From: Pseudomonas oleovorans subsp. oleovorans | GTDB lineage: Bacteria > Pseudomonadota > Gammaproteobacteria > Pseudomonadales > Pseudomonadaceae | DNA: 64,000 bases | Direction: 5' to 3' | NCBI RefSeq assembly: GCF_002197815.1 | Contig: NZ_NIUB01000005.1 | Location: 1-64,000 of the forward strand | Part shown: one piece after another, positions 1 to 64,000 of the stretch | Position numbering within the stretch: position 1 is the first letter of the stretch | Layout: every line of letters begins with the position of its first letter | Translations under genes and position numbers: made by a program | The notes under the pieces: generated by a model | Databases searched by the model: none | Told to the model about the DNA's origin: nothing | What the model saw: only the letters and a program-made list of their open reading frames with translations

Positions 1-177
1 GCCAGCATTTTGCCTCGGGCTTCCTTCAGATTCGCAGTCGCCCGCGACACCCTTGCCTCTGGCTAACACTTCCCCTTGCCGGGTGTGTAGAGGACTTTCA
101 CCTCCAAGTCGTCCAGTCCACCACCACTGTGAACCGAACAGCGCCAGTCACGGCGCTACGCGCCATGCCTGGCGCAC
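1..177 (-). mobile_element. Group II intron, 5' end (truncated by window edge)
   Basis: Read on the minus strand from 177 downwards, the sequence begins GTGCGCC, the usual group II intron 5' boundary. It continues with landmarks of bacterial group II intron domain I: a GGAGGTGAAAGTCC segment, AAGTGTTAGCC, GCAAGGGTGTC, and the block AATCTGAAGGAAGCC followed by GAGGCAAA. These are recognised from memory of intron sequences. The rest of domain I, the reverse transcriptase/maturase frame and the 3' boundary lie outside the window. The intron begins 11 nt past a hairpin that follows ydcF. That placement is what class C introns prefer, although I cannot assign the class from this fragment. Confidence 0.8.
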
Positions 178-187
178 AACGCAGAAC

Positions 188-208
188 CCGCAGGCGTACT
201 GCCTGCGG
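188..208 (-). terminator. Hairpin downstream of ydcF, intron target
   Basis: CCGCAGGC and GCCTGCGG form a perfect 8-bp stem with a 5-nt loop, starting about 11 nt after the ydcF stop codon. There is no clean T-run after it on the minus strand; the sequence goes into GTTCTGCGTT and then the intron. It probably acted as the ydcF terminator before the intron inserted. Confidence 0.5.
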
Positions 209-218
209 CGAGTACGCC

Positions 219-989
219 CTACTGCTTGCCGTAGACAATGGGATACGCCAATAACCCAATGACTTCGTTGAGCACCTGACTGCTCTGCCAGATAGCCCTC
301 GACTCTGGCAGCCAGCCCCCCAGCGGGCGCTCGTAACCCGAACTGAGATAGCCCATCGGCGCGGTGATCACCTCGAAGCCGGCCTGCTCAAAACTCCAGA
401 GGGCACGCTGCATGTGCCAAGCCTGGGTGACCAGCACCACGCGCCGCACGCCCTGGGGCTGCAACAATTCAGCGCTGAGCACTGCATTCTCCCAGGTGGT
501 GCGGCTTTGCTCCTCCAGCCAGCGGATCTCCAGCCCGTAGTCGCGGCGCATGGCATCGGCCATCAGTGCCGCCTCACTGGGCGGCTGGCCATAATGCAGG
601 CCACCGGTAGCCGCCATTGGCAGGCCGGATACGCGCGCCAGGCGAGCGGCATAGCGCAGGCGCTCCAAGGCCATCAGCCCAGGCTGATCGGCTCCACCCC
701 AGCCCGGGTCGCTCTGCTCACGCCCGGCGCCGAGAATCACGATGGCGTCGGCGCGCTGCGCCAGGGTCGCCCACTGCGCCTGCTCCAGGACCGGCTCACG
801 CTCCAACCAGGCGGCACTCCACTGCGTCACCGCAGGCAGGCTCATCAGCCATAGCCCACTGAAACCGACGGTAAAGCAGGCAAACGCGAGCCGGGGAAAG
901 CGACGACGCAGCCACCAGCCCAGCGCGATCAGCAGGAGTAGAACGCCTGGTGGCATCAACAGTTGTTTAAGGATGAAACGAATCGGCAT
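219..989 (-). CDS. YdcF/ElyC family (DUF218) membrane-anchored protein
   Basis: A 256-residue protein of the DUF218 family (YdcF, SanA, ElyC). Two hydrophobic stretches, about residues 10-26 and 33-52, anchor it in the inner membrane; the rest is the Rossmann-like DUF218 domain beginning near ADAIVILGAG. The motifs TTGENA-like (SRTTWENA) and VVLVTQAWHMQRA are typical of the family. ElyC is linked to cell-envelope and undecaprenyl-phosphate metabolism in E. coli, but no enzymatic activity can be claimed from sequence alone. It is the last gene before the intron. The start ATG at 989 gives a normal family length. Confidence 0.85.
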   Translation of the reverse strand: MPIRFILKQLLMPPGVLLLLIALGWWLRRRFPRLAFACFTVGFSGLWLMSLPAVTQWSAAWLEREPVLEQAQWATLAQRADAIVILGAGREQSDPGWGGADQPGLMALERLRYAARLARVSGLPMAATGGLHYGQPPSEAALMADAMRRDYGLEIRWLEEQSRTTWENAVLSAELLQPQGVRRVVLVTQAWHMQRALWSFEQAGFEVITAPMGYLSSGYERPLGGWLPESRAIWQSSQVLNEVIGLLAYPIVYGKQ

Positions 990-1039
990 CAGGCACCTCC
1001 GGGGCGCCCAAGCCTAGCAGGTTGGTTTTCAACTGGCTG

Positions 1040-1468
1040 CTAATGCGGATTACCGCTGCGAAACAACCTGGAGCCACAGGCCTGGCAAGCTCGTACATCC
1101 TGCCCTCGATGCCAGCTGACTGGCGCACCGCAGAGTGCGCAACAAAGCGCCTGACGCCGCGTCATCACGGATTTGATCCTGCCCATCGGCTTGCTGTCAA
1201 CGGTCTTGGCACTGCGCAGTGGCTGACGCTGTATCAGCGCCAACTCTTCTGCCGCCGCGTGCCAGCCGCGCAGCCAGTGCAGGTCACGATTGAGATAGGC
1301 ACGGATCAGCTCCAGCTCCGCCGGGCTCAGCCCATCAAGCTCCAGCTCGCGCAGCGGCTCGGCATGCAGGCGACTCGCGGTATCGGCCTCTTCCAGCGCC
1401 AGGGCAAGCCGTTGCAGCAGTCGCTCGTAAAGATCACCGCCTCGTTCCACCTGCCGTGCATCCGCCAT
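1040..1468 (-). CDS. YbeL-like zinc-ribbon protein (DUF1451 family)
   Basis: A 142-residue protein with an acidic, helical N-terminal half and a C-terminal zinc ribbon built from two cysteine pairs (CALCG and CQACG, about 15 residues apart). This architecture matches E. coli YbeL, which also lies divergently beside leuS. The start chosen is the ATG at 1468, because GAGG stands six bases before it; an upstream in-frame ATG at 1492 would add eight residues without a good ribosome binding site. The function of this family is unknown. The central part is shorter than in E. coli YbeL, so the link rests on the zinc ribbon and position. Confidence 0.7.
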   Translation of the reverse strand: MADARQVERGGDLYERLLQRLALALEEADTASRLHAEPLRELELDGLSPAELELIRAYLNRDLHWLRGWHAAAEELALIQRQPLRSAKTVDSKPMGRIKSVMTRRQALCCALCGAPVSWHRGQDVRACQACGSRLFRSGNPH

Positions 1469-1505
1469 CTGCCACCTCGCGAGCCCCGACAACCGCGGGC
1501 CTTGA

Positions 1506-4259
<2,754 letters not shown>

Positions 4260-4267
4260 TTAAGCTC

Positions 4268-4289
4268 GGCGCCACCACGACGTGGCGCC
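4268..4289 (+). terminator. Intergenic hairpin between leuS and lptE
   Basis: GGCGCCAC and GTGGCGCC form a perfect 8-bp stem with a 6-nt loop directly after the leuS stop codon. There is no T-run, so it may slow or stabilise the transcript rather than end it; lptE follows on the same strand. Confidence 0.35.
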
Positions 4290-4307
4290 GCGATCCGCCA
4301 AGGGGAT

Positions 4308-4925
4308 ATGAGAATGATGAAACGGAATCTACTGATCATCGGCCTGGCCGGTCTGCTCAGCGCCTGCGGTTTCCAGCTGCGCGGCACCGGCGATGTGCAG
4401 TTCGCCCTCCAGGAGCTCGATGTCAGTGCGCGCGATGCCTACGGTGATACCGTGCAGCAGGTACGCGAGGTGCTGGAAAGAAACGACGTTCGCGTTTATG
4501 CCGGCGCGCCCTACAAGCTGGTCATCACCCGCGAAAGCGAGAATCGTCGCAGCGCCAGCTACAGCAGCGGTGCACGTACCGCCGAGTACGAGCTGACCAT
4601 GGCCCTGGAGTATGAGATCCGTGGCGCGCAGAACCTGTTGCTGACCGGCAACAAGGTGGAAGTGCAGAACTACTACCAGCAGGACGACAACAACCTGGCC
4701 GGCTCCGATCAGGAAGCCGCTCAGCTGCGCAGCGAACTGCGCCGGGAAATGATCCAGCAACTGATGCTCACCCTGCAGCAGATTACCCCGGCGCAGCTCG
4801 ACCAGTTGCAGCAGACCGCCGAAGCCCGCGCCAAGGCAGAAGCCGAAGCGCTGGAAGAGGCTCGCCGCGCTCGTGAGAGCCAGGTCGCACCGCAGCAGTC
4901 GCCGATCGAACTGCCGTCGCGCTAA
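4308..4925 (+). CDS. lptE: LPS-assembly lipoprotein LptE
   Basis: LptE (RlpB) is the outer-membrane lipoprotein that plugs the LptD barrel and helps place lipopolysaccharide in the outer leaflet. The N-terminus is a lipoprotein signal ending in LLSAC, with the lipidated cysteine at residue 20, followed by the family hallmark GFQLRG. The body of about 140 residues matches the family size; the C-terminal tail after QQITPAQLDQLQQ is rich in alanine, glutamate and arginine and probably flexible. Three in-frame ATGs (4308, 4314, 4317) compete. The AGGGG at 4301-4305 is best spaced for 4314, so the true start may be two residues in. Lies between leuS and holA as in other gammaproteobacteria. Confidence 0.93.
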   Translation: MRMMKRNLLIIGLAGLLSACGFQLRGTGDVQFALQELDVSARDAYGDTVQQVREVLERNDVRVYAGAPYKLVITRESENRRSASYSSGARTAEYELTMALEYEIRGAQNLLLTGNKVEVQNYYQQDDNNLAGSDQEAAQLRSELRREMIQQLMLTLQQITPAQLDQLQQTAEARAKAEAEALEEARRARESQVAPQQSPIELPSR

Positions 4926-4929
4926 AGGC

Positions 4930-4954
4930 GCAGGGGCCGCATCAGCGGCCCTGC
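4930..4954 (+). terminator. Hairpin between lptE and holA
   Basis: GCAGGGGCCGC pairs with GCGGCCCTGC, with one bulged G and a 4-nt loop, just after the lptE stop. No T-run follows. It is a stable stem-loop that may attenuate transcription or protect the mRNA end; termination is not certain. Confidence 0.35.
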
Positions 4955-4979
4955 CCACTCGCCTCATGACATCACCTCG

Positions 4980-6008
4980 ATGAAGCTCGCCCCCGCGCAA
5001 CTCGGCAAACACCTGCAGGGCGCACTGGCGCCTGTCTATGCGATCAGCGGTGACGAGCCGCTGCTCTGCCAGGAAACGGCCGATGCCATCCGCAACGCCT
5101 GCCGTCAGCAGGGGTTCGGCGAGCGTCAGGTGTTCAATGCCGAAGCCAACTTCGACTGGGGCAACCTGCTGCAGGCAGGCGCCAGCCTCTCGCTGTTCGC
5201 CGAGAAGCGCCTGCTGGAACTGCGCCTACCCTCCGGCAAACCGGGGGATAAAGGCGCCGCAGCACTGCTGGAATACCTGGCACGGCCGCCTGAAGATACC
5301 GTCCTGCTGCTGAGCCTGCCCAAGCTCGACGGCAGCACGCAGAAATCCAAATGGGCCAAGGCGCTGATCGACGGTCAGGCTTGCCAGTTCATCCAGATCT
5401 GGCCGGTGGACGCCAACCAGTTGCCGCAGTGGATTCGCCAGCGCCTCGCTCAGGCCGGCCTGAGCGCCAGCGCCGATGCCGTGGACATGATCGCCGCGCG
5501 GGTAGAAGGCAACCTGCTGGCCGCCGCCCAGGAAGTGGAAAAGCTCAAGCTGCTTGCCGAAGGCAATCAGGTGGACGCCGAAACCGTACAGGCCGCCGTG
5601 GCCGACAGCGCCCGCTTCGATGTGTTCGGCCTGATCGATTGCGCCCTGACTGGCGATGCCAGCCATGCCCTGCGCGTGCTCGAAGGCCTGCGCGGCGAGG
5701 GTGTGGAAACCCCGGTAATCCTCTGGGCGCTGGCACGCGAAATTCGCCTGCTGGCCGGCATCGCCTACCAGCAAAGCCAGGGCATACCCCTGGACAAGGC
5801 CTTCTCCAGCGCGCGTCCGCCAGTGTGGGACAAGCGCCGGCCGCTGGTTTCCAAGGCGCTGCAGCGTCACAGCAGCAAGCGCTGGGGCCAATTGTTGCAG
5901 CAGGCGCAGTTGATCGATGCACAGATCAAGGGCCAGGCGGCTGGCGATCCGTGGAGCGAGCTGGCCATGCTGACCCTGCAATTGGCCGGACAACGCCTGC
6001 GCCTGTAA
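4980..6008 (+). CDS. holA: DNA polymerase III delta subunit
   Basis: A 342-residue delta subunit of the clamp loader, which opens the beta sliding clamp during replication. The N-terminus MKLAPAQLGKHLQGALAPVYAISGDEPLL matches HolA, with the degenerate P-loop region typical of this non-ATPase subunit. The central part (SLSLFAEKRLLELRLPSGKPG) carries the beta-interacting element, and the helical domain III (RFDVFGLIDCALTGDASHALRVLEGL) follows. Length is standard. It is the third gene of the leuS-lptE-holA group, about 54 bp after lptE. Confidence 0.97.
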   Translation: MKLAPAQLGKHLQGALAPVYAISGDEPLLCQETADAIRNACRQQGFGERQVFNAEANFDWGNLLQAGASLSLFAEKRLLELRLPSGKPGDKGAAALLEYLARPPEDTVLLLSLPKLDGSTQKSKWAKALIDGQACQFIQIWPVDANQLPQWIRQRLAQAGLSASADAVDMIAARVEGNLLAAAQEVEKLKLLAEGNQVDAETVQAAVADSARFDVFGLIDCALTGDASHALRVLEGLRGEGVETPVILWALAREIRLLAGIAYQQSQGIPLDKAFSSARPPVWDKRRPLVSKALQRHSSKRWGQLLQQAQLIDAQIKGQAAGDPWSELAMLTLQLAGQRLRL

Positions 6009-6039
6009 GTGTTGCTGCCTCTTCCTTTCTCGTAGGGTG

Positions 6040-6087
6040 GCTCCGCTTTAGCCCACGTCCACCACCGTTGGTGGGCTAAAGCGGAGC
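6040..6087. repeat. Palindromic intergenic repeat (GTAGGGTGG type)
   Basis: The arms 6040-6056 and 6071-6087 are a perfect 17-bp inverted repeat around a 14-nt loop (left arm GCTCCGCTTTAGCCCAC). It begins just after GTAGGGTGG, as do other palindromes in this window at 35270 and 37963. This points to a dispersed repeat, although it could also end holA transcription. Confidence 0.6.
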
Positions 6088-6139
6088 GGCGCATAGTCCG
6101 CGCGCCTGCGCTGGAAGCAAGCTCTAGCGAGGAACCCCT

Positions 6140-6331
6140 ATGAGCAAGAAAACCGGCAAACGGCCGAACAAGGCCAAATCCATCGTCGCCCAGCCACTGT
6201 TTCGCTCCCGCCAGGAACGACCACAGAAAGGCAAAGGCAGCTACCGCCGCGAAGCCTCCCACAATTGGGAGGCTTCTTGCTTTATGGGCTTGCTCACTGC
6301 GCTGATCGCCCAGATTCCAGCCCGAGCGTGA
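6140..6331 (+). CDS. arfA: Alternative ribosome-rescue factor ArfA
   Basis: A 63-codon frame matching ArfA, which rescues ribosomes stalled on mRNAs without a stop codon by recruiting release factor 2. The diagnostic pieces are in order: PLFRSRQERPQKGKGSYRR (residues about 19-37) and NWEAS (about 42-46), the same spacing as in E. coli ArfA. A strong hairpin lies inside the coding sequence at 6251-6276, right over the EASHNWEAS codons. In E. coli, hairpin cleavage or termination inside arfA produces a truncated protein that is made stable only when trans-translation fails; the same control is inferred here. Residues after about 48 (FMGLLTALIAQIPARA) are hydrophobic and probably form the degradation-prone tail. 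Confidence 0.85.
   Translation: MSKKTGKRPNKAKSIVAQPLFRSRQERPQKGKGSYRREASHNWEASCFMGLLTALIAQIPARA
6251..6283 (+). terminator. Intrinsic-terminator hairpin inside arfA
   Basis: GAAGCCTCCCA (6251-6261) pairs perfectly with TGGGAGGCTTC (6266-6276), an 11-bp stem with a 4-nt loop, followed by TTGCTTT. It lies within the arfA reading frame, about 55 bp before the stop codon. Transcripts ending here would be non-stop mRNAs encoding a truncated, active ArfA. Confidence 0.8.
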
Positions 6332-6367
6332 TAAGGTAGGCACCTGCTTAAACGCCCTGAGATAGAC

Positions 6368-7624
6368 ATGCCACACCAGTTTCCTCGTCGCGCCCTGGCC
6401 CTGCTTCCTCTACTGCTGCTGGCGGCCTGCGCCCAGGCCCCAGCGGAAAACCTGCCCACAGCCAACGCGCCGGCCACGGTGCAGGCTGCACCTGCAGATG
6501 CACTGACCAGCTTCGCCGACTGGCGCCAGGCATTGCGTGACGAAGCGCTTGCCGCCGGCATTGACGCCGCGCTGTTCGATCGCATATTCGCCGGCGTCAC
6601 CCCTGACCCGGCGGTGCTCAAGGCCGACAGCAGCCAGCCCGAATTCACCCGCCCGGTGTGGGAATACCTCGACGGCGCCGTGTCCTCCAGCCGCATCGGT
6701 CGTGGCCGAGTGCTGTTGGCGCAGCACAGCCTGGTGCTGCAACGCATCGAGCAGCAGTACGGCGTCGAGGCCCCGATCCTGGTGGCCATCTGGGGTCTAG
6801 AGAGCAACTTCGGCAACAATATCGGCAGCCACAGCGTAATCCGCTCCCTCGCCACCCTGGCCTACGACGGTCGTCGCCAGGGCTTCTGGCGTACGCAATT
6901 GCTGGCTGCCCTGCAGATTCTGCAGAACGGCGATGTGCCCAGCGAACGCATGATCGGCTCCTGGGCCGGCGCCATGGGGCAGACCCAGTTCATGCCCACC
7001 ACCTATAACCAGTATGCGGTGGATTTCGACGGCGACGGCAAGCGCGATCTGTGGAACTCCTCGGCCGATGCCCTGGCTTCGGCGGCTCATTACCTGCAAG
7101 CGTCAGGATGGCAGCGCGGCCAGCCCTGGGGATTCGAGGTGCGCCTGCCGAGCGACTTCGACTACGCCCTGGCTGACCCGGACCAGCGTCGCAGCCTGAC
7201 CGAGTGGGCCGAACTCGGCGTGCGCCCGCTGGCACCGACCGGCGCCGCCGCCAGCGCGCGCGCCAGCCTGCAGCTACCGGCCGGACACAAAGGCCCGGCC
7301 TTCCTGCTGCTGGACAACTTCCGCAGTATCCTCAAGTACAACAATTCCACATCCTACGCGCTGGCCATCGGCCTGCTCGCCGACAACCTGGTGCGCCCCA
7401 GCGAAGTGCAGGGCCAGTGGCCACGCGGCGAACGCCAGCTCGGTCGCAGCGAGCGCGTCGAGCTGCAGGAGCTGTTGGCCCAGGCCGGTTTCGACCCGGG
7501 CCCGGCCGACGGCATCATCGGCGCCAACACGCGCAAGGCCATCCGCGCCCTGCAGCTGCAATTGAACTGGCCTGCCGATGGCTATCCCAATACCGAGCTG
7601 CTGCAACAGCTGCGCGCACGCTAA
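6368..7624 (+). CDS. sltB3: Lytic murein transglycosylase with PG-binding domain (SltB3-like)
   Basis: A 418-residue periplasmic lytic transglycosylase that cleaves peptidoglycan glycan strands to 1,6-anhydro products. The signal peptide ends in LLLAAC, a lipobox, so it may be outer-membrane anchored. The MltB-type SLT_2 domain spans about residues 55-345: the catalytic glutamate is in the IWGLESNFGNNIG motif, and GAMGQTQFMPTTY and DFDGDGKRDLW follow. A C-terminal PG_binding_1 domain (ELLAQAGFDPGPADGIIGANTRKAIRALQ) completes it. Its position after holA and before lipA equals that of PA3992 (SltB3) in P. aeruginosa, which is the basis for the symbol. Confidence 0.9.
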   Translation: MPHQFPRRALALLPLLLLAACAQAPAENLPTANAPATVQAAPADALTSFADWRQALRDEALAAGIDAALFDRIFAGVTPDPAVLKADSSQPEFTRPVWEYLDGAVSSSRIGRGRVLLAQHSLVLQRIEQQYGVEAPILVAIWGLESNFGNNIGSHSVIRSLATLAYDGRRQGFWRTQLLAALQILQNGDVPSERMIGSWAGAMGQTQFMPTTYNQYAVDFDGDGKRDLWNSSADALASAAHYLQASGWQRGQPWGFEVRLPSDFDYALADPDQRRSLTEWAELGVRPLAPTGAAASARASLQLPAGHKGPAFLLLDNFRSILKYNNSTSYALAIGLLADNLVRPSEVQGQWPRGERQLGRSERVELQELLAQAGFDPGPADGIIGANTRKAIRALQLQLNWPADGYPNTELLQQLRAR

Positions 7625-7762
7625 GCCAGGGTCTCGCTGAACGCTGCCTCGTCGCCCCTTGCCGACAGGCGGTCTCAGCGTGCCCATGAGCCTTCTGTGA
7701 TAGACTGGCTGGCGGCCACAAGCCACCTGCCCACGGAGCCTCTAGCGGAGCCCTGATTCCCG

Positions 7763-8815
7763 ATGTCCGACACCTCCCCGCCCAAATCCGTCGCCAGCGG
7801 CGAAAAATTTCGCACCGCCCAAGGCATCACCGCCATCAAGGATGGCCAGAAGCGTCGCGCCTCGGCCGAACCTCAGGTGTTCGAGCCCAAGCCCAAGTGG
7901 CTGCGGGTCAAGGCACCTGGCGGTAGCCGTTTCGAGGCCGTCAAACGCAACGTTGGCGAACACCGCCTGAGCACCGTTTGCCAGGAATCGCACTGCCCGA
8001 ACATGGGCGAATGCTGGTCCAACGGCACGGCCACCATCATGCTGATGGGCTCGGTGTGTACCCGCGCCTGCCGTTTCTGCGCCGTGGACACCGGCAACCC
8101 CAATGGCTGGCTGGATCTGGAAGAGCCGCAGAACACCGCCAAGTCGGTGGAGCTGATGGCCCTGCGTTATATCGTGCTGACCTCGGTGGACCGTGACGAT
8201 CTGGAGGATGGCGGCGCCAGCCACTACGCCGCCTGCGTGCGCGCCATCAAGGCAAATACCCCGCAGGTGGTGGTCGAGGCCCTGACCCCGGATTTCGACG
8301 GTGATCACCAGGCCATCGAGCGCGTCGTCGACTCCGGCCTGGAAGTCTTCGCGCAGAACGTCGAGACAGTCAAACGTCTTACCCACGTGGTTCGCGATCC
8401 GCGCGCCGGCTACGAGAAGACTCTCAAGGTGCTCGAGCACGCCAAGAAGCACCGCCCGGACGTACTGACCAAGACCAGCCTGATGCTCGGCCTGGGTGAA
8501 ACCGACGAGGAAATCCTGGAAACCATGGATGACCTGCGCGCCATCGGCGTGGACATCCTCACCCTCGGCCAGTACCTGCAACCGACGCGCAACCACCTCA
8601 AGGTGCAGCGCTGGGTCAGCCCTGAAGAATTCAACCGCCTGCGCGATATCGGGCTGGAGAAAGGCTTCATGGAAGTCGCTGCCGGCCCGCTGGTGCGTTC
8701 CAGCTACCGCGCTGATCGCGTGTTCGAGAAGAACAACCTGGGTCTCGCCGCTCCGCTTCCGGTGCCTGGCCAGGAGGTCAACGCCAGCCTGATTCCGGCG
8801 CTGAATCTGAACTGA
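7763..8815 (+). CDS. lipA: Lipoyl synthase
   Basis: A 350-residue radical SAM enzyme that inserts two sulfurs into octanoyl groups on lipoyl domains. Both iron-sulfur clusters are visible: the auxiliary cluster cysteines C73, C78 and C84 ([12 protein letters not shown]) and the radical SAM CxxxCxxC at C99, C103 and C106 (CTRACRFC). The C-terminal [10 protein letters not shown] contains the conserved serine ligand region. The N-terminal extension of about 45 residues is usual in Pseudomonas. lipB lies on the opposite strand beyond the insertion at 8855-9010, so the pair converges. Confidence 0.98.
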
Positions 8816-8854
8816 GACAGATCCTCTCGGAAAACAAAAGGGACGCCTCGGCGT

Positions 8855-9010
8855 AATGCTGATCAGATAAGTTCGTCACCATCCCCTCCTACTTGCAGTA
8901 GAGGGGGCGCTTTTCGTAGGAGCCAGCTTGCTGGCGATGCTTTTTATGGCGGATCGCCGGCAAGCCGGCTCCTACAAAAATCGAGTGCAACGGCTTAACT
9001 GACTGGCATT
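8855..9010. mobile_element. MITE-like insertion with 12-bp target duplication
   Basis: A 156-bp segment with terminal inverted repeats AATGCTGATCAGATAAG (8855-8871) and AATGCCAGTCAGTTAAG (reverse complement of 8994-9010), matching at 13 of 17 positions. It is flanked on both sides by ACGCCTCGGCGT (8843-8854 and 9011-9022), a 12-bp direct repeat. It has no coding capacity, and it contains a REP pair. Removing it with one repeat restores a perfect terminator. The terminal repeats, target duplication and lack of a gene fit a non-autonomous element. The parent IS family cannot be named from this; a 10-13 bp duplication at a palindromic target is known for IS4/IS231-type elements. Confidence 0.6.
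8916..8975. repeat. REP pair (inverted)
   Basis: Two oppositely oriented copies of a Pseudomonas REP-like unit, from GTAGGAGCCAGCTTGCTGGC to GCCGGCAAGCCGGCTCCTAC, joined by about 12 bp. The right unit (8952-8975) recurs identically over 24 bp at 28257-28280. Confidence 0.75.
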
Positions 9011-9129
9011 ACGCCTCGGCGTCCCTTTTTCGTTACTGTCAGTAAGCATGCGTGGCTACGCGCCTGCGTAGGAGCCCCGCCCCGGGGCGAAGCTTTGGGT
9101 GCCGCGCCTACGCATTCGCTCGCATGAGC

Positions 9130-9756
9130 CTACACGTAACCCAGACGGGCACACAGCGCCTGTTCCAGACGTTGCGACACCTCGTCGAACACGGGCGGCG
9201 CTTGCAGCAGGTCACGCATCTGCACCATCTTCAGCCCCGCGTAGCCGCATGGGTTGATGCGCAGGAAAGGCGACATGTCCATATCGACGTTCAGCGCCAG
9301 ACCATGGAACGAGCAGCCACGGCTGACGCGCAGCCCCAGCGAGGCGATCTTGTCACCTGCCACGTATACACCGGGCGCATCCGCTTTGGGCGTAGCCTCG
9401 ATGCCATAGCTGGCCAACAGCTCCACCAGGCTTTGCTCCATGGCGGTGACCAGTTCACGCACACCAAGCTCAAGGCGACGCAGATCGAGCATCAGATAGG
9501 CCACCAGCTGACCGGGGCCGTGGTAGGTCACCTGCCCGCCGCGCTCGACCTGCACCACCGGAATATCGCCCGCTGCCAGCACATGCTCGGCCTTGCCGGC
9601 CTGACCCTGAGTGAACACCTTGGGATGCTGCAGCAGCCAGATTTCATCCGGTGTCCGCTCATCGCGCTCACGGGTCAACTGGCGCATGGCCTCCAGCGTC
9701 GGCTGATAGTCGACCAGCCCGAGGTGACGAACGACGAGTTCGGGCATGAGGATCAC
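9130..9756 (-). CDS. lipB: Octanoyltransferase LipB
   Basis: A 208-residue enzyme that moves octanoate from acyl carrier protein to lipoyl domains, the step before LipA. Motifs [46 protein letters not shown] and INPCGYAGL are those of LipB, including the catalytic cysteine in NPCGY. Two starts are possible: GTG at 9756, which overlaps the ybeD stop by four bases (GTGA) and suggests coupled translation, or ATG at 9747 (MPELVV). It is the last gene of the ybeD-lipB pair. Confidence 0.96.
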
Positions 9757-10031
9757 AGCACCATGTGCACGCGGCCAGTGGCACGCAGATCGACATGAAT
9801 CGCCTGCAACTGCTCGACGCTGGTGGCGGTGATCAGCACCTGCACGGAGAGGAAGTTGCCGTTACGGCTGTCACGCAGCACCAGCGTGGAGGCATCCAGA
9901 TCCGGCGCATGGCGCTGGATCACCTCGATCACCAGATCGGAGAAACCCTCACCCGCAATGCCGATTACCTTGATCGGGTAACGCTCGCAGGGAAATTCGA
10001 TTTTAGGGGCTTGAACGTCGTTATCGGTCAT
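9753..10031 (-). CDS. ybeD: YbeD/DUF493 family protein
   Basis: A small ACT-like protein (92 residues from the ATG at 10031) of the DUF493 family. The core [27 protein letters not shown] followed by [31 protein letters not shown] is the family signature. The frame stays open upstream to 10136, but the usual start [21 protein letters not shown] fits homologues. Known as a conserved neighbour of lipB; a regulatory, ligand-sensing role is possible from the fold but not shown. Overlaps lipB by four bases. Confidence 0.92.
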
Positions 10032-10093
10032 GGCGTCAGCGGGCTCGCGGCCCGTCCAGAAAAGGGCCGCTCCATCAGGAGCGGCCAGGCTTG

Positions 10094-11269
10094 TCAGTTG
10101 AAAAGGCCGAAGAAGAACAGGCGAATGCTGTCCCACAGACGGCGCAGCAGCCCGCCCTCTTCTACCGACTCCAGAGCCACCAGGTCGGTGCTGCGCACCA
10201 CCTCGTCACCCAGTTTGACTTCGACCTTGCCGATCACATCGCCCTGCTGGATCGGGGCGATCAGTTGCGGATTGAGGGTCATGCTGGCCTGCAGCTTTTC
10301 CAGCTGCCCCTTGGCCATGGTCATGGTCAGGTCTTCGGCCAGACCGGCCTTGACCTGACTCGCCGCACCTTTCCACACGGTGGCCTGAGCCAGCTCGGCA
10401 CCTTTCTGATAGAAGGTGCGGCTTTCGAAGAAGCGGAAACCGTAGGTCAGCAGCTTCTGGGTTTCCGCTGCACGGGCCTGCTCACTGTCGGTACCGAATA
10501 CCGAGGTGATCATGCGCGCGCCATCACGCACCGCCGAGGCCACCAGGCAATAGCCGGCCTCGGAGGTGTGGCCGGTCTTCAGGCCGTCGACGGTGCGGTC
10601 ACGCCACAGCAGCAGGTTACGGTTGGGCTGCTTGATGTTGTTCCAGAGAAACTCTTTCTGCGAATAGATCGCATAGTGCTCGGCATCTTCATTGATGATC
10701 GCGCGGGCCAGAATCGCCATGTCACGGGCGCTGGAGTAATGCTCAGGATGCGGCAGGCCGGTAGAGTTCATGAAGTGGCTGTTCTTCATGCCCAGACGTT
10801 CGGCAGTGGCGTTCATCATGTCCGCGAAGGCATCTTCGCTGCCGGCGATGTATTCGGCGATGGCGATGCTGGCATCGTTACCGGACTGAATGATGATGCC
10901 GTGCAGCAAGTCGTCGACCGTGGCCTGGCTGTTCACCGGCAGGAACATGGTGGAACCACCGGACGCAGCGCCACCCGTACGCCAGGCGTGCTCGCTGATG
11001 GTCACCAGATCCTTCTCGCCGATCTTGCCATTACGGATTTCCAGGGTCGCGATGTAGGCCGTCATCAGCTTGGTCAGGCTGGCAGGCGGCAGGCGCTCGT
11101 CAGCGTTGTTCTCGACCAGGACATTGCCGCTGGCGGCGTCCATCAGCACGTAGGATTTCGCGGCCAGTTGCGGCGGCGCCGGCACCACCTGCGGGTTGGC
11201 CATGGCCAGGGGGGCGGCCAGAAGGGTAAGAACCAGTGAAGCACGTTGCACGAAGCTGGTGATGTTCAT
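10094..11269 (-). CDS. dacC: D-alanyl-D-alanine carboxypeptidase (PBP5/6 family)
   Basis: A low-molecular-mass penicillin-binding protein that trims the terminal D-alanine of peptidoglycan pentapeptides in the periplasm. After a signal peptide ending LAMA, it shows the active-site SxxK ([12 protein letters not shown]), the SGN triad ([14 protein letters not shown]) and KTG ([13 protein letters not shown]). The C-terminal beta-rich domain and a terminal amphipathic membrane anchor ([14 protein letters not shown]) are present. The start [14 protein letters not shown] at 11269 gives a proper signal peptide; the frame runs upstream to a TTG at 11338 with no signal there. Symbol follows PA3999. 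Confidence 0.94.
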
Positions 11270-11377
11270 CCGTCTCTCGAAAATCAATGCTTGGGTTGTA
11301 CGACCCCACAGGGCCATCTTTCGACTCGCACCAGGCAAGCCTCGGATTTAGTCCGGCAAAGGCCGGTTAAGTTGCCA

Positions 11378-12379
11378 TCAGTCGGCGCGCACCAGCGTGG
11401 CCTGGCCGAGGTTGGCCAGGCGCACGCTGCTCTGCAGCTGCTCAGCTTCTCCCTGATTGCTGATCGGCCCCATGCGGACGCGGTGCAGTATCTGCTGGTC
11501 GCGCACCACTGAGCTGATGAACACCGGCACACTGCTGGTCTGGCTCAGCTTGGACTTGAGCAGCTCCGCAGCGTCCGGATTGGCGAAGGCTCCCACCTGG
11601 AGAAACAGGCCAGAGACTGCGAGTAAATCGTTTTTTTTTGCGTCGATCTGCACCGGCACCACCGCAGCGGCGTGCTGCGTCGGCGGCGGCGAATAGTGCT
11701 CGACAGGCTGCGCGACAGGCTGGGCAACGGCAGCCTTGGCCGGTTGATTGTTAGCCAGTACCAGCGGCACCGGACGGCCCTGCTGCGCCCACCACTCATG
11801 CGGGTCGATGCCTTCGACCTTGACCCGCGCAGTGCCTTTTTCAGCGAAACCGAGCTTTTTGGCCGCGGCAAAGGACAGATCGATGATACGGTCGGAGTAG
11901 AACGGCCCACGGTCGTTGACCCGCAGGATCACCACCTTGTCGTTTTCCAGGTTGGTCACCCGTACGTAGCTGGGCAGCGGCAGCGTCTTGTGTGCTGCGG
12001 TCATGCCGTACAGGTCGTAGGTCTCGCCGTTGGCAGTGGCCTGGCCATGAAACTTGGTGCCATACCAGGAAGCCGGACCGACCGCCTGGTAGCGACGGGC
12101 ATCCTGAATAGGGTAGTACTGTTTGCCGAACACCACATAGGGGCTGGCCTTGACCGGCCCGTAATGGGGCATGGGGATGGCGTCCTGAATCTTCGACACG
12201 TCGACATCCCACCAGGGCGCGCCATCCTTGTGCGGTCGATTGAAATCATCCGGGCCGGAAATACCAGCCGACGGACCGGGCACCACCGCAGGCTGCGGTG
12301 CTCGCTTGGAAGAACAGCTCGCCAGCAACAGCGCTGCAGTTACGCAGGCTGCCAGCGGCAGCAGTTTGGACGCACTCAT
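11378..12379 (-). CDS. rlpA: Septal ring lytic transglycosylase RlpA
   Basis: A 333-residue outer-membrane lipoprotein (lipobox LLLASC) that cleaves denuded glycan strands at the septum. The double-psi beta-barrel domain lies at about residues 95-185 (ASWYGTKFHGQATANGETYD, the AHKTLPLPSYVRVTN segment and RVNDRGPF with the catalytic aspartate). A proline- and alanine-rich linker leads to a C-terminal SPOR domain (FLQVGAFANPDAAELLKSKL...) that binds denuded peptidoglycan. Its coding strand contains a run of nine A bases at about 11632-11640 (codons for DAKKND). It overlaps mltB by four bases (ATGA). Confidence 0.95.
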   Translation of the reverse strand: MSASKLLPLAACVTAALLLASCSSKRAPQPAVVPGPSAGISGPDDFNRPHKDGAPWWDVDVSKIQDAIPMPHYGPVKASPYVVFGKQYYPIQDARRYQAVGPASWYGTKFHGQATANGETYDLYGMTAAHKTLPLPSYVRVTNLENDKVVILRVNDRGPFYSDRIIDLSFAAAKKLGFAEKGTARVKVEGIDPHEWWAQQGRPVPLVLANNQPAKAAVAQPVAQPVEHYSPPPTQHAAAVVPVQIDAKKNDLLAVSGLFLQVGAFANPDAAELLKSKLSQTSSVPVFISSVVRDQQILHRVRMGPISNQGEAEQLQSSVRLANLGQATLVRAD

Positions 12380-13380
12380 CGATTACCCCGCGCTTCGACC
12401 AGCAGTTCGGCCAGTTGGTTGACCGCCATGGCATACATCACGCTGCGATTGTAGCGGGTGATGGTGTAGAAGTTGGGCAAACCGAACCAGTATTCATCGC
12501 CTTGCGCACCTTCCAGACGAAACGCGGTTACCGGCAGATCTTCGGCCAGCTTGTCCTGGCTCTGCCAGCCCAGCGCGCGCAGCTCGGCGACGCTCTTTAC
12601 CGGATCCAGCCCCTGCGTCAGGCCTTCGTCGACGCGAGTACCACTGGCCTCGACGCGACTGGCGACCTGACCGCCGGCCTGCCAGCCGTGGCGCTTGAAA
12701 TAGCTGGCAACACTGCCGATGGCATCGGTCGGGTTGCTCCAGATGTTGATATGGCCGTCGCCATCGAAGTCCACGGCGTAAGCACGGAAACTGCTCGGCA
12801 TGAACTGTGGCAAGCCCATGGCGCCAGCATAAGACCCCTTGAGGGTGATCGGATCGACCTGCTCCTCACGGGTCAGCAGCAGAAATTCGCGCAGCTCCTT
12901 GCGGAAGAACGGCGCACGCGGCGGATAATCGAAGGCCAGGGTCGACAGGGCGTCCATCACCCGCCAACTGCCGGTGTTGCCGCCATAGAAGGTTTCCACG
13001 CCGATGATGGCGACGATGAATTGCGGCGGCACACCGTACTCGGCCTCAGCCTTTTCCAGCGCAGCCTGGTGCTTGTTCCAGAACTCCACGCCCTGGGCGA
13101 TACGCTTGTCGGTGATGAAGATCGGCCGGTAGTCCTTCCAGGGCTTGACCTTCTCTGCCGGGCGCGAGATGGCATCGAGAATCGCCTGCTTGCGCTCGAC
13201 CTCGGCGAACAGGCTGACCAGTTGCTCGCTGGCAAAACCATAGTCGCGGGTCATTTCCTCGACGAACTCGGCCACCTGCGGCGAGCCGTCATAATCAGCT
13301 GCCAGAGCGGTACCCAGTGTGCCGGCAATAGCAGCGCCAAGCAGCGTACGGACAGCCCAACTGCGCAAAGAATGCATCAA
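12376..13380 (-). CDS. mltB: Membrane-bound lytic murein transglycosylase B (SltB1 position)
   Basis: A 334-residue MltB-family enzyme. A signal peptide (GAAIAGTLGTALA) precedes the catalytic domain, with the glutamate in FIVAIIGVETFYGGNTG and the companion motifs GAMGLPQFMPSSFRAYAVDFDGDGHINIW. There is no lipobox cysteine at the cleavage site, so it is probably soluble in the periplasm, like SltB1 (PA4001) in P. aeruginosa, which sits in the same place. It is translationally coupled to rlpA and lies behind rodA in the elongasome operon. Confidence 0.93.
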   Translation of the reverse strand: MMHSLRSWAVRTLLGAAIAGTLGTALAADYDGSPQVAEFVEEMTRDYGFASEQLVSLFAEVERKQAILDAISRPAEKVKPWKDYRPIFITDKRIAQGVEFWNKHQAALEKAEAEYGVPPQFIVAIIGVETFYGGNTGSWRVMDALSTLAFDYPPRAPFFRKELREFLLLTREEQVDPITLKGSYAGAMGLPQFMPSSFRAYAVDFDGDGHINIWSNPTDAIGSVASYFKRHGWQAGGQVASRVEASGTRVDEGLTQGLDPVKSVAELRALGWQSQDKLAEDLPVTAFRLEGAQGDEYWFGLPNFYTITRYNRSVMYAMAVNQLAELLVEARGNR

Positions 13381-13396
13381 CTCGAAACTCCCAAAA

Positions 13397-14542
13397 TCAA
13401 ACCTGAGCGATCCACTTTCTGTGGGTGTGAATCGCCATCAATATCCCGAAGCCTGACAACAATGTGACCAGATGGGTTCCACCGTAACTAATGAACGGCA
13501 GCGGCACCCCCACCACTGGCAGCAGCCCGCTGACCATGCCGATGTTGACGAATACGTAGACGAAGAAGGTCATGGTCAGCGCGCCGGCCAGCAACTTGCC
13601 GAAAAGCGTCTGCGCCTGAGCTGTGATCACCAGACCGCGCGCCAGCAAGAGCAGATAGAGCAGCAGCAACAGACAGACGCCAACCAGGCCGAACTCCTCC
13701 GCAAGCACGGCAATGATAAAGTCCGTATGGCTTTCCGGCAAAAAATCCAGGTGCGACTGGGTGCCCAGCAGCCAGCCCTTGCCCAGCACACCACCAGAAC
13801 CGATGGCCGCCTTGGACTGGATGATGTTCCAACCCGCCCCCAGCGGATCGCTCTCCGGGTTGAGGAAGGTCAACACACGGCGCTTCTGGTAGTCATGCAT
13901 GACGAAGTACCACATGCCTATCGCAATCGGCACCACCGCCGCCGCTGCACCGACAATCCAGCGCCACTGCAGACCGGCCATGAATACGACGAAAGCGCCC
14001 GACGCCAGTACCAGCAGCGAAGTGCCGAGATCCGGCTGCTTGAGGATCAGCACGAAAGGCACGCCAATCATCGCCAGGCTGATAACGATGTGCTTGAAGC
14101 GCGGCGGCAGGTTATGTCGCGACAGGTACCAGGCGATGGTCATCGGCATGATGATCTTCATCAACTCTGACGGCTGGAAGCGGATCACGCCCGGGATGTT
14201 GATCCAGCGAGTCGCTCCCATTGCGGTGTGGCCCATCACCTCCACCGCCATCAGCAAGGCGACGCCCGCAACGTAGGCAAGGGGTACCCAGCGCGCCATG
14301 AAGCGCGGGTCGAACTGAGCGATCACGACCACAGCGAGCATACCGATGCCGAAGGATGATGCCTGCTTGAGCAGCAGGTCGACATTCTTGCCACTGGCCG
14401 AATAAAGGATGAACAGGCTGCCGGCACCCAGAATCAGCAACAGCAACAGCAACCAGCCGTCGATATGCATGCGCTGTAGCAGGCTGGCGCGACGACGCAG
14501 GACGTCCTCATCGGACAGGGTGCGGTCGAAATTGCTGATCAT
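13397..14542 (-). CDS. rodA: Peptidoglycan glycosyltransferase RodA
   Basis: A 381-residue SEDS-family polymerase with about ten membrane helices, which polymerises lipid II for side-wall growth together with PBP2. The typical motifs are in place: GHTAMGATRWINIPGVIRFQPSELMKI, KQPDLGTSLLVLASG, and the C-terminal VGVPLPFISYGGTHLVTLLSGFGILMAI. Its ATG overlaps the mrdA stop by four bases, in keeping with coupled expression of the two partner proteins. Confidence 0.97.
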   Translation of the reverse strand: MISNFDRTLSDEDVLRRRASLLQRMHIDGWLLLLLLILGAGSLFILYSASGKNVDLLLKQASSFGIGMLAVVVIAQFDPRFMARWVPLAYVAGVALLMAVEVMGHTAMGATRWINIPGVIRFQPSELMKIIMPMTIAWYLSRHNLPPRFKHIVISLAMIGVPFVLILKQPDLGTSLLVLASGAFVVFMAGLQWRWIVGAAAAVVPIAIGMWYFVMHDYQKRRVLTFLNPESDPLGAGWNIIQSKAAIGSGGVLGKGWLLGTQSHLDFLPESHTDFIIAVLAEEFGLVGVCLLLLLYLLLLARGLVITAQAQTLFGKLLAGALTMTFFVYVFVNIGMVSGLLPVVGVPLPFISYGGTHLVTLLSGFGILMAIHTHRKWIAQV

Positions 14543-16431
14543 CGCTGGCTGACCTCGGCAGTCTGGGGCAAGGCGAATTCGGCTTTGAGCTGACCGGTCT
14601 CTTTATCCAGCAGCCAGGCGTCCATCACCTGCTTGACCACCGGGGCGGCGACGCCGGAGCCTGACTCGCCGTTCTCCACCATCACCGCGACGGCTATCTG
14701 CGGGTTATTGGCGGGTGCAAAACCGACGAACAGGGCGTGATCGCGGTGGCGCTCCTGCACCTTGTTGCGGTCGTATTTCTCACCCTGTTTGATCGCCACC
14801 ACCTGGGCCGTGCCGCTCTTGCCGGCGATGCGGTAGACCGAACTGTCACCGACCTTGCGCGCCGTACCACGGGCACCGTGCAGCACGTCTTCCATAGCAC
14901 GAATGCCATACTCCCAGAACTTCGGATCACGCAGGACGATATCCGGCATCGGGTTGGGGTCCACGGGCAAGCGTCCGTCGACACTCTTGGCCAGGTGCGG
15001 ACGAATCCACTTGCCACGCGTGGCCATCAGCGCGGTGGCCTGCGCCAACTGCAGCGGTGTGGTCTGCATATAGCCCTGGCCAATGCCGAGAATCAGCGTC
15101 TCGCCCGGGTACCAGGGCTGGCGATAACGCGCCCGCTTCCAGTCACGCGAAGGCATCAGGCCGGCGGTCTCCTCGAACATGTCCAGCGCCACGCGCTGGC
15201 CGAGGCCGAAGCGGCTCATGTATTCATGCATGCGATCGACGCCCATCTTGTGCGCCAGGTCGTAGAAGTAGGTGTCGTTGGAACGGGCGATGGCCAGGTT
15301 GAGATCGACCCAGCCATCACCGCTGCGGTTCCAGTTACGGTACTTATGGCTGTGATTGGGCAACTGATAGAAGCCCGGGTCGAACACCCGGGTCTGCGGG
15401 GTGACCACGCCAGCATCGAGACCGGCCACAGCCACCATCGGCTTGATAGTCGAGCCCGGCGGATAAAGGCCACGCAACACGCGGTTGTACAGCGGCTGGT
15501 CAATGGAGTCGCGCAGTTCGCCATAGGCCTTGAAACTGATGCCGGTGACGAACGGGTTGGGGTCGAAACTGGGCTGGCTGACCATCGCCAGCACTTCGCC
15601 ATTGTTCGGATCGATGGCCACCACAGCGCCACGACGCCCACCGAGGGCGTTCTCGGCCGCTTCCTGCAAGTGGACATCGAGGCTGAGCACGATGTCCTTG
15701 CCCGGTTTCGGATCGACACGATTGAGCACACGCAACACGCGACCACGGGCATTGGTCTCGACCTCTTCATAGCCGACTTCGCCGTGCAACTCGTCCTCGT
15801 AGAAACGCTCGATACCGGTCTTGCCGATATGGTGGGTGCCGGCGTAATCGGTCGGATCCAGACGCTTGAGCTCCTGCTCGTTGATGCGCCCGACGTAGCC
15901 GACCGAATGCGCGAAGTGTTCCTGCTGCGGATAATGCCGCACCAGTTGCGCCGCCACCTCGACGCCAGGCAGGCGGAACTGGTTGACCGCAATGCGAGCG
16001 ATCTGCTCTTCGGACAGCTCGAACAGGATCGGTACCGGCTCGAACGGACGCCGCCCCTGGCGCACGCGGCGCTCGAACAGGGCACGATCATCCTCGCTGA
16101 GTTCCAGCACTTCGACCACCGCATCGAGCACGCTCGGCCAGTCACCGGCGCGTTCGCGGGTCACGGTCAGGCTGAAGCTGGGCCGGTTGTCGGCGATGAT
16201 CACACCGTTGCGGTCGAAGATCAGCCCGCGGGTCGGCGGGATCGGCTGCACGTGGATGCGGTTGTTTTCCGCCAGGGTGCTGTGATGCTCGTACTGAATC
16301 ACCTGCAGGTAGTACATGCGCATGATCAGCACGCAGGTCAGCAGGATGATCACGACGCCGCCAACGAGCACCCGGCGCTTGACCAGGCGAGCGTCCTTTT
16401 CATGATCCTTGAGGCGAATCGGCTGCGGCAT
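14539..16431 (-). CDS. mrdA: Penicillin-binding protein 2
   Basis: A class B transpeptidase (630 residues from the ATG at 16431) that crosslinks peptidoglycan in the elongasome. One N-terminal membrane helix (VGGVVIILLTCVLIMRMYYL) is followed by the dimerisation/pedestal domain and the transpeptidase domain, with SxxK in PPGSTIKPMVAV, SND in IARSNDTYFYD and KSGTA in IAGKSGTAQVV. The open frame extends 23 codons further upstream, but MPQPIRLKDHEKD is the usual Pseudomonas start and lies just after rlmH. Confidence 0.97.
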   Translation of the reverse strand: MPQPIRLKDHEKDARLVKRRVLVGGVVIILLTCVLIMRMYYLQVIQYEHHSTLAENNRIHVQPIPPTRGLIFDRNGVIIADNRPSFSLTVTRERAGDWPSVLDAVVEVLELSEDDRALFERRVRQGRRPFEPVPILFELSEEQIARIAVNQFRLPGVEVAAQLVRHYPQQEHFAHSVGYVGRINEQELKRLDPTDYAGTHHIGKTGIERFYEDELHGEVGYEEVETNARGRVLRVLNRVDPKPGKDIVLSLDVHLQEAAENALGGRRGAVVAIDPNNGEVLAMVSQPSFDPNPFVTGISFKAYGELRDSIDQPLYNRVLRGLYPPGSTIKPMVAVAGLDAGVVTPQTRVFDPGFYQLPNHSHKYRNWNRSGDGWVDLNLAIARSNDTYFYDLAHKMGVDRMHEYMSRFGLGQRVALDMFEETAGLMPSRDWKRARYRQPWYPGETLILGIGQGYMQTTPLQLAQATALMATRGKWIRPHLAKSVDGRLPVDPNPMPDIVLRDPKFWEYGIRAMEDVLHGARGTARKVGDSSVYRIAGKSGTAQVVAIKQGEKYDRNKVQERHRDHALFVGFAPANNPQIAVAVMVENGESGSGVAAPVVKQVMDAWLLDKETGQLKAEFALPQTAEVSQR

Positions 16432-16441
16432 GACTAGGTGA

Positions 16442-16909
16442 TCACTTGTGGTACGGATGGCCGGACAATACGGTCCAGGCGCGGTAGATCTGCTCGCCAA
16501 GAAGGATGCGCACCAGCGGGTGCGGCAACGTCAGAGGCGACAGCGACCAGCGCTGCTCGCTACGCGCGCAGACCTCCGGTGCCAGCCCTTCCGGGCCACC
16601 GACCATGAGGTTGACGTTGCGTGCATCGAGACGCCAGCGCTCCAGCTCCGCTGCCAGTTGCTCGGTGCTCCATGGCTTGCCATGGACCTCCAGCGTGACG
16701 ATACGTTCGCCGGGCTGCACCTTGCTCAGCATGGCCTCACCCTCCTGACGGATCAGGCGGGCAACGTCGGCATTCTTGCCGCGGGTGTTGAGGGGAATTT
16801 CCACCAGCTCCAGCGGCAATTCGGCAGGCAGACGCTTGACGTACTCCTGCCAGCCCTCTTCGACCCAGCGCGGCATGCGCGAACCGACGGCGATCAGTTT
16901 GATCCGCAC
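16442..16909 (-). CDS. rlmH: 23S rRNA pseudouridine-1915 N3-methyltransferase RlmH
   Basis: A 155-residue SPOUT-class methyltransferase that methylates the pseudouridine at position 1915 in helix 69 of 23S rRNA. Start [28 protein letters not shown], the SAM-binding knot ([46 protein letters not shown]) and the terminal GHPYHK are all canonical. It sits ten bases after rsfS and just before mrdA. Confidence 0.97.
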
Positions 16910-16918
16910 GGTTTACGC

Positions 16919-17287
16919 TTACTCGGCCGAATGTTGCGCGCGGCTCTGCTCGGCGCCCTGCCACAAGCGCTCGAGGTCGTAGAACTGACGCGCGGTCGGC
17001 AGCATCACGTGCACGACGATGTCGCCCAGGTCGAGCAGGGCCCATTCGCCGCTGTCCAGACCTTCGCTACCAATCGGGCGCACACCCTGCTCCTTGACCT
17101 TTTCCAGCACGTTTTCCACCAGCGACTTGACCTGACGACTGGAGCTACCGCTGGCGATCACCATGAAATCGGTGATGCTGGTCTTGTCCTTGACGTCGAT
17201 CACCGTGATGTCGGTCGCCTTGATCTCTTCCAGCGCCGCCACGGCGATCTTGACCAGCTCGTCGCTGGGCATGTTCTGCTTGCTCAT
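16919..17287 (-). CDS. rsfS: Ribosomal silencing factor RsfS
   Basis: Homologue of RsfS/RsfA, which binds ribosomal protein uL14 and blocks subunit joining in starvation. The core is standard: [35 protein letters not shown]...[17 protein letters not shown] and AREFYDLE-like [11 protein letters not shown]. The start at 17287 ([21 protein letters not shown]) gives 122 residues; the frame is open 13 codons further. The order nadD-rsfS-rlmH is widely conserved. Confidence 0.95.
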
Positions 17288-17338
17288 AAATGACTCATTT
17301 GCCTCGTGTAATGGACGCCGGCGCACATGCGCGGCGTT

Positions 17339-17998
17339 TCAAGCATTGGGCGCACGGTACAGATCGTGCGCCTGGATATAGGCCAGTACCGCATCCGGCA
17401 GCAGATATCGCGCCGAGCGGTCGGTTGCCAGTAAGTGGCGAATCTGCGTGGCGGAAATCGCCAGCGGAGTCTGCCAGATGAAACTGATTTGCCCGCCTGC
17501 ACCCTGCAGGCTCAGCGGGTCGCTGACACTGCGCGCGGCCAGCAGATCGCGCAGCGCCTCCGGCGCTTCGCTGTCGGCATCCGGCCGTTGCAGCACCAAC
17601 AGGTGGCAATGCTCGAGCAGTTCCTGCCAGCGATGCCAACTCGGCAAGCCGCAGAAAGCGTCCCAGCCGAGCAGCAGAAACAACTGATCGTCCGCTGCCA
17701 GCTCGGCACGCAGCGACTCCAGCGTGTCCACCGTATAAGACGGTTTGTCGCGGCGCAGCTCGCGGTCATCGACCGTCAGCAGCGGCTCGCCGACCACCGC
17801 CAGCTGAACCATGGCCAAGCGCTGCTCGGCTGTTGCCTGCGGCGTGTCGCGATGCGGCGGCCTGGCGCTGGGAATCAGCCGCAGCTGGTCCAGCGCCATG
17901 AACTCGGCCACTTCCAGTGCGGCACGCAGATGCCCGATGTGCACCGGGTTGAAGGTACCGCCGAGCAGGCCGATGCGTCGGGCGCCGATTCGTTTCAT
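17339..17998 (-). CDS. nadD: Nicotinate-nucleotide adenylyltransferase
   Basis: A 219-residue nucleotidyltransferase that forms deamido-NAD from nicotinate mononucleotide and ATP. The signature [20 protein letters not shown] is at residues about 14-33, and the second motif [28 protein letters not shown] closes the protein. Its ATG directly follows the proA stop codon, so the two are probably on one transcript. Confidence 0.97.
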
Positions 17999-19264
<1,266 letters not shown>

Positions 19265-19497
19265 GGCGGCGGAGGTCTGGCAGTTGGAAAAAGGGGCTGA
19301 TTATAGCCGGCTCGCGAGGCTGCGCCCAGCGGCGTCTGGCAAGCGGTACAGGATGCCGACCTGAAGCGCGGCAACGACAGGCCGAATACGCCACCCCGGC
19401 CAGCCAAACCCGATACAGACCCATTCAGGCAATTTTAAGGTGCTTGTTGCTATGCTCGCCGCCCGGATCAGCCCACTTCGAGCCCTGCACATAGATC

Positions 19498-20214
19498 ATG
19501 CCCGCCACACCGTCCTCAAACCTGCCCTGGCCCGGCGCCAGGCCATTGCCGGATAGCTTCTTCGACCGCGACGCTCAGTTGCTCGCCCGTGAGCTGCTCG
19601 GCAAGGTGGTTCGCCATCGCGTCGCCGGGCTATGGCTGAGCGCCCGGATCATCGAGACCGAGGCCTATTACCTGGTCGACAAGGGCAGCCATGCGTCGCT
19701 CGGCTACACCGACAAACGCAAGGCGCTGTTCGCCGACGGCGGGCACATCTATATGTACTATGCGCGCGGTGGCGACTCGCTGAACTTCAGCGCCCAGGGG
19801 CCGGGCAACGCGGTGCTGATCAAGTCGGCGCATCCGTGGCTCGATGCCATCAGCGGCGCCGATGCTCTGGCCGCGATGCAACGCAACAACCCAGGCAGCC
19901 AGAGCCAGCCGCGCACCCCCGAGCGCTTGTGCGCCGGACAGACCCTGCTGTGCAAAGCGCTTGGTCTGAAAGTGCCGGATTGGGACGCACGCCGCTTCGA
20001 CCTGCAACGACTATTCGTCGAGGATGTCGGCGAACGACCGCACTCGATCATCCAGTGTGCGCGACTGGGCATTCCCAAGGGCCGTGACGAGGACCTGCCT
20101 TACCGCTTCGTCGACGCCCGCTATGCCCGCCACTGCACGCGCAACCCTTTGCGCCGTGGACAGGTCGAAGGACACGACTATCAACTACACACGCTGGAGC
20201 CTGCCCGACCATGA
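19498..20214 (+). CDS. DNA-3-methyladenine glycosylase (AAG/MPG family)
   Basis: A 238-residue base-excision enzyme of the alkyladenine glycosylase family, which removes alkylated purines. The catalytic glutamate lies in ARIIETEAYYLVDKGSHASLGYTDKR, and the family motifs GGHIYMYYARGGDSLNFSAQGPGNAVLIKSAHP and GPERLCAGQ-like TPERLCAGQTLLCKALG follow. Unlike AlkA or Tag, this is the mammalian-type fold. Its last four bases overlap the next gene (ATGA), so the two are translated together even though their roles look unrelated. Confidence 0.92.
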   Translation: MPATPSSNLPWPGARPLPDSFFDRDAQLLARELLGKVVRHRVAGLWLSARIIETEAYYLVDKGSHASLGYTDKRKALFADGGHIYMYYARGGDSLNFSAQGPGNAVLIKSAHPWLDAISGADALAAMQRNNPGSQSQPRTPERLCAGQTLLCKALGLKVPDWDARRFDLQRLFVEDVGERPHSIIQCARLGIPKGRDEDLPYRFVDARYARHCTRNPLRRGQVEGHDYQLHTLEPARP

Positions 20215-21527
20215 TGCAATGGTTCGACAGCATGACCACCTGGCTGCAAGGCAGCCCGCACTGGCTGGCATTGGCCATTTTCCTAGTCGCCTGTCTGGAG
20301 TGCCTGGCAGTGGCCGGCATCGTCATCCCTGGCACCGTGGTGCTGTTCACCCTCGCCGTGTTGGCCGGCAATGGCGCCCTGGAGCTGTGGCAGACACTGC
20401 TGCTCGCCTATACCGGCGGCCTGCTCGGTGATGCGATTTCCTACACCTTGGGTCGCCGTTTCCACCAGGGCATCCGGCGCCTGCCGGTGCTGCGTGACCA
20501 TCCCGAATGGTTGACCGGCGCAGAGAACTACTTCCAGCGCTATGGCGTGATCAGCCTGCTGGTCGGCCGCTACATCGGCCCGCTGCGGCCGATGCTGCCA
20601 TTGGTCGCCGGTATGCTGGACATGCCGGCCGTGCGCTTCGCCCTGGTCAGCCTGCTGGCTGCCGCCGGCTGGGCAGTGGCCTACATGCTGCCCGGCTGGG
20701 CCACCGGCGCCGCCTTGCGCCTGCCGCTACCAGAAGGTTTCTGGGGTGCGGCCGGCATCGTCAGCGCAGCCCTGGCGGTGATGTTGCTGCTGATCATGCA
20801 GGCCAGCCTGCGTGAACGGCGCTGGGCCGCCAGCCTGGCCGCACTGCTCGGCGCCATCGCCCTGGCCGCCATGCTAATCGGCTTCCCGTGGCTGGACAGC
20901 CTCGACCAGGGCCTGATGACGCTGGCGCAGGACGAGCGCAGCGCCGCCTTCGATCCCATCGCGGTGTTCATCACGCGCTTCGGAGACCTCCATATCCAGT
21001 TCGCCGCCGGCGTCCTGCTGGTGGCGCTGCTGTTCGCCGCACGTCGGTGGCAGGCCGGACTGTTCGTCGCTGGCGCCCTGCTGCTCGCCTCCACCGCAAC
21101 CACGGTGCTGAAGAACCTACTGGCCCGTTCACGCCCGGATGTCCTGCTGCAGCCGCTGGAAAGCTACAGCCTGCCGAGCGGACACAGCTCTGCGGCATTC
21201 GCCTTCTTCCTGGCCCTAGGTGTGCTGGCCGGTCGTGGCAGCGCGGCGCGCACACGCCTGACCTGGCTGCTGGTGGCGAGCCTGCCAGCCCTGACCATCG
21301 CCCTGTCGCGGGTGTACCTGGGGGTGCACTGGCCCAGCGACATCATCGCTGGTGCCCTGGTGGCGGCGACCAGTTGTGCGCTCAGCCTGGCCCTGATTCA
21401 GCGCGCAGCGCCGATGCAGCCGTTGCCGGCGAAGGTATGGTGGCTGGTGATTCCGGCCTGCGCAGCGCTGTTTGGCGCCATGGTCGCCTGGGAGCTGTCG
21501 GCGACTCAGTTACGCTACAGCTATTGA
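20211..21527 (+). CDS. DedA-family / PAP2 phosphatase fusion
   Basis: A 438-residue integral membrane protein with two families in one chain. Residues about 1-205 are a DedA/VTT domain (motifs ECLAVAGIVIPGTVVLF, GDAISYTLGRRF, GRYIGPLRPMLPLVAGM). Residues about 225-438 are a PAP2 lipid phosphatase with all three motifs: KNLLARSRP, LPSGHSSAAF and SRVYLGVHWPSDIIAG. DedA proteins act in polyprenyl-phosphate or phospholipid flipping, PAP2 enzymes dephosphorylate such lipids; a combined flip-and-dephosphorylate role for undecaprenyl (pyro)phosphate or phospholipids is an inference. Confidence 0.9.
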   Translation: MMQWFDSMTTWLQGSPHWLALAIFLVACLECLAVAGIVIPGTVVLFTLAVLAGNGALELWQTLLLAYTGGLLGDAISYTLGRRFHQGIRRLPVLRDHPEWLTGAENYFQRYGVISLLVGRYIGPLRPMLPLVAGMLDMPAVRFALVSLLAAAGWAVAYMLPGWATGAALRLPLPEGFWGAAGIVSAALAVMLLLIMQASLRERRWAASLAALLGAIALAAMLIGFPWLDSLDQGLMTLAQDERSAAFDPIAVFITRFGDLHIQFAAGVLLVALLFAARRWQAGLFVAGALLLASTATTVLKNLLARSRPDVLLQPLESYSLPSGHSSAAFAFFLALGVLAGRGSAARTRLTWLLVASLPALTIALSRVYLGVHWPSDIIAGALVAATSCALSLALIQRAAPMQPLPAKVWWLVIPACAALFGAMVAWELSATQLRYSY

Positions 21528-21579
21528 AGCCTGGAGCGTCGCCGGGCACTCACGCATCGAGAGGCGCACGGCGCCCCCC

Positions 21580-22167
21580 CTATGAGTCATCGCCCTGCAG
21601 GTGCTCCACCATGGCCTGCAACTGGCTCAGGCGCAGTTCCGGGTCTTCCAGTTGCAGCAGTTGCAGCTTCTGCCCCGGCTCCAGCGGCAACAGATAGGCC
21701 AGCTGGTTGGCCAGCTGGAGTTGGCCGCTGGGCAAGCCGGCCATGCCCAGCCCTTCCACCAACGGATGCTGGGCCAGTGCCGAGAGCAGCGCGGCCAGAT
21801 CGGCATGTTCGGCCTGCAGTGGGCTGTCTGGCTGTTCCTCAAGCCACTGCACCTCGGCGACGGTCAGCTGATCCGGCAGAACCTGGGCACGCTCGACACG
21901 AAAACGCCGCCCACCTTCGACGCGAATCCCCAGCAAGCCGTTGGTACGCTGCTGAAAGTCGCGCACCAAGGCCTCGCAGCCAATCGCGGCAAAACTACTG
22001 GCAGCTTCGCCCACTTCAGCGCCCTCGACGATGCACACCACACCGAAACCACTGCCCTGTTTCATGCAGCGGCTGATCATGTCCAGGTAGCGCGCCTCGA
22101 ATATCTGCAGGTCGAGTACGCAACCGGGAAACAGTACGGTATTGAGCGGGAACAGCGGCAGAGTCAT
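21580..22167 (-). CDS. LON substrate-binding-domain protein
   Basis: A 195-residue protein made only of the N-terminal LON substrate-binding domain (PF02190 type), with no ATPase or protease part. The start MTLPLFPLNTVLFPGCVLDLQIFEARYLDMI and later FGVVCIVEG and RVEGGRRFRVE are characteristic. Proteins of this size are common stand-alone family members; their function is not established. It stands between the DedA-PAP2 gene and lrgB, convergent with the former. Confidence 0.9.
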   Translation of the reverse strand: MTLPLFPLNTVLFPGCVLDLQIFEARYLDMISRCMKQGSGFGVVCIVEGAEVGEAASSFAAIGCEALVRDFQQRTNGLLGIRVEGGRRFRVERAQVLPDQLTVAEVQWLEEQPDSPLQAEHADLAALLSALAQHPLVEGLGMAGLPSGQLQLANQLAYLLPLEPGQKLQLLQLEDPELRLSQLQAMVEHLQGDDS

Positions 22168-22230
22168 GGTTTAACAGCCTGTTATCAATGCAGGGGGTAC
22201 CAGGGCATCAGTGATCATCGGGGCAGGCTC

Positions 22231-22947
22231 TCACAGCAACAGGACAATCGCCAGAGGCAACAGCACCGCGGTAATCACCCCCATCAGACTCATCGCCAAT
22301 GCCGCGAAGGCACCGCACTCATCGCTCTCCTGCAGCGCTCGCGCCGTACCCACGGCATGCGCGGTGATGCCCAGCGCCATGCCCTGCGCCGCCGGATGAT
22401 GAACCCTGCACAGACGCAGAATGGACGGCCCGGCGATAGCGCCGATAACCCCGGTGATCATCACGAACACCGCCGCCAGCGCCGCGATACCGCCGATCTG
22501 ATCAGCCACCAGCATGGCGATCGGCGAGGTCACCGACTTCGGCGCCATGCTCATCAGCATGATGCGCTCGGCGCCGAACAGCCAGGCCAGCCCCGCGCCG
22601 AGCACGGTGGCGAAGGTGCCGGCAATCAGCAAGGTCAGGATGATCGGCCAGAACAGCTGGCGAATCCGCCGCAGGTTGAGGTACAGCGGCACGGCCAGAG
22701 CCACGGTGGCCGGGCCGAGTAGCAGAGTCAGCGCCGCGACGCTGTTGCGGTATTCGGCGAAACTCAGGCCGCACAGCAGCAGGATGCCGATCACCGTGAG
22801 CATCGATACCAACACCGGCTGCAGGAACACCCAGCGGGTGCGCTCGTAGGCGGCCATGGCCAACTGATAGGCGCCCAGGGTGATGCCGATGCCGAACAGC
22901 GGGTGATGGGTCAGCGCCTGCCAGGCGCCCTGCCAATCGGGACTCAT
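22231..22947 (-). CDS. LrgB/CidB family membrane protein
   Basis: A 238-residue LrgB-family protein with about seven hydrophobic segments. Typical stretches are LLGPATVALAVPLYLNLRRI, APKSVTSPIAMLVADQIGG and ITAHAVGTARALQESDECGAFAALAMSLMGVITAVLLP. LrgB proteins partner with LrgA in murein-hydrolase control or in carrying small metabolites such as pyruvate or glycolate; which applies here cannot be told. Its ATG overlaps the lrgA stop by four bases. Confidence 0.9.
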   Translation of the reverse strand: MSPDWQGAWQALTHHPLFGIGITLGAYQLAMAAYERTRWVFLQPVLVSMLTVIGILLLCGLSFAEYRNSVAALTLLLGPATVALAVPLYLNLRRIRQLFWPIILTLLIAGTFATVLGAGLAWLFGAERIMLMSMAPKSVTSPIAMLVADQIGGIAALAAVFVMITGVIGAIAGPSILRLCRVHHPAAQGMALGITAHAVGTARALQESDECGAFAALAMSLMGVITAVLLPLAIVLLL

Positions 22948-23303
22948 ACGTCCTCCCGGCGCTGCTGGCGCTCGATCAGTTTCTGCATCAACCAGCCGGC
23001 GAAGGCCAGCGATACCAGCAGCGACAGCACCAGCGCGCCGACCACGGCCCAGAAATCGGCGGCGATATCGCTGGCATAGGCCATCACACCCACGGCAGGC
23101 GGCACCAGAATCAGCGGCAGGTATTTGAGCAGGCTGCTGGACGCAACGCTCAGCGGCTCGCCCACCTCGCCGCGCAGCATGAGAAAGACGAACAACAGCA
23201 GCATGCCGATGATCGGCCCTGGCAACATCGGTAACAGCAGGACGTTGAGAACAGTACCCAGCAACTGGCACAGCACCAGCCAGGAAAGACCGCGAAGCAG
23301 CAT
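22944..23303 (-). CDS. LrgA/CidA family holin-like protein
   Basis: A 119-residue membrane protein with four predicted helices, matching LrgA/CidA: the region LPMLPGPIIGMLLLFVFLMLRGEV and the helix LPLILVPPAVGVMAYASDI are diagnostic. It is translationally coupled to the LrgB-type gene, so the pair forms a two-component membrane system of the YohJK type. No regulator of the LysR or LytTR type is adjacent. Confidence 0.88.
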   Translation of the reverse strand: MLLRGLSWLVLCQLLGTVLNVLLLPMLPGPIIGMLLLFVFLMLRGEVGEPLSVASSSLLKYLPLILVPPAVGVMAYASDIAADFWAVVGALVLSLLVSLAFAGWLMQKLIERQQRREDV

Positions 23304-23544
23304 GTTTGAGGTCTCCAGAAAACGAGCGATGGCCGTTTCCGCTCGCGAGAGGGGATTCCGGGCATCTATTGAGGCATGTTGGCCATTATAGGCGCGCAGG
23401 CCTCTGTATTGCTTCGCCAGGCTGGCCTATGCCGCTTCATTCATCACGCCAAGGCAGGCTTGACCCGATGCCGCCCCCATGATGATCTAGGCCGCAACGG
23501 TTTCACGCAAACAAAAACAACACACGCGTCCTCAAGGAGGAACT

Positions 23545-24000
23545 ATGCCGTTCGTACCCGTAGCAGAGCTCAAGGACTATGTTGGCAAGGAACTCGGCAA
23601 GTCCGAGTGGCTGACCATCGACCAGCAGCGCATCAACCAGTTCGCCGAGTGCACCGGCGACCACCAGTTCATCCACGTCGACCCGGAAAAGGCCAAGCTC
23701 ACCCCCTTCGGCACCACCATCGCCCACGGTTTCCTCTCGCTGTCGCTGGTGCCGATGCTGATGGAAAACATCATGATCATGCCGCAGGGCCTGAAGATGG
23801 CAGTGAACTACGGCCTCGACAGTGTGCGCTTCATCCAGCCGGTCAAGGTCAACTCCAAGGTGCGCCTGGTGGTCACCCTGACCGATGCCACCGAGAAGAA
23901 CCCCGGCCAGTGGCTGCTCAAGGCGCGCGCCGTGCTGGAAATCGAAGGCCAGGAAAAACCGGCCTACATCGCCGAGCCGCTGACCCTCTGCTTCGTTTGA
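23545..24000 (+). CDS. MaoC-family (R)-hydratase
   Basis: A 151-residue single hotdog domain of the MaoC dehydratase family. The catalytic hydratase motif is visible as QFAECTGDHQFIHVDPEKAKLTPFGTTIAHGFLSLSL, with the aspartate and histidine of GDHQFIH. Such enzymes hydrate trans-2-enoyl-CoA to (R)-3-hydroxyacyl-CoA, which can supply polyhydroxyalkanoate synthesis or beta-oxidation side reactions. A strong ribosome binding site (AAGGAGGAAC) precedes the start. It stands alone, so its pathway partner is not visible. Confidence 0.92.
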   Translation: MPFVPVAELKDYVGKELGKSEWLTIDQQRINQFAECTGDHQFIHVDPEKAKLTPFGTTIAHGFLSLSLVPMLMENIMIMPQGLKMAVNYGLDSVRFIQPVKVNSKVRLVVTLTDATEKNPGQWLLKARAVLEIEGQEKPAYIAEPLTLCFV

Positions 24001-24012
24001 TCCCCGCCTGCT

Positions 24013-24042
24013 CCCGTTTCCGGCCCTCGCGGCCGGAACGGG
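24013..24042 (+). terminator. Hairpin after the MaoC gene
   Basis: CCCGTTTCCGGCC pairs with GGCCGGAACGGG (one bulged base, 5-nt loop) shortly after the MaoC stop, followed by AATCTTCT. A probable terminator with a weak T-tract. Confidence 0.55.
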
Positions 24043-24136
24043 AATCTTCTCGCGTCAGCAAAGCGTGCGATGCGACAGCGCAAGCCTGCGGGCTTGCGGC
24101 ATACTGCCGAGCAAAGCACCGACCTGGACGTCCGCC

Positions 24137-25861
24137 ATGAATTCCCTTGCCCTGCGCCTGCTGCCTGTTTGCTTGTCCCTGCTGATCGCCGGTTGCGACG
24201 AAGCGCGTCCGCTACTGCCGGCCAATGCCACCCTGCCCGACGGCGGCCAGTATCGTGGCGAGATCGTCGATGGCCTACTGCAAGGCCCCGGGCGTCTGGA
24301 CTACCGAAATGGCAGCTGGTTCGTCGGCCAGTTCAAGGACGGCATGCTGGAAGGTAGCGGTGAATGGCAAGGCCCCGGTGGCGAGCACTATCTGGGCGAG
24401 TTCCACGAAGGCATGTTCCACGGCCAGGGCACCCTCACCTACAGCGACGGTAGCCGCTACGAAGGCGGCTTCGAACGCAATCGCTTCAGCGGCGTCGGCC
24501 TGCTCGAACAGGGCGGCCAGCGTTACCAGGGCGAATTTCTCAACGACCGCTTCCACGGTCTGGGCAAACTGGAGATGGCCGACGGCAGCAGCTTCCAGGG
24601 CCAGTTCGTCAAGGGACAGCCAGAGGGCCAGGGCGTGCGCATCGACGCCTACGGCAACCAGTTCAGCGGCGTGTTCGCCCAGGGTCTGCTCAGCGGCCAG
24701 GGCAGCTACCAGAATGCCGATGGCGACAACTACAGCGGCGGTTTCAAGAACGACGAGTTTCATGGCAAAGGTCGCTACCAGAGCGCTGGCGGCGAGACCT
24801 GGGCCGGCGAATTCGTAGAAGGCGTGATGCAGGGCCCCGGCGAATATACCGATGGCGCCGGCACCCGCTACCTCGGCGAATTCGCCGACTGGCAGTACGA
24901 GGGCGAAGGCCTGCTCACCTTGCCCGACGGCAGCGCCTACCGCGGCCATTTCTCCGGCGGAGAATACAGTGGCGAGGGCACCCTGACTCTGGCCGACGGC
25001 AGCCGTCAGTCCGGCACCTGGCAAAGCGGCCGCCTGGTCCGTGACGCACAGGGTCAGGTGCTGCCCGACAGCCTCGAGCTGGGCCTGCTGCAACAAGGGC
25101 ACCTGCTCGATGAAGCCATCGCCGCGATTCCAGAATCGACACCGGCGCGCGAGCTGTATGTACTGACCCTGGCCGGCGACGGCAAGCAGAGCGTATTCAT
25201 GCGCGAAGCCGACTACGTCAGCCGGCTGATGCGCGAGCGCTTCGGCGCCCATGGCAGCATCAGCCTGATCAACCATCGCGACCACCTCGCCGACCGCCCA
25301 CTGGCCACCCGCGTGAATCTCACCCGCGTGGTGCAGGCACTGGCCGCACGCAGTGGCGAAGAAGACCTGATCTTCATCTATCTGACCAGCCACGGCTCGC
25401 GCCGTCACGAGCTCAATCTCGACCAGCCGCGCCTGCAACTGGCCGACCTGCCCGCCAGCGAGCTGGCTGCCCTGCTCGCTCCACTCAAGCAACGCAACAA
25501 GGTGGTGGTGATCTCCGCCTGCTATTCCGGCGGTTTCATCCCGCCGCTGAAAGACGAAAAGACCCTGGTGATGACCGCCGCACGTGCCGACCGGGTGTCC
25601 TTCGGTTGCAGTGAAGAGAACGACTTCACCTACTTCGGTCGCGCCCTGTTCGCCGAGGCGCTGGGCGAAACCGACAACCTCGAGCGGGCCTTCGAGCTGA
25701 CCAAGGAACGCGTCGCCGAGCGTGAGCAGAGCGACGGCTTCGAACCTTCCGAACCGCAGATCTGGGCGCCCCGCGGCGTACTCCAGCACTGGCGCGAACT
25801 ACGCCAAAGCCAGGCCGAGCGCGCGCTCGGTGCCGTGGCCAGCGGTCCGGCAAAGGACTAA
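24137..25861 (+). CDS. MORN-repeat lipoprotein with C13 (legumain-like) peptidase domain
   Basis: A 574-residue protein. Residues 1-20 are a lipoprotein signal (LSLLIAGC). About eleven MORN repeats follow (residues about 35-310), each of the form YxGxFxxGxxxGxG, for example YLGEFHEGMFHGQG and YSGGFKNDEFHGKG. Residues about 345-560 are a peptidase C13 domain: the catalytic histidine is H419 in YLTSHGSR and the nucleophile C462 in VISACYSGG, with FGCSEENDFTYFG near the end. MORN repeats bind lipids or proteins; C13 enzymes are caspase-fold cysteine proteases or transamidases. The start at 24137 is chosen for its signal peptide; the frame is open 24 codons upstream. Substrate and role are unknown. 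Confidence 0.88.
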   Translation: MNSLALRLLPVCLSLLIAGCDEARPLLPANATLPDGGQYRGEIVDGLLQGPGRLDYRNGSWFVGQFKDGMLEGSGEWQGPGGEHYLGEFHEGMFHGQGTLTYSDGSRYEGGFERNRFSGVGLLEQGGQRYQGEFLNDRFHGLGKLEMADGSSFQGQFVKGQPEGQGVRIDAYGNQFSGVFAQGLLSGQGSYQNADGDNYSGGFKNDEFHGKGRYQSAGGETWAGEFVEGVMQGPGEYTDGAGTRYLGEFADWQYEGEGLLTLPDGSAYRGHFSGGEYSGEGTLTLADGSRQSGTWQSGRLVRDAQGQVLPDSLELGLLQQGHLLDEAIAAIPESTPARELYVLTLAGDGKQSVFMREADYVSRLMRERFGAHGSISLINHRDHLADRPLATRVNLTRVVQALAARSGEEDLIFIYLTSHGSRRHELNLDQPRLQLADLPASELAALLAPLKQRNKVVVISACYSGGFIPPLKDEKTLVMTAARADRVSFGCSEENDFTYFGRALFAEALGETDNLERAFELTKERVAEREQSDGFEPSEPQIWAPRGVLQHWRELRQSQAERALGAVASGPAKD

Positions 25862-25891
25862 GCTGAACTGTAACGGACAAGAGACAACCGC

Positions 25892-26533
25892 ATGTACCTG
25901 ACCCCACAGCACATCCTTCTCGCTGGCGCCACCGGGCTTACCGGTGAACACCTGCTCGACCGCCTGCTCAGCGAGCCGACGGTCGCCCGCGTGCTGGCGC
26001 CTACCCGCCGCCCCCTGGCCGCCCACCCGCACTTGGAAAACCCGGTGGGCGACTTGCAAGCGCTGCTGCCGCAATTGTCCGGCCAGGTCGATACCGCTTT
26101 CTGCTGCCTGGGCAGCACCATTAAGCAGGCCGGCTCGCAGGAAGCCTTCCGTGCCGTCGATCATGACCTGGTACTGGCCTTCGCTCGTCGCGCTCGCGAG
26201 CTGGGCGCACGGCATCTGGTGGTGATCAGCGCCCTCGGTGCCGACCCCGGCTCAAAGGTGTTCTACAACCGCATCAAAGGCGAGACCGAAGAGGCGCTGA
26301 AAGCCATGGACTGGCCGCAACTGACCATCGCCCGCCCGTCGCTGCTGCTCGGCGCGCGCCATGAGTTTCGTCTCGGCGAGCGCCTCGCCGCCCCGTTGCT
26401 GCGCTGGCTGCCGGGCAAGTACCGCGGCATCGACGCCTGCGTCCTGGCCCGCGCCCTGTGGCGCCTGGCCCTGGAAGAGGGAGACGGCGTGCGCGTGATA
26501 GAGTCTTCCGACCTGCGCCGGCTGGGGCGCTGA
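25892..26533 (+). CDS. NAD(P)H-binding Rossmann oxidoreductase (HTATIP2-like)
   Basis: A 213-residue atypical short-chain dehydrogenase/NAD(P)H-binding protein. It starts with [35 protein letters not shown], a glycine-rich dinucleotide loop, and has the typical middle [49 protein letters not shown] and [15 protein letters not shown]. These are the hallmarks of the YbjT/HTATIP2 group, whose substrates are mostly unknown. It starts a run of three closely spaced plus-strand genes. Confidence 0.88.
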
Positions 26534-26537
26534 TACC

Positions 26538-26894
26538 GTGGATGAAACGATGAAACCCACAAGCCTGATCGAGGCCCTGCAAGACGCCGACATGCTGGAG
26601 ATCGACGGTCTGTACGCCTGGCAGTTCGACCTCGACACCGAATTGCTGGCGCAGATCAGCGCCGGCACGGCTGGCAGCGACAGCGCCGCCAAACCCCTGC
26701 TGCAAGTACATTGCATCGACGGCCGTGAACGCCGCCTGTGGAAGTTTTCCCTGGCTTCGGTGCAGGCCGCGCGTTACAGCGAAGCGGACGACAGCTGGCT
26801 GATCGAGGGCAGTGAAGTCAGCCACAGCCTCAAGTGCTTCGCTGCCTATCGCGGCGACAACGATGACCGCGACGACGAGCAAGACGAAGCCTGA
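26538..26894 (+). CDS. Small conserved Pseudomonas protein (DUF5629-like)
   Basis: A 118-residue protein that resembles small conserved Pseudomonas proteins of the DUF5629 type; this match is from memory and its function is unknown. It has no signal peptide or membrane segment, contains LEIDGLYAWQFDLDTELLAQIS and WKFSLASVQAARYSEADDSWLI, and ends in a strongly acidic tail (DDRDDEQDEA). Start is GTG at 26538 or ATG at 26550. It is packed four bases from its neighbours on each side. Confidence 0.7.
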   Translation: MDETMKPTSLIEALQDADMLEIDGLYAWQFDLDTELLAQISAGTAGSDSAAKPLLQVHCIDGRERRLWKFSLASVQAARYSEADDSWLIEGSEVSHSLKCFAAYRGDNDDRDDEQDEA

Positions 26895-26897
26895 ACC

Positions 26898-27509
26898 ATG
26901 GGCCTCTATGACCGCCACGTGCTGCCGTATCTGATCGATTTCGCCTGCGGTATGGGTGCGGTCATGAAAGCCCGCTCGCAGATCGTGCCGCTGGCGCAGG
27001 GCCGAGTACTGGAGGTCGGCATCGGCAGTGGCCTTAACCTGAGTTTCTACGACCCGCAACGGGTCGCGGTGGTCGTTGGCGTCGACCCGTCCGCCGACAT
27101 GCAGCGCCTGGCCCGTGAACGCGCCGCGCGCTGCCAGGTGCCGGTGGAAATGATTGCCCTGGAGCTGGGGCAGATTCAGGCTGAGGACGCCAGCTTCGAC
27201 GATATCGTCTGCACCTTCACCCTCTGCACCATCCCCGATGCGCTGGCCGCACTCAGGGAAATGCGCCGGGTGCTGAAAGCCGGTGGTCGTCTGTTGTTCT
27301 GCGAACACGGCCTGGCGCCGGATCTGCCTGTGGTGCGCTGGCAGAAACGCCTGACGCCGCTGTGGAAACCGCTGGCCGGCGGCTGCCATCTGGATCGCGA
27401 CATACCCGCACTGATCGAGGCCGGCGGTTTTCATATCCGCCAACTGGAAACCGGCTACCTCAAAGGGCCACGGCCGATGACCCACGTCTATCGAGGTTGG
27501 GCCGACTGA
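26898..27509 (+). CDS. Class I SAM-dependent methyltransferase
   Basis: A 203-residue methyltransferase of the UbiE/COQ5-like group. The SAM-binding motif is VLEVGIGSGLNLSFYDPQ, followed by the acidic VVGVDPSADM and later DDIVCTFTLCTIPDALAALREMRRVLKAGGRLLFCEHG. The C-terminal GGCHLDRDIPALIEAGGF is common in methyltransferases acting on phospholipids or small thiols, but the substrate cannot be named. Last of three closely packed plus-strand genes, ending head-on against the response regulator. Confidence 0.85.
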   Translation: MGLYDRHVLPYLIDFACGMGAVMKARSQIVPLAQGRVLEVGIGSGLNLSFYDPQRVAVVVGVDPSADMQRLARERAARCQVPVEMIALELGQIQAEDASFDDIVCTFTLCTIPDALAALREMRRVLKAGGRLLFCEHGLAPDLPVVRWQKRLTPLWKPLAGGCHLDRDIPALIEAGGFHIRQLETGYLKGPRPMTHVYRGWAD

Positions 27510-27510
27510 C

Positions 27511-28152
27511 TTAGCAGCTTACCGCGCCGGAACGCAGCGCCAGCGGATCGACCAGCCCGGCGGCGATGGCCATGCCTACCAGTTCCGGCAGTGTCTCGGC
27601 CTGCATGCGCTTCATCACCCGCGAGCGATACAGGTCAACGGTCTTAACGCTGATATCGAGCTGCTCGGCCACTTCGCGATTGGTGTAGCCGCGCACCAAC
27701 GGCAGCAGCACGTCGCGCTCACGCGGGGTGAGCTGATCGAGCCGTGCCTGCACCTCAGCCAGACGCGCATCGCGCCGCGGGCGGGCCGGACGGCGCTCCA
27801 GCGCCTGCTGCACACTGTCGAGCAGCAGTTGCTCGTTGTAGGGCTTCTCGATGAAATCCACCGCGCCAGCCTTGAACGCGCGCACGACGATGGGCACGTC
27901 GGCGTGACCGCTGACGAAAATTATCGGTAGGTCGATACTCCGTGCGCGCATCTCCTCCTGCACATTGAGCCCGCCCATGCCCGGCATACGCACATCGAGC
28001 AGCACGCAGGCATTGGCGCTGGGGTCGCAGGCGTCGAGAAAGGCACGACCGCTGGTGAACGGCACGCCCTTGAGGCCTACCGACTCCAGCAGCCAGAGGG
28101 TCGAGTCGAGCATGCCCTGGTCGTCATCGACCACGTAAACCAGTTGTTGCAT
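27511..28152 (-). CDS. FixJ/NarL-type response regulator
   Basis: A 213-residue regulator. The receiver domain occupies residues 1-120 with phosphoacceptor D53 in VLLDVRMPGMGG, conserved DD at 9-10 and lysine in FIEKPYNE. A LuxR-type helix-turn-helix follows (LTPRERDVLLPLVRGYTNREVAEQLDISVKTVDLYRSRVMKRM). FixJ, TodT and StyR-type regulators share this layout. The sensor kinase lies upstream on the same strand with a 136-bp REP-containing gap. The likely target is the divergent acyl-CoA ligase promoter, as inferred from position. Confidence 0.93.
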   Translation of the reverse strand: MQQLVYVVDDDQGMLDSTLWLLESVGLKGVPFTSGRAFLDACDPSANACVLLDVRMPGMGGLNVQEEMRARSIDLPIIFVSGHADVPIVVRAFKAGAVDFIEKPYNEQLLLDSVQQALERRPARPRRDARLAEVQARLDQLTPRERDVLLPLVRGYTNREVAEQLDISVKTVDLYRSRVMKRMQAETLPELVGMAIAAGLVDPLALRSGAVSC

Positions 28153-28190
28153 CCCTGTGCTGCTCCTCTTGTTGTTATCAGTGACTTGGC

Positions 28191-28280
28191 CGCTCGTAGG
28201 GCGGACTCAGGAGCGCCAGCGAACAGTCCGCCGATTCGCGTCGCGCCACGAGTCCTGATCGCCGGCAAGCCGGCTCCTAC
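28191..28280. repeat. REP-type palindromes between kinase and regulator
   Basis: Two dispersed-repeat units. GTAGGGCGGACT...AGTCCGCC (28196-28232) belongs to the GTAGGGCGG palindromes, and 28257-28280 is a REP unit identical over 24 bp to 8952-8975. They separate the histidine kinase gene from its regulator gene. Confidence 0.65.
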
Positions 28281-28288
28281 AGATCAAC

Positions 28289-30199
28289 CTAATCCTCTCT
28301 GCCCAGCGGCAAGCGGCACTCCAGGCACAGCCCGCCGCCCTCGGCCGGCAATGCCTCCAGCGACCCACCAAAACCTTCGACGATGCTGCGGCTCATGGAC
28401 AGGCCAAGCCCCAGGCCGTCCGCCTTGCTGGTGTAAAAGGGCGTGAACAGTTTGCCCAGTTGCTCCTCGCTGACACCCGGCCCCTGGTCGATCACCCGGA
28501 TCGCCAGGCTGCCGTCGCGCTCGCCGGCCTCCAGACGAATCTGCGATGCGCTGCCCGGATGCCGGTCGCGGTTGGCCTCGATGGCGTTGCGCAGCAGATT
28601 CAGCAGCACCTGTTCGAGCAGTACGCGGTCGGCGAATACCGGCGGCAGATTGTCCGGCAAGGCGTCGCTGACCGCTACCTGTGCCGCGCCCGCCTCCCAG
28701 TTGCACAGGCGCACGGCCTCGCGCGCCACCTCGGCCAGATTGAGCGCCTGCATACGCCGCTGGCCCTTGCGCAGGAATGCGCGCAGGCGCCTGATCACTG
28801 CCGAGGCGTGGTTGGCGTGTTCGGTGATGCGCGCCAGGCCTTGAGCCACCTTGTCCACAACGGCAGGATCGCCGCCGACGCCCTGCAGGTAGCGCTGGCT
28901 GGCGCTGGCGTAGTTGACCACCGCCGCCAGCGGCTGGTTGATCTCGTGGGCGATGCCCGAGGCCAGCTCGCCCAGGGTGATCAGCCGCGTGGTGTGCGCC
29001 AGCTCGTCCTCCAGGCGGCGCTTGTTGTCCTCGGCCTGGATGCGCGCGGTGATGTCGCGCGAGACGCTGACCACCTCGACCACCGCGCCGGTGTAGGTTT
29101 CGCGAATGGCGCGACTGGCGGTCTCGAACCACAGGTAGTGCCCGTCGCGGTGGCGGATGCGGTAGGTCATAGTGTGATAACCGTCCTGCTCCAGCGCCTC
29201 GCGCGCTTGCTTGGCCTGCTGCAGTTGGTCCTGCGGATGCAGCAAGCCGTCCACCGCCATGCCGCGCAACTCTTCCGGCCAGTAGCCGAGCAACGTCCAG
29301 CTTGCAGGCGTGGCGTCGAGGAACACGCCGTCCGGGGTATGCCGGGAAATCAGATCGGTGGTGTTCTCGGTGATCAGCCGGTACAGCCGCCGTGCCCGCG
29401 CCGCTTCGCGCTGCTCGCGAATCTCCTGGGTCGCTTCGCGACAGCGTGCCAACACCCGCTGCTCTGCCACATCAGGAATGAAGCTCCAGATCAGGATGCG
29501 CTCGCCGTCCTGAGCCTCCACCGCCTCGATGGCGCGCGACTGCTGCAAGCAGGCGCGCACCAGCGGCAGATGATTGACCGGCAGCAGTTCACCGACCCGG
29601 GCCAGCGGACGCTCGCCGAGCAGTTCTTGCAAAGCCTGGTTGAACTCCAGCGGCCGTGCGCGCGCATCGAGCAGCAACGCCGGCTGTGGGTCGGCCGATA
29701 GCAACGGCGCACTGCGACTCATACCACCAGCCAAACCGACAAGTTGCGCCAGCAACTCGCGCAGCCAGGGCAACCACTCCAGGCCGGCATCTTCGTCCAC
29801 CTGCAGCAACAACAGACCGGCACCGCCCTCCTCCAGACTCAGCGCCAGCGCCTGACCGTGATGAATCGCAGCGCGGCGCAGTCGCCCGGCCAACCAGCAG
29901 GGCAGTTGACGCACTACTTCCAGGCTAAGGCAGGGCTGCGTCGTCAGCGCCTCGAACAGGGCCTGATCGCTGGCGGCCAGCGGATCGCCCTGGCCCGGCG
30001 GCAGGCGCGGGCCACCGTCGTCCTGGGCATAGGTGCGGCTGGCCGGCTGCCAGGTCAGGTACCAGGCCTGGCGCACCTGTGGGCAGCCCAGCATGGCACG
30101 GCGCAAAGCCGCCGCCCGCTCGTTGAGGGATGGCGCTTCGCGCTGGATACGCAGCCAGGCCTGCAGCGGCACGGCCGCCTGATCACTCGAAAGATTCAT
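28289..30199 (-). CDS. PAS-domain sensor histidine kinase (FixL/TodS-like)
   Basis: A 636-residue kinase with no clear membrane segments, so probably cytoplasmic. Residues about 1-165 are unrecognised; about 168-255 look like a degenerate PAS domain; 271-385 are a PAS-PAC unit (RLITENTTDLISRHTPDGVFLDATPAS to VVSVSRDITARIQAE). The HisKA phosphoacceptor is H418 in ELASGIAHEINQPLAAVV; the ATPase shows the N box (NLLRNAIEANR), G1 (VIDQGPGVSEEQLGKLF) and G2 (DGLGLGLSMSRSIVEGFGG). This is the FixL-like group that pairs with FixJ-type regulators. It is divergent from the acyl-CoA ligase gene at 30341, suggesting it senses a related compound. Confidence 0.92.
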   Translation of the reverse strand: MNLSSDQAAVPLQAWLRIQREAPSLNERAAALRRAMLGCPQVRQAWYLTWQPASRTYAQDDGGPRLPPGQGDPLAASDQALFEALTTQPCLSLEVVRQLPCWLAGRLRRAAIHHGQALALSLEEGGAGLLLLQVDEDAGLEWLPWLRELLAQLVGLAGGMSRSAPLLSADPQPALLLDARARPLEFNQALQELLGERPLARVGELLPVNHLPLVRACLQQSRAIEAVEAQDGERILIWSFIPDVAEQRVLARCREATQEIREQREAARARRLYRLITENTTDLISRHTPDGVFLDATPASWTLLGYWPEELRGMAVDGLLHPQDQLQQAKQAREALEQDGYHTMTYRIRHRDGHYLWFETASRAIRETYTGAVVEVVSVSRDITARIQAEDNKRRLEDELAHTTRLITLGELASGIAHEINQPLAAVVNYASASQRYLQGVGGDPAVVDKVAQGLARITEHANHASAVIRRLRAFLRKGQRRMQALNLAEVAREAVRLCNWEAGAAQVAVSDALPDNLPPVFADRVLLEQVLLNLLRNAIEANRDRHPGSASQIRLEAGERDGSLAIRVIDQGPGVSEEQLGKLFTPFYTSKADGLGLGLSMSRSIVEGFGGSLEALPAEGGGLCLECRLPLGRED

Positions 30200-30277
30200 A
30201 TAGTAATTATTCTATAAAACCTTGGTACAACTTCCATACTAAATAGAAATGACCTATAAATTACCGCCAGTAAGCTT

Positions 30278-30300
30278 CGGTAATGCCTGCATCATTACCG
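30278..30300. promoter_or_regulatory. Inverted repeat in the kinase / acyl-CoA ligase divergent promoter
   Basis: CGGTAATG (30278-30285) and CATTACCG (30293-30300) form a perfect 8-bp inverted repeat with a 7-bp spacer, 40 bp before the ligase start codon. A related half-site TTACCG stands at 30261. The 141-bp region is AT-rich compared with its surroundings. Likely a binding site for the adjacent response regulator, by inference. Confidence 0.55.
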
Positions 30301-30340
30301 GAATAACCAGAGCTAACAATCAGCCAAAGGTGTATCCGCC

Positions 30341-31960
30341 ATGTCGATCTACGAGCAGGGCCTCGGCCGCGCCGCCGTCAACCACGTTGCCCTCAGCCCC
30401 CTGAGCTTCATCGAGCGTACCGCGGCGGTCTACCCGCACTACCCGGCCGTGGTGCATGGCTCGATTCGTCGCAACTGGGCCGAGACCTACGCGCGCTGTC
30501 GGCGCCTGGCCTCGGCGTTGGCCGGTCGTGGCATCGGCCAGGGCGACACGGTGGCGGTGATGCTGCCGAACATTCCGGCGATGCTCGAAGTGCATTTCGG
30601 CGTGCCGATGATCGGCGCGGTGCTCAACACCCTCAACGTGCGCCTGGATGCCGAAGCCATCTCTTTCATGCTGCAGCACGGCGAAGCCAAGGTGGTGATC
30701 GCCGACCGCGAGTTCTTCGACGTGATTCACGCCGCCATCGGCATGCTCGACCATCCGCCGCTGGTGATCGACGTCGACGACCCCGAGTACGGCGAAGGCC
30801 AGGCGGTCAGCGATCTGGACTACGAGGCCTTCCTCGCCGAAGGCGATCCCGAATTCGCCTGGCAGTGGCCGACGGACGAGTGGCAGGCCATCAGCCTCAA
30901 CTACACCTCCGGCACCACCGGCAACCCCAAGGGCGTGGTCTATCACCACCGCGGCGCCTTCCTCAACGCCCTGGGCAACCAGATGACCTGGGCCATGGGC
31001 AACCACCCGGTCTACCTATGGACCCTGCCGATGTTCCACTGCAACGGCTGGTGCTACCCCTGGACGATCACCGCCCTGGCTGGCGTACACGTATTCCTGC
31101 GCCGCGTCGACCCGGCGAAGATCCTCACTCTGATCCGCGACGAGCAGGTCACTCACCTGTGCGGCGCGCCCATCGTGCTCAATGCGCTGGTAAACATGCC
31201 GGCCGAGGCCAAGGCGGCCATCGATCACCCGGTCAAGGCCATGGTCGCCGGCGCTGCGCCACCGGCCAAGGTGATCGGCGCAGTGGAGGAAATGGGCATC
31301 GCCGTGACCCACGTCTACGGCCTTACCGAGGTCTACGGCCCGGTGACCCTGTGCGCCTGGCACGCCGAATGGGACGAACTGCCGCTGGAAGAACGCGCCA
31401 CCATCAAGGCGCGCCAGGGCGTGCGCTACCCGACCCTGGAAGGGGTGATGGTCGCCGACCCGAAAACCCTCGAGCCGGTGCCGCGTGACGGCCAGACCAT
31501 CGGCGAGATCTTCATGCGCGGCAACACGGTGATGAAGGGCTACCTGAAGAACCCCAGCGCCACCGCCGAGGCCTTCGAGGGCGGCTGGTTCCACACCGGC
31601 GACCTGGGCGTGTGCCACGCCGATGGCTACGTGGAAATCCGCGACCGCCTCAAGGACATCATCATCTCCGGCGGCGAGAACATCTCCACCATCGAGATCG
31701 AAGGCGTGCTTTATCGCCACCCGGCGGTGCTGGAGGCGGCCGTGGTCGCCCGCCCGGACGAGAAATGGGGCGAGACGCCCTGCGCCTTCATCACCCTGAA
31801 GACCGGCCAGCAGGCCAGCGACAGCGAGATCATGAGCTTCTGCCGCGAGCACCTGGCGGGCTTCAAGGTACCCAAGACCGTGGTCTTCACCCAGCTGCCC
31901 AAGACCAGCACCGGCAAGATCCAGAAGTTCGTCCTGCGCGATATGGCCAAGGCGCTGTAG
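30341..31960 (+). CDS. Acyl-CoA synthetase (AMP-binding, DmdB/AlkK-like)
   Basis: A 539-residue ANL-family ligase that activates a carboxylic acid with ATP and CoA. The P-loop YTSGTTGNPKGVVYHHRGA is at about residue 188, motif VYGLTEVYGP follows, then GWFHTGDLGVCHADGYVEIRDRLKDIIISGGENISTIEIE and the C-terminal catalytic lysine in KTSTGKIQKFVLR. The whole sequence resembles medium-chain fatty acid ligase AlkK and methylmercaptopropionate-CoA ligase DmdB. Paired with an acyl-CoA dehydrogenase and permease downstream, it probably begins breakdown of a short- or medium-chain acid; the exact acid is not known. Confidence 0.92.
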   Translation: MSIYEQGLGRAAVNHVALSPLSFIERTAAVYPHYPAVVHGSIRRNWAETYARCRRLASALAGRGIGQGDTVAVMLPNIPAMLEVHFGVPMIGAVLNTLNVRLDAEAISFMLQHGEAKVVIADREFFDVIHAAIGMLDHPPLVIDVDDPEYGEGQAVSDLDYEAFLAEGDPEFAWQWPTDEWQAISLNYTSGTTGNPKGVVYHHRGAFLNALGNQMTWAMGNHPVYLWTLPMFHCNGWCYPWTITALAGVHVFLRRVDPAKILTLIRDEQVTHLCGAPIVLNALVNMPAEAKAAIDHPVKAMVAGAAPPAKVIGAVEEMGIAVTHVYGLTEVYGPVTLCAWHAEWDELPLEERATIKARQGVRYPTLEGVMVADPKTLEPVPRDGQTIGEIFMRGNTVMKGYLKNPSATAEAFEGGWFHTGDLGVCHADGYVEIRDRLKDIIISGGENISTIEIEGVLYRHPAVLEAAVVARPDEKWGETPCAFITLKTGQQASDSEIMSFCREHLAGFKVPKTVVFTQLPKTSTGKIQKFVLRDMAKAL

Positions 31961-31976
31961 AAGCGGCCCTCACCCC

Positions 31977-32004
31977 CACCCCCTCTCCCGGTGGGAGAGG
32001 GGTG
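31977..32004. repeat. CCCTCTCCC / GGGAGAGGG palindrome
   Basis: CACCCCCTCTCCC and GGGAGAGGGGTG form a near-perfect stem with a tiny loop between the ligase and permease genes. This palindrome type is widespread between genes in gammaproteobacteria. It could reduce read-through within the operon. Confidence 0.6.
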
Positions 32005-32060
32005 AATGAACCGTTTGCACAACAACAAGAACCGGCCCTGGCGGCCGACGGAGAACCTTC

Positions 32061-33434
32061 ATGCAAATTTACAAGCGCCGTGACGGCGACGAACAACCTT
32101 ACTGGCCATTCGGCCCGTTCAAGGTGCGCCTGCCCTTCGTGCATTACCGCTGGGAAACCGCCGAGATGCTGCAGGCGCTGATCATGTTCGTGGTCAGCCT
32201 GGCGATGATCCCGTTGCTGGAGAAATACCTCGGCCTGCCCTATGACGTGGCCCTGGCCTATGTAGTGGTGTGCGGCATCGGCTTCATGCTGCCGGCGCTG
32301 CTCGGCGTGCCGCTGGTGCCGGGCTGGATCACCCCCGGCATTCCCGTGGTGCTGCTGTTTCTCGGCAACTACGAACCGGGCCCTGCGGCCATTCAGGCGC
32401 TGTTCGCCCTGCAGTTTCTGGTGTTCGTGATCTTCCTCTTCCTCGGCGTCACCCGCCTGGGCAGTGTCCTGGTGCGACTGATCCCCAACTCGATGAAGGG
32501 CGGCATCATCATCGGTGCCGGCATCGCCGCGCTGATGGGCGAAATCAGCGCGGGCGGCCGTCTGGCCAACACGCCGATCTCCCTGGTGCTGGGCAGTCTG
32601 ATCTGCCTGTATCTGATGTTCTCGGTGTCGTTCAAAGGCCTGACCGAGCGCGTGCCCTTCGCCCGCAAGATCGTCAACTACGGCATGGTGCCGGGCATGC
32701 TGATCGCCATCTTCATCGGCATCGCCGTGGGCGAGTACAAGATGCCGGACGTGAAGTGGGGCATCACCGCGCCGGCCTTCGGCGAGATGTGGAACTACCT
32801 GCCGTTCAACGTCGGCTTCCCCAGCCTGGACGTATTCATGCTGGCCGTACCAACCGCGGTGATCGCTTACGTGATCGCCTTCGGCGACATCATCGTCGGC
32901 CAGTCGCTGATGCAGCGCGCCGATGAGCTGCGCACCGACGAGGTGATCGAAAACAACGTCGACCGCATTCATTTGGTGACCGCCATCCGCAACGCCCTGC
33001 ACGCCTTCTTCGCGCCCTACCCGGGCCTGGCTGGCCCGCTGTGGACGGCGGTGGCGGCGACCATGGCCGAGCGTTACAAGTACGGGCGCAAGGCGATGGA
33101 CTCAATTTACAGCGGCGCCGGCACCTTCTGGATCACCGGCTTCGCCGCGCTGTTCATGCTGCCGCTGGTCAGCTTCTTCCAGCCGGTGCTGCCGATCGCC
33201 CTGTCGCTGACGCTGATCCTCACCGGCTATATCTGCCTGATGGTCGGCTTCGAGCAACTGAACAACAACACCGAGCGCGGCATCGCCGGCACTATGGGTG
33301 TGGTGCTCGCGGTCTACGGCGCGGGCTGGGGCCTGGCCGCAGGCGCGGCGCTGTACATTCTGATCGAACGTACCCATCTGCTTAAATTCACCAGCGTCAA
33401 GGACAAACCGCGCGAGCCGGCCGAGACCGACTGA
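32061..33434 (+). CDS. SLC23/NCS2-family permease
   Basis: A 457-residue membrane transporter with about 12-14 hydrophobic segments. It resembles the xanthine/uracil (nucleobase:cation symporter 2) family in overall layout, with segments such as PNSMKGGIIIGAGIAALMGEISAGG and VPTAVIAYVIAFGDIIVGQSLMQ. However, it lacks clear nucleobase-binding motifs of well-known UraA or XanQ proteins, and its neighbours are acyl-CoA enzymes. A carboxylic-acid substrate matching the ligase is therefore an equally good guess. Confidence 0.8.
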   Translation: MQIYKRRDGDEQPYWPFGPFKVRLPFVHYRWETAEMLQALIMFVVSLAMIPLLEKYLGLPYDVALAYVVVCGIGFMLPALLGVPLVPGWITPGIPVVLLFLGNYEPGPAAIQALFALQFLVFVIFLFLGVTRLGSVLVRLIPNSMKGGIIIGAGIAALMGEISAGGRLANTPISLVLGSLICLYLMFSVSFKGLTERVPFARKIVNYGMVPGMLIAIFIGIAVGEYKMPDVKWGITAPAFGEMWNYLPFNVGFPSLDVFMLAVPTAVIAYVIAFGDIIVGQSLMQRADELRTDEVIENNVDRIHLVTAIRNALHAFFAPYPGLAGPLWTAVAATMAERYKYGRKAMDSIYSGAGTFWITGFAALFMLPLVSFFQPVLPIALSLTLILTGYICLMVGFEQLNNNTERGIAGTMGVVLAVYGAGWGLAAGAALYILIERTHLLKFTSVKDKPREPAETD

Positions 33435-33494
33435 CGCTTTTCGCTCCACGTGCGCCGCGCCTGCTCGCGGCGCCTCTGCTGTCGAGGTTGCACC

Positions 33495-35267
33495 ATGCCC
33501 GAATTCAACGCCCCGCTGCGCGATATGCGCTTCGTCCTCCATGAAGTCTTCCAGGCGCCCAGCCTGTGGGCACGCCTGCCGGCCCTGGCCGAAACCGTCG
33601 ATGCCGACACCGCCGACGCCATTCTCGAAGAGGCGGCCAAGGTCACCGGTACGCTGATCGCCCCGCTAAACCGCAGCGGCGACGAGGAAGGCGCGCAGTG
33701 GGTCGATGGCGACGTGCGCACCCCGACCGGTTTCCGCGAGGCCTACGCCACCTACACCGAGGGCGGTTGGGTCGGTCTGTCCGGCAATCCAAATTATGGC
33801 GGCATGGGTATGCCCAAGATGCTCGCCGTGGCCTTCGAGGAAATGCTCTACGCCGCCGGCTCCAGCTTCGCCCTGTATTCGGCGCTGAGCTCCGGCGCTT
33901 GCCTGGCCATCGACGCCCACGCCAGCGAGGAGTTGAAGAGCACCTATCTACCGCCGATGTACGAAGGCCGCTGGGCCGGCTCCATGTGCCTGACCGAGGC
34001 CCATGCCGGCACCGACCTGGGCATTATCCGCACCCGCGCCGAGCCGCAGGCCGACGGCAGCTACAAGGTTACCGGCAGCAAGATCTTCATCACCGGCGGC
34101 GAGCAGGATCTGACCGAGAACATCATCCACCTGGTGCTGGCCAAGCTGCCGGACGCACCGGCTGGGCCGAAGGGCATCTCGCTGTTCCTGGTGCCCAAGG
34201 TGATGGTCAATGCCGACGGCAGCCTGGGCGCGCGCAACGCCGTAAGCTGCGGCTCCATCGAGCACAAGATGGGCATCAAGGCCTCGGCCACCTGCGTGAT
34301 GAATTTCGACGGTGCCACCGGCTACCTGATCGGTGAGGTCAACAAGGGCCTGGCGGCGATGTTCACCATGATGAACTACGAGCGCCTGTCCATCGGCATC
34401 CAGGGCATCGGCTGCGCCGAGGCCTCCTACCAGTCGGCGGTGGCCTATGCCCGCGAACGTATCCAGAGCCGCGCCGCCACCGGTCCGGTGGCGAAGGACA
34501 AGATCGCCGACCCGATCATCGTCCATGCCGACGTACGCCGCATGCTGCTGACCATGAAGGCGCTGAACGAGGGCGGTCGTGCCTTCGCCTGCTACGTTGG
34601 CCAGCAGCTCGATCTGGCCAAGTACGCCGAGGATGCCGAGGAACGGCAGAACGCCGAAGCACTGGTCGCCCTGCTCACCCCGGTGGCCAAGGCCTTCTTC
34701 ACCGACACCGGGCTGGAAAGCTGCGTGCACGGCCAGCAGGTATTCGGCGGCCACGGCTACATCCGCGAATGGGGCCAGGAGCAACTGGTGCGCGACGTGC
34801 GCATCGCGCAGATCTACGAGGGCACCAACGGCATCCAGGCACTCGACCTGCTCGGGCGCAAGGTGGTGGCCAACGGCGGCGCCGCGCTGCGCCTGTTCGC
34901 CGGCGAGGTGCGCGACTTCGCCCATGCCCATGAATCGCCCTTCGGTGATCGCCTGATAGAAGCGCTGGAACGCCTGGAAGCGGTCAGCGGCTGGCTGCTG
35001 GAGCAGGCCAAGGTTGATCCCAACTCGGTCGGCGCCGCCTCGGTGGAGTACCTGCACCTGTTCGGCTACGTCGCCTACGCCTACATGTGGGCGCGCATGG
35101 CCGCGGTGGCGCAGAACAAGCAGACAGAGAATGAAGCCTTCTACGGCGGCAAGCTCGCCACCGCCGAGTTCTTCTTCGCCCGCCTGCTACCGCGTACCCT
35201 GAGCCTGGAAGCGAGCATTCGGGGGGGTAGCCAGCCGCTTTATAGTCTGGCTGCCGAGCAGTTCTAA
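33495..35267 (+). CDS. Acyl-CoA dehydrogenase (DmdC-like)
   Basis: A 590-residue FAD-dependent dehydrogenase of the long type with a C-terminal extension. The N-terminus MPEFNAPLRDMRFVLHEVF and the motifs CLTEAHAGTDLGIIRTRA, ITGGEQDLTENIIHLVLAKLP and QVFGGHGYIREWGQEQLVRDVRIAQIYEGTNGIQALDLLGRK, which includes the catalytic glutamate (YEGTNG), are plain. DmdC of methylmercaptopropionate breakdown and PA2550-type enzymes belong here. Start at 33495 chosen because 15 upstream codons look like non-coding read-through. It is the third gene after the ligase and permease. Confidence 0.93.
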   Translation: MPEFNAPLRDMRFVLHEVFQAPSLWARLPALAETVDADTADAILEEAAKVTGTLIAPLNRSGDEEGAQWVDGDVRTPTGFREAYATYTEGGWVGLSGNPNYGGMGMPKMLAVAFEEMLYAAGSSFALYSALSSGACLAIDAHASEELKSTYLPPMYEGRWAGSMCLTEAHAGTDLGIIRTRAEPQADGSYKVTGSKIFITGGEQDLTENIIHLVLAKLPDAPAGPKGISLFLVPKVMVNADGSLGARNAVSCGSIEHKMGIKASATCVMNFDGATGYLIGEVNKGLAAMFTMMNYERLSIGIQGIGCAEASYQSAVAYARERIQSRAATGPVAKDKIADPIIVHADVRRMLLTMKALNEGGRAFACYVGQQLDLAKYAEDAEERQNAEALVALLTPVAKAFFTDTGLESCVHGQQVFGGHGYIREWGQEQLVRDVRIAQIYEGTNGIQALDLLGRKVVANGGAALRLFAGEVRDFAHAHESPFGDRLIEALERLEAVSGWLLEQAKVDPNSVGAASVEYLHLFGYVAYAYMWARMAAVAQNKQTENEAFYGGKLATAEFFFARLLPRTLSLEASIRGGSQPLYSLAAEQF

Positions 35268-35269
35268 AC

Positions 35270-35322
35270 GTAGGGCGGGTGCAACCCGCCACCGTCGAGC
35301 CGGCGGGTTGCACCCGCCCTAC
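35270..35322. repeat. Perfect 21-bp palindromic repeat (GTAGGGCGGGT family)
   Basis: The arms 35270-35290 and 35302-35322 are perfect inverted 21-mers starting GTAGGGCGGGTGCAACCCGC, with an 11-nt loop, two bases after the acyl-CoA dehydrogenase stop codon. A second copy is at 37963-38018. It is a dispersed intergenic repeat that may also stop transcription. Confidence 0.75.
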
Positions 35323-35454
35323 AGGTTTGAGCGTGTTGCGCGGCTGCTTCGGCGCCGCGCTTTTTATTCACCGGCGCCGGCGCTTTTCCCCCGGCAAGGC
35401 TCGGCGACAATACAAGATCGAGCACAGCCGCCTTCAAGAACAAGAGATACCGTC

Positions 35455-36321
35455 ATGCGAACCCTGACCACCCTGACCGGCAACAGCCAGAAACTCGATG
35501 GCGGCGCCATGTTCGGCAACGCACCCAAAGCCCTTTGGCAACGCTGGATGCCGGCCGACGAACTGAACCGCATCGACCTCGGCTGCCGCGCCCTGCTGGT
35601 GCAGGAAGACGCGCGCAATATCCTGGTGGAAACCGGCATCGGCGCCTTCTTCAGCCCCGAGCTGAAACAGCGCTTCGGCGTGCAGGAAGCACATCACGTC
35701 CTGCTCGATGAACTGGCGAAACTCGGCCTGAGCGATGCCGATATCGATATCGTCGTGCTCACCCACCTGCATTTCGACCACGCCGGCGGCCTGCTCGCCG
35801 CCTGGCAGGATGGCGAGCCGGCACGCCTGCTGTTTCCCAACGCGCGCTTCGTCACCGGTCGACGCCAATGGCAGCGCGCCTGCACGCCACACGCCCGCGA
35901 CAAGGCCTCCTATATCCCGGAGTTGCTGGCTCTGCTGGAGGCCAGCGGACGCCTGCATCTGATCGATGAAACCGACAGTTGCGCACTGCTCGGCCCCGAT
36001 TGGCGCCTGCACTGGAGCGATGGCCACACACCGGGCCAGTTGTTGCCGGAAGTGGCCATGCCGGGCGGGCCGGTGGTGTTTCCCGGCGACCTGATCCCTG
36101 GCGCGCCCTGGGTGCACCTGCCGATCACCATGGGTTACGACCGTTTCCCTGAAGGCCTGATCGAGGAGAAGGAGGCGCTGCTGGCCGACCTGGTCGCCCG
36201 CGGCGGCCGTTTGGTATTCACCCACGACCCCGACGTGGCCATGGGCCGGGTGACGCGAGACGAAAAAGGTCGCTACGGGCTCGATGAGATAGCAAAAGCA
36301 GCCCATCGGCTGGCAAACTGA
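35455..36321 (+). CDS. MBL-fold metallo-hydrolase
   Basis: A 288-residue metallo-beta-lactamase-fold hydrolase. The zinc motif THLHFDHAGGL begins at residue 103; later metal ligands are in the DGHTPGQLLPEV and FTHDPDVAMGRV regions. This pattern is common in lactonase-like or general esterase-like family members, but the substrate is not evident. The start MRTLTTLTGNSQKLDGGAMFG (35455) follows an AAGAGATACC stretch; the frame extends upstream into the repeat without support. Confidence 0.86.
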   Translation: MRTLTTLTGNSQKLDGGAMFGNAPKALWQRWMPADELNRIDLGCRALLVQEDARNILVETGIGAFFSPELKQRFGVQEAHHVLLDELAKLGLSDADIDIVVLTHLHFDHAGGLLAAWQDGEPARLLFPNARFVTGRRQWQRACTPHARDKASYIPELLALLEASGRLHLIDETDSCALLGPDWRLHWSDGHTPGQLLPEVAMPGGPVVFPGDLIPGAPWVHLPITMGYDRFPEGLIEEKEALLADLVARGGRLVFTHDPDVAMGRVTRDEKGRYGLDEIAKAAHRLAN

Positions 36322-36485
36322 GGCTATCTCAGCATTGACGTGTCGGCCATGCAGCGCGAGCATGGTCGCTTGTTTTTTCGCCGTAGTCACGACCACACCA
36401 GCACCCCAGGAAGGGGGCTGCGCTTGGCCAGCGAGAGACTGGCCGTCGTGCCGTGCCCACCTCGACAGCCCTGGGGGACCGTTTC

Positions 36486-36965
36486 ATGAGCCTGGCCTCT
36501 GTCCGCGCCTTCTTTGCCGCCAAGGCGCCCGACATCACGATCATCGAGCTGCAGACCAGCACCGCCACCGTGGCGCTGGCTGCCGAAGCGCATGGCGTGG
36601 CGCCAGGGCAGATCGCCAAAACCTTGGTCTTCCGCATCGCCGAGCGTGACGTGTTGATCGTCGCCCGTGGCGATGCGCGCATCGACAATCGCAAGATGAA
36701 GGAATGCTTTGGCACCAAGGCACGCATGCTCGATGCGCAAACAGTGGTCGAACTGACCAGCCATCCGGTCGGCGGCGTTTGCCCATTCGGCCTGGCCACG
36801 CCCCTGAGCGTCTACTGCGACCGCTCGTTGCTGGCTTTCGATGAAGTGCTGCCAGCGGCCGGCGCCACCCACAGCGCGGTGCGCATCGCCCCGCAGCGCA
36901 TGGCCGAACTGGTCGGTGCCGAGTGGATCGACGTGTGCCAGGAAGTGGAAACGGAAACCTGCTGA
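36486..36965 (+). CDS. YbaK/EbsC family tRNA-editing-type protein
   Basis: A 159-residue protein of the YbaK/ProX family, free-standing domains that hydrolyse wrongly charged tRNAs such as Cys- or Ala-tRNA-Pro. The core KTLVFRIAERDVLIVARGDARIDNRKMKECFG contains the conserved lysine region, and VGGVCPFGLATPLSVYCDRSLLAFDEVLPAAGATHSAVRIAPQRM is standard. Which amino acid it clears is not predictable. Start at 36486 (MSLASVRAFFAAKAPDI) preferred over 36453. Confidence 0.9.
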   Translation: MSLASVRAFFAAKAPDITIIELQTSTATVALAAEAHGVAPGQIAKTLVFRIAERDVLIVARGDARIDNRKMKECFGTKARMLDAQTVVELTSHPVGGVCPFGLATPLSVYCDRSLLAFDEVLPAAGATHSAVRIAPQRMAELVGAEWIDVCQEVETETC

Positions 36966-36988
36966 ACGACGCCACCAACGTCAATCCG

Positions 36989-37038
36989 GTAGCCCGGGCC
37001 GCGCGCACCAACGCCTTTCCCGGATTGCATCGGGCTAC
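36989..37038. repeat. GTAGCCCG...CGGGCTAC imperfect palindrome
   Basis: GTAGCCCG (36989-36996) and CGGGCTAC (37031-37038) frame a GC-rich stretch between the convergent ybaK and YceK-like genes, overlapping the last codon of the latter. This is another common intergenic repeat type and may be a bidirectional terminator. Confidence 0.45.
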
Positions 37039-37331
37039 AACCCGCCGCTGACACCCAGGCTCACACCCAGCGCCGTAGCCAGCGAAAACGGCAACAGCAG
37101 GGTGTCGAGCAGCGCACTGGCCGGCAGATCCAGCCCCGCGTAACGCGGTGCCTCGGCGCCGAAACGATCCAGCGGGCAGCAGCCGCCATTGATCGCATAC
37201 CAGTCCAGCCGCGTCCCTGCATAAACCACAGGGGCACCGGGCTTGGCCGCATCCAGCGTACGCACGGTGGCGCAACCGCTCAGGCTCAGCAGCGCCACGG
37301 CGCATAAGAGCAGGCGCACGCTGCTAGTCAT
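37035..37331 (-). CDS. YceK/YidQ family lipoprotein
   Basis: A 98-residue lipoprotein: signal peptide with lipobox LLSLSGC, then ATVRTL and the family pattern [14 protein letters not shown]...[19 protein letters not shown], which matches small YceK/YidQ (DUF1375) proteins. Function unknown, likely in the outer-membrane or periplasmic face. Its start overlaps the ubiX stop by eight bases, so it is probably co-translated with ubiX. Confidence 0.85.
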
Positions 37332-37953
37332 CCGACACCAAATGATGCTCGCCCCAGCGCGGCAACATGTCCTGGGGGATATTCAGGCAATTGAGGATGC
37401 GCGCGACCACGAAGTCCACCAGATCATCCAGCGTCTGTGGCTGATGATAGAAGCCGGGCGATGCCGGCAGGATGGTCACGCCCAGATTCGACAGCTTGAG
37501 CATGTTTTCCAGGTGGATGCTCGAATACGGCGCCTCGCGCGGCACCAGGATCAATTGGCGGCGTTCCTTTAATGCCACATCGGCGGCGCGTTCGATCAGA
37601 TTGTTGCAGGCGCCGCTGGCAATGGCCGACAGGGTGCCGGTGCTGCACGGCACCACCACCATGGCCGTCGGCGCGCCGGAGCCGGAGGCAGCCGGGGCCA
37701 TCCAGTCTTCCTTGCCGTAAACGCGGATCTGCCCCGGCGCCGCGCCGGTGTACTCGGTGAGGAACTGGGCCATGGATTGCGGCTTGGCCGGCAACGCCAC
37801 GTCGGTCTCGGTAGCCATCACCAACTGCGCAGCCTTGGAGATCAGGAAGTGCACCTCGCGATCCTCCTGCACCAGACAATCGAGCAGGCGCAGGCCGTAT
37901 TGCGCGCCTGAGGCGCCAGTCATCGCCAGGGTTATTCTCTCAGGGCCGCTCAT
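37324..37953 (-). CDS. ubiX: Flavin prenyltransferase UbiX
   Basis: A 209-residue enzyme that makes prenylated FMN, the cofactor of UbiD-type decarboxylases including the ubiquinone-pathway one. Conserved parts: [112 protein letters not shown] in pieces of the usual spacing. The start MSGPERIT at 37953 is preferred to the one eight codons upstream. It lies next to mpl but is separated by a palindromic repeat. Confidence 0.95.
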
Positions 37954-37962
37954 GGATGCTCC

Positions 37963-38018
37963 GTAGGGCGGGTGCAACCCGCCGGTTCTTGATATGTGGC
38001 GGGTTTCACCCGCCCTAC
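37963..38018. repeat. Palindromic repeat, second GTAGGGCGGGT copy
   Basis: Arms 37963-37983 and 37998-38018 pair with one mismatch. The left arm is identical to that at 35270-35290 for all 21 bases. Lies between ubiX and mpl on the minus strand. Confidence 0.75.
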
Positions 38019-38034
38019 CGCTGGGGTATGCGTT

Positions 38035-39387
38035 TCAGTCCAGAGCCTTGGCCAGCTTGCCATGCAGGCCGCCGAAGCCGCCGTTGCTCATGATCACCAC
38101 CTGGGTGCCGGGGCGCGCCAGGGCCTTCACGCCATCGATGATCGACTCCAGCGAGTCGCACACGCGCGTCGGGTTGCGCGCCTGCGCCACGGTGGCGGCC
38201 AGGTCCCAGCCAAGATTGGGCGGTGCGTACCAGAACACCGCATCGGCCTGTGCAGCGGACTCGGCCAGACCGTCGCGATGGGCGCCGAGCTTCATCGAGT
38301 TGGAGCGTGGCTCGATCACCGCGATCACCTGGGTATCGTCGCCGACACGCTTGCGCAAGCCATCCAGGGTGGTGGCAATGGCAGTCGGGTGGTGGGCGAA
38401 GTCGTCGAAGACGGTCACACCCGCCACCTCGGCGACCTTCTCCATGCGCCGCTTGGCGTTGATGAACTGGCCCAGCGCCTCGATGCCCAGCGCTGGCACC
38501 ACGCCGACATGGCGCGCCGCAGCGAGCACGGCCAGGGCATTGGCGACGTTGTGCTGGCCGGTCAGGTTCCATTGCACCGTGCCCTCGACCTTGCCGTCGA
38601 AACTCACCTCGAAGCGCGAGCCATCGGCGCTGAGCAGGCGCGCCTGCCACTGGCCACCTTCACCGGTGGTCTGCACCGGAGTCCAGCACCCCATCTCGAT
38701 CACTCGCGCCAGCGCGGTTTCGCTAGCCGGATGAATGACCAGACCTTCGCTGGGGATGATGCGTACCAGGTGATGAAACTGCCGCTCGATGGCCGCAAGA
38801 TCCGGGAAGATGTCCGCGTGATCGAACTCCAGGTTATTCAGAATCGCTGTACGCGGGCGGTAGTGGACGAACTTGCTGCGCTTGTCGAAGAAGGCGCTGT
38901 CGTACTCGTCGGCCTCGACCACGAAGAACGGCGTGCCGCCCAGGCGCGCGGAAATACCGAAATTCTGCGGCACGCCGCCGATCAGAAAGCCCGGGCTCAT
39001 GCCGGCATGTTCCAGCACCCAGGCCAGCATGCTGGAACTGCTGGTCTTGCCGTGGGTACCAGCGACCGCCAACACCCAGCGCCCCTGCAGCACGTGATCG
39101 GCCAGCCACTGCGGGCCGGAAACGTAGGGCAACCCCTTATTCAGCACATATTCCACCGCCGGGTTGCCACGGCTCATGGCATTGCCCACCACCACCAGAT
39201 CCGGCGCCGGCTGCAGGTGCGCCGGATCAAAGCCCTGCATCAGCTCGATGCCCTGGGCTTCCAACTGAGTGCTCATGGGCGGGTAAACGTTGGCATCGGA
39301 GCCAGTGACGCGATGGCCGAGCTCTTTGGCCAGAACAGCCAGCGACCCCATGAAAGTGCCGCAGATGCCGAGAATATGGATGTGCAT
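38035..39387 (-). CDS. mpl: UDP-N-acetylmuramate:murein tripeptide ligase Mpl
   Basis: A 450-residue Mur-ligase family enzyme that joins recycled L-Ala-gamma-D-Glu-meso-diaminopimelate tripeptide to UDP-MurNAc. The N-terminus MHIHILGICGTFMGSLAVLAKELGHRVTGSD, P-loop VAGTHGKTSSSSMLAWVLEHAG and central VVEADEYDSAFFDKRSKFVHYRP are diagnostic of Mpl rather than MurC. The C-terminal DDFAHHPTAIATTL is also typical. Single gene flanked by a repeat and the GNAT gene. Confidence 0.96.
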   Translation of the reverse strand: MHIHILGICGTFMGSLAVLAKELGHRVTGSDANVYPPMSTQLEAQGIELMQGFDPAHLQPAPDLVVVGNAMSRGNPAVEYVLNKGLPYVSGPQWLADHVLQGRWVLAVAGTHGKTSSSSMLAWVLEHAGMSPGFLIGGVPQNFGISARLGGTPFFVVEADEYDSAFFDKRSKFVHYRPRTAILNNLEFDHADIFPDLAAIERQFHHLVRIIPSEGLVIHPASETALARVIEMGCWTPVQTTGEGGQWQARLLSADGSRFEVSFDGKVEGTVQWNLTGQHNVANALAVLAAARHVGVVPALGIEALGQFINAKRRMEKVAEVAGVTVFDDFAHHPTAIATTLDGLRKRVGDDTQVIAVIEPRSNSMKLGAHRDGLAESAAQADAVFWYAPPNLGWDLAATVAQARNPTRVCDSLESIIDGVKALARPGTQVVIMSNGGFGGLHGKLAKALD

Positions 39388-39636
39388 TGATGACCTCTGA
39401 ACACGCCCTACGCATAGGGCTTAAAGCGATGGCGGCAGGTTAGCACAGCACCCGCCAGGCGACTGCTGCGCCCAGTTCAGACAGATGCACCAATACCAAG
39501 TTGCTCCACAGCCAGAAAATCAAACGCTTGCTTGGATTGCGCATTCAACTGGCTTTGAGGCAGCATCGACTGACCCGCTGGCACAACAGCTGCATCGCCA
39601 CTCCTGCCCCACTACAGAGAGAAGCCGAGGCCCACC

Positions 39637-40092
39637 ATGCGCATCGTCCAAGCCACCCTGGAGCACCTGGACCTGTTGACCCCGCTGTTCGTCAAATACC
39701 GCGAGTTCTATAACGAGCTGCCCTACCCCGAGTCGTCACGCAAGTTCCTCGAGAAGCGCCTGCGCCGCAAGGAGTCGGTGATCTACCTGGCCCTGGCCGA
39801 CGATGAAGACAAGCTGCTCGGCTTCTGCCAGCTCTACCCCAGCTTCTCCTCGCTTTCGCTCAAGCGCGTGTGGATTCTCAACGACATCTACGTCGCCGAG
39901 GATGCTCGCCGCCAACTGGTTGCCGACCGCCTGCTGCACACCGCCAAGCACATGGCCAAGGAAACCAACGCCGTGCGCATGCGCGTGGCCACCAGCCGCG
40001 ACAACGAGGTGGCGCAGAAGGTCTACGAGTCCATCGGCTTCGTCGAGGACGAACAGTTCAAGAACTACGTACTGCCGATCAACTCCGATTGA
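39637..40092 (+). CDS. GNAT-family N-acetyltransferase
   Basis: A 151-residue GCN5-related acetyltransferase. The core is IYLALADDEDKLLGFCQLYPSFSSLSLKRVWILNDIYVAEDARRQLVADRLLHTAKHMAKE, with the acetyl-CoA loop modified (RRQLVADRLL) compared with the usual Q/RxxGxG/A, and the C-terminal RVATSRDNEVAQKVYESIGFVED. The substrate is unknown. A REP-free upstream gap of about 250 bp separates it from mpl. Confidence 0.88.
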   Translation: MRIVQATLEHLDLLTPLFVKYREFYNELPYPESSRKFLEKRLRRKESVIYLALADDEDKLLGFCQLYPSFSSLSLKRVWILNDIYVAEDARRQLVADRLLHTAKHMAKETNAVRMRVATSRDNEVAQKVYESIGFVEDEQFKNYVLPINSD

Positions 40093-40119
40093 TCGCCTCG
40101 CAGGCGCAGCGGCTGCCCG

Positions 40120-41703
40120 TCAGCCACCAAGACTGAGCAGCAGCCCCAACAGCAACGACAGCGTGCCCAGACCCAACACAGCCAGGCGTGCCATCTGCAA
40201 GGGTGCCCGCCTTAGCGCCTGACTGCGACGCGCCTGCAAGGGCTGCTGCAATGCCAGCTGAAATTCCGATAGCGCCTCGAAACGTGCCTGTGGCTGCGGC
40301 GCCAGGGCGCGGGCCAGCACGCCATCCCAGCCTTGCGGCACATGCACGGTAAAGGTCGCCAGAGGCACGTAGCAGTGTCCAGGCTTGACGTCGCTGCGCG
40401 CCGCTTCCGGCCATTGCCCCGACATCAGCCAGTACATCAGCGCCGCCAGGGCGAACTGATCGGCACGACCATCCAGTGCACGGCCGCTGCGCAGTTCCGG
40501 CGCCAGCGGCACAGCCTGCTCAGGCACAGGCTGACGCGCTACACCGGGCAGGATCGCAGCTGCGCCAGGCAGAAACAGCACCCTCCCGTCATCACCGAGC
40601 AGAATCTGCCTGGGGTTTAGCCAAAGCCCCTGCATGCCACGGCGCTGCAACGAACGCACGGCTGCGATCAGTTGCGTCACCACCCCCATCAGCGTCTGTG
40701 TATCCGGCGCACCATGGGCGGCCACCCAATCGAACAGATTGCGCATGCCGCGGGGCGGCTTGGCCAGGACCAGATACGCGTGACTGCGCGCCTGATGCGG
40801 CGACAACACCTGCGGCAACGCCTGCTGCGGACTGCGCCGCAACGCCCACTCACGCTGCCAGAAGGCTTCGCCTGCATCTTCCTCGGCGAACCAGAGCACG
40901 GCTTCCCGTCCGGACTCGTCACGCCCGACATACAAACGCCCAGGCGGCCCATAAGGACATTGACGCAACAGCGTCCAACCATCGAGCTGCTGGCCGCAGG
41001 CCATCTGCGCCAGCGCCAGGCGCGGCGCAGCGGACCGCGCCGGCGTCAGGCACTGGGTTTCCCCCACGCCGAGCAGCACTGCAGCGCCGGGGGCCTGCAA
41101 CAACGGCTGCAACCGCTCGCACAAGCCATCCTGCGCCTGGATACATAGCCCTTGCAGATCACTCACATCGAGCAGCGGTTGCGGCGCCAGTAGCAGATGC
41201 TCGCCACGGCTGGGCAACAGATTGTGCTGAACCAGCGCCAGCTCTGCCTGGACGCCGAGAGCCTGCCCCTCACGACCTGCCAGAATCTGCAAGACACCTT
41301 TGTGCGCACGCGCCAGGCCGACACTGCCCGCCTGCAGAAACTGCAACTCATCGCCCTGCATCAGCAGCACACCGGCATGTAAGTCGGCGACGCCCTGCCC
41401 GGCCTGCAGCCGGCGAAACAACTGGAGATTCAGTGCGGCCAGTACCTGGCGCGCCGCCTGGGTTTCACTCCAGCCCTCAGGCGTACAGCGAAAATCGGCG
41501 AACAGGGCGTCCAGATGACGCTCCAGGCTTTGCACCACATCGGGGCAGTGGCGCGCCCAAAGCAACACGACCAGCAGCAACGGCGGACGCTGCTGGCGAC
41601 CGGCCAGCCACATCGCCCGAGCCCGCGCGGCCTGGTGCGGCAAGTCCAGTCCGGTGCCGGACGCCAGCGTGATGCCCGGGTGTTCCAGCAGTTGCAGCGC
41701 CAT
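40120..41703 (-). CDS. Degenerate PP2C-phosphatase / Ser-Thr kinase fusion (pseudo-enzyme)
   Basis: A 527-residue protein aligned by layout with Pseudomonas bifunctional serine/threonine kinase-phosphatases: PP2C-like N-terminal half (about 1-235), kinase-like second half (about 240-495) and a C-terminal membrane helix (LAVLGLGTLSLLLGLLLSL). However, the active sites are gone. There is no metal-binding DGMGGH-type motif in the phosphatase half; the kinase half has GLWLNPRQILL in place of HRDxKxxN and FLPG in place of DFG, and no clear VAIK lysine (EAVLWFAEE). The frame is open and of full length, so it is a conserved-looking pseudo-enzyme, not a broken gene; a scaffold role is possible. Confidence 0.75.
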   Translation of the reverse strand: MALQLLEHPGITLASGTGLDLPHQAARARAMWLAGRQQRPPLLLVVLLWARHCPDVVQSLERHLDALFADFRCTPEGWSETQAARQVLAALNLQLFRRLQAGQGVADLHAGVLLMQGDELQFLQAGSVGLARAHKGVLQILAGREGQALGVQAELALVQHNLLPSRGEHLLLAPQPLLDVSDLQGLCIQAQDGLCERLQPLLQAPGAAVLLGVGETQCLTPARSAAPRLALAQMACGQQLDGWTLLRQCPYGPPGRLYVGRDESGREAVLWFAEEDAGEAFWQREWALRRSPQQALPQVLSPHQARSHAYLVLAKPPRGMRNLFDWVAAHGAPDTQTLMGVVTQLIAAVRSLQRRGMQGLWLNPRQILLGDDGRVLFLPGAAAILPGVARQPVPEQAVPLAPELRSGRALDGRADQFALAALMYWLMSGQWPEAARSDVKPGHCYVPLATFTVHVPQGWDGVLARALAPQPQARFEALSEFQLALQQPLQARRSQALRRAPLQMARLAVLGLGTLSLLLGLLLSLGG

Positions 41704-41817
41704 GCTCAGCCCTCCTGCTGCAGCGAAGCTGCAAGAGGCTTTGCAGCCTTTATGCCGACTTGTGGCGAGCGCCTGGCACCCTTATGGTGGCCGGGTCTTC
41801 TCAATGAGCCCGCATGC

Positions 41818-42645
41818 ATGTGGTCCTTCAAGGCCTGGCGCCGTCGTCGCACCCTCGCAAACAACCCTGTCGATCCGGCCCACTGGGCCGAAGTACGCAG
41901 ACGCCTGCCGATTCTCGATGGCCTCGACGAGCGCGAAGAGCAGCAGTTGCGCGAGCGCGCCGTGCTGTTTCTGCATGACAAGCACCTGACTGCCCTACCA
42001 GGGCTGGCGCTCGGCCCGGTCGAGCACCTGCTGCTGGCCGCCCAGGCGCAGTTGCCACTGCTGCACCTGGGCGATCTGGACTGGTACCGGGGTTTTCACG
42101 AAATCGTCCTCTACCCGGATGACTTCGTGAGCCCACAGCGCCACCGCGACGCCAGCGGTATCGAACACGAATGGGACGACGCACGCAGCGGCGAAGCCTG
42201 GCAGCAAGGCCCGGTGATCCTCGCCTGGCCCGGTGTCGAGGCCAGCGGTGGCTGGGAGGGCTACAACCTGGTGATCCACGAACTGGCGCACAAGCTGGAC
42301 ATGCTCGAAGGCGGCGCCAATGGCCTGCCGCCGCTGCACCGCGACATGCGTGTGCAGGACTGGGCCAAGGCCATGCAGAGCGCCTATGACGCACTGAACG
42401 CCGAGCTGGACGCCAATCCCGAGGCGGAAACCGCCATTGACCCGTACGCGGCCGAAGATCCGGCGGAATTCTTCGCCGTGACCAGCGAATACTTCTTCAG
42501 CGCACCGGATCTGCTGGCGGATGCCTTTCCGGACGTCTACCAGCAGCTGTCCTTGTTCTACCGCCAGGACAGCCTGGCGCGATTGCGACGGCTGCAGGCG
42601 GAACACCCCGACTACAAGGCGGTCGAAAACGCGACCAATGGCTGA
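41818..42645 (+). CDS. mtfA: MtfA zinc-dependent peptidase family protein
   Basis: A 275-residue M90-family protein like E. coli MtfA, a zinc peptidase that binds the repressor Mlc. The metal motif is HELAHKLDM (HExxH) inside YNLVIHELAHKLDMLEGGANGLPPL, and the downstream FFAVTSEYFF provides the third ligand region. The start at 41818 (MWSFKAWRRRRTLANN) gives the normal length; there is a long in-frame extension antisense to the pseudokinase that is not credible. Divergent from the pseudo-enzyme gene. Confidence 0.92.
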   Translation: MWSFKAWRRRRTLANNPVDPAHWAEVRRRLPILDGLDEREEQQLRERAVLFLHDKHLTALPGLALGPVEHLLLAAQAQLPLLHLGDLDWYRGFHEIVLYPDDFVSPQRHRDASGIEHEWDDARSGEAWQQGPVILAWPGVEASGGWEGYNLVIHELAHKLDMLEGGANGLPPLHRDMRVQDWAKAMQSAYDALNAELDANPEAETAIDPYAAEDPAEFFAVTSEYFFSAPDLLADAFPDVYQQLSLFYRQDSLARLRRLQAEHPDYKAVENATNG

Positions 42646-42723
42646 GTAGGCTGCCGTAGTAACGCATTGCGAATACGCCTATAATGCGCCCCACTTTTTT
42701 GGCCATCCCTGGGAGTTTCCCCC

Positions 42724-43251
42724 ATGAGCTACAGCAAGATCCCGGCTGGTAAAGACCTGCCGAACGACATCTACGTTGCCATCGAAATCCCGGCCAACCA
42801 CGCGCCGATCAAATACGAAATCGACCACGACAGCGATTGCCTGATGGTCGATCGTTTCATGGCCACCCCGATGTTCTACCCGGCCAACTACGGCTTCATC
42901 CCGCACACCCTGGCTGACGACGGCGACCCCCTCGACGTGCTGGTCGTGACCCCTTATCCGGTCGCGCCGGGTTCGGTGATCCGCGCCCGTCCGGTCGGCG
43001 TACTGCACATGAGCGACGAAGCCGGCGGCGATGCCAAGCTGGTTGCCGTTCCACACGACAAACTGACCGTTCTATACAAAGACGTTCAGGAATACACCGA
43101 TCTGCCCGCGCTGTTGATCGAGCAGATCAAGCACTTCTTCGAGAACTACAAGGATCTGGAGAAGGGCAAGTGGGTCAAGGTAGAAGGCTGGGGCGGCGCT
43201 GAAGAAGCCCGCGGCCTGATCAACAAGGCAGTCGCGGCTTACCAAAAATAA
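42724..43251 (+). CDS. ppa: Inorganic pyrophosphatase
   Basis: A 175-residue family I pyrophosphatase, cytoplasmic, which hydrolyses pyrophosphate and drives biosynthesis. Conserved stretches: [61 protein letters not shown] with the three metal-binding aspartates, and a C-terminal [16 protein letters not shown]. The codon use is strongly biased, as for a highly expressed gene. A strong intrinsic terminator follows. Confidence 0.98.
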
Positions 43252-43267
43252 GTCCTGACCACCTCCG

Positions 43268-43294
43268 AAAAGCCGGTCACAAGCCGGCTTTTTT
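43268..43294 (+). terminator. Intrinsic terminator of ppa
   Basis: AAAAGCCGG (43268-43276) pairs with CCGGCTTTT (43284-43292), 7-nt loop, followed by further T bases. Seventeen bases after the ppa stop codon. Confidence 0.9.
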
Positions 43295-43352
43295 ATTGCC
43301 CGAAGAAATCCAGCAAGATCCTACAGCCCTAGAAAATACGCGCCTTACAGCT

Positions 43353-43405
43353 TAGGGTCTGTTGCCGTTTCGCGCACGGCCGCGTCGAAACGGCAACAGA
43401 CCCTA
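43353..43405. repeat. Perfect 20-bp inverted repeat after ppa
   Basis: Arms 43353-43372 (TAGGGTCTGTTGCCGTTTCG) and 43386-43405 are perfectly complementary around a 13-nt loop. It marks the left side of the accessory patch. Possibilities are a MITE-like or IS-end remnant, or a second terminator; there is no T-run. Confidence 0.65.
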
Positions 43406-43504
43406 GCATCCGTCCCAAGACATCCCGTAGCCATCCATAAAATCAGCAACCAAGGTGTGGGTCAGAGTGTGGGTTGAGGGGGTGTGTTGGAGTAGGAGCG
43501 AGTA

Positions 43505-44305
43505 ATAGGCAAGCTGACCAGCAAGACCGTGGAGTCGATAGCCAAGGCTGCAACGCCAGGAAAAACCAATGATGGCGATGGCCTGTACTTCCAGGTATCC
43601 AAGAGCGGCGACACCAGCTGGATCTTCCGTTACAAGCTGGATGGCCGCAGCCGCGAAATGGGGCTAGGCCCCTTCCCTGCCGTCACACTCGGCCAAGCCC
43701 GGCAGTTGGCCGCCGACCAACGCAAGCTCCTCGCCTCCGGAAGCGACCCACTGGCAACCCGCGACGCGGCAAAGGAAGCCAAGCGCGAGGCCGAACGCCA
43801 GGCCGCAGCACGTCGCACGACTTTCGAGGATCTCGCTCGCGAATACCAACAGGCACATGGCGGCAGTTGGTCTGAGAAGTGGCGGAAAGGCTGGCTACGC
43901 AAGTTGGAGCTCTACGCCTTCCCGACTATGGGCAAGCTGTCGGCTGACATCATCAGCACCGAGCATGTGCTTGCTGCGTTGCAACCCATCTGGGTAACCA
44001 AAACCCGCACTGCTGATGAAGTCAGGGGCCAGATCGAGCAAATACTGGATGCAGCCAAGGCTCGGCGCTTACGCGAGGGGGACAATCCTGCCCGCTGGCG
44101 CGGACATTTGGACAACTTGCTGAGTAAGGCAGAGAAGAAGAAGGCCAGGCAGCGCCAGCACTTTCCAGCACTGCAATGGAAAGACACTCCGAAGCTGATA
44201 GCCGATCTGCTCAACATCGATACACGTGACGCCATCGCAACCAGACTGCTGATTCTGACCGGCGCTCGTTACCACATGATCCAACACTCAATGGCCCGAG
44301 TTTGA
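43505..44305 (+). pseudogene. Truncated P4-type tyrosine integrase
   Basis: The frame encodes the N-terminal DUF4102 domain (GDGLYFQVSKSGDTSWIFRYKLDGRSREMGLGPFPAVTLGQAR) and the core-binding domain of a P4-type integrase. It stops inside the catalytic domain just after LLILTGAR, before any active-site residue beyond that. A shifted frame continues WPEFDLEAGWA, the expected next integrase segment, so a frameshift lies near 44265-44290. The expected start would be ATA at 43505 (IGKLTSKTVESIAKA), so the initiation codon may also be lost; GTG at 43529 is the next choice. Not functional as a recombinase. Confidence 0.8.
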
Positions 44306-44418
44306 CCTCGAAGCAGGCTGGGCAAAGTTCTGCACAAGCCAGCCATGACGCCGCAAGAGGATATCCGCAGCATCTACAACTACACTGAAACCAACCTCCA
44401 ACACGACACTCAATGGCC
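44284..44418. repeat. 13-bp direct repeats flanking integrase debris
   Basis: ACACTCAATGGCC occurs at 44284-44296 and again at 44406-44418, 122 bp apart, around the break in the integrase. It looks like a duplication or deletion scar. The stretch 44306-44489 otherwise holds only integrase-like debris and no gene. Confidence 0.5.
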
Positions 44419-44489
44419 GTTTTCATTGTGACTATGGCGCTGGGGTGACGGGGTGATTTGACGCAGCGCGGGAGTATCTGCTCTATGTC

Positions 44490-45578
44490 ATGCCAATCAG
44501 CTATATGACACTCACCACGCAACGTCACTATCGGTACGCTCCAATGGATCAGATTCTCTCTTTGCTGTCGGAAACCATCCCCAAGGCGCAAACGCTGGAG
44601 CAACTGGCGCGCCCTTTGTTGTCGCTGCTTAACCAGTTCACCGGCATGGAGTCGACCTACCTGACCACTATCGACACCGAACAGGGCGTGCAACGCGTCG
44701 AGTTTGCACGCAATGCGGGCGCAATGATCATCCCGGAGGGGCTGGTCGTACCCTGGGCCGATACCCTGTGCAAGCGAGCCCTTGAAGAGAACCGTCTTTA
44801 CTCAGACAACGTTGCCGAGTGCTGGGGCGACTCCGACGCAGCCAAGGCTCTGGGCATCAAGACCTATCTGAGCGCACCAATCAGATCGCAGGATGGCCGC
44901 GTCCTGGGCACCGTCTGCGCGGCAAGCTCGGCTCAGGTAGCCCGTCCAGCCGATGTGGAGCCGTTGCTTGCTCTGCTGTCGGGCTTGCTAGGTTACGCCC
45001 TGGAACGCGAGCTATTGGTCGCACAACTTCAGGCCGCCAACAGCGAACTTGGCCGGCTAGCGCTGACCGACCCGCTGACTGGACTCGCCAATCGGCGCGG
45101 CATCATGCGTGACCTTGTACAGCTGTTCGCCTTGGCTCAGCGCGACAGCAAGTATGTGCTCGTTGCCGTCATCGACTTGGATGGATTCAAACTGATCAAC
45201 GACTGCTACGGCCACCAGGCGGGTGATCAGTTTCTGCTTGGTATCGCCACTGAGCTGAAGCGCAACCTTAGAGCCAGCGACATGGTCGGCCGGATCGGAG
45301 GAGACGAGTTCATCGTCATCGCCCTGGGTAATGCCCTCCAGCGCCCTGCCCCTGCGCAAGAGCTCCGGGATGCAGCAGCGCTAATGCAGGCCCGTCTGAG
45401 CAAGGCCACTGTTGGCCAGTATGACCTGGGTAACGGCCTGCCTCCCTATGAGTATCAGGGTGCGAGCGTTGGGGTAGTGGCGGTGATGCCTGATGGCACC
45501 ACCGCTGAAGAGGCCATCAGGCTGGCGGACAACGAGATGTATCAGGTCAAGCAACAACGCAAACAACAAAGGTCATAG
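44490..45578 (+). CDS. GAF-GGDEF diguanylate cyclase
   Basis: A 362-residue protein with a GAF domain (about residues 35-180: MESTYLTTIDTEQGVQRVEFARNAG ... LGIKTYLSAPIRSQDGRVLGTVCAAS) and a GGDEF domain (about 190-355). The active site GGDEF is intact (MVGRIGGDEFIVIA), and an RxxD inhibitory site (RASD) stands five residues before the RIGGDEF segment core, so it can probably make cyclic di-GMP under product control. No membrane segment. The start is uncertain: homologues fit MDQILSLLSE at 44544 better than 44490, but neither has a good ribosome binding site. It is the only clearly intact larger gene in the patch. Confidence 0.86.
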   Translation: MPISYMTLTTQRHYRYAPMDQILSLLSETIPKAQTLEQLARPLLSLLNQFTGMESTYLTTIDTEQGVQRVEFARNAGAMIIPEGLVVPWADTLCKRALEENRLYSDNVAECWGDSDAAKALGIKTYLSAPIRSQDGRVLGTVCAASSAQVARPADVEPLLALLSGLLGYALERELLVAQLQAANSELGRLALTDPLTGLANRRGIMRDLVQLFALAQRDSKYVLVAVIDLDGFKLINDCYGHQAGDQFLLGIATELKRNLRASDMVGRIGGDEFIVIALGNALQRPAPAQELRDAAALMQARLSKATVGQYDLGNGLPPYEYQGASVGVVAVMPDGTTAEEAIRLADNEMYQVKQQRKQQRS

Positions 45579-45696
45579 CGCAATTACCGGCCGCTGCCCT
45601 GAACAGCCAGCACCACGAAGTGGACCTGATCTAGCGCAGAAACAGCAGGGTTGAAGTGATGGTGTGCCGCCTAGGCTTGTGGTGCTGCCAACCAGG

Positions 45697-46522
45697 CTAG
45701 AAGCGTGCAGACGCTAACAAGCTAATGCCGCATCGTCCGATTGATGCGAGAAATTCAGTAATCACTGCCAGCACTGTTTCTGGGTGCTCGCGGTATGGTA
45801 CATGCCCACAATCCCGCAGAATCCGCAGCTCAGTGGGGCAGGATGCCAAAGCACAGATGCGCTCGGCATGCTGTCGTGAACCATACTCATCATGATCACC
45901 ATGCAGAGCAAGCAGCGGGCAGCCGACCTTGGCCAGCTGCTTATCCAGGTTCCACTGGCTAAAGGCATCCGATAACCAGGTGTCGACCCAGGCTCGTAAT
46001 ACCCATTCGGCTTTTTCGGCGTGATAGCGCTGCAGCCTCTCTAACTGCTCAGGCATCGCAAATTGCCGCTCCGCGACACGAATTCCATCCAACGTCATGC
46101 TGTCTACGAAGGCTTGCGCGGATACGGTGATCAGCCCCCCGGCAGGCCTCCGCATAAGCTGCCGCACAGGCGACCGCCATGCCACCACCGACGCTATGGC
46201 CCAGCAGCACGAACTGGCTCAGGCCGAGCTGTAGGTAAAGTGCGCGAAAACTACCATGAGCCTCATCCCCGACAAAGCTCGGTGGCAGTTGCCCCGAATG
46301 AGCCGAAGAGCGCCCAAAGCCTAACCTGTCGTAAGCGATCACACGGCGTCCACTGGCCTGCGCCAAGTGCAGCGGAAAATCTCGCCACAAGGCCACGCAG
46401 CCCAGCGAGTCGTGCAGCAGCACGATAGGAGCGCCAAGCTCCTCAGATGGGCTCCAGCTCTGGGCAAAGAGTTGTCCGTGGGCAGTTTCGATCCAGTGTT
46501 GGCAGGTAGATATCTTCTGCAT
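45697..46522 (-). pseudogene. Alpha/beta hydrolase, single-base frameshift
   Basis: Read from 46522, the first part gives a normal alpha/beta hydrolase N-terminus (PIVLLHDSLGCVALWRDFPLHLAQASGRRVIAYDRLGFGRS and the nucleophile elbow LLGHSVGGGMA). At 46135-46140 there is a run of six G on the coding strand. Dropping one G joins YAEACRG to LITVSAQAFVDSMTLDGIRVAE in the other frame, which continues to a normal C-terminus with the acid and histidine regions (LALHGDHDEYGS, DCGHVPYREHPE). The two frames together make a full hydrolase of about 275 residues. It may be a true mutation, a phase-variable tract or an assembly error. The start overlaps the thioesterase gene end. Confidence 0.82.
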
Positions 46523-46536
46523 GTAGCCGCACTCCA

Positions 46537-46923
46537 CTACTCGCTGAGGCGATATGCCGAGCCACTGAACAGCGCGATGCGTGTGTCCCGGCTATCTGTC
46601 ACCAGCACCTGGTAATGGGCAATTTTTCTGGAGGCCCCCATTAGGGTCGCGGTAGCTGTCAGCACATCACCCTCGGCTTTGCTCATGTAGCGCACCTCGG
46701 CCTGGAGACCTATGTAAACTGCTGCCCCAGCATTACAGGCTGCAGCAAAGGCTATGTCGGCCAGCGAAAAGATCAGCCCACCATGAATACCGCCCAGCGC
46801 ATTGCGATGTTGCTCGCTGATAGATAGCCGGCACACAGACCGCTCGAAGCTGCTGAGCAGCGGCTCGACCCCGAGCAGCTTAGCGAAGTGATCCGGCGCA
46901 CCGGTACTGACTGCTTGCATCAT
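46537..46923 (-). CDS. PaaI-type hotdog thioesterase
   Basis: A hotdog-fold thioesterase of about 128 residues. The motif NALGGIHGGLIFSLADIAFAAACNA carries the HGG active-site region and the family aspartate, followed by YIGLQAEVRYMSKAEGDVLTATATL. Such enzymes hydrolyse aryl- or acyl-CoA thioesters. The ATG pair at 46923 and 46920 sits just behind GGAGG; a TTG at 46944 is less likely. Its stop overlaps a possible GTG start of the hydrolase by one base, and the regulator gene diverges from it, so the three form one small catabolic unit. Confidence 0.85.
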   Translation of the reverse strand: MMQAVSTGAPDHFAKLLGVEPLLSSFERSVCRLSISEQHRNALGGIHGGLIFSLADIAFAAACNAGAAVYIGLQAEVRYMSKAEGDVLTATATLMGASRKIAHYQVLVTDSRDTRIALFSGSAYRLSE

Positions 46924-47037
46924 CTGCCTCCAACCTTCCAGCAAGTACTACCCGAATATTTGCTAGCGTACTCTTTAGGTGTTGTGAGGTCGGTGTTCTA
47001 CTGGGACTATCGATAGCCTGATCGGGCCAAAGAATTT

Positions 47038-48014
47038 ATGAAAAAGGTGGCAATCCTGTCCTACGACGGCTGCTGGGCCATGGGCGTTTTCTCCGTAACG
47101 GACTTTTTCCGAATAGTCGCCCTGCTCGAACAGCACCTTGGCCTGGAGCAAAGCTATGCGGTTGAGGTGCTTTCCTGCGACGGCAATGAGGTCTATGCGG
47201 CCGGCGGCCACTTAATCCGGCCAGTGGCAGCAATCACCGACGTGAACGACTGCGATCTGCTGGTCATCCCCCCGATTGAAGGCGTGCGCCTTGCTTCAGG
47301 CTTCGTTCCCGAGCCACGCCTGCTCACCTGGCTGGCTGCTCAGCAACAAAGGGGCGCTCGCCTTTTGGCGATGACCACTGGGGTTTGTTTTGTGGCAGCC
47401 TCAGGCCTGGCCGAGCATCAGCTGCTGGCCACACATTGGGCTTATGTGCGGCAGCTGAAAAAGCAATATCCCGCCTACCGGTTTATCGCTCAGCAGTCTT
47501 GCTTGCAGGCCGGGGGCATCTGGAGCACAGGGACATTGAACGGTGGTTTCGACGCGCTTTTGGAGATCCTGGCCCAGGATCGAGGCGATCAATTCTCGCA
47601 GCTGTGTGCCACCCATCTGCTGGTATCAGCCCCCGAAAGACTCAACCCAATCTTACCCGGCCTCCGCAATCATGGTGACGAGGTCATCCTCAAGTTGCAG
47701 GACTGGATTGAATCTCACCATTCAGAGCCGCTGACCATCGAACGCATGAGCCGAAAGTAGGGATGGCGGAGCACACCCTGAAGCGCCGCTTCCAGCTTGC
47801 AACCACACTGTCGCCAAACCTCTACGTGCAGAAAGTTCGGATCGACAAGGCCAAGAAACTGCTTCTGGCCACCAGCCAGCCGGTCAAAACGATTGCGTAT
47901 GAGGTGGGCTACGAGAACGTCAGTTTTTTTGTGCGTCTATTCCGAACTCAAGTAGGACAGACCCCTGCAGAATGGCGAAAGTGCGAAGCCATAGTGGCCT
48001 CGTCATCGCGTTGA
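47038..48014 (+). pseudogene. GlxA-type AraC regulator, single-base frameshift
   Basis: The first frame (to 47760) gives a DJ-1/PfpI-like sensor domain (VAILSYDGCWAMGVFSVTDFFRI, LLAMTTGVCFVAASGLAEH, AGGIWSTGTLNGGFDALLEIL) and the start of an AraC helix-turn-helix, ending LTIERMSRK then TAG. The next frame carries straight on as GMAEHTLKRRFQLATTLSPNLYVQKVRIDKAKKLL and VGYENVSFFVRLFRTQVGQTPAEWRK. Adding one A near 47754-47756 would restore RKVGMAEH. So one base is missing, between the two helix-turn-helix motifs. The regulator of the divergent thioesterase-hydrolase unit is therefore probably inactive. Confidence 0.85.
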
Positions 48015-48120
48015 AGGGCTGCTTCGTCCTTGGTTAAGCAACTGTAAAGCGTCCATTCGATTCGAAAAAATCTCAGCCACACATTACTGCCATGACATCA
48101 GCACCAAGGAGGTTCGCCCC

Positions 48121-48396
48121 ATGTCATTGCAGTGTCCCCGCTGTCACTCCCCCAAAGTCGCGCCCTTCCATCACGCCATGAAAGTCGGCGCGGCCATCGG
48201 CACCGTGGGCAGTGTTGCGCGCGGCGTCAGCGCGGCCCTGGCAGGTGGTCAGGCTGGCGTCGCCGGCCCTGTCTAAAGCAGACGCCATTTCGGCGACCTG
48301 GCCGGCGACCTGGCCGGCGACCTGGCCGGCGTGGGTGGCTGTGCGCTGGGTGAGTCGCTCGACCGTCACGTCCTGGACCCTCGCCCCAGCGCCTAG
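48121..48396 (+). pseudogene. Small zinc-ribbon glycine-rich protein with internal stop
   Basis: The ATG at 48121, preceded by AAGGAGG, opens MSLQCPRCHSPKVAPFHHAMKVGAAIG, a CxxC zinc-ribbon start, and runs 51 codons to a TAA at 48274. The same frame then resumes without a shift as HFGDLAGDLAGDLAGVGGCALGESLDRHVLDP to 48396, which has the glycine-rich, GGCALGExLD tail I recall from small Pseudomonas proteins of this kind. So a nonsense codon seems to interrupt a 91-codon gene. Alternatively the 51-residue form is made alone. Function unknown. Confidence 0.6.
48292..48327 (+). repeat. Three tandem 12-bp repeats
   Basis: GGCGACCTGGCC occurs three times in a row, encoding GDLA three times, in the tail of the small zinc-ribbon gene. 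The repeat is in frame, so changes in copy number would not shift the reading frame. Confidence 0.8.
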
Positions 48397-48536
48397 CCGG
48401 TAATCGCCCAGTTTTGCCGCCCGCCCTTGCCCCCCCCCATCTGGCTGAAAGCCACGTCATTACTGGCCTGCAGCGCTTGCATCGACCTTTCCCCGGCTGC
48501 CGTTGGCCAGCGCAAGCAATCCGCTCGATTGACCGT

Positions 48537-48550
48537 ATTAACTAGTTAGT
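48537..48550. promoter_or_regulatory. TetR-type operator candidate upstream of aroQ
   Basis: ATTAACTAGTTAGT matches the palindrome ACTAACTAGTTAGT at 13 of 14 positions. It lies 56 bp before the aroQ start. Near-identical sites stand beside quiC (52792-52805) and before the TTT operon (56910-56923). The TetR-family regulator at 49974 is the likely binder, by inference. Confidence 0.6.
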
Positions 48551-48605
48551 ACATTTTCCCGGAACGACTTGTCGCCCGTTGCCACAACAACAAGAGATCG
48601 CCCCT

Positions 48606-49046
48606 ATGTCCCCCTGCATCCTGGTACTCAACGGCCCCAACCTGAACCTGCTCGGAACCCGCGAACCGGCCACTTATGGCCATGAAACCCTCGCCGACAT
48701 TTCCCGGCTTTGCGCCGATACCGCCGCCGAACACGGCTTGAAGATCGAGTTTCGCCAGACCAACCATGAGGGCGAACTGCTCGACTGGATTCATGCCGCG
48801 CGTGGGCGCTGCGCCGGCATCCTGATCAATCCGGCAGCCTGGACCCATACCTCGGTGGCCATCCGCGATGCCCTGGTAGCCAGCGAACTACCGGTCATCG
48901 AGGTGCATCTGTCCAACGTGCACAAGCGCGAACCGTTCCGTCATCACTCCTTCGTCTCGCCGATCGCCGTCGGCGTCATCTGCGGCCTCGGCAGCCAGGG
49001 CTATCGCCTTGGCCTGCAGTACTTCGCTCAATCGCTCAAGGGTTAA
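48606..49046 (+). CDS. aroQ: Type II 3-dehydroquinate dehydratase
   Basis: A 146-residue type II enzyme that interconverts 3-dehydroquinate and 3-dehydroshikimate. The N-terminal [17 protein letters not shown] contains the catalytic arginine and tyrosine, [37 protein letters not shown] the substrate loop, and [17 protein letters not shown] the histidine motif. It is followed four bases later by the shikimate/quinate dehydrogenase gene, and with quiC nearby a catabolic role (quinate or shikimate use) is more likely than biosynthesis. Start at 48606 gives the normal N-terminus. Confidence 0.95.
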
Positions 49047-49050
49047 GACC

Positions 49051-49902
49051 ATGTCCTCCGTTACCAGCGGCATTCTCGCCGGCCTAATCGGCAAAGGCAT
49101 TCAGGCTTCTCGCACGCCCGCCATGCACGAACGCGAAGGCGATGCGCAGGGGCTGCGCTACCTCTACCGTCTGATCGACCTCGATCAGTTGGGCCTCGAC
49201 CTCGATGCGCTGCCGAGCCTGCTCGATGCGGCACAGCACATGGGCTTTACCGGTCTCAACATCACCTTCCCGGCCAAGCAGGCGATCATCCCGCTGCTCG
49301 ACGAGCTGTCGAGCGAGGCGCGCGGCATTGGCGCGGTGAACACCGTGGTACTCAAGGACGGCAAGCGTGTCGGCCACAACACCGACTGCCTGGGCTTCGC
49401 CGAGGGTTTGCGTCGCGGCCTGCCCAACGTGGCTCGCCGTCGCGTGGTGCAGATGGGGGCAGGCGGCGCAGGTGCAGCCGTGGCCCATGCCCTGCTCGCC
49501 GAAGGCGTCGAACGCCTGTGCATTTTCGAAGTGGAACCCGGCCGCGCCCAGGCCCTGGCGGACAATCTCAACGCTCACTTTGGCGCCGAACGTGCCATCG
49601 CCGGTGAAGACCTGGCAGGTGAAGTCGCCGCTGCCGACGGCCTGGTCAACACCACACCGGTGGGCATGGCCAAGCTGCCGGGCACACCGCTGCCGGTGGA
49701 GCTGCTGCATGCCGGGTTGTGGGTCGCCGAGATCATCTATTTTCCGCTGGAAACCGAACTGCTGCGCCACGCCCGCACCCTGGGCTGCCGCACCCTGGAT
49801 GGCGGCACCATGGCGGTGTTCCAGGCGGTCAAGGCGTTCGAACTGTTCAGCGGCCGCCCGGCCGATGCCGAACGCATGCAGGCACACTTCGCCAGTTTCT
49901 GA
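49051..49902 (+). CDS. Shikimate/quinate dehydrogenase family protein
   Basis: A 283-residue AroE-family dehydrogenase. Catalytic K76 lies in LNITFPAKQ and D112 in GHNTDCLGF, both as in the family. The dinucleotide loop QMGAGGAGAAVAHALLAEG is followed by CIFEVEPGRA, where a glutamate after the second strand usually favours NAD over NADP, as in catabolic quinate/shikimate dehydrogenases of the Corynebacterium type. The NITFPAKQ variant is also more like those than like biosynthetic AroE. It therefore probably oxidises shikimate or quinate to the dehydro form in the same pathway as AroQ and QuiC. Terminator follows directly. Confidence 0.9.
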   Translation: MSSVTSGILAGLIGKGIQASRTPAMHEREGDAQGLRYLYRLIDLDQLGLDLDALPSLLDAAQHMGFTGLNITFPAKQAIIPLLDELSSEARGIGAVNTVVLKDGKRVGHNTDCLGFAEGLRRGLPNVARRRVVQMGAGGAGAAVAHALLAEGVERLCIFEVEPGRAQALADNLNAHFGAERAIAGEDLAGEVAAADGLVNTTPVGMAKLPGTPLPVELLHAGLWVAEIIYFPLETELLRHARTLGCRTLDGGTMAVFQAVKAFELFSGRPADAERMQAHFASF

Positions 49903-49914
49903 GCGCACTCATGC

Positions 49915-49956
49915 AAAAAAGGGCCCTGGCAGCGACAACGCCGCCAGGGCCCTTTT
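49915..49956. terminator. Bidirectional intrinsic terminator
   Basis: GGGCCCTGGC (49921-49930) pairs with GCCAGGGCCC (49943-49952), with AAAAAA before and TTTT after, so it works for the plus-strand aroQ operon and the minus-strand TetR gene. Confidence 0.9.
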
Positions 49957-49973
49957 CATATCCGCACCGATCT

Positions 49974-50645
49974 TCAGCCCTGGATATAACGCAGCACCGC
50001 CTCGCAGATCATCGCCTTGTGCCGCTGCTTGACCTGCTCGTCGGGCAGATCGATCTGGAAGATCTCGCCAAAGGTGTGGCGGTTGGACACCCGATAAAAA
50101 CAGAACGAACTGATCAGCAGGTGCACATCGAGCACATCGATACCGGGGCGGAACACGCCCTCTTCCTCGCCGCGGCGCAGGGTCTTACCGAGGGTATCGA
50201 GCACCACGTTGCTCATCTGGCGAATGACCGGCGACTGCTTGACGTATTCGCCGTAGTGGATGTTCTCGATGCTGACGATGCGTACGAAGTCGACGTTGCG
50301 GTCATGATGATCGAAGGTGAACTCCACCAGCCGACGGATCGCCAGCACCGGTGGCAAGGAGGCCAGATCGAGGCGACTCTCGGTGCCGCGGATATCGCCG
50401 TAGAGCTTGACCAGTACCTCGAGATAGAGCTGTTCCTTGCTGCCGAAGTAGTAGTAGATCATCCGCTTCGAGGTCGCGGTGCGCTCGGCGATGGCGTCCA
50501 CACGGGCGCCGGAAAGGCCCTGCTGAACGAACTCCGTGATGGCGGCCTGGAGAATGCTCTCGCGAGTTTTCTCCGGATTGTTCTTACGTACCTTGCGCAC
50601 CACCTCGAGAGGTTGAGTGGCCAGGTTGGCAACGGCTTCGGTCAT
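49974..50645 (-). CDS. TetR-family regulator (QuiR-like)
   Basis: A 223-residue TetR-family regulator. The N-terminal helix-turn-helix is TRESILQAAITEFVQQGLSGARVDAIAERTATSKRMIYYYFGSKEQLYLEVL, and the C-terminal ligand domain is of the TetR_C type. The start MTEAVANLATQPLEVV at 50645 is chosen over a start 20 codons upstream. It lies between aroQ and quiC, convergent with the former, so control of quinate/shikimate genes is likely. The nearby palindromes at 48537, 52792 and 56910 are the candidate operators. Whether it represses or activates is not shown. Confidence 0.88.
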   Translation of the reverse strand: MTEAVANLATQPLEVVRKVRKNNPEKTRESILQAAITEFVQQGLSGARVDAIAERTATSKRMIYYYFGSKEQLYLEVLVKLYGDIRGTESRLDLASLPPVLAIRRLVEFTFDHHDRNVDFVRIVSIENIHYGEYVKQSPVIRQMSNVVLDTLGKTLRRGEEEGVFRPGIDVLDVHLLISSFCFYRVSNRHTFGEIFQIDLPDEQVKQRHKAMICEAVLRYIQG

Positions 50646-50731
50646 ACGGCAATGGTCTTTTTTATAGGTATTGGTGGAGCGGATTATGGCAGGCCGCAGC
50701 GGCAACCGGACAGGCTGCCACCTGCACCCAC

Positions 50732-52639
50732 TTATAACCGCGGACGCTTCAAGCCACCGCTGCGCGCCTTGGCCATGGCGGCCAGACGCACCGCGACGTT
50801 GGCCGCGCCATAGCCGACATAGCCGCCCTTGCGCTGAATGATTTCGAAGAAGAAGCGCTCCTCGAACGGCTCGGTGTAGACGTGGAACAACTCGCCGCCC
50901 TGAGCGTCGCGGTCGTAAAGCACGTTGTAGTAGGCCAACTCGCTCAAGAACTCATCGTCGAAATCGAAGCGCGCGGCCAGATCGTCATAGTAGTTCAGCG
51001 GAATTTCCAGTAACGGCACACCCGCTTCCTTGGCCCGCGCCACCTCGGCGAAGATGTCTTCGCAGGAGAAGGCGATGTGGTGCACGCCGGAGCCCTGATA
51101 GCTGGACAGGGCATGGGCAATGGCAGTGTTACGGTTCTCCGAGATGTTCAGCGGCAGGCGAATCGAGCTGCAGCGACTGCGAATCGCGCGGCTTTTCACC
51201 AGGCCGTAGGGGTCGGGCAGGACCACTTCGTCGTCAGCCTCGAAGTCCAGCAGGCTCTTGTAGAACAGCACCCAGCTGTCCAGCGAATCGGCCGGCAATG
51301 CCAGGGCCATGTGGTCGATACGTTGCAGGCTGCCCGTAGCCGTGGCGGCCGGGTTCAGGCTGAAGTCGGTGTCGTAGATGGTCTGGCCTTCACCAGCCTG
51401 CTCCACCAGATAAATCAGGCTGCCATCCGGAGCGCGTACGGCAGGCACCTCGCGCTCGTTCGGGCCGACCAGGCCACGATAGGGCTGGCCGCGATAATCG
51501 CAGGCACGCTGCAGCGCATCGGCACCATCTTTGACCCGCAATGCCGTGGCGCACAATGAAGGGCCGTGGGATGCGAAGAAGTTGTGCGCGAAAGAGTAAG
51601 GCTCGGCGTTGAGCACGATATTGATATCGCCCTGACGCAGCAGGCTGACATCCTTGGAACGGTGCTGACCGGCGTGAGCGAAACCCAGACGCTCCAGCCA
51701 ACCGGCTAGGCGTGCACCCACCGCCTCATCGACGGCGAACTCAAGGAACTCGATGCCAGCGTAGGGATGGGCCGCCGGCGGAGTGAACAGCACGCCCGGC
51801 TCGATCTGATGCCCCTCTTTCTCGAGACGCTTGTGGGTCTTTTCCTCGAGGTAGAGCAATGAGCGCAAGCCATCGGCCGCGTTCTGCCGCGGTGGTGCGG
51901 CGCGGAAGCCATCGTTGAAGATCTCCAGCGACAGCGGGCCGCGATAGCCAGTACGCAGGATCGGCGCGAGGAAACCGGCCAGGTCGAACTCGCCCTGCCC
52001 CGGGAAGCAGCGAAAATGGCGGCTCCACTCCAACACGTCCATCGCCAGGATCGGCGCGTCAGCCATTTGCACGAAGAAAATCTTGTCCCCGGGAATCTCG
52101 GCGATGGCGCTCGGGTCGCCCCTGAGCGACAGGGTATGGAAGCTGTCGAGGATCATCCCGACGGCCGAGTGATCGGCCTGGCGCACCAGGTTCCACACTT
52201 GCTGATAGGTGTTTACGTGACGCCCCCAGGCCAGCGCCTCATAGCCGATACGCAGGCCGCGTGCACCGGCGCGCTCACCCAGCAAACGCAGGTCGTCGAC
52301 AAGGATTTCTTCGTCGCCCAGCGAATCGGCGGCGACGTTACTGCACACCAGCACCAGGTCGGTGCCCAGTTCCTGCATCAGGTCGAACTTGCGCTCGGCG
52401 CGGTCGATGTTGCGCTGCAGACGATCACGGCGGCAGCCTTCAAAGTCGCGAAATGGCTGGAACAGGGTAATGGCGATGCCAAGGTCGGCGCAGCGCTTGC
52501 GAATCTCGGTAGGGCTGCCGTCGTAATAGAGGAGGTCGTTCTCGAAGATTTCCACACCGTCGAAACCGGCCGCGGCGATGGCTTCGAGTTTCTCTGGCAG
52601 GGTACCGCTGAGGGAAACGGTGGCAATTGAACGCTGCAT
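50732..52639 (-). CDS. quiC: 3-Dehydroshikimate dehydratase QuiC (fused type)
   Basis: A 635-residue two-domain protein. The N-terminal sugar-phosphate-isomerase-like domain (about 1-285) has the metal ligands of P. putida QuiC1 at the same numbers: E134 (GYEALAWG), D165 (ILDSFHTL), Q191 (FFVQMADA) and E239 (GPLSLEIF). It converts 3-dehydroshikimate to protocatechuate. The C-terminal half (about 290-635) is a VOC / 4-hydroxyphenylpyruvate-dioxygenase-like domain (RIDHMALALPADSLDSWVLFYKSLLDFEADDE, HHIAFSCEDIFAEV, FFEIIQRKGGYVGYGAAN). That domain is needed for stability in known fused QuiC and its own activity is unclear. The agreement in numbering supports the start at 52639. Confidence 0.95.
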   Translation of the reverse strand: MQRSIATVSLSGTLPEKLEAIAAAGFDGVEIFENDLLYYDGSPTEIRKRCADLGIAITLFQPFRDFEGCRRDRLQRNIDRAERKFDLMQELGTDLVLVCSNVAADSLGDEEILVDDLRLLGERAGARGLRIGYEALAWGRHVNTYQQVWNLVRQADHSAVGMILDSFHTLSLRGDPSAIAEIPGDKIFFVQMADAPILAMDVLEWSRHFRCFPGQGEFDLAGFLAPILRTGYRGPLSLEIFNDGFRAAPPRQNAADGLRSLLYLEEKTHKRLEKEGHQIEPGVLFTPPAAHPYAGIEFLEFAVDEAVGARLAGWLERLGFAHAGQHRSKDVSLLRQGDINIVLNAEPYSFAHNFFASHGPSLCATALRVKDGADALQRACDYRGQPYRGLVGPNEREVPAVRAPDGSLIYLVEQAGEGQTIYDTDFSLNPAATATGSLQRIDHMALALPADSLDSWVLFYKSLLDFEADDEVVLPDPYGLVKSRAIRSRCSSIRLPLNISENRNTAIAHALSSYQGSGVHHIAFSCEDIFAEVARAKEAGVPLLEIPLNYYDDLAARFDFDDEFLSELAYYNVLYDRDAQGGELFHVYTEPFEERFFFEIIQRKGGYVGYGAANVAVRLAAMAKARSGGLKRPRL

Positions 52640-52791
52640 AGACGGCTCCGGGCTAAGGCGGCGCCGTGGCGGGCAAAGTGAGGGAGGCAAGACGCGCTCA
52701 TGAGCCCTCACTCGGCCGGTTGGTCGGCGCTCATGGATTGTTCGTAGCCTGGATTATTGGCAGAGGCGGGAATATCGGCAATTCAAAATGG

Positions 52792-52805
52792 ACGAACTGG
52801 TTAGT
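52792..52805. promoter_or_regulatory. TetR-type operator candidate between quiC and DMT gene
   Basis: ACGAACTGGTTAGT matches ACTAACTAGTTAGT at 12 of 14 positions. It lies about 155 bp before the quiC start and overlaps the stop codon of the DMT transporter gene. Confidence 0.55.
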
Positions 52806-53715
52806 TTTCTGTTCGATTATCGAACACCCATGATTTCTGACGCCCTCGCCCATTCTGCCAGGCCGCCGCCAAACCACTGAGGCAGATGATGAAAATACCG
52901 ACCAGCGCGGTGCTGTCCGGCTGATGCTGGAACACCAACAAACCCAGCAGCCCGGCGAAGATGATCTGCCCATAGCCGAACGGAGCCAGCATCGCCGGCG
53001 CCGCGTAACGGAAGGAATGCGTCAGCAGCAAGTGTGCGGCCATGCCACAGCCCCCCAACGCCAGCATCATCAGCCCATGCGTGACGCTGGGTATCTGCCA
53101 GAAGAACGGCACCAGCAGGCTCATCACCAAGGTGTTGACCAGCCCGGCGAAGAAGTTGCTGGTGGTGGCGCTGTCCACGGTACTAAGGCGCCGAGTCAGT
53201 ATCTGATAGAGACTGAAGCACAGTGCAGCGCTCAGCGGTAACAGCACCGCCGGGGTGAACAGATCGCCACCGGGATGGACGATGATCATCACGCCGACAA
53301 AGCCAACGATCACCGCTACCCACTGCCCGCGGCTGACCTTCTCGCCCAGCAGCGGCACCGACAGGGCAGTCACCAGCAAGGGGGCGAGGAAGATCACCGA
53401 CGTTGCTTCAGCCAACGGCATGAACATCAGGCCCGTGGTGAACAGCAGGCTGACGCCAAGCAGGCTGAGTGCCCGCAACACCTGTAAACAGGGACGCTTG
53501 GTGCGAAGCACGCGCAAGCCCGACTGTGGCAGGAAGATGCCGGCCATCAACAGTGTATGCACGACGTAGCGTGCCCAGACGATCAGGATGATCGGATAGA
53601 AGCCTGACAGGTACTTGGAAATCGCATCGTGACTGGCGAACAGAAAGGTCGCCAGCACCATCAGCGCAATGCCCTTGAGTGGATGATTGACGCCGGATAG
53701 CGGTTTGGAGCTCAT
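52801..53715 (-). CDS. DMT-family (EamA) transporter
   Basis: A 304-residue inner-membrane protein with ten predicted helices and two EamA repeats (HPLKGIALMVLATFLFASHDAISKYLSG and later LFSLYQILTRRLSTVDSATTSNFFAGLV). Drug/metabolite transporters of this group move small organic molecules. Placed just upstream of quiC on the same strand, it may carry quinate, shikimate or a protocatechuate-like acid. The start at 53715 (MSSKPLSGVN) is chosen because ten codons before it do not look like a signal. The last codons carry the operator palindrome at 52810-52826. Confidence 0.87.
   Translation of the reverse strand: MSSKPLSGVNHPLKGIALMVLATFLFASHDAISKYLSGFYPIILIVWARYVVHTLLMAGIFLPQSGLRVLRTKRPCLQVLRALSLLGVSLLFTTGLMFMPLAEATSVIFLAPLLVTALSVPLLGEKVSRGQWVAVIVGFVGVMIIVHPGGDLFTPAVLLPLSAALCFSLYQILTRRLSTVDSATTSNFFAGLVNTLVMSLLVPFFWQIPSVTHGLMMLALGGCGMAAHLLLTHSFRYAAPAMLAPFGYGQIIFAGLLGLLVFQHQPDSTALVGIFIICLSGLAAAWQNGRGRQKSWVFDNRTEN
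52810..52826. promoter_or_regulatory. IclR-type palindrome inside the DMT 3' end
   Basis: TGTTCGATTATCGAACA is a perfect 17-bp palindrome around a central base. It resembles the binding sites of IclR-family regulators of protocatechuate genes (PcaR-type GTTCGATAATCGCAC, from memory). It overlaps the last codons of the DMT gene and lies 170 bp upstream of the quiC start. Confidence 0.65.
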
Positions 53716-53842
53716 GGGGTACTCGGGATGCGGCAAGCCGCGCAACCATAGATAGGTAGCTAACTATACAGACCGCCCTATCCTGCCGCCTATGACCCGC
53801 GTGACAGTATTCGACCCGCGGGTGACAGGCGGCATCGAGGCG

Positions 53843-54658
53843 CTACAAGCGCTCCAGCAGCCGCAGGGTCTTGTCCATGGCCATCTGCGCTCGCTCCAGC
53901 GCGCTAACGCCCTGTTCGAGCAGTTGCCGTGTAGGTATTTCCAGGCTCAGGGCAATACTCGGCGGCAGCGCACGCAGCAGACCGAGCAAGTCGCTGTCGC
54001 CATCACCGGGGAAACGCCGTTCGTTACGCGCCTGGCGCAAGATCTCGTCCATGTCATCCGGACGCGGGCCGTTGACATCACACAGTTGCGCGTAACGCAT
54101 ACGTTCGGCCGGCACCTGCGCCAGGTCCGCCAGGCTCGAACCCGAGCGATCGAAGTGGAAGGCATCGACCAGGATGCAGCCGTTGGGCCGGTTGGCCGCA
54201 TCGACGATGCGCTTGGCCTGGGTCAGGTCGCGCGCGTTGGTCCAGGGCATGAACTCCAGGTGCGGGAACAAGCCAAATGGCGCGGCCAGGTCACACACGG
54301 CTGCGAAATTGTCGGTCAGGCGCGCTTCGTCCGGGTCGTTTCCAGCGATCAATACGTCTGTAGCGCCAAACTCGGCGCCCACGTCGAAGATGGCCTCGAG
54401 GTCGCTGACCCGGGTATCGGGCTTCAGACGCAGAATCTCGATATCCGCCACCTTGATCCCGGTATCACGCAGGCACTTGAGCGTCTGCGCGCGTAATCCG
54501 GCGTCAGCCATCAATGGAAAGTGGTGCTCCTCGGCCGTGGCCGGCACCAGGCGCAGGCCTACATGGCTGTAGCCAGTGCGCGCGGCGATATCGACCATTT
54601 CCGGCGGTGAAACTTCGAGGACAGTGAGGGCAGCCAGGGACAGAATACGTTCGCTCAT
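53843..54658 (-). CDS. Sugar-phosphate isomerase/epimerase family protein
   Basis: A 271-residue TIM-barrel protein of the xylose-isomerase-like / AP endonuclease 2 family. Typical pieces are LAALTVLEVSPPEMVDIAARTGYSHVGLRL, GATDVLIAGNDPDEARLTDNF and PFGLFPHLEFMPWTNARDL, with the acidic and histidine ligands of the metal site in EFMPW, DAFHFDRSG and SLEIPT. The family includes myo-inosose and hydroxypyruvate isomerases, and the QuiC N-domain is distantly related. With the adjacent Gfo/Idh/MocA gene (13 bases upstream), it probably acts on a polyol or cyclic sugar-acid; the substrate is unknown. Confidence 0.85.
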   Translation of the reverse strand: MSERILSLAALTVLEVSPPEMVDIAARTGYSHVGLRLVPATAEEHHFPLMADAGLRAQTLKCLRDTGIKVADIEILRLKPDTRVSDLEAIFDVGAEFGATDVLIAGNDPDEARLTDNFAAVCDLAAPFGLFPHLEFMPWTNARDLTQAKRIVDAANRPNGCILVDAFHFDRSGSSLADLAQVPAERMRYAQLCDVNGPRPDDMDEILRQARNERRFPGDGDSDLLGLLRALPPSIALSLEIPTRQLLEQGVSALERAQMAMDKTLRLLERL

Positions 54659-54671
54659 GATGACTCGCTTA

Positions 54672-55727
54672 TCAGATGATTTCGGGGGTGCTGGTCTGTC
54701 CACTCTCCGCCGCCAGGCGGATGGCCTCGACCAGTGCTAGGGTACGACCGGCATCGGCGGCGCTGATCAGCGGCTGAGCCTGGCCTCGGGCAACTGCGAT
54801 GAAATGCAGCAACTGACGGCGCAAGGCTTCGCCGGCATCGAAACCTTCCTGCACCTGCAACAACGGCTGGTGCCAGCCGGCGCCGTCCTCGGCGTAATGC
54901 CAGCGCTTGAGCTGCGGAATGCTCAGGGCACCGCGCGTACCGGCGAGCAGGTAGCAGGGCTGGTCGGCCTGGCGCGGGTAGACAGGGTTCTCGCCGGAAT
55001 CCAGCTCCCAGCTCCAGGGCGCGGCAACGGCGTCGGAGCCAGTCAGGCTGCCCAGTGCGCCACCTTCGAATTGCAGCAGCACCACCGCGCTGTCCTCGTT
55101 GGCGAAGCCGCGCACGCCATTGCTGGTGATGGCTTGCACCTGGCGCACTTCACCGCACAGATGGCGCAGCAGGTCGAGGTCATGAATCAGGTTGGTCAGC
55201 AACATGCCGGCCCCGGCTTCGCGGCGCCAGGCAATGTCGTAGTAGCTGTCGGGCTTTTGCACCTGCCACAACGCGGTCACCGTGGTCAGTCGACCGAGAC
55301 TGCCCTGCTCGATCAGCTCGCGGGCGCGGGCGCGGGCGATCAATGGATTATGTCGACGATGGTGGCCAACCAGTACCGGCACACCTGAACGCTCGCTGGC
55401 AGCGACCAACTCACGCACCTCGTCCAGATGCACGCCCACCGGTTTCTCCAGGAGGACCGGTACGCAAGCGGCGATGCAATCGAGCGACGTGCTGACGTGC
55501 AGTGCGTTGGGGTTAGCGACGATCACCGCCTCGGGTCGCGCCTGCTCCAGCATCTGCAAGTGATCGGCGAAATACGGCACGCCGCATTCGGCCGCGAAGT
55601 CAGCCGCTTGCGGGCCTGGATCGGCGATGGCACAAAGTTGCGCCTCGGTCAGAGCCTGCAGGTGTTGGTAGTGCTGACGGCCCATGACACCGGCGCCGAT
55701 CAGGGCAATACGCAAAGGGGAAGTCAC
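54672..55727 (-). CDS. Gfo/Idh/MocA family oxidoreductase
   Basis: A 351-residue NAD(P)-dependent dehydrogenase. The N-terminal Rossmann motif is IALIGAGVMGRQHYQHLQAL; the middle carries the family EKP motif in VPVLLEKPVGVHLDEV and the ligand region NPLIARARELIEQGSLGRLTT-like sequence, with NLIHDLDLLRHLCGE containing the catalytic lysine/histidine neighbourhood. Such enzymes oxidise inositol, glucose, or related polyols. It is the first gene of the pair with the isomerase and lies near the quinate genes, so a cyclitol or quinate-type substrate is a reasonable guess, unproven. Confidence 0.88.
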   Translation of the reverse strand: MTSPLRIALIGAGVMGRQHYQHLQALTEAQLCAIADPGPQAADFAAECGVPYFADHLQMLEQARPEAVIVANPNALHVSTSLDCIAACVPVLLEKPVGVHLDEVRELVAASERSGVPVLVGHHRRHNPLIARARARELIEQGSLGRLTTVTALWQVQKPDSYYDIAWRREAGAGMLLTNLIHDLDLLRHLCGEVRQVQAITSNGVRGFANEDSAVVLLQFEGGALGSLTGSDAVAAPWSWELDSGENPVYPRQADQPCYLLAGTRGALSIPQLKRWHYAEDGAGWHQPLLQVQEGFDAGEALRRQLLHFIAVARGQAQPLISAADAGRTLALVEAIRLAAESGQTSTPEII

Positions 55728-56007
55728 GCGGCGATCCTCTTGTTGTCGTTCTCACGCAGGCGCACCCCATGCATCAGGCGCAGACCTTTTTAATATTTAG
55801 AACTCAGTTCCAAAATTTACGCAAGACGAAAATACAGAGGAGCTTTGCGCGGTACGGAAACGTCGTAGGGTGTGCCGTGCGCACCGAAACCGGCAAAGGA
55901 ATCGGATTCGACAGGCCGTAGCAGCGGCCTCCGCAGCGAATCACCGTGCTTCGCGGCTGAAGCCGCTCCTACAATGACGTGGGTGCGGGCGTGCCGTTTC
56001 TAGCCGA
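55728..56007. other. Gene-free stretch with REP sequence
   Basis: 280 bp between two minus-strand genes. It contains REP-like units at about 55919-55972 (ending TCGCGGCTGAAGCCGCTCCT) and a GTAGGGTGTGCCG stretch near 55865; the part next to the dehydrogenase gene (55785-55850) is AT-rich and probably holds its promoter. No further gene is visible. Confidence 0.6.
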
Positions 56008-56784
56008 TCAGGCGAACAACTCGGAGGCAGGGCTGGCAGCGGACAACTCGTCGGCAGCAGCCAGCAGATCTGCGGCCAGCTCGTGCATGCGCGCAAGCGG
56101 CAAACGTGCGCTCGGGCCGGCGATGCTGAGCACACCGATCACCCGACCATCACGCGGGTCACGCACTACTGCAGCCAGCGCTGCGGTGCCGATCGACGAA
56201 CTTTCCATGACCCAGGCATAACCCTGCTGACGCGCCAGAGCCAGGCGCTGCAGCAACTCCTGTTCGTTGCGTGGCGCATTTGGGCCGACGTCGGCAGGGT
56301 CGGCGATACCCTGCCGCGCCACCAACGCCAACGCTTCTGCATCGCTCATGCTGGCAAGCCAGGCGTGCCCGGATGCGGTGTAGAACAGCGGCGCGTCACG
56401 CCCCATGTCAGGGTCGTAGCGCAGGCCGGAACGGGCGCCCTGGCTCTTGGCAATCCAGGTTTGGCGCTCGCCCTCTATCACGCCAAGGCGTACCAGCTCG
56501 CCGCTGGTTTCGGCCAGGCCATCGAGAATCGGCTGCACCACATCAGCGCCGCTGTTGGTCAGATAGCGAAAGCCCAGCGCCACCAGTTTGGTGGAAAGCC
56601 GATAGCGACTGGTGAGCGCATCCTGGCGTACGTAACCCAGGCGAATCAGCTCGGCGAGCATGCGATGCGTGGCGCTCTTGGGAATATCCAGCTCATCGGC
56701 CAGAACCTGCATCTGCACGCCACGGGCGTCGCGAGTGAGGCTTTCGAGAAGGCTGAGCGCGCGTTCAATCTGACTGCCGGCCAT
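56008..56784 (-). CDS. IclR-family transcriptional regulator
   Basis: A 258-residue IclR-family regulator. The winged helix-turn-helix is at the start (MAGSQIERALSLLESLTRDARGVQMQVLADELDIPKSATHRMLAELIRLGYV) and the effector domain follows (AETSGELVRLGVIEGERQTWIAKSQGARSG, VRDPRDGRVIGVLSIAGPSARL). It is divergent from the TTT transporter operon, whose upstream region has IclR-like palindromes (56927-56943). Members of this family respond to aromatic acids (PcaR, PobR types). Likely target: the adjacent TTT operon, and perhaps the similar sites at 52810 and 62705. Confidence 0.9.
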   Translation of the reverse strand: MAGSQIERALSLLESLTRDARGVQMQVLADELDIPKSATHRMLAELIRLGYVRQDALTSRYRLSTKLVALGFRYLTNSGADVVQPILDGLAETSGELVRLGVIEGERQTWIAKSQGARSGLRYDPDMGRDAPLFYTASGHAWLASMSDAEALALVARQGIADPADVGPNAPRNEQELLQRLALARQQGYAWVMESSSIGTAALAAVVRDPRDGRVIGVLSIAGPSARLPLARMHELAADLLAAADELSAASPASELFA

Positions 56785-56909
56785 GAGAGAGTCCTGGAAA
56801 ATTTGCGCCGATTCTAAGAGACAAGCGCCCGCCGATGCGAGCCAGACGCACGCCTGCCTCTGGATGCAGGGACGCGGACGCGCGATACTGCCGACGCAAC
56901 GCGTAATGT

Positions 56910-56923
56910 ACTAACTGGTTCGT
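56910..56923. promoter_or_regulatory. TetR-type operator candidate upstream of TTT operon
   Basis: ACTAACTGGTTCGT matches ACTAACTAGTTAGT at 12 of 14 positions. It is followed four bases later by the IclR-type palindrome, the same order and almost the same spacing as at 52792-52826. Confidence 0.55.
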
Positions 56924-56926
56924 TCT

Positions 56927-56943
56927 TGTTCGGTTATCGAACA
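56927..56943. promoter_or_regulatory. IclR-type palindrome upstream of TTT operon
   Basis: TGTTCGGTTATCGAACA differs from the perfect palindrome at 52810-52826 by one base. A weaker second box (CCGTTTAGCGAA at 56949-56960) is centred about 20 bp further, two DNA turns away. Confidence 0.65.
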
Positions 56944-57082
56944 GAACCCCGTTTAGCGAATTGAAATGGCCAGCCTGGTCGGCTCACTATTCTGACCACG
57001 CCTGAAAACGAAGCGATCTTCTGCCTGGTGCATCACGCTTCGAATCTTTCAGCAGCCAATAAATATAAGAAGGTCAATTGTC

Positions 57083-57298
57083 ATGTCACAGCCTATGCAC
57101 CTGCGTGCCCCGGCCTCCCATGCCACAGCCAGGGCCACTCCTTGCCCGGCCACCAGCTCGTTGCTCGACGACTGGTCCTCCCTATCGACGCTAGCCATGC
57201 CCGTCCTCGCCCCTGCCTGTCATGACATGCACAGGAGCTTCCGGCCGCGCCTGATCAGCTCGCTGCTTGCCAGACTGCTACCTGCACGCAAAGCCTGA
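57083..57298 (+). CDS. Possible small leader-type protein
   Basis: A 71-codon frame with an AAGAAGG ribosome binding site nine bases before the ATG. It begins MSQPMHLRAPASHATARATP and ends in a basic stretch (LISSLLARLLPARKA). I recognise no family. It ends 40 bp before tctB on the same strand, so it might be a small upstream gene of the TTT operon or chance coding. Codon use is GC-rich as expected for both. Confidence 0.35.
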   Translation: MSQPMHLRAPASHATARATPCPATSSLLDDWSSLSTLAMPVLAPACHDMHRSFRPRLISSLLARLLPARKA

Positions 57299-57338
57299 CT
57301 CAGCCCCTTACCCTCCCCCATTCTGTCGGAGCGATAGC

Positions 57339-57809
57339 ATGAACAAGACAGACAAGATGCTGGTCGGCGAGCGCACGTTCTGCGCCCTGCTGCTGGTGTT
57401 CAGCCTGGTGATCTTCTACCTGGCCTACCAGATTTCCGGCTTCTCCTCGGCCAACTCTCCAGGCGCCTTTCCTATCGGCGTGGCGCTGGTAATGATCCTG
57501 TCGGCGGTGAAGATTGCCTTCGAACTGGTTGGCAAGGCACGCCCCGACTGCAGTGGCTGGCTCGATGCCTTCCAGCAGTTCCGTAGCCAGCATTTCCCCA
57601 GAGCTGTGCTGATCTTTGGCCTGCTGGCCGTGACGTACCTGGCGGCTATTCAGTGGGTCAGTTTCTACGTCAGTACCTTCCTTTTCCTGGTGCTGTCGAT
57701 CGTCTACCTGCGCAATGGCCGCGTTCTCAACGCCATCCTGATCGCAGCTGTGTTGCTGGTGCTGATCTATTTGCTGTTCAGCCTGGCCTTCAGCGTTTAC
57801 CTGCCATAA
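57339..57809 (+). CDS. tctB: Tripartite tricarboxylate transporter, small membrane subunit TctB
   Basis: A 156-residue protein with four hydrophobic helices (FCALLLVFSLVIFYLAYQI, GVALVMILSAVKIAF, AVLIFGLLAVTYLAAIQWVSFYVSTFLFLVLSIVYL and a last one). Size, topology and its place between the promoter and tctA define it as the small membrane subunit of a TTT system. The start MNKTDKMLVGERTF at 57339 is chosen for the hydrophilic N-terminus. Confidence 0.9.
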   Translation: MNKTDKMLVGERTFCALLLVFSLVIFYLAYQISGFSSANSPGAFPIGVALVMILSAVKIAFELVGKARPDCSGWLDAFQQFRSQHFPRAVLIFGLLAVTYLAAIQWVSFYVSTFLFLVLSIVYLRNGRVLNAILIAAVLLVLIYLLFSLAFSVYLP

Positions 57810-57822
57810 CGAGGCACCCGAG

Positions 57823-59337
57823 ATGAGCGATACCTTTTCCTACCTGCTGATGGCCTGGAGTGATCCGCAGCTGCTGATGCTGACTGCGCTGGGCACCTTT
57901 GCCGGCATCTATATCGGCGCCATCCCAGGCCTGTCGGTGACCATGGCAGTGTCCATCCTGGTGTCCTTCACCTTCTCCTGGGACGTCAACGACGCCCTGG
58001 CGCTGATCGTCGGCATCTTCATTGGCGGCGTTTACGGTGGCTCGCGCAGCGCCATCCTGCTGAACATCCCCGGCGCGCCCTCCTCAGTGGCCACGGCCTT
58101 CGATGGTTACCCACTGGCACAACAGGGCGAAGCCGGACGCGCCATCGGCCTGAGCACCGTAATGTCGGTGGTCGGCGGCATCGTCGGCACCATCATGCTC
58201 GCCAGTGCCGCACCGCTGATCGGCGATCTGGCTCTGCGGTTCGCTCCGCGCGACTACTTTCTGGTGGCGACCATCGGCCTGCTGCTGGTAGGCAGCCTAT
58301 CTGAAGGCTCACTGGCCAAGGGCATCTTCGCTGCAGCACTGGGTGCGATCATCGGTCTGGTAGGCATGGACCCGGTCACCGCCGAAGGGCGCTTCACGCT
58401 CGGCCAGGTCGAACTGATGGGCGGCATCCACTACGTGGTGCTGATGATCGGCCTGTTCGGCGTCGCCGAGGCCTTCTATCAATTGCATAACCTGGACAGC
58501 CCGGTGATTCGGCAGAAGGTCGACAAGATCCTGCCGTCCTTCGCCATGGTTCTGAAATTCCTGCCGCTGTCGATCCGCACCTCGATCATCGGCGTGGTGG
58601 TCGGCGTGTTGCCGGGCGTCGGCGGTGACATCGCTGCACTGATGGCCTACGACCATGCCAAGCGCACCGTGAAAAATCCGTCCAAACCATTCGGCAAGGG
58701 AGCCTACGAAGGCCTGGTCGCCCCGGAAACCGCCAACAGCGCAGCGGTCGGTGGCGCCTACGTGCCGATGCTGACTCTGGGCATGCCTGGCGACGCGGTT
58801 ACGGCGGTGATCATCGGCGCACTGGTCGTGCATGGTCTGAACCCCGGCCCGATGCTCATGGTAGAGAACCCGCACATTTTCTACTTCACCGTCGGCAACC
58901 TGCTGCTGGCCAACGTGTTTCTGATGATCTTCGGCCTGATGGGCATCAAGCTGTTCGCCAAGTTCGTCGAAATGCCCAAGGCCGTGCTGATCCCGCTGAT
59001 CCTGGTGCTCTGCGTGGTCGGGACCTACTCGATCAACAGCAGCATGACCGAGGTGTACTGGATGCTCGGCTTCGGTGTGCTCGGCTACCTGCTGAAGATC
59101 TTCGGCTTCCAGATGGGCCCGATCATCCTCGGCGCCATCCTCGGCCCGCTGATGGACACCTCGTATCGCCAGGCGATGTCCTCGGCCGGCGATCACCCGG
59201 GGGAGCTACTGCAGGGTCTGGTCACCAGCCCGCTGTCGCTGATCCTGACCAGTGCGGTAGTGCTGATTCTGCTGGGCAACACCCCGCTACTGAAGAAACT
59301 CAAGAGCAAGTTCAGCCCCGCCTCCACGCGCGGCTGA
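57823..59337 (+). CDS. tctA: Tripartite tricarboxylate transporter, large membrane subunit TctA
   Basis: A 504-residue membrane protein with about twelve helices. The family motifs are clear: GIYIGAIPGLSVTMAVSILV, FIGGVYGGSRSAILLNIPGAPSSVATAFDGYPLAQQGEA and LGMPGDAVTAVIIGALVVHGLNPGP. TctA forms the ion-coupled channel for a carboxylate brought by TctC. It is 13 bp after tctB. The gene neighbourhood suggests an aromatic or alicyclic acid as substrate, not citrate. Confidence 0.94.
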   Translation: MSDTFSYLLMAWSDPQLLMLTALGTFAGIYIGAIPGLSVTMAVSILVSFTFSWDVNDALALIVGIFIGGVYGGSRSAILLNIPGAPSSVATAFDGYPLAQQGEAGRAIGLSTVMSVVGGIVGTIMLASAAPLIGDLALRFAPRDYFLVATIGLLLVGSLSEGSLAKGIFAAALGAIIGLVGMDPVTAEGRFTLGQVELMGGIHYVVLMIGLFGVAEAFYQLHNLDSPVIRQKVDKILPSFAMVLKFLPLSIRTSIIGVVVGVLPGVGGDIAALMAYDHAKRTVKNPSKPFGKGAYEGLVAPETANSAAVGGAYVPMLTLGMPGDAVTAVIIGALVVHGLNPGPMLMVENPHIFYFTVGNLLLANVFLMIFGLMGIKLFAKFVEMPKAVLIPLILVLCVVGTYSINSSMTEVYWMLGFGVLGYLLKIFGFQMGPIILGAILGPLMDTSYRQAMSSAGDHPGELLQGLVTSPLSLILTSAVVLILLGNTPLLKKLKSKFSPASTRG

Positions 59338-59406
59338 CACACGAGCACCAACAGGTGTGCCCCGACCTTGACTGGGGCTCACAACAACAAGCGATGGAGA
59401 GTCCCG

Positions 59407-60408
59407 ATGTTCAAATCCCTTCTGACCGGCGCCGCCCTCGGCCTCAGCGCCCTGACTATGGCTCTGCCGGCCCATGCCGAATACCCCGAGCGCAGCATCC
59501 AGGCGGTCATTCCCTGGGGCGCCGGCGGTGCTACCGACAACGTCATGCGCAGCCTGACGCCCTACGTGGAAAAAGAACTGGGCGGCAAGTTCATCCTCAA
59601 CAACCGTCCGGGCGGCACCGCCGTGATCGGCAGCACCTTCGTCAAGACCCAGCGTCCTGACGGTTACACCGTCCTGCTCGGCGCAGAGAACCCGCAGCTG
59701 TACAAAGTGCTGAAACTGGCCGACTTCGACTACGCCGACTTCTACCCGGTGAGCATCATTGGCCAGAACGTGGTGGTGATCGCCGCCAACGCCGACGCGC
59801 CGTTCAACAACATGGCTGAGCTGATGGCTGCCGCCAAGGCCAACCCGGACACCCTGCGCATGGGTTCCACTGGTGCCGGCGGCTTACCGAGCACCGTCAG
59901 CGCGATGATCAACGCTGTGGACGAGCTGAAAGTGCGTGAAGTGACCTTCGGCGGCGACGGCCCCGGTATCACCGCACTGATGGGCAATCATATCGACTTC
60001 ATGCCGCTGAGCCTGGCCGCCGCGCGCGAGCTGGTACGCAGCGGCAAGCTCAAGGCCCTGGCCGTGTTCGCCACCGAGGAAACCCCGGAGCTGCCGGGCG
60101 TGGAGCCGATCACCAAGTCGCTGCCGGCCATCGCAGAGTACCTGCCGTGGGGTCCGTTCTGGGGCGCCTTCGTACGCAAGGACACCCCGGATGACGTCAA
60201 GCAGAAGCTGGTCGATGCCTACGCCAAGGCCGTGGCCAATCCCGAGTTCCAGGGCTTCCTGAAGAACTTCGGTGCACAGAGCCTGAACCTCAACGGCGCC
60301 GAAGCCGAGGAGTTCCTCAAGCGCTGGCAGTCGGTCACCACCTGGTCGATGTACAAGGCCAAGGCCATCGAGATCTCCCCGGACTCGGTCGGCATCGCCA
60401 AGCCCTGA
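59407..60408 (+). CDS. tctC: Tripartite tricarboxylate transporter substrate-binding protein TctC
   Basis: A 333-residue periplasmic binding protein (Bug family). A signal peptide ends at PAHA, then YPERSIQAVIPWGAGGATDNVMRSLTPYVEKELGGKFILNNRPGGTAVIG is the standard opening with two carboxylate-binding loops, and KTQRPDGYTVLLG and GSTGAGGLPSTVSAM follow. It delivers a carboxylate to TctAB. The order tctB-tctA-tctC has the binding protein last. Start at 59407 fits the signal peptide; a start 13 codons upstream does not. Confidence 0.94.
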   Translation: MFKSLLTGAALGLSALTMALPAHAEYPERSIQAVIPWGAGGATDNVMRSLTPYVEKELGGKFILNNRPGGTAVIGSTFVKTQRPDGYTVLLGAENPQLYKVLKLADFDYADFYPVSIIGQNVVVIAANADAPFNNMAELMAAAKANPDTLRMGSTGAGGLPSTVSAMINAVDELKVREVTFGGDGPGITALMGNHIDFMPLSLAAARELVRSGKLKALAVFATEETPELPGVEPITKSLPAIAEYLPWGPFWGAFVRKDTPDDVKQKLVDAYAKAVANPEFQGFLKNFGAQSLNLNGAEAEEFLKRWQSVTTWSMYKAKAIEISPDSVGIAKP

Positions 60409-60461
60409 TTCCCGCCTACGGGTGCCTTCGGCGCCCGCCTTCCTTTCGCCTGCATCGCTGC

Positions 60462-62653
<2,192 letters not shown>

Positions 62654-62704
62654 TGAGCGATATTCGCCCAAGGCCTTCCAAGCAGGCTTCGGGCACACGC
62701 AATT

Positions 62705-62741
62705 CGTTCGTTTATCGCACACTAAGTCGTTAATCGAATTG
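62705..62741. promoter_or_regulatory. Double IclR-type box upstream of TRAP genes
   Basis: CGTTCGTTTATCGCACA (62705-62721) agrees with the palindrome at 52810 at 14 of 17 positions, and TCGTTAATCGAA (62727-62738) is a second degenerate copy about 20 bp further on. The same two-box spacing occurs before the TTT operon. Both are followed by GAATTGAA-like sequence. It lies 120-155 bp before the TRAP binding-protein gene. Confidence 0.5.
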
Positions 62742-62859
62742 AATAGCCCCTCGCTAACTCGCACCATGCGAACAGCGAATCCTAGCGGCAGCAGTATTGC
62801 AGCCGAGTTTGGCTGTACCTGAGTCGCCTACTAACAATGAATAAGAAAGGACATTTGCG

Positions 62860-63912
62860 ATGCACAAGCTTTCCAAGGCTTTGCTGACGCTGCTTGCCAC
62901 CAGCGTCATGACCTGGGCCAACGCCGACGAGGCCGAGGTCACCCTCAAGGTTCACCACTTCCTGCCGGCGCACTCGGTGACCCAGGCCGACTTTCTCAAG
63001 CCCTGGGCAGAGAAGATCACCGCCGAATCCAATGGTCGGATCCAGTTTCAGTTCTACCCTTCCATGCAGTTGGGCGGCACCCCGCCGCAACTGATCGACC
63101 AGGCGCGTGACGGCGTCGCCGACATCGTCTGGACCCTGCCTGGCTACACCAGCGGCCGCTTCCCGCTGGCATCGGCATTCGAGATGCCGTTCATGAGCCG
63201 CTCTTCGGAAGCCAGCAGCCAGGCCATGTGGGATTTCCTCGAAGCCCACGGGCAGAAGGAGTTCGCCGACGTGCATCTGCTCGCGACTCACCTGACCGAT
63301 GGCGCGCTGCTGCACACAGTGAAGAAACCGGTGCGTAGTCTGGCCGACTTCCGTGGCCTGAAACTGCGCTCGGCCAACCGCATCTCCACCAAGCTGATCT
63401 CCATGCTCGGTGCCACCCCGGTGGCCATGCCGGTACCGCAGGTGCCGGAAGCGCTGTCCAAGGGTGTGGTCGACGGCGCCGTGCTGCCCTGGGACGTGGT
63501 CCCTGCACTGAAGCTGCAGGAACTGGTCAAGTACCACACCGAAATGGCGCCGGGTCAGCCAGCGTTGATGCACACCGCGCTGGTACTGGCGATGAACCCG
63601 GCCAAGTACGCCAGCCTGCCCGATGACCTGCGCAAGATCATCGACGCCAACAGCGGTCGTGAGCTCTCACGCCAGGCCGGCCATATCTGGGATACCAACG
63701 TGATCGAGACCGGGCACAAGCTGGCGCAATCGCGTGGCAACGAGATCTATGTACTGCCCACCGAAGAACAGGCCAAGTGGATGGCCATCGGCCGCAAGCT
63801 GGACAACGACTGGATCAAGGAAGTCGAGAGCAAGGGCAACGACAACGGTGCTGCGCTGCTGCAAGAAGTGCGCGACCTGATCGAAAGCTACAACGCCAAG
63901 CTGCCGCACTGA
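62860..63912 (+). CDS. TRAP transporter substrate-binding protein (DctP family)
   Basis: A 350-residue periplasmic solute-binding protein of the DctP family. A signal peptide (LSKALLTLLATSVMTWANA) is followed by VTLKVHHFLPAHSVTQADFLKPWAEKITAESNGRIQFQFYPSMQLGG, the typical start, and the arginine region LADFRGLKLRSANRISTKLISMLGATPVAMPVPQVPEALSKGVVDGAV that grips a carboxylate. A membrane-subunit gene begins 58 bp downstream and is cut by the window edge. With the pob genes beside it, 4-hydroxybenzoate or a related aromatic acid is the likely cargo, unproven. Confidence 0.93.
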   Translation: MHKLSKALLTLLATSVMTWANADEAEVTLKVHHFLPAHSVTQADFLKPWAEKITAESNGRIQFQFYPSMQLGGTPPQLIDQARDGVADIVWTLPGYTSGRFPLASAFEMPFMSRSSEASSQAMWDFLEAHGQKEFADVHLLATHLTDGALLHTVKKPVRSLADFRGLKLRSANRISTKLISMLGATPVAMPVPQVPEALSKGVVDGAVLPWDVVPALKLQELVKYHTEMAPGQPALMHTALVLAMNPAKYASLPDDLRKIIDANSGRELSRQAGHIWDTNVIETGHKLAQSRGNEIYVLPTEEQAKWMAIGRKLDNDWIKEVESKGNDNGAALLQEVRDLIESYNAKLPH

Positions 63913-63970
63913 TCGTTAACCCTCGTTGTGTTGGCCGGCACCTGCGGTGCCGGTCTTGCGGAGTTCTCTC

Positions 63971-64000
63971 ATGATCGAAAACCCTGCCTTGCCCGGGCAG
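63971..64000 (+). CDS. Start of TRAP transporter membrane subunit (partial)
   Basis: Only the first ten codons (MIENPALPGQ) lie inside the window, after a GGAG ribosome binding site seven bases before the ATG. Following a DctP gene, the expected product is the small permease subunit (DctQ type). Identity rests on position only. Confidence 0.5.
   Translation, partial: MIENPALPGQ

Follow-up and report, generated by a model that had tools for sequence, protein, structure and literature searches.

A lipobox-bearing MORN-repeat protein with a C13 peptidase domain, found throughout the genus Pseudomonas

Introduction

Legumain-type enzymes, which belong to the C13 peptidase family, have been investigated extensively in animals and plants. 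We take D231 of legumain to be part of its S1 pocket, and R44 and H45 to be the basic residues of that pocket. In the available part of PMC9098846, the specificity of legumain for Asn is tied to a zwitterionic S1 site, in which E187 is named. Proteins made of MORN repeats have also been described, as in TbMORN1 and apicomplexan MORN1, which are rods of repeats of about 23 residues. According to an extract of PMC7725318, TbMORN1 is built of MORN repeats alone, and its structural re-evaluation found no membrane or vesicle binding, although it did interact with individual phospholipids. The same extract states that MORN1 proteins dimerise and proposes the repeats as a protein-protein or dimerisation module.

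In Acinetobacter baumannii, a peptidase C13 family protein is encoded by abrp (PMC8003822, PMC11615727, PMC10203620, PMC5346588, PMC8768575, PMC10218405). These six sources, available in part, agree that permeability rises when abrp is deleted or falls when the gene is present. They are secondary accounts in reviews and introductions, the original work being that of Li et al. 2016. Deletion is also associated with slower growth (PMC10203620, PMC5346588) and presence with faster growth (PMC8003822). The sources conflict on the direction of the drug effect: the deletion reduces drug susceptibility in PMC5346588 and PMC11615727, whereas it reduces resistance in PMC10218405, and PMC10203620 describes lower susceptibility in the wild type. 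In addition, a peptidase C13 gene of A. baumannii is listed among the predictors of early polymyxin exposure (0.74 early, -0.28 late; excerpt of PMC4872528). In the literature gathered on the present protein, rather than on bacterial C13 activity as such, the accessible portions report no activity or substrate for a bacterial C13 enzyme.

Here we describe a gene from Pseudomonas oleovorans subsp. oleovorans, located in a stretch of 64,000 nucleotides (the window), which combines a lipobox, MORN repeats and a C13 domain. Its membership of the C13 family was already known; the MORN mount and an apparently altered S1 pocket are new. We consider that it encodes a conserved periplasmic cysteine peptidase, mounted on MORN repeats and serving the housekeeping upkeep of the envelope, and we give this reading a probability of about 0.55. 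No paper on a Pseudomonas MORN-C13 lipoprotein was found in the open-licence literature of PubMed Central and, among the listed 'peptidase c13' papers mentioning Pseudomonas, none has this Pseudomonas gene in its title. As far as our searches show, the MORN-C13 protein is thus real, genus-wide and apparently unstudied, which agrees with an earlier note on this DNA that knew of no established function.

Sequence features of the protein

The frame runs uninterrupted from ATG to TAA, and its translation confirmed the coordinates and the positions of the two catalytic residues given in the earlier note (Table 1). Peptidase_C13 (PF01650) matched with 133.5 bits (E 1.2e-38, Pfam cut-off 22.8) and MORN (PF02493) with 126.8 bits (E 6.5e-38, Pfam cut-off 22.5). 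By sequence membership, the protein is a C13 peptidase. Laid out manually, the MORN repeats are 22-23 residues long and begin at residues 39, 62, 85, 108, 130, 153, 176, 199, 222, 245 and 268, followed by an incomplete one at residue 291. The eleven or so repeats announced in the earlier note are therefore eleven full repeats and a partial twelfth.

Table 1. Positions in the window of the MORN-C13 gene, of its predicted parts and of the gene that follows it
Feature	Position	Strand	Evidence
MORN-C13 gene (predicted lipoprotein)	24137..25861	+	574 aa; full-length relatives; Pfam matches
Predicted lipoprotein signal peptide and lipobox LLIAGC, lipidated Cys = residue 20	24137..24196	+	motif
MORN rod, residues 39-304	24251..25048	+	PF02493, repeat layout, AlphaFold2 beta rod
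Linker, residues 305-338, with helix 312-329	25049..25150	+	AlphaFold2 model
Peptidase_C13 catalytic domain, residues 339-545	25151..25771	+	PF01650; AlphaFold2; structure comparison
Putative catalytic His419	25391..25393	+	alignment conservation; aligns with legumain H148
Putative catalytic Cys462 within SACYSGG	25520..25522	+	alignment conservation; aligns with legumain C189
SFGC motif, residues 488-491, including second invariant Cys C491	25598..25609	+	aligns with legumain SYAC
NAD(P)-binding oxidoreductase downstream of the MORN-C13 gene	25892..26533	+	PF13460 31.5 bits

The lipobox, identified by eye and by regular expression, ends at C20, and the N-terminus is that of a predicted bacterial lipoprotein. 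Cys20, H419 and C462 are invariant in all 56 proteins of an alignment (A2) that comprises the window protein and 55 of 80 Pseudomonas-type loci. Out of 31 loci, 28 (including that of the window) also displayed a lipobox, the remaining three not being read; this count is biased toward the motif, since the scripts report only starts that precede one. Directly after Cys20, the window protein has D-E (24197-24202, residues 21-22), whereas Gly (52/56, next to the Cys) and Asp (46/56) are commonest in A2, so that membrane sorting could differ.

The promoter scan around the gene found no sigma-70-like site, and the terminator scan was uninformative (one terminator-like match vs 2.0 expected by shuffling). 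On the opposite strand, a frame of 504 codons overlaps the gene (24275-25789), most simply as a by-product of the high G+C content.

Distribution among genomes

A search with the full protein matched all 36 genomes of the same genus, its own included, and 5 of 21 other genomes, the C13 part being reached in only two of the latter (G036 and G052). With the C13 domain alone, all 199 genomes searched in the genus gave a match, and two of them (G022 and G735) displayed a second one. An occurrence by chance is ruled out by these two series of matches. Among named species, P. indoloxydans and P. chengduensis come closest (96% identity). The label 'peptidase C13' has already been given to the gene in a P. 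aeruginosa record; this annotation, the presence in the whole genus and a neighbourhood shared by 81 loci contradict the view that the combination is unusual. For 7 of the 55 possible pairs, dN/dS ranged from 0.05 to 0.52 in the MORN part and from 0.06 to 0.29 in the C13 part (lower in the C13 part in five pairs, equal in one and higher in one), which indicates purifying selection.

Beyond the genus, PF01650 matched 30 of 274 genomes of the class at E <= 0.001, 24 of them above the cut-off, and 62 of 398 genomes of the phylum, 59 of them above the cut-off. A match below 1e-20 was found in 18 of the 274 class genomes, own included, with exactly one such gene in each. G218, a genome from the same family, gave no PF01650 match in the class and phylum searches. 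Among 14 well-known control genomes, Caulobacter vibrioides is the sole match. The MORN-C13 gene also occurs, alongside mpl, ubiX and eat genes, on a P. aeruginosa sequence of 424,881 bases labelled 'plasmid' (CP109682.1, our locus L034), which is possibly a mislabelled piece of chromosome.

Catalytic domain and S1 pocket

For the active site, we aligned 35 diverse C13 domains (A3), leaving out weak or motif-less matches (L052-L063), near-copies (L144-L156) and matches of the phylum search for which no locus was fetched. Invariant positions include F354, E357, D410, H419, G420, C462, G465, S488, G490 and C491, and the only variable residue of the SFGC motif is F489 (33/35). The His-Cys dyad, which the earlier note had described as intact, is thus conserved in every N-terminal form of the family. 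Cys491 (25607-25609), invariant in 35/35, aligns with the Cys of the legumain SYAC motif. A previous set of 31 loci had retained 20, with 10 lacking a match to the pattern Ser/Thr-Ala-Cys and one whose start was not found; this pattern excluded rows although Ser is common at position 461, and invariants were taken from A2 and A3 instead.

The full-length AlphaFold2 model (56 sequences; mean pLDDT 90.7, pTM 0.57) is confident for the individual domains and loose in their mutual arrangement. For the C13 part alone, pTM reached 0.91, and the loop immediately behind SFGC is weak (model residues 187-190 below 50). In VIA-align comparisons, the modelled C13 part is about equally close to metacaspase 4 (6w8r; Z 19.1, rmsd 3.5, 211 aligned) and legumain (7fql; Z 19.0, rmsd 3.0, 203 aligned), the two being tied; PIGK, the catalytic subunit of GPI transamidase, follows (8imx_K; Z 17.6, rmsd 3.8, 213 aligned), then caspase-7 (Z 16.3, rmsd 3.0, 189 aligned). 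Foldseek placed legumain 4awb_A at the top (E 2.0e-09), yet with a TM-score of 0.56 and an rmsd of 6.2, and plant peptide ligases were also among the fold matches. Searching the PDB with the A3 profile gave legumain (E 6.8e-10), metacaspase 4 (1.3e-05), caspase-1 (0.0041) and GPI transamidase (0.005).

The window protein therefore resembles legumain in fold, dyad and SYAC-like motif, but it is bacterial, fused to MORN repeats, only about 20% identical, and different at the S1 site. Legumain numbering is here that of the chain of 5lua, and the correspondence comes from a profile-to-PDB sequence alignment, which begins past R44 and H45, so that the basic half of the pocket lies outside the aligned region. 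E187 corresponds to S460 (Ser in 34/35 and Asn in 1/35 of A3), and D231 to R502. Position 502 is variable: R 19, E 7, D 3, K 2, N 2, Q 1 and H 1 in A3 (n=35), and D 31, R 22, K 1, N 1 and E 1 in A2 (n=56), some close relatives thus having Asp. From this alignment, the S1 pocket appears altered relative to that of legumain. Since E187 is replaced by Ser in 34 of 35 domains, a specificity for Asn/Asp cannot be assumed. The earlier note had stated that C13 enzymes cut or join peptides at Asn/Asp; for this protein the family assignment holds, while the Asn/Asp preference is weakened by both substitutions. PIGK likewise shares the fold but has an acidic residue, D204, at the position of E187 (available extract of PMC9098846).

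A transamidase or ligase is an alternative that these structures bring to mind: the enzyme would cut an envelope protein and link the freshly made end to an amine carrier, as do PIGK or plant asparaginyl ligases. The fold matches to PIGK and to plant peptide ligases are in line with it, as is the membrane anchor suggested by the lipobox motif, PIGK also acting at the membrane. However, the ligase route of legumain uses D147 (same extract), which corresponds here to S418 (Ser in 32/35 of A3), though PIGK has Gly, and no neighbouring gene recurs among 21 distant loci. We therefore regard this alternative as unlikely.

Membrane anchors and MORN rod

In other Pseudomonadota, the catalytic domain is found behind several N-terminal forms. 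Among the 35 chosen C13 proteins, classified by counting MORN pattern matches and scanning hydropathy, 14 carry MORN repeats, 13 have 4-5 hydrophobic helices and 8 are short (0-1 helix); 21 are thus without a MORN array (0-2 pattern matches). Eleven of the 13 helix-type proteins have five helices, the two others, with four helices called, being left outside the topology count. In all 11, the summed K+R is greater in the predicted cytoplasmic loops, so that, by this crude count of hydropathy and charge, the N-terminus is predicted inside and the enzyme in the periplasm. The body of a lipoprotein is likewise located outside the inner membrane. We infer that the MORN array is a replaceable mount on one periplasmic catalytic unit. 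On the tree of the 35 domains, the anchor labels cluster, yet five changes are required in all. The MORN label needs three changes (bootstrap 3-5), but strongly supported branches force only one, so that the MORN form may have a single origin; the same branches force at least two changes for the transmembrane form and two for the short form.

One of the five-helix proteins is the peptidase C13 protein of A. baumannii (L033, CP040048), which we infer to be Abrp. Its C13 domain is 38% identical to that of the window protein and shares the SACYSG and SFGC motifs and a catalytic side predicted to be periplasmic; unlike the window protein, it lacks a MORN array and has five predicted transmembrane helices instead. 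Among the matches listed, each of five A. baumannii records has one C13 matching place. Three 'plasmid' records of this species among these matches, of 3.6-4.1 Mb, resemble chromosomes.

The MORN part is modelled as a beta rod (pLDDT mostly above 90) that superimposes on TbMORN1 (6t4r) with a VIA-align Z of 21.0, an rmsd of 2.7 and 209 aligned residues. The two differ in that TbMORN1 is eukaryotic and without enzyme domain, while the window protein bears a C13 domain. Because TbMORN1 dimerises without membrane binding (PMC7725318, in part) and because acidic residues outnumber basic ones in the MORN domain (20 K+R vs 38 D+E), we consider this domain more likely to be a spacer or docking rod than a lipid sensor, an analogy that draws on eukaryotic MORN proteins. 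The proposal of the earlier note, that a membrane lipid bound by the MORN repeats turns the C13 enzyme on, found no support, since MORN repeats have been re-evaluated as dimerisation modules (same source). The acidic charge, the related enzymes encoded without a MORN array and the lipid anchor that the protein presumably already bears also stand against such a sensor, which we find quite improbable.

Proposed role

Under our preferred reading of an envelope peptidase, the protein would be exported, lipidated at Cys20 and tethered to a membrane, most of it lying in the periplasm. The MORN part, as a rigid beta-rod, would keep the legumain-fold peptidase off the membrane and probably dimerise the protein or dock a partner. 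His419 and Cys462 would cleave one or few envelope proteins, and the loss of this cleavage would weaken the integrity of the envelope. We favour a peptidase of the envelope because the dyad is invariant, the protein is genus-wide and under purifying selection, and the predicted fold is that of legumain, metacaspase, PIGK and caspases; its domain content and the varied anchors of its relatives are directly observed. The orthologue in P. aeruginosa is presumably PA4016, judging by the gene order of PAO1. PA4016 is listed in a table of envelope proteomics, at ratios of 0.19 and <0.05 in two efflux-pump-overexpressing strains (extract of PMC7835679) and, together with the rise in permeability on loss of abrp, this suggests an envelope role. 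A role in virulence was rejected: slower nematode killing was reported for PA4016 but was not reproduced with a second allele (PMC3406104, whose available text mentions neither MORN nor C13 for this gene). The conflicting drug data on abrp, the tentative equation of L033 with Abrp, this allele failure, the same-family genome without a C13 match, the lack of a recurrent neighbour, the pTM of 0.57 and the crude topology all count against the peptidase reading.

A bolder version would make the protein a genus-wide envelope transpeptidase of Pseudomonas: a C13 enzyme whose MORN rod gives it a constant reach, cutting at residues other than Asn and re-attaching the product to a lipid or wall amine, like GPI transamidase or sortase, with anchors (rod or helices) swapped between lineages. 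We see it as a long shot. Even more doubtful is an incidental catalysis, in which the protein would be a structural rod or docking platform whose C13 domain is kept for binding. MORN proteins are indeed known dimerisation modules (PMC7725318, in part) and the partly available literature reported no activity, but the dyad is invariant over all N-terminal forms, and relatives swap the MORN part and keep the enzyme. Finally, a caspase-like effector in cell death or phage defence deserves hardly any credence and was rejected as main reading. Weak matches to two caspase models speak for it (PADLOC PDLC02987, positions 37-140 of 453, with 20.3 bits and E 6.7e-05; NCBIfam EACC1-associated caspase NF047832, 32.9 bits), but the NCBIfam match is far under its cut-off of 140, and presence in the whole genus with a constant neighbourhood contrasts with patchy defence islands.

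The envelope peptidase reading would concern a catalytic domain that is present in all 199 genomes searched in the genus and whose anchor varies among the relatives that retain it. If the link with A. baumannii is true, the family matters for the permeability of the envelope in two major groups of Gram-negative bacteria.

Gene neighbourhood

The neighbourhood was compared in 81 Pseudomonas-type loci (80 loci, some of them short, and the P. aeruginosa record). All 81 contain the LON-domain gene, lrgB and the oxidoreductase gene, each always on one strand; maoC is present in 78/81 and dedA/PAP2 in 69/81. Between the end of maoC and the start of the MORN-C13 gene, 75-405 bases were counted. The oxidoreductase, which also matches HIM1 (30.3 bits against a cut-off of 28.7), lies downstream in the same orientation in all 81 loci, after a gap of 27-32 bases in 65 of them (27-276 overall, starts being extrapolated); it is possibly co-transcribed with the MORN-C13 gene and a candidate functional partner.

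In 21 distant loci (L033 and 20 others), none of the neighbours recurred widely. The cluster of the C13 gene covers 17 of the 21, this gene being uncalled or unclustered by a crude script in L174, L181, L185 and L191; the next-largest cluster spans three loci, and the others are pairs, mostly from two pairs of close relatives. The neighbourhood was therefore dropped as a clue to a partner or substrate, and none is proposed from these loci.

In the P. aeruginosa record, the oxidoreductase gene is followed instead by a YceK/YidQ lipoprotein gene, ubiX and mpl; the downstream region therefore differs from that of the window, where a LuxR-type response regulator and a PAS sensor kinase (27511-30199, minus strand) are followed by an acyl-CoA synthetase (30341-31960). 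Upstream, a single protein fuses a DedA/VTT domain and a PAP2 phosphatase (20211-21527, plus strand), and its gene adjoins lrgB and the gene with the LON substrate-binding domain.
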